Assembly (NCBI GenBank): GCA_020353135.1
Contig: CP070688.1
Coordinates: 4,170,492-4,192,058, forward strand
DNA length: 21,567 nt
DNA from: Chloroflexota bacterium
GTDB lineage: Bacteria > Chloroflexota > Anaerolineae > Promineifilales > Promineifilaceae
Reading direction: 5' to 3'
A program made the position numbers and the translations under genes. Within the stretch, counting starts at the first letter, position 1. Every line of letters starts with the position of its first letter. The notes under the pieces were generated by a model, which was given only the letters and a program-made list of their open reading frames with translations, ran no database searches and was not told where the DNA came from. Below, piece after piece: positions 1 through 21,567 of this stretch.

Positions 1-788
1 TCAACCTCGACATTGTCCGCCTCACGCTGGGCATAAATCGGCTCATGAAGCACCTTGCGGTTGCGATTAACATAGCGCACAAATGACTTGAGACCGCCCT
101 CGAAGTAGAAACTCATCATCTTGGGAGGGACAGAACGCTCATCACGTAGGCTGATAAACACGCCCTTAGTGACAAAGGCCATCTCTCTGAAACGCACCAG
201 AAGCGCTTCGAATCGATAGTCGACATCGCCGACGAATATGGAGTCGTCAAACTTAAATGTAGACGATGTATAGGTCTCTTTGTCCGTGCGCGGAATCCTC
301 TTGAGCTTCTTTACCGGCGCCACTGGTAGACCCTTTTCGTACCGCTGCCAATAGATCCCGCCGTCTCGCTTCACGGTTACTTCCATCCATTCCGAAAGGG
401 CGTTAACCGCAGCCGCACCGACACCATGCAATCCGCCGGAGACCTTATAAGCCGCCTCGTCGAACTTGCCGCCAGCGTGCAACATCGTCATCACTACCTG
501 CAGCGCCGAAACACCTTCGGTCGGATGTTTGGCCACAGGAATGCCGATGCCATTGTCAAACACAGTGACGCTCGAATCGGCGTTTATCGTTACCTCAATC
601 CGGTCGCAACGGCCGGCAAGAGCCTCGTCAATTGAGTTGTCGACGATCTCATATACCAGGTGATGAAGGGCCTTTGTGTCCGTGCCGCCGACGTACATTC
701 CCGGTCGGCGACGGACTGCCTCCAGCCCCTTAAGAACCTGGATACTATGTGCATCATATTCTGACGCACGTGATTTGCTTTTGGCCAT
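1..788 (-). CDS. gyrB: DNA gyrase subunit B / topoisomerase IV subunit B, N-terminal part (runs off left edge)
   Basis: ATPase subunit of a type IIA topoisomerase, which uses ATP to pass one DNA duplex through another. The frame is open from ATG at 788 to base 1, giving 262 residues and no stop. The GHKL ATP-binding fold is plain: [12 protein letters not shown] (E47 and N51, the base activator and Mg2+ ligand), FDNGIGIPV (D78 contacts adenine) and [13 protein letters not shown] (ATP lid, about 118-130), followed by the start of the transducer domain. A GAGG Shine-Dalgarno lies 8 nt upstream of the ATG. The gene is 83 nt downstream of a membrane-protein gene on the same strand and may be read from it. 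Many bacteria carry two paralogues (GyrB and ParE), and the regions that separate them lie outside the window, so the symbol is provisional. Confidence 0.93.
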
Positions 789-871
789 GAATCTTCCTCA
801 ATAAGAATGATATCCACTAAACTCGAACTACGTGCTAACCGGCGATCTTCATGCGATCTTGCGGGCCGAGC

Positions 872-1822
872 CTAGATTGCGGCCGTATCGCCGTGTTCAA
901 CCGCCCATCGATCCCGATAGAATACAAAGACTGCACCCGCCAAAGCCGTACTAATAAAAGCATGACCGACTATGCTCACCATAGTCAGCCAGGAGCCATC
1001 ATCGGCCAATTGCCATAACAAGTTGGTCCCTCCCCCAATGAGGATGACTATCAAAAGCAGATTCATTGTCTGCAAGGCGTTGCCGTGAACAAGGCGCACG
1101 CTCTCCCACACTGCTCTTAAAAGGGGCCGACCGTTTAAGACGATACCGGGCACCGATAGGCTCAAATAAGTAACCACCAGCACGAATCCGGCCAACATGA
1201 CCAATACAAACATGCTCCCGGCGAGAATGCCGACCAGAAACGCTATTGGCAGAAGCGGCAGCCAGACCATGAACAGAATCACCAGGAAGATGAGGCCAAG
1301 CCCAAACAAACGGACAGCGCTCCTGAGCACGGCGACGCCAAAAGCAAGGAGAGTGGCCGGCTTCTCTTCGACAGGCTTCATAGCCAGGCCAATTGTGCCC
1401 AGGTATAGCGCCGCAAGGAATAAGCCTACCATCGTAAGTGCAACCATGACCGCCAACCACAAGCCCGCTCCATTGAGTTCATACACCTGCGTGGGAATCG
1501 GTGTCTTCTCTGGTATCGCCCCACTCATCAGCGCTGGAATCCCTATCAGGGGCACGCTAAGTCCCGTCAATACATTTACTTGCGAGGCAATATCAATCAG
1601 CTGAGTCACAGCCCCTTGCAACTCGGGTTCTTCAAGCAATGCGGCCAGGTTTCTTTCCGCCAGTTGAGCGATGCTTAACCGGGGCCCTAGCCAATAGAAT
1701 AGGTCCACCATTATCGGCAGGACAATTAGCCATATATGAGCGGTTGTGAGCTCGAGTCCGGCCGTCAAGGTCGCGATTACTCCTGGTGGAGCCTGAGGTT
1801 GTTGTTCTACGGCTTTCTTCAT
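872..1822 (-). CDS. polytopic membrane protein of unknown function
   Basis: A 316-aa integral membrane protein I cannot assign to a characterised family. After a short hydrophilic N-terminus it shows about seven hydrophobic stretches: roughly residues 22-45, 85-107, 121-150, 163-190, 192-225, 250-272 and 280-302. The C-terminus, after the last helix, is charged. The loop near residue 235 (RPLLRAVWESVRLVHGN) followed by a helix resembles large hydrophobic bacterial membrane proteins that have only DUF names. Start at ATG 1822; a GAGTGG about 8 nt upstream is a weak ribosome site. It is divergent from moxR, with 164 nt between the starts, and lies just upstream of gyrB on the same strand. No catalytic motif is visible. 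It is clearly coding, but its function is unknown. Confidence 0.8.
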   Translation of the reverse strand: MKKAVEQQPQAPPGVIATLTAGLELTTAHIWLIVLPIMVDLFYWLGPRLSIAQLAERNLAALLEEPELQGAVTQLIDIASQVNVLTGLSVPLIGIPALMSGAIPEKTPIPTQVYELNGAGLWLAVMVALTMVGLFLAALYLGTIGLAMKPVEEKPATLLAFGVAVLRSAVRLFGLGLIFLVILFMVWLPLLPIAFLVGILAGSMFVLVMLAGFVLVVTYLSLSVPGIVLNGRPLLRAVWESVRLVHGNALQTMNLLLIVILIGGGTNLLWQLADDGSWLTMVSIVGHAFISTALAGAVFVFYRDRWAVEHGDTAAI

Positions 1823-1902
1823 AGATAACCACTCAATTCTACCACAGCCAGACTAGGGCTGCGAAAATGTAACCCACATTATATGGCTGATGCGGGTGGC
1901 TC

Positions 1903-1911
1903 TGGTATACT
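1903..1911 (+). promoter_or_regulatory. extended -10 promoter for the moxR-DUF58 operon
   Basis: TGG-TATACT fits the extended -10 form TGnTATAAT with one mismatch. No good -35 hexamer is seen 17 nt upstream, as is common for extended -10 promoters. It lies about 75 nt before the moxR start. The same TGG+hexamer style recurs at other intergenic sites in this window, which supports the call. Confidence 0.45.
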
Positions 1912-1986
1912 TCGGCTTGCCCGTTCGAGGCGCTTACTACGGTACCGAACTTCCGGTGATTGAACACACCTTCTAGGAGCGAGACT

Positions 1987-2937
1987 ATGTCTGATGTACA
2001 GGCAGTGGCATCACGCCTTGTCGATAATATTGAACGCGTAATAGTCGGAAAGCGAGCCTCGGTCCAGCTTACCGTGTTGGGCCTACTTGCCCAGGGGCAC
2101 ATGCTGATTGAGGATGTACCTGGAACCGGCAAAACCGTGTTGGCCAAATCAGTTGCTAGGTCGGTAGGCTGTGAATTTCAGCGGATTCAGTTTACCCCTG
2201 ACATGCTTCCGACCGATGTCACTGGCGTCTCGGTCTTCAACCAGAAGACAAGGGAGTTTGAATTTCGGCCTGGACCGATTCACGCTCAGATAGTCCTGGC
2301 CGACGAGATAAATCGAGCCACGCCAAAAACGCAATCTGCGCTGCTTGAAGCGATGGAGGAACGTCAGGTTACCGTGGATGGCACAACCTACCCTCTTACC
2401 CCACCCTTCATGGTTCTGGCGACTCAAAATCCCATCGAGTATGAGGGCACGTTTCCGCTGCCGGAGGCCCAACTCGACCGCTTCTTGCTCCGGATTGAGT
2501 TAGGTTACCCTGCCAAGGACGAAGAGATCGAAATCCTGGACCGCCAACAGTTCGTCCATCCTATTGATGAGTTAGGGCAGGCTGTCACTACCGAAGAACT
2601 ACTGGCGGCGCAAAAGGCGATCCGTGAAATCTATTTGGACTCGCTTGTCAAAGAGTACGTAGTCGAGATCGCTCGCCGCACGCGCATCCACCCTGACGTA
2701 TACCTTGGGGCTAGTTCGCGCGGCGCGCTGGCAATTTACCGGCTGAGCCAGGCCAGAGCGGCGATGTTCGGCCGTGATTTTGTTTTGCCGGACGACGTGA
2801 AGGCCCTGGCCGAGGCCTCGCTTGGTCATCGGATTATCGTTGGTCCGGCCGCGCGCATCAAGGATGTCGAGCCGAGCACTATTGTCCAGGACATACTAGA
2901 CAATCTGCCGGTGCCAGGCGCGCAGGTGACCAGTTAG
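1987..2937 (+). CDS. MoxR-family AAA+ ATPase
   Basis: A 316-aa AAA+ ATPase of the MoxR family, thought to act as a chaperone that remodels or activates partner proteins, often ones with von Willebrand A or DUF58 folds. Visible elements are Walker A GTGKT at residues 46-50, Walker B VLADEIN with D106/E107, sensor-1 LATQNP at 144-149, and the family signature [11 protein letters not shown] with its arginine at 165. The C-terminal lid carries the usual [17 protein letters not shown] segment. I start at ATG 1987 because AGGAG sits 7 nt upstream; an in-frame TTG at 1960 lies before that site and is unlikely. The stop is two bases before the next gene, so the two are translated as a unit. Family and length are typical. 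Confidence 0.95.
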
Positions 2938-2939
2938 CT

Positions 2940-4250
2940 ATGCTTAGACAGCGAAGAACCGGCGTCATCGTCATCGGCATCCTGGCTCTCGTCGGAGGCC
3001 TCGCGACCGGGCGGGACATCTTCTTCAATCTCACCTATTTGATAGCCTTACTGCTGATAGTCTCATTCTTCTGGGCCTGGAGCAACATAAATTGGGTGCA
3101 TCTTTCTCGCCTCACCCGAACACGAAGGACCCAGGTAGGGCGACCCATGGAAGAGCGGTTTAGCGTCCGCAATACGAGTATTATTCCCAAGCTGTGGATC
3201 GAAGTGCGCGACCATTCTTCTTTGCCTGGTCATTTGAGCAGCAAAGTCGTTAACGCGCTTGGATCTCGGGCCAGCTTCACCTGGCGGGTCAATACGGTTT
3301 GCCGCCGCCGCGGCCGTTACCGACTAGGCCCGATTCAGTTGAGTACCAGCGATCCTTTTGGATTGTTCCCTTTTGAGCGCGATCTGACCCCGACGACAAA
3401 CGTCGTCGTTTACCCTATGACAGTTGATATCCAGCAATTCGCGCTGCCAATTGGCATTTTGCCGGGCGGCGACGCGGTGCGCCGGCGAACACACTATGTA
3501 ACTACGAATGCGGCCGGCGTTCGCGACTATGCCCCGGGCGACAGTTACAGTCGCATCCACTGGAAAAGCACTGCCCGCAGAGATCGGCTAATCGTCAAGG
3601 AGTTTGAACTAGACCCGCTGGCTGATATCTGGATCGTGGCCGATATGGCCATTTTCAGTCATGTCTCTTCTAATGTCGATCAGGACCCGGCCTCCGAATC
3701 CGTCGAGGTAGGACAGATTCCTAGCTGGCTGCGACTACAGGAAGACGAATACCAGCTACCTGATGCTTCTGAGGAATATACGGTTACAGTTGCGGCATCG
3801 TTGGCGCAATACTTCTTGAGGCGGGACCGGGCGGTCGGGTTACTTGCCTATGGGCAATCCCACGAAGTCATTCAACCTGATCGCGGCGAGCGCCAGACCA
3901 ACAGGATCCTAGAGACGCTGGCCGTTTTGAGAGCCGCAGGTCAGGTTGCCATCCAGGATGTTCTGGATGCGGAGTCGCAGATATTCCCCAGAGGTACGAC
4001 GGTCATCGTAATCTCCCCGAGCGTGCAAGAAGCTTTCGCAACCACTATGCGCCAGCTGGCGCGCCGTGGCCTTCGTGCGGTCCCGATCCTAATAGATCCC
4101 GAGTCTTTTGGCGGCCGCCACTCAGCCGTCCCGTTGGCCAATATGATGCAGGCCAGCAATTTGATCACCTATCTTGTGCGCTGCGGAGACGATTTGGCGG
4201 GTGTACTGAGTGCCGGCAAGCTTCGTTCCCACTACCATGCGGTTAGCTAG
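2940..4250 (+). CDS. DUF58 domain-containing membrane protein
   Basis: A 436-aa DUF58 protein. Two hydrophobic segments (about 8-23 and 31-47) anchor it in the membrane. The family signature follows at about 195-220: RDYAPGDSYSRIHWKSTARR, then VKEFE. The remaining part has the alternating pattern of a von Willebrand A-like fold (IWIVADMAIF; TVIVISPS). The ATG is two bases after the moxR stop with only a poor ribosome site (an AGGTGA about 8 nt upstream), so translational coupling to moxR is likely. MoxR-DUF58 pairs are widespread and are linked to assembly or stress functions; the exact role is unknown. A transglutaminase-like membrane protein often follows DUF58, but here the next gene is convergent, so this locus is reduced to two genes. 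Confidence 0.93.
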   Translation: MLRQRRTGVIVIGILALVGGLATGRDIFFNLTYLIALLLIVSFFWAWSNINWVHLSRLTRTRRTQVGRPMEERFSVRNTSIIPKLWIEVRDHSSLPGHLSSKVVNALGSRASFTWRVNTVCRRRGRYRLGPIQLSTSDPFGLFPFERDLTPTTNVVVYPMTVDIQQFALPIGILPGGDAVRRRTHYVTTNAAGVRDYAPGDSYSRIHWKSTARRDRLIVKEFELDPLADIWIVADMAIFSHVSSNVDQDPASESVEVGQIPSWLRLQEDEYQLPDASEEYTVTVAASLAQYFLRRDRAVGLLAYGQSHEVIQPDRGERQTNRILETLAVLRAAGQVAIQDVLDAESQIFPRGTTVIVISPSVQEAFATTMRQLARRGLRAVPILIDPESFGGRHSAVPLANMMQASNLITYLVRCGDDLAGVLSAGKLRSHYHAVS

Positions 4251-4259
4251 GACGGGTTT

Positions 4260-6296
4260 CTATCCTCGTCTTCTGATTGCCAATGCTCCAACTAGGGCCG
4301 CCACGGCGACCAGCGCGAATATCCAGGCCCCGATGACTCCCGTGTTATCTGTATCTGGCGTCGAGGAGCTTCGAGCCTCCACCGTTTCTGAAATTACTGA
4401 CGCCTCAGTAGCCTCTGCTAACTCGTCCGTGGTCCGCGTCTCATTTTGAGCCGCGCTGATCGGTGTTGCCTCGGGCAAAGCGGTTGCTGATCGTTCCACG
4501 AGAGCCAGGGTTGTCGGGCTGGGCGGGCTGGTTGCCCGAACTGTGGACGGTAACGGCGCCGGTTCTGCCGCCGGATCAAAATCAAGTACCACATATGGCA
4601 CATCATGATCGGACGACCGAAAACCCAGATTCGCACTATCGCCTGAGTCGCCCAAAGTGAACGGGAAGTCAGCATTATTGTGTAGTATTGAGGCTTGGAT
4701 GATGAATTCGCTGAGCGTCGGCGAGATCAGGATCCAGTCGATCAACTGCGATGAGCCGTCGAAAATGTAACTGTACCTTTGAACATCAGGTAACTCCGCC
4801 AGTGCGTCAACCAGTCTCGTTCCAGCAAGTAACGTCTCCATAACCTCGGAACCGTCATAGTCGTTGAAATCACCTAGGACGATCAGGTGGCTGTCTGGGT
4901 CGGCCGCCTGTGTCTCCCTCACTATCTGGTTCAAATGCTGGGCCTGAGCCAGGCGCCAGGGAGCGGTTTCCATTGCGCCTTCGCGTTTAGACTTTAGATG
5001 ATTGACCAGTAAGACGAAGCGACGTCCATCGATAGAGACATCTACCTGAAGAGGTGGCCGGGAATGAAGCGGCTGCTGGCCGTCCCTGCACTCTGCTTCT
5101 GAATCGAATACTCCAGTGTCTTGCTCGCTACATGCCTGTCTCAAAGAAATGCGGCGAACCTCTACTCTTCCTGGTTTGCTGAGTAGAGCCTGCTCAGCGC
5201 CTCTGGCGTCCGGGCTTTCCAGATGACTGATTTCGTACTCAAAGCCGCACGGTTCAGACAGCCTGGTCACCAAGCGGCCCAGAAGCTCACGATTCTCAAC
5301 CTCCTGCAAACCGAGCAACTCGGGACAGCCCAAATTGGCACTAATGGTCGCGGCCACCTTAGAAGTCTTTAGGGTAACTTCTACTTTAGACGGTTTTGGT
5401 TCTGCAGTTCCGCCCGTGTCATCCTGGGTGTCGAAGTAATTATTGACGTTGAAGGTGGCGATGACGACGCTTCCTGAAGGGACCTCAGGCGGCTCCGACG
5501 CAGACCCTTGCTCCTGTCTCATGACCGACAGCTCGACCGGATCCTGGTACACAATCTTGAATCGATCGAAGTGGTAAGTGAGCGGCCCAACTAGCCCGGT
5601 AACTTCGTCGCCATGAGCCACATCAGGCATGCTGTCGCAGTTAACATCCGATCGATGCAGCACGCCAATGATCTGCCCGGCCGGATCGCTAGCTTCTCTA
5701 ACCAGAACTCGCTCCACGCCTGTATCCTTCCGCACCACGCTGAAGCCGCAGCCGACGTGTGCAGGTCCGACCACCGAAGAAGGTGGCAGCGACACGCGCA
5801 TCGCTTCGTATCTCTCCAAATAGCCGGCCGATTCCTCGTTTTCGGCCGGCGGGTCTATTTCCGCAGGAGCGGGCAATGGGTGGTTCCGGCTCTCTATGGA
5901 GATGAAAAGATCGTTGTTGTCCAGTTCCGTCAGTCCGTAGAACTCAGTCACGCGGCCGTGCACGCGGACGACATCGCCGACTGCTACGCTCGGCCACCGG
6001 GCGCCTACGAAGAGGGCCAGGCCGTCAGACGTCAGCGGGTCGCCATCCTCCAAACCGGGCAGATCTTGAACGTACACCGTGTAGAAGCGAGTGCCTCGTG
6101 AATTCTCGTCTTCCAGGATACCAGTAACGATGCCGCTGAAACTGACAAAACGTTCCAAATACTCGGATTCGGTCCCACGCCCTTGAATCTGGCCAATGGG
6201 CATTGTGCCTTGGGCCGCCGCCGACCGGGCGCAGGCGACGATGACAAACGCTATGAATAAGGCCTTGCCCGCACTCCGCAGCCCACAGCCAAACAT
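4260..6296 (-). CDS. secreted, C-terminally anchored ExeM/NucH-like nuclease (EEP fold)
   Basis: A 678-aa exported nuclease. It has a signal peptide at 1-28 (hydrophobic core then ARSAAAQG). An OB-fold-like region of the NucH/ExeM type follows at about 45-135, and possibly a second at 160-255. The endonuclease/exonuclease/phosphatase domain is at about 276-573. The expected catalytic set is present: N283 (ATFNVNN), E332 (LQEVEN), H433 (VNHLKS), D486/N488 (LGDFND), D520 (LIDWI) and D563-H564 (SSDHD). A Ser/Thr/Pro/Glu-rich spacer (575-650) leads to one membrane helix (about 654-673) and a basic tail RRRG. The enzyme should therefore display on the outer face and may degrade extracellular DNA, for phosphate or nucleotide scavenging or biofilm turnover. 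Start ATG 6296 has GGAG about 10 nt upstream. It is convergent with the DUF58 gene, nine bases apart. Confidence 0.92.
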   Translation of the reverse strand: MFGCGLRSAGKALFIAFVIVACARSAAAQGTMPIGQIQGRGTESEYLERFVSFSGIVTGILEDENSRGTRFYTVYVQDLPGLEDGDPLTSDGLALFVGARWPSVAVGDVVRVHGRVTEFYGLTELDNNDLFISIESRNHPLPAPAEIDPPAENEESAGYLERYEAMRVSLPPSSVVGPAHVGCGFSVVRKDTGVERVLVREASDPAGQIIGVLHRSDVNCDSMPDVAHGDEVTGLVGPLTYHFDRFKIVYQDPVELSVMRQEQGSASEPPEVPSGSVVIATFNVNNYFDTQDDTGGTAEPKPSKVEVTLKTSKVAATISANLGCPELLGLQEVENRELLGRLVTRLSEPCGFEYEISHLESPDARGAEQALLSKPGRVEVRRISLRQACSEQDTGVFDSEAECRDGQQPLHSRPPLQVDVSIDGRRFVLLVNHLKSKREGAMETAPWRLAQAQHLNQIVRETQAADPDSHLIVLGDFNDYDGSEVMETLLAGTRLVDALAELPDVQRYSYIFDGSSQLIDWILISPTLSEFIIQASILHNNADFPFTLGDSGDSANLGFRSSDHDVPYVVLDFDPAAEPAPLPSTVRATSPPSPTTLALVERSATALPEATPISAAQNETRTTDELAEATEASVISETVEARSSSTPDTDNTGVIGAWIFALVAVAALVGALAIRRRG

Positions 6297-6368
6297 GGTT
6301 CCCTACTCCTTTTCTCCGCGTCGAAAAGCAGCGCTCTGCACCACCATCCGTGTTACGCAGCTTAGAAG

Positions 6369-6397
6369 ATTATGATACGAATAAGTGTGCCGCGCAA
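6369..6397 (-). promoter_or_regulatory. promoter of the secreted nuclease gene
   Basis: On the minus strand TTGCGC (6392-6397) and CATAAT (6369-6374) are separated by exactly 17 bases. They lie about 75 nt upstream of the nuclease ATG. Both hexamers are close to the housekeeping sigma consensus (4/6 and 5/6). Confidence 0.5.
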
Positions 6398-6453
6398 GCC
6401 CGATGACCTGGTCACAGATTGGCTATGGCTGGGGCAATTGGAGACGTCACTTG

Positions 6454-6462
6454 TGGTACAAT
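6454..6462 (+). promoter_or_regulatory. extended -10 promoter for the YtfJ-like pair
   Basis: TGG-TACAAT, an extended -10 with one mismatch in the hexamer, sits 54 nt before the first gene of the pair. There is no clear -35 element. It points the opposite way from the nuclease promoter in the same intergenic region. Confidence 0.45.
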
Positions 6463-6516
6463 CGCCGTGAGGACAGTTCAGGTTATCCGATGTTTTCTGT
6501 TCGCAGGAGTGTTTAC

Positions 6517-6807
6517 ATGGCTCAAATCGGGAATTTCATTCGATACACCACCTCTTCTGGCCAACCCATAGAAAAGGGAAACGTCGTGGTCACGCCAATT
6601 TCGGGCGCTTTGCGCTTAAATCTCCCCTTTTTCAACTACGTTTGGAGTCGGCCTGTCGCGGTGCTGGTGGAAGAAGGCGACAGCAGCAAGAAGCTGCCAA
6701 TCGTGGACGTGACGCTGCTAGCACAGGCAGCCCTTTTCGGCATCGGGCTGTCCGCAACTATTTTAACAATTCTCGCTTCCCGGGCGAGCAAAAAGCGGAA
6801 TGAGTAG
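6517..6807 (+). CDS. small membrane-anchored protein, degenerate YtfJ/GerW-like paralogue
   Basis: A 96-aa protein with no recognised name. I start at ATG 6517 because AGGAG lies 7 nt before it; longer in-frame starts at 6385 and 6490 have no such site. Its core, VVVTPISGALRL ... RPVAVLVE ... LPIVDVT, parallels the next protein's TVITASEARVGL ... RPVAIIEI ... EPIIDPT. Both end with one hydrophobic helix (here about 71-87) and a basic tail (ASKKRNE). It lacks the glycine-rich insert of the YtfJ family. I therefore read it as a shortened, diverged paralogue forming an operon with its neighbour 32 nt downstream. The similarity was judged by eye; the function is unknown. Confidence 0.72.
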   Translation: MAQIGNFIRYTTSSGQPIEKGNVVVTPISGALRLNLPFFNYVWSRPVAVLVEEGDSSKKLPIVDVTLLAQAALFGIGLSATILTILASRASKKRNE

Positions 6808-6839
6808 ATGACCCCACATGGGTCCAAAAGGAGTTACGC

Positions 6840-7265
6840 ATGAGCAAGGATTTTGAGATTATCGCCGACAAGATATCGAGCCAGGACAAAGGAATTGAGC
6901 TACTTGAGAGGCTGGCCGACGTTGGAGGTCCAGGCGCTGTCTTCGGCGCACCGGTCGAGAGTGGAGAATACACGGTAATCACCGCCTCTGAAGCGCGCGT
7001 CGGCCTGGTTTATGGCTATGGCGGCGGAGGGGGTACCGATTCCAGTGACGGCGACGATGCCGAGTCCGGTTCCTCAGGCTTTGGCGGTGGCGGAGGAGGA
7101 GGCGGAGCGGCCGTGGCCAGACCCGTGGCTATCATCGAGATCGGTCCCAATGGAGCGCGTGTCGAGCCGATAATCGATCCAACCAAGATCGCCCTGGCTT
7201 TCTTCACTACTTTGCTCAGCATCTTCACGATGGGCGCTAAAATGCGTCGCGCGCTAAGGCGATGA
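6840..7265 (+). CDS. YtfJ/GerW-family (spore protein YtfJ-like) membrane-anchored protein
   Basis: A 141-aa protein with the architecture of the YtfJ/GerW family. It begins with an N-terminal helix and a GAVFGAPVESGEYTVIT strand pair. ARVGLVYGYGGGGG and a Ser/Asp/Gly-rich linker with a run of eight glycines follow (about 60-88). The ending is RPVAIIEIGPNGARVEPI, then a hydrophobic helix (about 118-135) and a basic tail MRRALRR. In Bacillus this family is linked to spores, yet members occur in many non-sporulating bacteria where their role is not known. AAGGAG 7 nt before the ATG makes the start firm. It is the second gene of a two-gene operon. The C-terminal membrane helix is not something I associate with the Bacillus form. 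Confidence 0.8.
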   Translation: MSKDFEIIADKISSQDKGIELLERLADVGGPGAVFGAPVESGEYTVITASEARVGLVYGYGGGGGTDSSDGDDAESGSSGFGGGGGGGGAAVARPVAIIEIGPNGARVEPIIDPTKIALAFFTTLLSIFTMGAKMRRALRR

Positions 7266-7277
7266 GCTGAACTCTGG

Positions 7278-8741
7278 CTACTGGCGTCCGTAAGGGTACC
7301 AGAACTCCTTCGGCGTGTCGTCAAAATCCCAGTGCACGTGCTTCGTCTCAAGAAAGCTCTCAAGGCCTTCTTCGCCTAATTCTCGGGCATTTCCGCTCAT
7401 TTTCATGCCGCCAAAGGGGCCGCCATAATTGTCGGTCAGTGGATCATTGATCCAGACCGTACCGGCTCTCACTTCCTCGAAGAAGCGCTTGGCAAAGTTC
7501 GCGTCGTTCGTCCGGAGGCACGCCCCAAGTCCATAGGCGCTGTCATTGACCAGACGAATCGCTTCGTCGAAGTCGCGGTAGGCCATGATTGGGATCGTTG
7601 GGCCGAAGGTCTCGTCGCGCATGCAAATCATGCTGTGGTCCACGTTGGTCAACACGGTTGGCTCGTAGTAGAAGCCACGCGAGAATCCGTTCGGTCGCCG
7701 GCCGCCCGTCAGGATCTTGGCCCCCCGCTCCACCGCATTGGCCATGTGATTCTCGACTTTCTGCCGATATTTAGGATCGGCCATCGGCCCCAGATCCGTA
7801 TCAGATTCGATACCAGGGCCAAGCTTTAGATCGGTCACAAATTCGGCCATCGCTGAAGCGAAGGGTTTTAGCATCTGCTCCTGCACATAAACGCGTTCAG
7901 TTGACGTGCAGACCTGGCCCGTATTTATGAGGGCCGCATACGAAATGGCTTCGACGGCCGTCTCAATGTCGGCGTCTGGGGCCACCACAAAGGCGTCCTT
8001 GCCGCCCAGTTCCAGGTGAGTCCGCTTCATACTGTCGGCCGCAATATGGGCGATGCGCTGGCCGACCGCCGTCGAACCTGTAAAGGCAATGACCGGGACC
8101 TCGGGGTGTCTGACCAACGCCTCCCCAGCTCGCGCCCCGCCAGTCACGACATTGAAAACACCGGCCGGGAGATGATCAAAGGCCAGTTCGGCCAGCAGTA
8201 GTGTTGCCAGCGGTGTTTGCTCGGCCGGTTTGACGATCACAGTGTTGCCGGCCGCAAGTGCTGGAGCTACTTTCCAGATCATGAGCAGCAACGGGTAGTT
8301 GAAGGGGATGATGCAAGCCACGACACCATATGGCTCCTTCATCACAAAATTGAATTGGCTGCGTTCGGCGGGCGCAAGCAGCCGGCCGCGATAAGTGCGG
8401 GCCATCTCGGCGTAGTAGTCTAGCGTTCCGATCACCCACTCAACTTCCTCTTCGTTCTCGGGCAGCGGTTTACCCTCTTCCAGGGTTAACAGCCGCGCCA
8501 CTTCATCGGAATTTTCACGTATTTTGCGGGCAGCTTCGTGAAGCATTTCGGCCCGTTCCAGGCCCGTTATCCACCGCCACTCATCAAATGCGAGCTTCGC
8601 CGTATCGACTGCCCGTCCTGCGTCCACCTCGTCGGCGTACGGAACTTCATCCAGAACGTCCTCCGTTGCTGGATCCAATATCGCGGTAACCTCGCCGCTG
8701 TTACCCTCGACCCAGTTTCCACCTATGTACATCTTCCTCAT
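7278..8741 (-). CDS. aldehyde dehydrogenase family protein, NAD(P)+-dependent
   Basis: A 487-aa enzyme of the aldehyde dehydrogenase superfamily, oxidising an aldehyde to its carboxylate with NAD(P)+. Key residues are all in place: oxyanion Asn148 (IPFNYP), cofactor-binding Lys171 (VIVKPAEQTP), FTGSTAVGQ at 220-228, general base Glu244 (LELGGKD) and the catalytic nucleophile Cys278 (NTGQVCTS). Length is normal for the family. The overall look is that of betaine-aldehyde or aminobutyraldehyde dehydrogenases, but substrate cannot be read from sequence alone. Start ATG 8741 has GAGGTG 5 nt upstream. It is divergent from lon and convergent with the YtfJ-like pair, so it is probably transcribed alone. 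Confidence 0.95.
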   Translation of the reverse strand: MRKMYIGGNWVEGNSGEVTAILDPATEDVLDEVPYADEVDAGRAVDTAKLAFDEWRWITGLERAEMLHEAARKIRENSDEVARLLTLEEGKPLPENEEEVEWVIGTLDYYAEMARTYRGRLLAPAERSQFNFVMKEPYGVVACIIPFNYPLLLMIWKVAPALAAGNTVIVKPAEQTPLATLLLAELAFDHLPAGVFNVVTGGARAGEALVRHPEVPVIAFTGSTAVGQRIAHIAADSMKRTHLELGGKDAFVVAPDADIETAVEAISYAALINTGQVCTSTERVYVQEQMLKPFASAMAEFVTDLKLGPGIESDTDLGPMADPKYRQKVENHMANAVERGAKILTGGRRPNGFSRGFYYEPTVLTNVDHSMICMRDETFGPTIPIMAYRDFDEAIRLVNDSAYGLGACLRTNDANFAKRFFEEVRAGTVWINDPLTDNYGGPFGGMKMSGNARELGEEGLESFLETKHVHWDFDDTPKEFWYPYGRQ

Positions 8742-9066
8742 CTGGTCACCTCAGCTCATGCTGCCCTAACATTCTGCAGACACTAATTGCCCAGTACCCT
8801 CCTCTATAAGCCCCAATTCTAACAGACGTCCGCAGAGGCGAAAATACTCGAGCGACGGCCCTCTCCTAGGCGCTGGCATCATCGCGCATTACCTGGCTCC
8901 AGAATCAGGCGAGCTCCTTTCTTACGCGATTCCAATAGTATGGGCGACGGTTGCCGTTACAATGCACGCTAGCCTGATTGTAGCGGCGATCTGGTGGACG
9001 CAAGTTATAGGAACGGTTCATGCTTGCGCCTTCGGATGCCGGACAGGTAAAGGAGAGCAAAACCTA
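8742..9066. other. intergenic region between the aldehyde dehydrogenase and lon genes
   Basis: 325 bases between divergent genes. The minus strand carries a TGT-TAGAAT extended -10 for the aldehyde dehydrogenase (8816-8824). The plus strand carries a weaker TACAAT (8958-8963) that could start the lon transcript with a leader near 100 nt. The lon reading frame is open back to about 8770 and translates to a partly hydrophobic stretch without a ribosome site; I take this as chance openness. I see no CIRCE-like heat-shock operator or other inverted repeat. Confidence 0.5.
8816..8824 (-). promoter_or_regulatory. extended -10 promoter for the aldehyde dehydrogenase gene
   Basis: Read on the minus strand the bases are TGT-TAGAAT, an extended -10 with one mismatch, about 75 nt before the ATG. 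The hexamer 17 nt further upstream (TTTTCG) is a poor -35. Confidence 0.35.
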
Positions 9067-11508
9067 ATGACACAGAGTTCGGAGAAAGTCTTGATACCGG
9101 CCGTGCCTCTTCGAGGAGGTGTCGTTTTTCCTGGTGTCACGACCACCATATCCATCGGCCGTCCGCGATCGCTTGCCGCAGCTAAAGCAGCTCATCGCGG
9201 CGACGGCGAAATCCTCATCTTAGTCCAATACGATCCCGAGACAGAAGAGCCGGAGCGCGAGGATCTAGCCCCCATCGGGGTACTGGCCACTGTCCGCGAT
9301 CTACTGCGCACCTCAAACCTGGGCGTCCAGATGCTGGTCGAGATGCGCCGCAGGGTGCTCGTCGACGAACTGGACAGTAGCGAGCCATTCTTGACGGCTT
9401 CCTATGATGATCTGGATGATGTCACAGATTCGGCAGCGCCGGAATTGATGGCCGAATCCATCGCCTATGTGGAGCAATACATCGAGACGCTGGGCGAGGT
9501 GAACCGGCAGGTGCTGGCCACCTTGCGTGGCAAAGAAACGGCCGGCGAACTGGCCGATTTTCTGGCTGGCATACTGAACATGCCTTTCGAGTTGGAACTG
9601 GATCTCCTGACGTCCTTACACGGCGTGGAGAGGCTATCCAAAGTACGCGATTTTCTCGAACAAGACCTGCGTATTGCCGAGATCCGCAGCAGGATTCAGC
9701 AAGAGGCGCAAGAAGGCGCCAGCCAGGCTCAACGAGAATTCCTACTCCGCGAGCAAATGAAAGCCATTCAGAAAGAATTGGGCGAGGATGATGCAACGTT
9801 ATCCGACGATCTGAGGCAGAAGATCGAAGAAGCGAGTATGCCGGAAGAAGTCGAAAAGCGCGCCATTGACGAGTTGAAACGCCTGGAACGCATCGGCAAC
9901 CACGCCGCCGAGGCTAGCGTCATCCGAACGTACCTGGAGTGGCTCATTGAGTTGCCCTGGGCGGCAAGCACAGAAGATAACCTCGACCTAGAGCACGTCC
10001 GCGAGGTGCTGGACGCGGACCACTACGGCCTTAATGACGTCAAGGACCGTATAGTCGAGTACGTCGCCGTCCGTAAGCTGGCCGGCAACAATATGCGCGG
10101 TGCCATTGTCAATCTGAACGGTCCGCCAGGCGTCGGCAAAACCTCCATTGCCACCTCCGTCGCCAGGGCTATGGGTCGCAAGATGGTGCGTATTAGCCTG
10201 GGAGGTGTCCGCGACGAGGCCGAAATCCGAGGTCACCGAAGGACCTATATTGGCGCTCTTCCCGGCCGCATCATTCGTGCTCTGCGAGATGCCGAGTCCC
10301 GGAATCCGGTCATCGTTCTGGACGAGATCGACAAGGTAGGCGCTGATTGGCGAGGCGATCCAAGCTCAGCTCTGCTGGAGGTTTTGGATCCTGAACAGAA
10401 TCATTCTTTCACTGATCACTATCTGGAAGTGCCTTTCGATCTGAGTCAGGTGATATTTATCACGACATCGAACCAAACTGCGACGATTCCACCGCCGCTT
10501 CTGGATCGAATGGAATCAATTAATATGCCAGGCTATATCGAGGACGAGAAGTTGTCCATAGCCACCGGCTACCTGATCAACAAGCAACTTGAAGCGCACG
10601 GCATCAAAGATGTGGAAATCAACTTCGAGGATTCAGCGCTGCGCCAGCTTATCCGTCACTACACGAGGGAAGCCGGCGTACGCCAGCTGGAACGCAGCAT
10701 CGGCACCGTCGTTCGCAAATTGGCGGTCAAGATCGCCGGAGGCGAAAAGGGACCGTTCGAGATTGTTTCCGATGACATAGAAGAGTTCTTGGGCCCTGAG
10801 CAATTCACATTCGGCGTGGTTGAAGAACAAGACGAGATCGGCGTGGCAACTGGTCTTGCCGTCAGTAATTTCGGCGGCGACATCATGGCCATTGAGGTCA
10901 GCCTCAGCGAGGGGACCGGAAAGGTACAATTGACGGGTTCCTTGGGCGAAGTGATGCAAGAATCAGCTCAAGCTGCCCTGACATACGCCCGAGCCAATGC
11001 GCGCCGTCTTGGACTGGATCCTTCTGTCTTTGACCGGGTGAATATTCACATCCACGTTCCCGCTGGCGCCACGCCCAAGGACGGTCCGAGCGCTGGCTTG
11101 GCCATCGCCACGGCCGTCATTTCGGCTTTCACGCGGCGCGCGGTGCGGCGCGATGTGGCCATGACGGGCGAAGTGACACTGCGTGGCAAAGCGCTGCCGA
11201 TAGGTGGACTGAAAGCCAAGACGATCGCCGCTCATCGAGCCGGCCTTGAAACCGTGTTGCTTCCGGCTGACAATGCCAAGGACATCCCGGAACTGCCTGA
11301 GCGGATTCGCGAAGATCTCGAGCTGATATGTGTCTCGAATCTGGACGAGGTTCTCGAAGTAGCTCTTCTGGCAGGGGATGAGCCGCCCTTTAGCGTAAGC
11401 GGCGGCTCTGGCGATGCAGATGAGCAGGTGCCTTTGCCTCACGTCTCAGGAGGAAATGGTTCCGGCGAGCAACCGTTCACTGCTTCCGGCACAGAGATGG
11501 GACGCTGA
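9067..11508 (+). CDS. lon: ATP-dependent Lon protease
   Basis: An 813-aa Lon protease: a cytoplasmic AAA+ machine that unfolds and degrades damaged and regulatory proteins. In order it has the N-terminal substrate-binding domain (about 8-200), a coiled-coil arm, the AAA+ domain with Walker A GPPGVGKT (352-359) and Walker B VIVLDEID (D419/E420), then the protease domain. The catalytic dyad is Ser675 in KDGPSAGLA and Lys718 in GGLKAK, 43 residues apart as in other Lon enzymes. I start at ATG 9067 because AAAGGAGAG lies 9 nt upstream; a longer frame from 8962 lacks a site. After the protease domain is a Gly/Ser-rich tail of about 40 residues (from near [10 protein letters not shown]) that usual Lon proteins lack. 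The gene is followed by a strong terminator. Confidence 0.97.
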
Positions 11509-11536
11509 GTGACTTAGTAGTCTCCAAAGTTTCGTG

Positions 11537-11576
11537 CGACCGGGACGGTAGAGTACCGTCCCGGTCGTTTCTATTT
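11537..11576 (+). terminator. intrinsic terminator after lon
   Basis: A perfect 14-bp stem (11537-11550 with 11554-11567) closes on a 3-base loop GAG and is followed by TTTCTATTT. It starts 28 bases after the lon stop. Because the stem is symmetric it may also limit read-through from the convergent uracil-DNA glycosylase gene, although the T-tract favours the plus strand. Confidence 0.92.
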
Positions 11577-11638
11577 GGTCGGCCGTCGAAAGGTCTTGCC
11601 GACGCCCATCTGACTTTGCCAGCTTAGGGTTCGCTCGC

Positions 11639-12331
11639 TCAGAGGTCCCAATTAGTGCGAATTTGGCCCAGAATCAGTATCGCCTGATCGATGAGCGCTC
11701 GATTATCCGACTGATTCGGCCAGGCACTGGCGCCAGATGGGTGCGGCAAAGGGACGACCCAGCGGCCGCCGGCCGGTTTATCGGGGGCAAACTCTGTAGT
11801 TAATTCGGCTTGGTCGAGGGAAAACGGATCATCCTGATTAGCCATCAACTCTGGAGCAAGGTAAGCGCCCACGCCAATAATCTCACGCAATCTTGCCTGC
11901 GCCCGGTAAAAGAGACGTATGGCCAGCCCACCCACTGGAATTATCAAGCGAGGCGCAACCTGGAGAACCTCTTGCTCGAGAAAAGCTCGGCATAGGGCCT
12001 GTTCCTCTTTGCTGGGCACCCGGTCGCCCCGTCCCGAGGCGCTCTTACCTGGGAAGCATTTGGTTACCGCCGTCATATAGTGACGGCTCCGAAAATCGAC
12101 CTCCTCCCAGCCGGCTTCTGCCAGCCAGCTGAAAAGTCGCCGGCCGCTGCCGGCGTTGAATGGCCGACCGGCCGCCACCTCAGTCACACCGGGCGCCTGG
12201 CCAATGATCATGACTTCGGCCGATGCACGGCCGGTGAAAACAGCGCCGGGCGTGATCTCATAGCCGGCCTCCAGGCAACGCCTGCAAGCTCTCATCTTCA
12301 CTTGCACTTGATCAAGCGCATGAGCTGCCAT
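11639..12331 (-). CDS. uracil-DNA glycosylase family protein (family 4-like, Fe-S)
   Basis: A 230-aa member of the uracil-DNA glycosylase superfamily, which excises uracil or other damaged bases from DNA to begin base-excision repair. Four cysteines, C16, C19, C92 and C114, are placed as the ligands of the [4Fe-4S] cluster in families 4 and 5. Motif 1 is IGQAPGVTE, followed by GRPFNAGSG; motif 2 is PLPHPSGAS with H197. Family 4 normally has Glu in GEAPG, whereas here it is Gln, so the catalytic details and substrate range may differ. I start at ATG 12331 with GGAG 6 nt upstream; an in-frame TTG at 12343 overlaps that ribosome site. The gene is divergent from the ATP-grasp gene with only 37 bases between the starts. 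Confidence 0.88.
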   Translation of the reverse strand: MAAHALDQVQVKMRACRRCLEAGYEITPGAVFTGRASAEVMIIGQAPGVTEVAAGRPFNAGSGRRLFSWLAEAGWEEVDFRSRHYMTAVTKCFPGKSASGRGDRVPSKEEQALCRAFLEQEVLQVAPRLIIPVGGLAIRLFYRAQARLREIIGVGAYLAPELMANQDDPFSLDQAELTTEFAPDKPAGGRWVVPLPHPSGASAWPNQSDNRALIDQAILILGQIRTNWDL

Positions 12332-12333
12332 AG

Positions 12334-12362
12334 ATGACTCCAAGCGCGTAAGTTAGTAAAAT
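12334..12362 (+). promoter_or_regulatory. promoter of the ATP-grasp gene, possibly producing a leaderless mRNA
   Basis: ATGACT (12334-12339, 4/6 to TTGACA) and TAAAAT (12357-12362, 5/6 to TATAAT) are 17 bases apart. A start point 6-7 nt after the -10 box would fall on or next to the ATG at 12369, which has no clear ribosome site. Confidence 0.4.
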
Positions 12363-12368
12363 CAGGCT

Positions 12369-13688
12369 ATGTCAGGCGCAAATGTTACCATGGCTCGTCG
12401 AGCAAATCTACCGCGGCGGCTTCTGCTTCTGTTGACCGCCCGCACCTATCGAGCGGCCGCCTTCGTCGAAGCGGCCGAGCGCCTTGGCATCGAAGTGATT
12501 AAGGCTATTAGCATGCACCGCCATCTGGCGGAATATTGGAATTATCCCCTTGGGCTTCAATACGATGATCCGGCCGGCTGTGTGCGAAGTATCGTCGAGT
12601 TCGCGGCCGAAACGCCTCTAGGCGCCATCATTGCCGTTGACGACAGCGGCAGCTTGGTAGCGGCCGAGGCCAGCAAGGCCCTTGGACTCGCCCACAATTC
12701 GCCCGAATCAGCGGCCGCTGCCAGAGACAAACACATCATGCGCAGGATGCTCCGTCGTGCCGGAGTACCTTCGCCGGAATCCGAGCTATTTCATTTTGAC
12801 GAGTCGATTGACGCCGAACGCCTGGCAGATATGGCGGCCGATATTGACTACCCTTGTGTCATTAAACCTCTTAACCTTAACGGCAGTCGAGGTGTCATGC
12901 GGGTTGACTCGACGGAGCAGTTCGTGAACGCGGCCTCCCGCCTAAAGCGTCTCCTGCAGGCCGAGCAAGCGGGCGACACTGCTTCTGCCTTTTTGTTCGA
13001 ACGGTTCATTCCTGGCTTCGAAGTGGCCGTCGAAGGCATGCTCCTCGACGGAAATCTTAAGATCTTGGCCCTGTTTGACAAGCCGGATCCACTGGACGGT
13101 CCATTCTTTGAGGAAACGATCTACGTTACGCCATCCAGGCTGCCAGCCAAAATCCAACAGTCAATCTTTGAGACCACAGTTGAAGCATCGGCAGCGCTCG
13201 GACTTCGGGAGGGTCCGGTCCATGCCGAATTGCGGATCAACGACGCCGGACCGTGGATTATCGAGCTCGCCGGTCGCTCCATCGGTGGGCTCTGCTCAAA
13301 AACGCTGCGATTTGGCGCCGGGGTGTCGCTGGAGGAGATGATCGTCCGCCAGGCCTTCGGAATGGATGTCGCGTCCTTGGAGCGTGAAGCAACGGCCCGG
13401 GGCGTCATGATGATCCCTATCCCCAGTGCGGGGTTGCTGAAGAGCATCAAGGGATGTGAAACGGCCGCCTCTTTGTCCCATATTGAGAGCGTCGAGATCA
13501 CGGCCCAGTTGAATCAGCGATTAATGCCCCTGCCGGAGGGTGATAGTTACCTCGGCTTCATCTTCGCCAAAGGTCCCTCGCCTGAAGCTGTTGAAGCGGC
13601 CCTGCGAAACGCGCACGCTGCACTCTCATTCGAAATAGCTCCCGAATTACCGCTGGTTCAGCGGGACTTCGAAATGGCGCCCGGTTGA
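12369..13688 (+). CDS. ATP-grasp domain protein, L-amino-acid-ligase-like
   Basis: A 439-aa ATP-grasp ligase, an enzyme type that joins a carboxylate to an amine or similar nucleophile via an acylphosphate. The N-terminal preATP-grasp (Rossmann-like) region is at about 17-105. The ATP-grasp core is at about 110-335 with IKPLNLNGSRGV (K166), LFERFIPGFEVAVEG, and the Mg2+ ligands E287 (HAELR) and E299 in IIELAGRSIGG (R303). The last 100 residues match the position of the C-terminal domain of L-amino-acid ligases. ELAGR in place of the EINPR of carboxylases favours that clade. Substrates cannot be deduced. Start is ATG 12369 or ATG 12390; neither has a good ribosome site, and the upstream promoter makes a leaderless start at 12369 possible. 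It precedes the 258-aa unknown on the same strand, which has its own promoter. Confidence 0.85.
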   Translation: MSGANVTMARRANLPRRLLLLLTARTYRAAAFVEAAERLGIEVIKAISMHRHLAEYWNYPLGLQYDDPAGCVRSIVEFAAETPLGAIIAVDDSGSLVAAEASKALGLAHNSPESAAAARDKHIMRRMLRRAGVPSPESELFHFDESIDAERLADMAADIDYPCVIKPLNLNGSRGVMRVDSTEQFVNAASRLKRLLQAEQAGDTASAFLFERFIPGFEVAVEGMLLDGNLKILALFDKPDPLDGPFFEETIYVTPSRLPAKIQQSIFETTVEASAALGLREGPVHAELRINDAGPWIIELAGRSIGGLCSKTLRFGAGVSLEEMIVRQAFGMDVASLEREATARGVMMIPIPSAGLLKSIKGCETAASLSHIESVEITAQLNQRLMPLPEGDSYLGFIFAKGPSPEAVEAALRNAHAALSFEIAPELPLVQRDFEMAPG

Positions 13689-13751
13689 CCCTCTCGCTCT
13701 GATCAAGCGTGGGTTGATGCGCGTTTGCTATGTCGTGCGCCCGGGCAAAGA

Positions 13752-13760
13752 TGGTATAAT
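13752..13760 (+). promoter_or_regulatory. consensus extended -10 promoter for the 258-aa gene
   Basis: TGG-TATAAT is a perfect extended -10. It lies 64 bases after the ATP-grasp stop and 104 before the next ATG, implying a leader near 95 nt. No classical -35 is visible 17 nt upstream. I see no strong secondary structure or riboswitch match in the leader. Confidence 0.6.
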
Positions 13761-13863
13761 GAAGGTTCCGAAGATTGAATATCACCAGTGAATTATTGAG
13801 TAGACGGCTACCGACAATGCCGCCTATGCTCATGTCAACATACTTAGGAGAACGCTAAAAGAA

Positions 13864-14640
13864 ATGACCGTCCATTTATATGTATCTTTACTCCCGGAGG
13901 CTTTGATCGCCTCTATGATATCGCCGGAGGAGTTTGGCTCTTATTATGCTGTCGGCAGCGCCCGAAAACTACACAGTCAGGCAATATTTCTGGAGTTAGA
14001 TCCTTCGTTCCGCCACGACTTCTTCCCAATTGCAGAGGGTGTGAACCGCTGCGTACCTCACGTCGACGGAGAGCCCAAGAAGTCAGTGTACATTTCCACC
14101 TATCGGGTCCTCGAGCACATACCGCTGAGCGCGGTTCAAAAGCTGTATCTCGTCACCGGATATGGAGAGACGCTGGGGCTTGAAAGAAGCTACGATCTTC
14201 CTCCTGATAGCAGAGACTTTCACCAGTACCAGGAGATTGCGCCTGTTCAGCCGTTGGTCGTCAGCACACTGGGACCGGTGGCATTCTATGAGTTCATCAC
14301 TCAGGATCCCAGCAGCATGATTCACTTGCCGGCTATAGCCTTTGCCGATCTCCGCTTGGGCGCTCTTGCTCGCGACCCTGAATTCGGTGCAGTGGGCGAA
14401 TTACCATACAACTATATACCGCACCTGCGCGAGTGCCTGCTCGAACTAAAGGACAGTGAAAAGACCATCACCAGCAAGATGGTGGATCGCGTCCATCCGG
14501 TCGAGTTCCCCTATCGGATGATCAATTCCGGCATCTACGTTGGAAACACCGAAGAATTGGCTTTCTACCCCCTTCCGTCCCGAGAAGAACTACGCGGTAA
14601 ATACTATCGCTGGTGGAGGTCGGCCAACCTTATCCCCTAA
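13864..14640 (+). CDS. conserved-looking protein of unknown function (258 aa)
   Basis: A soluble 258-aa protein with no signal peptide, membrane segment or motif that I can assign. It has features of a well-folded enzyme-like protein: FGSYYAVGSARKLHSQAIF, LELDPSFRHDFFPIAEG, VYISTYRVLEHIPLSAVQ, LPYNYIPHLRECLLELKD, VDRVHPVEFPYRMINSG and a C-terminal KYYRWWRSANLIP. The ATG at 13864 is followed by uninterrupted, sensible protein; GGAG lies 13 nt upstream, farther than usual, and no nearer in-frame start exists. It has its own consensus promoter. It is convergent with the selenoprotein radical SAM gene, and the two stop codons overlap by two bases. That tight arrangement suggests the pair has been kept together, but no function can be stated. 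Confidence 0.8.
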   Translation: MTVHLYVSLLPEALIASMISPEEFGSYYAVGSARKLHSQAIFLELDPSFRHDFFPIAEGVNRCVPHVDGEPKKSVYISTYRVLEHIPLSAVQKLYLVTGYGETLGLERSYDLPPDSRDFHQYQEIAPVQPLVVSTLGPVAFYEFITQDPSSMIHLPAIAFADLRLGALARDPEFGAVGELPYNYIPHLRECLLELKDSEKTITSKMVDRVHPVEFPYRMINSGIYVGNTEELAFYPLPSREELRGKYYRWWRSANLIP

Positions 14641-16076
14641 GTCCCCAGCCGATCAACCTGATCGGCAGTGGGCTCAGCTCAGCAGAACCAATCTTCCGTC
14701 AACCGAGGCGGCGCGGCCGGAGTCACTGCCGGCTCAATCGTCTGGGGCAGCACCTTTCCAGCTGCCTCGTACGCCAGCCGTTCCGCTTCAGCAAACAGAT
14801 CGAGGGGATCGCGACTACCGTCACGTTCCACAAGCGCTGCGATCGCTCGTTGCAACGCATCCATTCGCGGATCGTCGTGCTGCCAGCGGTAGCCGAAGCC
14901 TTCTCTGTCCAGCGTTCCTAACCATTGATCCCGGTCATCATGCTCGAGTAAAGCGCTGCCCGGCGGAACGAGCAGCCGAATTGAGAGCTGAACGGCGGCA
15001 ACGTGCTGGATCAAGCCCTGGGACGAAATCCAATCCAGCATGTGCAGGTAATCGTCTAAGGAAGTCCAGGGTGTGAACGGCACCCACGTAGCCTGAACCG
15101 GTAGAGCGGCTTCGTCCAGGATCTCCAACGCCTGATTCATGTTAGCCAACGTATGCCCTTTGTGCAAACGGGCCAGAACCCTGTCGCTGGTTGACTCAAA
15201 GGCCGAAATCACAAAGGCAGCCCCAAGATCCTTCAGTTCGCTCATGATTGGCCGGTTCTCAATGATGTGCTCCACCTTGGTGGTGAAGTCAAAGGTCAAC
15301 GATGGATGGTCGCGATGTAGCAAGCGCGCTATCTTCAGCGCGTGGCCCGGGCCATTCAGAAAATCAGGGTCGCCAAAGGTTACGTGCTGGGCGCCGCTTT
15401 CTACTTGTTGCCTGATGTCCTCCAGAACCGTCTCCGCCGAAATCACGAAGAACCGGCCGCCATAGACGGGTACAACTGGGCAATGGCGACAAAGATGGAG
15501 ACAACCCCTGCTGCTCTCGGTATAGCCGGCCGCCAACTGGCGGCCGTTCAACACGAGATGCGCATACTGAGACAAATGGGGCAGACTCGAGCGATCGGGC
15601 AGCGGAACGCGAGTGCGCTGCAGGTAAGGTTGGACGTCGCTCCTTTCCGTCAACACGCCCGACGCCGTCGACATCGACTGACCTCGCTCCAGCGAAGTGG
15701 CCAGGCGGACTAGCGGCTGCTCAAATTCGCCGCCGATAACTGAGTCTGCGACGGGACGCCTACCGGAGGTTGGCTCGGTCAGCAACAGATCGCGATTCAT
15801 CCAGGCGTAGGAACCATAGAAGCAGATATGGGCTTCCGAATTCAGGCTTCTAACCTGCCTAGCAACAGAAACCGCCAGCCGCAAAGCCGTGTGCATAGGC
15901 GTCGAGATGGCCACAAGCGTCGAATGGGCCACAGACGATTCAGGGAACTTCTGGATCGCCAAATCGAACGCTTCAACATTGAAGCCTGCCTGGCGCAGAG
16001 CGGCCAATGGAGAGGCCAGGTTAAGCGACTGCTGTCCCTGCTCGTAGCAAGAGAGCAAGACTATATTCATGAGCAT
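14637..16076 (-). CDS. CUAEP-tail B12-binding-type radical SAM selenoprotein
   Basis: A radical S-adenosylmethionine enzyme of 479 residues when the in-frame TGA at 14679-14681 is read as selenocysteine (residue 466). The N-terminal part (about 1-130) looks like a B12-binding-type Rossmann domain (SPLAALRQAGFNVEAFDLA). The [4Fe-4S] motif CLHLCRHC has C192, C196 and C199; TFGDPDFLN and FVISAFESTSD are typical later strands. The end reads DWFC-U-AEP, then ten more residues to TAG. This matches the family known by its CUAEP/CCAEP tail, in which Sec or Cys occupies the U position. ATG 16076 (or 16070) begins the natural domain; a GTG at 16106 is also in frame, and none has a good ribosome site, so coupling to the yggX stop 30 nt upstream is likely. 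The reaction is unknown. A conventional call would stop at the TGA. Confidence 0.9.
14644..14672 (-). promoter_or_regulatory. bacterial SECIS-like hairpin
   Basis: On the mRNA strand the order is CCCA, a 2-nt bulge CU, GCCGAUCA, loop GGU, UGAUCGGC, UGGG: a 12-bp stem with all pairs Watson-Crick. The loop starts 20 nt after the UGA, and a G occupies the first loop position, as in the SECIS of E. coli formate dehydrogenase (apical GGUC). Neither strand has a T-tract after the stem, so it does not look like an intrinsic terminator. In known bacterial selenoproteins this element is bound by SelB to deliver Sec-tRNA. Confidence 0.85.
14679..14681 (-). other. recoded UGA (selenocysteine codon)
   Basis: The in-frame TGA sits between TGC (Cys) and GCT GAG CCC (Ala-Glu-Pro), giving C-U-A-E-P. 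The frame stays open for 13 more sense codons to TAG at 14637-14639. With the adjacent hairpin this is best read as selenocysteine insertion. The selenium-specific factors (selA, selB, selC, selD) are not in this window. Confidence 0.88.
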
Positions 16077-16106
16077 GGTATCAGACTGTCGGCCGGGCCA
16101 CTCCAC

Positions 16107-16436
16107 TTATTTCTGCGGTGGAGCCGGCGCCCCTTTACTCGCTGGACTGGGAACGCCTTTTCCACCTTGACCAGGCGGGACCCAATCGTCGGGCATCTGC
16201 GCTCCCTCGCCGAAAAAGAATTCCTCCATCTGCTCATTCAGGAATTCTTGGGCCCGAGGATCGGCCATGTTTAGACCGTAGTGATTGATTAAGATGACCA
16301 CCTGCTCTTTCCACAGATTCCAGCCATCGGCTGAGACATTATCGTAAATTCGCTGCCCCAGGTCTCCGGCTACCGGTGGTTTCTCCAGGCCAGGCAGTTC
16401 TCTACCCAATTTCACACATTTGACCATTCTGGTCAT
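16107..16436 (-). CDS. yggX: probable Fe(2+)-trafficking protein, YggX family
   Basis: A 109-aa protein of the YggX family, small proteins linked to iron handling and protection of Fe-S clusters from oxidation. Cys7 (MTRMVKCV) is at the same position as the functionally important Cys7 of E. coli YggX. The rest follows the family: LPGLEKPPVAGDLGQRIYDN, GWNLWKEQVVILINHYGLN and LNEQMEEFFFGEG. GAGGTG lies 5 nt before ATG 16436. The usual length is about 90; the extra 20 or so residues at the C-terminus are Gly/Pro/Ser-rich (GQGGKGVPSPASK) and probably disordered. It is the first gene of a transcription unit with the radical SAM selenoprotein, whose Fe-S cluster it could serve. That partnership is inferred from position. 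Confidence 0.9.
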   Translation of the reverse strand: MTRMVKCVKLGRELPGLEKPPVAGDLGQRIYDNVSADGWNLWKEQVVILINHYGLNMADPRAQEFLNEQMEEFFFGEGAQMPDDWVPPGQGGKGVPSPASKGAPAPPQK

Positions 16437-16467
16437 TATTCACCTCTTCAAATTTCCGGGCTACGAC

Positions 16468-16477
16468 TATAATACCA
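16468..16477. promoter_or_regulatory. overlapping divergent -10 elements (yggX operon / formyltransferase)
   Basis: The plus strand reads TATAAT (16468-16473). The minus strand reads TGG-TATTAT, an extended -10 (16469-16477). They share five bases, so the two polymerases cannot bind together. Start points would give leaders of roughly 25 nt (yggX) and 40 nt (formyltransferase). Confidence 0.5.
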
Positions 16478-16518
16478 TTCATTCAACTGTCAGGCACAAT
16501 GCGCTCATTATTTATCAT

Positions 16519-17451
16519 ATGGCAAATAGACCAAGCGTAGTATTCTTCGGGACAACTAACGAGTTATCGCTGACAGCCCTTGAAACGCTGGTTGTCAGCG
16601 ATGTGATGATCGCGGCCGTCTTTGTGACCGCTGATACTGTCTCCACAGACCCCGATTCGTCACTTGAACTTCTGCAGCCGGCTAAGCTTGCAGGCGAATT
16701 ACCTCTGGTCAACCCATTCTTCGAGCCAAATCTCTTGCATACTGCCTGGTCGGCCGAAATTCCTGTATATGGCGTTAAGAGCGCCCATGCGCCCGAACTG
16801 GCTGAACTTCTCGACACGCTCCGGCCCGACGCCGCCTGCGTGGCTTGCTTTCCCTGGAAATTACCCGTGGCTCTCCTCTCGGTCCCTCCGCTGGGATTCC
16901 TTAACGTCCACCCTTCACTGTTGCCATATTACCGTGGACCCGCGCCCCTATTCTGGCTTTTTCAGAGAGCTGACCTAACGAAGCGGGGCGTATCGGTCCA
17001 TCTTATGGACGCCGGACTCGACACTGGCCCCTTGCTGCGCCGACAGCCACTGCAATTCCCCGATGGCTTGGGCCAACTCGACGTCGAGCGCGCCTGCGGC
17101 GCTCTGGGAGGGCAGCTGCTGGTTCAAGCTCTTGAGAAACTGGCGGCCGGAGACAAGGGGCTTGCCCAGCCAGCTGACGGTAGCTACTATCCCTGGCCCG
17201 AACCGGTCGACTACGCACTTGATACGGCCTGGTCAGCCAGGCAAGCCTTTAATTTCATGCGGGCTACGAACGGTGAAGCGGCGACCTACCCTGTGCGCGA
17301 CATGGATCTCACCTTGATTGACGCCCTAGACTGTATAGAGCAAGGACGTCTATCAGCGCCTCTGGAGGTTGGCGGCCGCGTCGCTCTCATCCAATTCTCA
17401 ACTGGGATACTCAAGGCTAAGATAGCCCGACCCTCATCCCGGCGCGTCTGA
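16519..17451 (+). CDS. formyltransferase-family protein (methionyl-tRNA formyltransferase-like)
   Basis: A 310-aa enzyme of the formyltransferase family, which moves a formyl group from 10-formyltetrahydrofolate to an amine. The catalytic triad is clear: N129 and H131 in NVHPSLLPYYRGPAP and D168 in MDAGLDTGPLL. A smaller C-terminal domain follows (about 215-310), as in Fmt. The N-terminus (VVFFGTTNELSLTALETL) is diverged from the usual FMGTPxFAVPxLxxL of initiator-tRNA formyltransferase. It may therefore be a true Fmt of a divergent lineage or a sugar/small-molecule formyltransferase. ATG 16519 fits the family start; there is no clear ribosome site. It is divergent from yggX and shares overlapping promoter bases with it. 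Confidence 0.88.
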   Translation: MANRPSVVFFGTTNELSLTALETLVVSDVMIAAVFVTADTVSTDPDSSLELLQPAKLAGELPLVNPFFEPNLLHTAWSAEIPVYGVKSAHAPELAELLDTLRPDAACVACFPWKLPVALLSVPPLGFLNVHPSLLPYYRGPAPLFWLFQRADLTKRGVSVHLMDAGLDTGPLLRRQPLQFPDGLGQLDVERACGALGGQLLVQALEKLAAGDKGLAQPADGSYYPWPEPVDYALDTAWSARQAFNFMRATNGEAATYPVRDMDLTLIDALDCIEQGRLSAPLEVGGRVALIQFSTGILKAKIARPSSRRV

Positions 17452-17470
17452 TCCTGCCGGGCGAACAATA

Positions 17471-18685
17471 CTACTGCATGGGCTCAACGGAAAAAGAGTC
17501 CAGATAATCCAGCGGCATGACCTGTAACCAAGTGTTGCCGATTTGAAGAGGAAACGGCCGGCCGGCGCCATCCAGTAAAGTCAACAAGTCATGACGTTGC
17601 TGTCGGTTCCATGTGACATCATACGCCTGCCCTCCTCTGAGCAAAAGGGCCTGCCCCGTCCCCCACAGTTGGATTTCCGTTGAGTGAGCCAGGCACCTGC
17701 CTCCAGACTGGTGTTCGCAAATAGTCTGGTCCAGTCGGTGAGGCGCCAGAAGTACGACGACGTTGGCGGCACTGATCTGATCGCCGCTATTGGCATCCAG
17801 GTGTTCGACGCCATCTGCCCACCGCCTATATCTGCCCGAAACGGGATCGTAACGCCATTCGATGGCCGTGAACTTACGATAGCGAATCGCCAGCGAGTTA
17901 GCCGGCCGGCCACCCTGCGGTGCTGCTTCGCCGAATGCCATGACCGAGTTGAATTGGGGCGCTTGGTTCAGGCTTCGGCTATCCAAGACCTCCCATAGCT
18001 GTTCCGGTTGGGCATACAATGTGTGTTCATAGGGCTTGTTCTCCCCCGTGCGATAGTATCCGGCTACATTCGTTCGCAGTATCCGCTCCCGAAAATCCGA
18101 GTTGAACAACTTGCGGGATACGCCGATGCTGCTACCCGAATAAGCCAGCGCAGCATCGTACATTGCCGGCAGTTCGAGGTCGAGTAGCCTGGCGCTCCGT
18201 ATTGGCCCAACCCTAGGCGGCGTCTGGCCGTAAATAATGGCCGTGAAGCGTGTGATCGAGCCTTCGGTCACATGCTCGTAGACCAGGTCAGCCTGGCCGA
18301 GGCCAGACTGCGGCCGCGTATACTTCGCCGGCGCATTTGAGATCTTGACGGCGATCGGCCGCCGCTGCAGCTTTGACGGATCGGATACTACTTCGCCGGT
18401 CAGGCGGTTGCGATCTACGCCAAACTGTCCGGCGGAGGCGATCGAAGTTGGTGGTAGCGACACGGCGGTGGAAGTTGGAGCTGATGTCATAGTTGGCACA
18501 GGCGTGAATGTGGCCGGCGGCCGAGGCGCATTGGTTCCAGCCGTTGACTCCGAATTTGCCGCCGCGATCGTCGGCGCCAACGTGGGAAGACTCTGATCCT
18601 CCTGCTGACCGTCCTGGCGGCATGCCGTGCTCATCAGCACGATCGCAAATAGTGAAAGCGATATGACAATGACGTTTTTCAGCAT
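17471..18685 (-). CDS. DUF3048 domain-containing lipoprotein (YerB-like)
   Basis: A 404-aa putative lipoprotein of the DUF3048 family (Bacillus YerB is a member); molecular function is not established. ATG 18685 opens a signal peptide whose lipobox STAC places the lipidated residue at C22. A Thr/Pro/Ser-rich spacer (about 30-85) would hold the domain off the membrane. DUF3048 begins with DRNRLTGEVVSDPSKLQRRP and IAVKISNAPAKYTRPQSGL, with ADLVYEHVTEGSITRFTAI and VGPIRSARLLDLELPAMYDA further on; a C-terminal half (WRYDPVSGRYRRW, NVVVLLAPH) completes the family. In-frame codons up to 18766 would add a hydrophilic stretch before the signal peptide, so I exclude them. The ribosome site is weak. 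It is divergent from the methyltransferase gene. Confidence 0.9.
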   Translation of the reverse strand: MLKNVIVISLSLFAIVLMSTACRQDGQQEDQSLPTLAPTIAAANSESTAGTNAPRPPATFTPVPTMTSAPTSTAVSLPPTSIASAGQFGVDRNRLTGEVVSDPSKLQRRPIAVKISNAPAKYTRPQSGLGQADLVYEHVTEGSITRFTAIIYGQTPPRVGPIRSARLLDLELPAMYDAALAYSGSSIGVSRKLFNSDFRERILRTNVAGYYRTGENKPYEHTLYAQPEQLWEVLDSRSLNQAPQFNSVMAFGEAAPQGGRPANSLAIRYRKFTAIEWRYDPVSGRYRRWADGVEHLDANSGDQISAANVVVLLAPHRLDQTICEHQSGGRCLAHSTEIQLWGTGQALLLRGGQAYDVTWNRQQRHDLLTLLDGAGRPFPLQIGNTWLQVMPLDYLDSFSVEPMQ

Positions 18686-18729
18686 CTGATTCACGATGAT
18701 GGGCCCGCATTTCCCGGCCGAACACCTTG

Positions 18730-18745
18730 TGGTAGAACTATAGCA
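18730..18745. promoter_or_regulatory. overlapping divergent extended -10 elements (methyltransferase / DUF3048 lipoprotein)
   Basis: The plus strand reads TGG-TAGAAC (18730-18738). The minus strand reads TGC-TATAGT (18737-18745). They are back to back with a 2-base overlap, so initiation one way should exclude the other. Leaders would be about 45-50 nt on each side. Confidence 0.42.
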
Positions 18746-18794
18746 GAGAGGAATCACACTTCCCACACTGGCATGTCATAACCTAGGAGGAATC

Positions 18795-19661
18795 GTGATC
18801 CGCAAAGATCTACACGAGGAAAATCGGCTGTCCTGGAACGCGGCGACTGATGCCCATAACAGCCATAAAGAGAATCAGGCCCAGTTCTTCAAAGAAGGTG
18901 GTAGCACGCTCTATCCTGAAGAAGTGGAGCTCTTGGGCAATCTAGAGGGCAAGAGAGTCCTCCACTTGCAGTGCAACTCCGGTCAGGACGCTTTGAGCCT
19001 GGCCGGATTGGGCGCTGACGTCACCGGAGTTGATATTAGCGACACGGCTGTCGACTTCGCCAACCGATTATCGGCCGAATCGGGGATTCCAGTTCGCTTT
19101 GTACGCTCTGACGTTTATGATTGGCTGGCCGGCGCAGCCTCGTCGTCAAGGCGCTACGATGCCGCCTTTTCATCATACGGCGCACTAATATGGCTTTCAT
19201 CGCTTGATACTTGGGCGACCGGTGTGGCCAGGATTCTTAGACCTGGCGGCCAGTTGGTGCTGGTCGACTTCCACCCATTGGCCATGACTTTCGACTACGA
19301 CTGGAGCCATCGCTTTCCCTATTTTGGGCGTGGAAAAGTAATGACCTGGGAAGATGGCGTCGGCGACTACGTCGCCATGAGCGGCCCGGCGCTAGCGCCC
19401 TCAGGGTACAAACAAGGCGTCAAATCGTTTGAGAATCCGTACCGCTGCCATGAGTTTCAATATTCGGTTACGGAGTTGATCACTGCCGTCCTGGATGCTG
19501 GCTTGTCTCTTGAAGCATGGCTTGAGTATCCCTACATGAATGGCGCCCGGCTTTTCGAAGGCATGGTCGAAAGCACAGGTGGGCGCATGTACCCACCGGC
19601 CGGCAAACCCAACCTACCCTTGATGTATGGATTGGTGGCCCGCAAGCCGGACGGCCAGTGA
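18795..19661 (+). CDS. class I SAM-dependent methyltransferase
   Basis: A 288-aa Rossmann-fold methyltransferase that transfers a methyl group from S-adenosylmethionine to an unknown acceptor. Motif I is VLHLQCNSGQDALSLA (about 56-71), a variant in which the usual Asp-x-Gly-x-Gly is replaced; it is seen in a known subset of these enzymes. GADVTGVDIS gives the acidic ribose-binding residue. SDVYDWL, YDAAFSSYGALIWL and ILRPGGQLVLVDFHP follow as motifs II-VI. The start is GTG 18795, with a full AGGAGG only 4 nt upstream; no nearer ATG fits. The next gene lies 19 bases downstream and is probably co-transcribed. Confidence 0.9.
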   Translation: MIRKDLHEENRLSWNAATDAHNSHKENQAQFFKEGGSTLYPEEVELLGNLEGKRVLHLQCNSGQDALSLAGLGADVTGVDISDTAVDFANRLSAESGIPVRFVRSDVYDWLAGAASSSRRYDAAFSSYGALIWLSSLDTWATGVARILRPGGQLVLVDFHPLAMTFDYDWSHRFPYFGRGKVMTWEDGVGDYVAMSGPALAPSGYKQGVKSFENPYRCHEFQYSVTELITAVLDAGLSLEAWLEYPYMNGARLFEGMVESTGGRMYPPAGKPNLPLMYGLVARKPDGQ

Positions 19662-19680
19662 GAACAGGAGAGTAAACAAA

Positions 19681-19890
19681 ATGGATGACAACAGCCGCAA
19701 AGGAATTCGGCGACTATTGAAGACATTTGGCATTCAGGCTGACGAAGCGATGGTTGCTTATCTGGCGAGGCACCCTGAAATCGATTCAATTCAAGTACGG
19801 ATTACACTTGAAGACATTAGCCCATATGGCGACGATAAGCCGTTGGAAACATTGAAGGTCGTGATCGAGGACACAATCGAACGGACTTGA
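19681..19890 (+). CDS. small hypothetical protein (69 aa)
   Basis: A 69-aa acidic, soluble protein I do not recognise. AGGAGAG lies about 8 nt before ATG 19681, which fixes the start; the frame is open further up but overlaps the methyltransferase end. The sequence suggests a helix (GIRRLLKTFGIQADEAMVAYLARH) followed by strands (IDSIQVRITLEDI) and a final LKVVIEDTIERT strand, a possible alpha/beta mini-domain. It follows the methyltransferase by 19 bases on the same strand and is convergent with the phosphotransferase gene. Confidence 0.7.
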   Translation: MDDNSRKGIRRLLKTFGIQADEAMVAYLARHPEIDSIQVRITLEDISPYGDDKPLETLKVVIEDTIERT

Positions 19891-19911
19891 TCCGGCCCAG
19901 ATACGACAGGC

Positions 19912-20970
19912 TTAGCTAAGGTCCGACGCGGCCGCGCTGGCGCAGCAAGTGTCTCGGAAAAACTCCGCCGCCCAATCCCTGTCGACGTCACGCAATTTCT
20001 CCAGTACGAGCCAGGCGCCCGCTTCGCTGACCGTGAGATATACCCTGCTAGGCTCGGCCGCCGACTGCTTGGCCGCCAGCGTAACTGTGGTGCAAAGCCT
20101 AACGGCAATGAGGTCAAACAGAACGTCGAACTCTGTCGCGGTCAGTGGAAAGCGCGCATGGTAACCGCGCGCGACGGCGGCCGCTGCGCGCATCGGGTCG
20201 TCAGCGCTCTGCATAACGTACGCTGCAGCGACGGCCGGTTCATAGACCATCGGCCCATGAATCACGTCACCGAAATCAAGTAGTCCGGCGATTGCCTGTT
20301 TGCCGCTTGCGTTCTGGCGAACCAAAACATTGTAGTCATTGGCATCATTGTGAATTACGCCGCTGCGCAACTCGCCAAGAAGGGGCCAGACATTTCGTTC
20401 AAACTTCTCCACATAGGTTTTGACGATTGATCGGCGATTGGGATCGCCTATATGTGCCAGATTCTGGCCCAAGATCTCGCTGGCCTGCATGACGCTCCAT
20501 TTCAGCAAGCGCTGGGCGCTCGGGTTAGTAAAATCACGTAGCGCTTCGTCCAGGCGACCAAGGTATTCACCGACTTCAAATAGCAGCTGCGACGAATGAG
20601 GCACCATCTTGGCCAGAGGAAGGCCGTCCAAATAAGTAACCAGGCGGGTCATGTATTTGACGCCATCCGCATCCTCAACTTGCGCGATCTTTTCTCCACC
20701 TGTGCCAGGTAATACTCGCGGTACTTCCAGCGACGAGTCACGTTCTTCTATCCAGCACAGGGCCTCGTTCTGAAGCTCGAGCACAGCTCTCTCCTCGCCT
20801 TTGTTGGCGATTTTCAGGACCCAACGCGGGCGACCTTGACCCAGCAGCACAAAGTTCTGATCGCGCTCGCTGGGCAGCGACTTGGCCTCAACCTCTAGCC
20901 CGTACTTCTGGCGGACGATACGAGTTGCCTCGTCTGCTGTGAAGCGCGGCCGGTCGCGAACATCTAACAT
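19912..20970 (-). CDS. phosphotransferase family protein (APH/hydroxylysine-kinase-like)
   Basis: A 352-aa protein-kinase-like phosphotransferase of the aminoglycoside phosphotransferase fold, phosphorylating a small-molecule hydroxyl. The ATP-binding lysine is likely K53 (WVLKIAN). The catalytic loop is GVIHNDANDYNVLV with D209 and N214, and LLDFGDV supplies the metal-binding D232. The overall pattern recalls hydroxylysine or homoserine-type kinases more than antibiotic-resistance enzymes. I prefer ATG 20970, with GAGG 9 nt upstream, over ATG 20979, which directly abuts that site. It lies downstream of the thiolase gene, separated by two hairpins. The substrate is not known. Confidence 0.88.
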   Translation of the reverse strand: MLDVRDRPRFTADEATRIVRQKYGLEVEAKSLPSERDQNFVLLGQGRPRWVLKIANKGEERAVLELQNEALCWIEERDSSLEVPRVLPGTGGEKIAQVEDADGVKYMTRLVTYLDGLPLAKMVPHSSQLLFEVGEYLGRLDEALRDFTNPSAQRLLKWSVMQASEILGQNLAHIGDPNRRSIVKTYVEKFERNVWPLLGELRSGVIHNDANDYNVLVRQNASGKQAIAGLLDFGDVIHGPMVYEPAVAAAYVMQSADDPMRAAAAVARGYHARFPLTATEFDVLFDLIAVRLCTTVTLAAKQSAAEPSRVYLTVSEAGAWLVLEKLRDVDRDWAAEFFRDTCCASAAASDLS

Positions 20971-20980
20971 CCCTGTCATC

Positions 20981-20996
20981 CTCTTTACATAAAGAG
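20981..20996 (-). repeat. small inverted repeat covering the phosphotransferase ribosome site
   Basis: CTCTTT and AAAGAG (6-bp arms) flank a 4-base loop. On the minus-strand mRNA the 3' arm forms the purine-rich AAAGAG(G) ribosome site of the phosphotransferase gene, so the fold could mask it. It overlaps the end of the larger hairpin next to it by two bases. Confidence 0.4.
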
Positions 20997-21026
20997 CAGC
21001 TACCGGTCTGCAAACCGGTAGCTGCT
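20995..21026 (-). terminator. strong hairpin after the thiolase gene (terminator or attenuator)
   Basis: Perfect 13-bp arms (20995-21007 and 21014-21026) enclose a 6-base loop. On the minus strand the stem is followed by CTTTAT, a short and imperfect T-tract. It is 37 bases after the thiolase stop and only 25 before the phosphotransferase start, so some read-through or an internal promoter is needed to express the latter. Confidence 0.7.
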
Positions 21027-21062
21027 GCGATAATCTACTCTAGTTTGGCGGTGGTGTTTCGC

Positions 21063-21567
21063 TTAGTTCAGATTCTCAAAGATGCCGGCCGCTCCCATGC
21101 CGCCGCCAATGCACATTGTAACCATGCCAAATTGCGATTGGCGTCGTTTCATTTCATTGATAATCTGGACGCTCAGCTTGGCCCCGGTGCAGCCCAGCGG
21201 ATGACCTAGGGCAATTGCCCCGCCGTTCACATTGGTCTTTTCTTCATCCAGTTCAAGCTCGCGGATAACTGCCACGGCCTGCGCGGCGAAAGCCTCGTTC
21301 AGCTCGATGACGTCGATGTCGTCCAAGTCCATGCCGGCGCGTTTCAGCACTCGAGGTACGGCTGCAACAGGTCCGACGCCCATGATTTCGGGTCTTACGC
21401 CGCCGACGTTGAAACTGACAAACTTGACCAAAGGCTTAAGACCCAAGGCTTCGGCCTTCTTGCGCTCCATGATGATGTCCGCAGCGGCCGCGTCAGAGAG
21501 TGGTGAGGCATTACCGGCCGTTACGGTGCCGTTCACTTTTAGGACAGGCCTCAGCTTGGCAAGAGTC
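21063..21567 (-). CDS. thiolase (acetyl-CoA acyltransferase), C-terminal part; runs off right edge
   Basis: The last 168 residues of a thiolase, which either condenses two acyl-CoAs or cleaves 3-ketoacyl-CoA in fatty-acid or butanoate/polyhydroxyalkanoate metabolism. The frame is open to the window edge and begins [19 protein letters not shown], typical of the middle of the protein. The active-site motifs of the C-terminal domain are present: NEAFAAQA, the GHP histidine in [15 protein letters not shown], and the second cysteine in [10 protein letters not shown]. The N-terminal nucleophile cysteine lies outside the window. Biosynthetic and degradative thiolases cannot be told apart from this part. 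A strong hairpin follows the stop. Confidence 0.95.

Follow-up and report, generated by a model that had tools for sequence, protein, structure and literature searches.

An in-frame TGA in the C-U-A-E-P tail of a Chloroflexota radical SAM gene is very probably a selenocysteine codon

The stretch of Chloroflexota DNA analysed here (the window; 21,567 nucleotides) carries, at 14637–16106 on the minus strand, a gene for a CUAEP-tail radical SAM protein. The gene starts at GTG 16106 or at ATG 16076 or 16070 and runs to the TAG at 14639–14637; with the start at 16106 the product has 489 residues. Its CX3CX2C radical SAM motif (C202, C206 and C209; 15480–15503, minus strand) is invariant and goes with a match to PF04055 (E 1.3e-10). 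Directly upstream, on the same strand, is a gene for a YggX-type Fe(2+)-trafficking protein (16107–16436; PF04362, E 1.5e-35). A divergent formyltransferase-like gene follows on the plus strand, listed as an open reading frame at 16420–17451 (PF00551, E 2.3e-19), although its true start is probably further inside; the protein scores 93.9 bits against an Fmt cut-off of 201.5. An ATP-grasp ligase with a LAL_C2 domain is encoded at 12369–13688 (plus strand; PF13535, E 3.9e-33; PF18603, E 7.5e-14). Between the ligase and radical SAM genes lies a convergent gene for a 258-residue protein (13864–14640, plus strand), the end of which overlaps the tail frame by 4 bases (14637–14640); at E 0.001 neither Pfam nor NCBIfam matches its product.

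The minus-strand codons TGC-TGA-GCT-GAG-CCC, which the initial annotation read as C-U-A-E-P, are present at 14684–14670. The frame stays open as far as the TAG, which begins 42 bases past the start of the TGA, as had been stated; after CCC it continues ACT GCC GAT CAG GTT GAT CGG CTG GGG ACT. The Cys codon, residue 475 (14682–14684, minus strand), is replaced by TGA in relatives with UC and UU tails. The TGA itself, read as selenocysteine at residue 476 (14679–14681, minus strand), falls in a column that holds Cys or TGA in homologous tails and is followed by a hairpin. In the tail beyond it, AEPTADQVDRLGT (14640–14678, minus strand), AEP is invariant and Q483 nearly so in 50 aligned proteins, rows that were selected by their AEP tail. 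Across all six frames the window has a single Cys-stop-AEP arrangement. A chance match had been called very unlikely, and that judgement stands because the profile alignment passes through the TGA and relatives share these codons at that column.

The window protein matches NF040546 (“CUAEP/CCAEP-tail radical SAM (seleno)protein”) at 656.9 bits, with a curated cut-off of 500, over positions 1–467 of the 468 in the profile, and it has the C-[U/C]-A-E-P tail, in the Sec form. It is a full-length, additional member of a family already named by NCBI. The NCBI name covers only CU and CC, whereas UU and UC tails also exist among relatives; the one UU and one UC protein that we tested are above the cut-off (631 and 639.5 bits). 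Our literature search under either name, CUAEP or CCAEP, returned no paper on the family, and both “CUAEP” and “NF040546” are absent from the accessible part of a review on prokaryotic selenoproteins from 2026 (PMC13188914).

Standard annotation was expected to cut the protein after the Cys, and it does: the database copy, P0002, has 463 residues, fits a start at 16070 and ends at the Cys. The RefSeq coding sequence of Thermomicrobium roseum likewise ends there, as do 119 of the best 120 of 7987 homologues, those 119 finishing in WFC. Such endings are expected, because annotation would cut at the TGA. These 119 stored copies lack the tail and the residue that completes the pair, so proteins made from them would be without a part that is possibly key.

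The same records, and the 4-base overlap with the convergent gene, would also suit an ordinary stop, with the protein ending at the Cys and the downstream codons kept for a regulatory RNA or for the convergent gene. We consider this very improbable. Relatives with the Cys form, at 30 of 102 loci, continue through CCAEP, and Sec and Cys forms alike keep AEP in the coding frame. Moreover, the convergent gene has a homologue in only one of 101 other loci (L129, 76%), and it is doubtful that it belongs to the gene set.

Reading homologous loci for Cys or an in-frame TGA at this column, as the initial annotation had suggested, gave both, with conserved downstream codons, in support of a hidden selenoprotein. 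An in-frame [C/U][C/U]AEP is present in 103 of 104 loci, and the remaining one (L134) has C-U-S-E-P. Most tails were located by searching for the motif within the reading frame of the family; hence, the evidential weight lies in the rarity of loci that lack it. Excluding L134 and L001 (CCAEP), the 102 counted loci comprise 63 CU, 30 CC, 5 UC and 4 UU tails. A first set of 83 tails has TGA at the column in 53 cases and Cys in 30; the other 19 are from the order of genome G147. Cys forms are under-counted, since 19 of the 99 matched genomes are outside the locus set (among them G003, which is represented by L003) and their matches have no internal TGA. From a later set of 25 genomes, the loci of G445, G416 and G404 were left out. 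A separate pattern census of 396 genomes gave 58 matches in 57 of them. Of these matches, 43 were read as new loci; the remaining 15 come from genomes matched earlier. Three of the 43 (L145, L150 and L193, apparent UC tail) were rejected as outside the family, and L202 resembles the family in its tail only. On a quick tree the CU state needs 13 changes, nine of them forced by well supported branches. A literature search on tandem selenocysteine gave no on-topic title among the matches listed.

Bacterial SECIS elements are hairpins directly downstream of the TGA with a G early in the apical loop, and the window has such a structure. The SECIS-like hairpin (14649–14665, minus strand) begins 13 nt past the UGA, with a stem formed by 14665–14660 and 14654–14649 and a loop, AGGUU, at 14659–14655; the z-score of its fold is −2.95. 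The loop G, position 24, is found in 61 of 61 U tails versus 17 of 30 Cys tails. For the pairing counts, L070 and L083, which lie at contig ends, were also left out. In 59 CU tails, 87.9% of 354 cells are paired, and covariation is 0.491, compared with 0.209 ± 0.020 in shuffles and at most 0.194 when the hairpin is slid along the alignment. In 29 CC tails, 47.7% of cells are paired (up to 41.4% when slid) and covariation is 0.217 (up to 0.218 when slid). Hence, the hairpin covaries in CU tails and hardly at all in CC tails. On two of five covariation measures the CU tails do not exceed shuffles; pairs changed on both sides number 4, a value reached in 486 of 500 shuffles, and further pair types number 15, reached in 122 of 500. 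A hairpin model (R2) trained on 38 tails, with the window excluded, finds the window hairpin with 34.9 bits and E 1.8e-7 in a search of 52 sources. Thermomicrobium roseum DSM 5159 also has a CU tail followed by the hairpin, and its full protein would have 502 residues. A second R2 match in the window (13298–13276, minus strand, 20.7 bits) is antisense within the ATP-grasp gene and was set aside as chance; UC tails score 17.6–25 bits, a range that includes this unrelated match. Rfam models at gathering thresholds found nothing in the window.

Two markers of selenocysteine insertion are usual in genomes that carry the family: SelA is present in 77 of 80, and a tRNA-Sec match of at least 59 bits in 76 of 80. 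For genomes with a U form the corresponding numbers are 50 and 48 of 52, with one (G220) having neither; the closest syntenic relative of the window (G446) has both. However, these genes alone are not diagnostic, since they are common across the phylum (60 of 80 genomes that lack the family have SelA). Nor do they discriminate Sec from Cys forms, a use that we rejected with SelA in 27 of 28 Cys-form genomes. SelB was dropped as a marker because its profile matches 11 of 14 control genomes at E 1e-40 (two of them above the cut-off); it exceeds the cut-off in 307 of 400 genomes.

Could the TGA be read through as Trp, Arg or another residue, without selenium? We judge this even less likely than an ordinary stop. 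In the located tails, a column that lacks TGA holds a Cys codon, although the search pattern admitted only TGA and Cys. The hairpin covaries in tails that have TGA and hardly in those that lack it, and most U-form genomes have SelA and tRNA-Sec. In addition, TGA is a normal stop in the window: it terminates 7 of 18 other open reading frames taken as genes, and is internal and in frame in none of them. Together, conservation of the tail and covariation of the hairpin support, at the level of sequence, our conclusion that the gene very probably encodes a selenoprotein, with UGA 14681–14679 as the selenocysteine codon. The UGA would be decoded by the SelB/tRNA-Sec route, directed by the hairpin, and the product would be a radical SAM enzyme ending in a flexible tail that bears a Cys-Sec pair.

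The window carries a recurrent set of four genes, namely those for the radical SAM protein, YggX, the formyltransferase-like protein and the ATP-grasp ligase. By tblastn, the YggX-like gene is found in 60, the formyltransferase-like gene in 56 and the ATP-grasp gene in 42 of 101 other loci. The count for YggX varies with the method, being 53 of 83 in one count and 32 of 102 with greedy gene picking. The set is not constant: at 27 of the 101 loci all three partners are absent from the stretch examined. YggX may serve the iron-sulfur cluster, and the relatives and neighbours hint that the enzyme helps to build a small molecule.

What might the Cys-Sec pair, a putative redox or metal-binding centre in the initial annotation, do? 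We tentatively propose, by analogy with ArsL, the arsinothricin enzyme, that it could hold a soft element or substrate at the active site while a group is transferred from SAM, as ArsL does with 3-amino-3-carboxypropyl, the group that it moves from SAM; the ATP-grasp ligase and formyltransferase would then process the product. The tail would have to reach the active site; its predicted position is of low confidence (pLDDT 67 for residues 471–480 and 38 for 481–489). It is also possible, though less likely than not, that the protein is a selenoprotein in which the pair, instead of binding an element, works as a redox relay: as a selenenylsulfide it would shuttle either electrons or a thiol substrate. 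The interchange of adjacent Cys and Sec (CU, UC, UU and CC) is what a redox pair could show, and YggX, encoded next door, belongs to a family with the name “oxidative damage protection protein”. Known selenoproteins act mostly in redox reactions and antioxidant defence, according to the part of PMC9312934 available to us. On the other hand, the recurrent ATP-grasp and formyltransferase partners look biosynthetic, a comparable terminal pair is present in ArsL, which is reported to form a carbon-arsenic bond, and a 2026 review suggests possible metal binding by Sec in certain other selenoproteins (PMC13188914, in part).

Extending the proposal that the pair captures an element or substrate, we offer a broader scheme that we regard as somewhat unlikely in its entirety. 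The family would supply the central selenoenzyme of a biosynthetic pathway not yet described (radical SAM enzyme, formyltransferase, ATP-grasp ligase and YggX), with ArsL-like transfer from SAM to what the Cys-Sec pair has captured, and in one clade CU would have given rise to tandem UU and then UC, with one hairpin serving two adjacent UGA codons. The link to ArsL provides a candidate reaction, the recurrent four-gene set provides a candidate pathway, and tandem UU tails with a single hairpin would let the reach of a SECIS element be tested in a natural system.

Comparison with other radical SAM enzymes bears on these proposals. The closest solved fold is that of AprD4, a radical SAM 1,2-diol dehydratase (PDB 6fd2; Foldseek E 1.1e-20, TM 0.66 and 0.71), which differs in its reaction and is only 17% identical; we know of no Cys-Sec tail in AprD4. 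Other neighbours in the PDB are OxsB, TsrM, MgmA, TokK and CysS. The N-terminal fold, with these neighbours and with matches to PF02310 (B12-binding) in 38 of 50 family members, would fit a cobalamin-dependent enzyme, a methylase or similar, for which kinship with ArsL says nothing of the reaction. We think this unlikely: the top fold match is a dehydratase that is not known to need cobalamin, PF02310 does not match the window protein at E 0.001, and the neighbouring proteins scanned, which represent part of the genes in the window, include no corrinoid gene product.

Two other radical SAM families with Sec, TIGR04167 (rSAM_SeCys) and TrsS (NF045646), are tabulated in the 2026 review (PMC13188914), and TIGR04167 also in PMC9312934. 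Both resemble the window protein in being radical SAM proteins with Sec, but are families distinct from CUAEP, with other motifs; in the parts of these sources available, the motif of TIGR04167 is GxxU and that of TrsS is not given. Neither is among the NCBIfam matches of the window protein.

By sequence, ArsL is the nearest sister family of the window enzyme. In the accessible part of one report, cells expressing arsL convert As(III) to hydroxyarsinothricin (PMC8552651). Arsenic as the substrate is unsupported by the neighbourhood: no arsenic genes (arsM, arsR or a transporter) were found in the window or near the family, where each of ten queries from ArsL plasmid stretches matched at most 2 of 102 loci, weakly. 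The window protein scores 304.1 bits against the ArsL profile, NF040542, under its cut-off of 450. Among 200 genomes from the order of G002, none of 13 matches exceeded that cut-off, and the 12 that were read (L175–L186) are CCAEP proteins. The window protein has an extra stretch before the tail and lacks the RCCLKC C-terminus of ArsL, of which only the CC pair is matched, by Cys-Sec; MAFFT aligned the terminal pair of ArsL with that of CUAEP proteins over a long gap. The CX3CX2C motif and the terminal pair are the only invariant cysteines common to the two families. The window protein is 32.2–36.5% identical to 16 plasmid proteins of the RCCLKC-tail/ArsL type. With three ArsL proteins it shares 33–35% identity, the same CX3CX2C and an adjacent Cys pair near the C-terminus, matched here by Cys-Sec, and in all three ArsL plasmid stretches that we read an ATP-grasp gene, a distant homologue of the ligase in the window, lies near ArsL.

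The product of the minus-strand radical SAM gene at 14637–16106 is very likely a real selenoprotein from a named family. On that strand the window reads ...TGG TTC TGC TGA GCT GAG CCC and continues in frame to GGG ACT TAG, as the initial annotation had claimed, with the TGA at 14681–14679 and the terminating TAG at 14639–14637. With the TGA read through, the C-terminus is ...TEDWFC-U-AEPTADQVDRLGT. C-stop-AEP occurs once in the six-frame translation of the window. TGA terminates 7 of 18 other ORFs in the window (taken as genes) and is internal and in frame in none of the 18; hence, the genetic code appears not to be reassigned.

The read-through protein matches NF040546, the CUAEP/CCAEP-tail radical SAM (seleno)protein family, with 656.9 bits (cut-off 500) over profile positions 1–467 of 468. 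The second-best NCBIfam is that of the arsinothricin protein ArsL (NF040542), at 304.1 bits and under its cut-off of 450; the sole Pfam match is the radical SAM domain. The expected loss of the tail in annotation was borne out: the stored copy of the window protein (P0002, 463 aa) terminates at ...WFC, and the RefSeq CDS from Thermomicrobium roseum also terminates at the TGA. Of 7997 candidates scored in a protein search, 7987 matched. Among the best 120 of these, 119 stored sequences (P0002 included) terminate at ...WFC; only P0019 continues, with CCAEPTATQIDRI. The codon after WFC is not readable from these stored ends by themselves; at other loci it was read from the DNA. The family is already named, yet our literature search found no paper describing it, and none with the term “CUAEP” or “CCAEP”. 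The available text of a 2026 review (PMC13188914) contains neither “CUAEP” nor “NF040546”; it names TIGR04167, as does the available text of a second review (PMC9312934), and also TrsS, as radical SAM selenoproteins.

Homologues carry Cys or an in-frame TGA at the same column and keep AEP downstream, in line with the initial annotation. Within the phylum of G003, 93 of 400 genomes have a hit above the NF040546 cut-off. A match at E 1e-60 or better was present in 99 genomes, and loci from 80 of these were used; matches in the 19 left-out genomes all lack an internal TGA, so Cys forms are under-counted. Among 83 tails located, including L002, L003 and the window, the column is TGA in 53 and Cys in 30; the L001 tail is likewise CCAEP. 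Family matches occur in 25 of the 56 genomes from the order of G147, where 20 additional loci gave ten CU, five UC and four UU tails (C, Cys; U, TGA/Sec), and one CUSEP (L134 in G415, C-U-S-E-P in place of C-U-A-E-P). [C/U][C/U]AEP is in frame at 103 of 104 loci examined, the tails having mostly been located by a search for this motif in the family's frame. The 102 counted loci comprise 63 CU, 30 CC, 5 UC and 4 UU. Invariant columns among 50 aligned proteins include C202, C206 and C209 (CX3CX2C), P467, E471, W473, A477, E478 and P479; positions 475–476 are Cys or Sec throughout. One genome, G185, has two equal-scoring family copies (C2:30641–32038 and C35:110839–112236).

RNA folding of the window tail gave a stem-loop (z -2.95). 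In an ungapped alignment of 59 distinct CU tails, with columns numbered from the TGA, 87.9% of the 354 cells of a six-pair stem (columns 17–22 with 28–33) are base-paired. Covariation scores 0.491, compared with 0.209 ± 0.020 in 500 shuffles and at most 0.194 for slid versions. Changes on both sides of a pair occur in 61 cells (shuffles, 22.3 ± 3.5); the counts of pairs affected in this way (4) and of additional pair types (15) are no higher than in shuffles. For 29 Cys tails, pairing is 47.7% (slid, up to 41.4%) and covariation 0.217 (shuffles, 0.168; slid, up to 0.218). All 61 U tails have a loop G at column 24, as do 17 of 30 Cys tails. A covariance model was built from 38 tails, excluding the window and all loci from the order of G147. 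It found the window tail (34.9 bits, E 1.8e-7), and scored the T. roseum tail at 40.6 bits, UU tails at 28.9–35.9 bits and UC tails at 17.6–25 bits. The UC scores are weak on their own, since an unrelated site in the window reaches 20.7 bits. At L061 (tail at 7369), a TAG stop directly follows U-A-E-P-A, and the hairpin lies past the stop; AEP is nonetheless kept.

Sec machinery is common in family-bearing genomes: SelA was found in 77 of 80 (U genomes, 50/52; Cys genomes, 27/28) and a tRNA-Sec match of at least 59 bits in 76 of 80 (48/52 and 28/28), while weaker tRNA-Sec matches, present in all 80, resemble other tRNAs. G220 is the single U genome without both. The base rate of SelA is high, at 60 of 80 same-phylum genomes without the family (Fisher p 0.0002 against 77/80). 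Of the 25 family-bearing genomes from the order of G147, 21 have SelA and 22 have tRNA-Sec; G412 lacks both. G446, which holds the window's closest syntenic relative (L129), has SelA (E 1.3e-167) and tRNA-Sec (72.3 bits).

How have the tail forms changed? On a quick tree built without the tails, the CU label requires 13 changes, and well supported branches force 9 of these. UC loci (shifted TGA TGC/TGT, UCAEP; L136, L139, L140, L142, L143) and UU loci (tandem TGA TGA, UUAEP; L137, L138, L141, L144) form one clade (SH-aLRT 95) with UC nested inside UU, a topology suggesting that CU changed first to UU and then to UC. The hairpin position is unchanged at these loci, and both of two UU/UC proteins tested are above the NF040546 cut-off. 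Among the papers listed for tandem or adjacent selenocysteine, all titles were off topic, and we therefore claim no novelty for UU. Five of 31 Cys-form loci (L046, L047, L048, L050, L051) score 21.6–33.3 bits at the tail with the hairpin model; we read these SECIS-like remnants as relics of a recent Sec-to-Cys change. The same five and L055 make up a Cys-form clade in which the tail is long and carries, close to its end, a second pair of adjacent Cys (e.g. SSSCCGVGG, SSGCCSVGT).

The genes at this place in the window are formyltransferase, YggX, CUAEP, a 258-aa gene (13864–14640, plus strand) and ATP-grasp. In a survey mostly of up to 6 kb each side of 101 other loci, many ending at contig ends, YggX-like genes are near 60, formyltransferase-like genes near 56 and ATP-grasp-like genes near 42; all three are together at 26 and none is found at 27, which include all nine UC/UU loci. 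The order is permuted to CUAEP, ATP-grasp, YggX, formyltransferase in L086, L089, L092 and L094. A set that is kept together while its order can change points to a shared function of these four genes. Between window 12369–16436 and L129, the radical SAM (53% identity) and ATP-grasp (59%) are far more diverged than YggX (82%) and the 258-aa gene (76%); the methyltransferase is at 63%. A PLP aminotransferase adjoins the family gene in T. roseum (L187:5509–6720), with relatives at 9 of 102 loci (best eight: L042, L044, L049, L054, L059, L060, L062, L066). Elsewhere in the window, 6840–7265 (plus strand) encodes a glycine-rich protein whose match to Spore_YtfJ is weak and below the Pfam cut-off.

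An AlphaFold2 model of the window protein has mean pLDDT 92.5 and pTM 0.91, with low confidence in the tail (pLDDT 67 at residues 471–480 and 38 at 481–489). Among solved structures, Foldseek ranks AprD4 first, with OxsB, MgmA and TsrM next. PF02310 is found in 38 of 50 family members, and the window protein has no match to it. As a tentative first guess, the enzyme might perform an ArsL-like transfer within a small biosynthetic pathway.

How close is the likeness to ArsL? Searched with tblastn, 72,556 plasmid records yielded 17 with a match. The T. roseum DSM 5159 match (53% identity) is annotated as CUAEP/CCAEP-tail family, and its DNA has the TGA and AEP codons as well as a GGACCC...GGGUCC hairpin; the other 16 are RCCLKC-tail or ArsL proteins (32.2–36.5% identity). 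One RCCLKC-tail, ArsL-type radical SAM gene listed by this search lies on a Klebsiella pneumoniae plasmid (NZ_CP028479.1, 104207–105427). Ten ArsL-neighbourhood queries each match at most 2 of 102 family loci, weakly, which argues against an arsenic substrate for the CUAEP family. In each of three ArsL neighbourhoods read, on plasmids of Priestia, Alicyclobacillus and Pantoea, an ATP-grasp gene is close by, and is a distant homologue of that in the window (21–24% identity, E 8e-16 to 1e-20); since ATP-grasp is a large superfamily, this likeness is weak taken alone. The available text of the ArsL study (PMC8552651) counts just three conserved Cys, and its discussion there does not include the terminal Cys pair. 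In our comparison of eight CUAEP family proteins with three ArsL proteins, invariant Cys columns are limited to CX3CX2C and the terminal pair, the latter matched in a MAFFT alignment across a gap.
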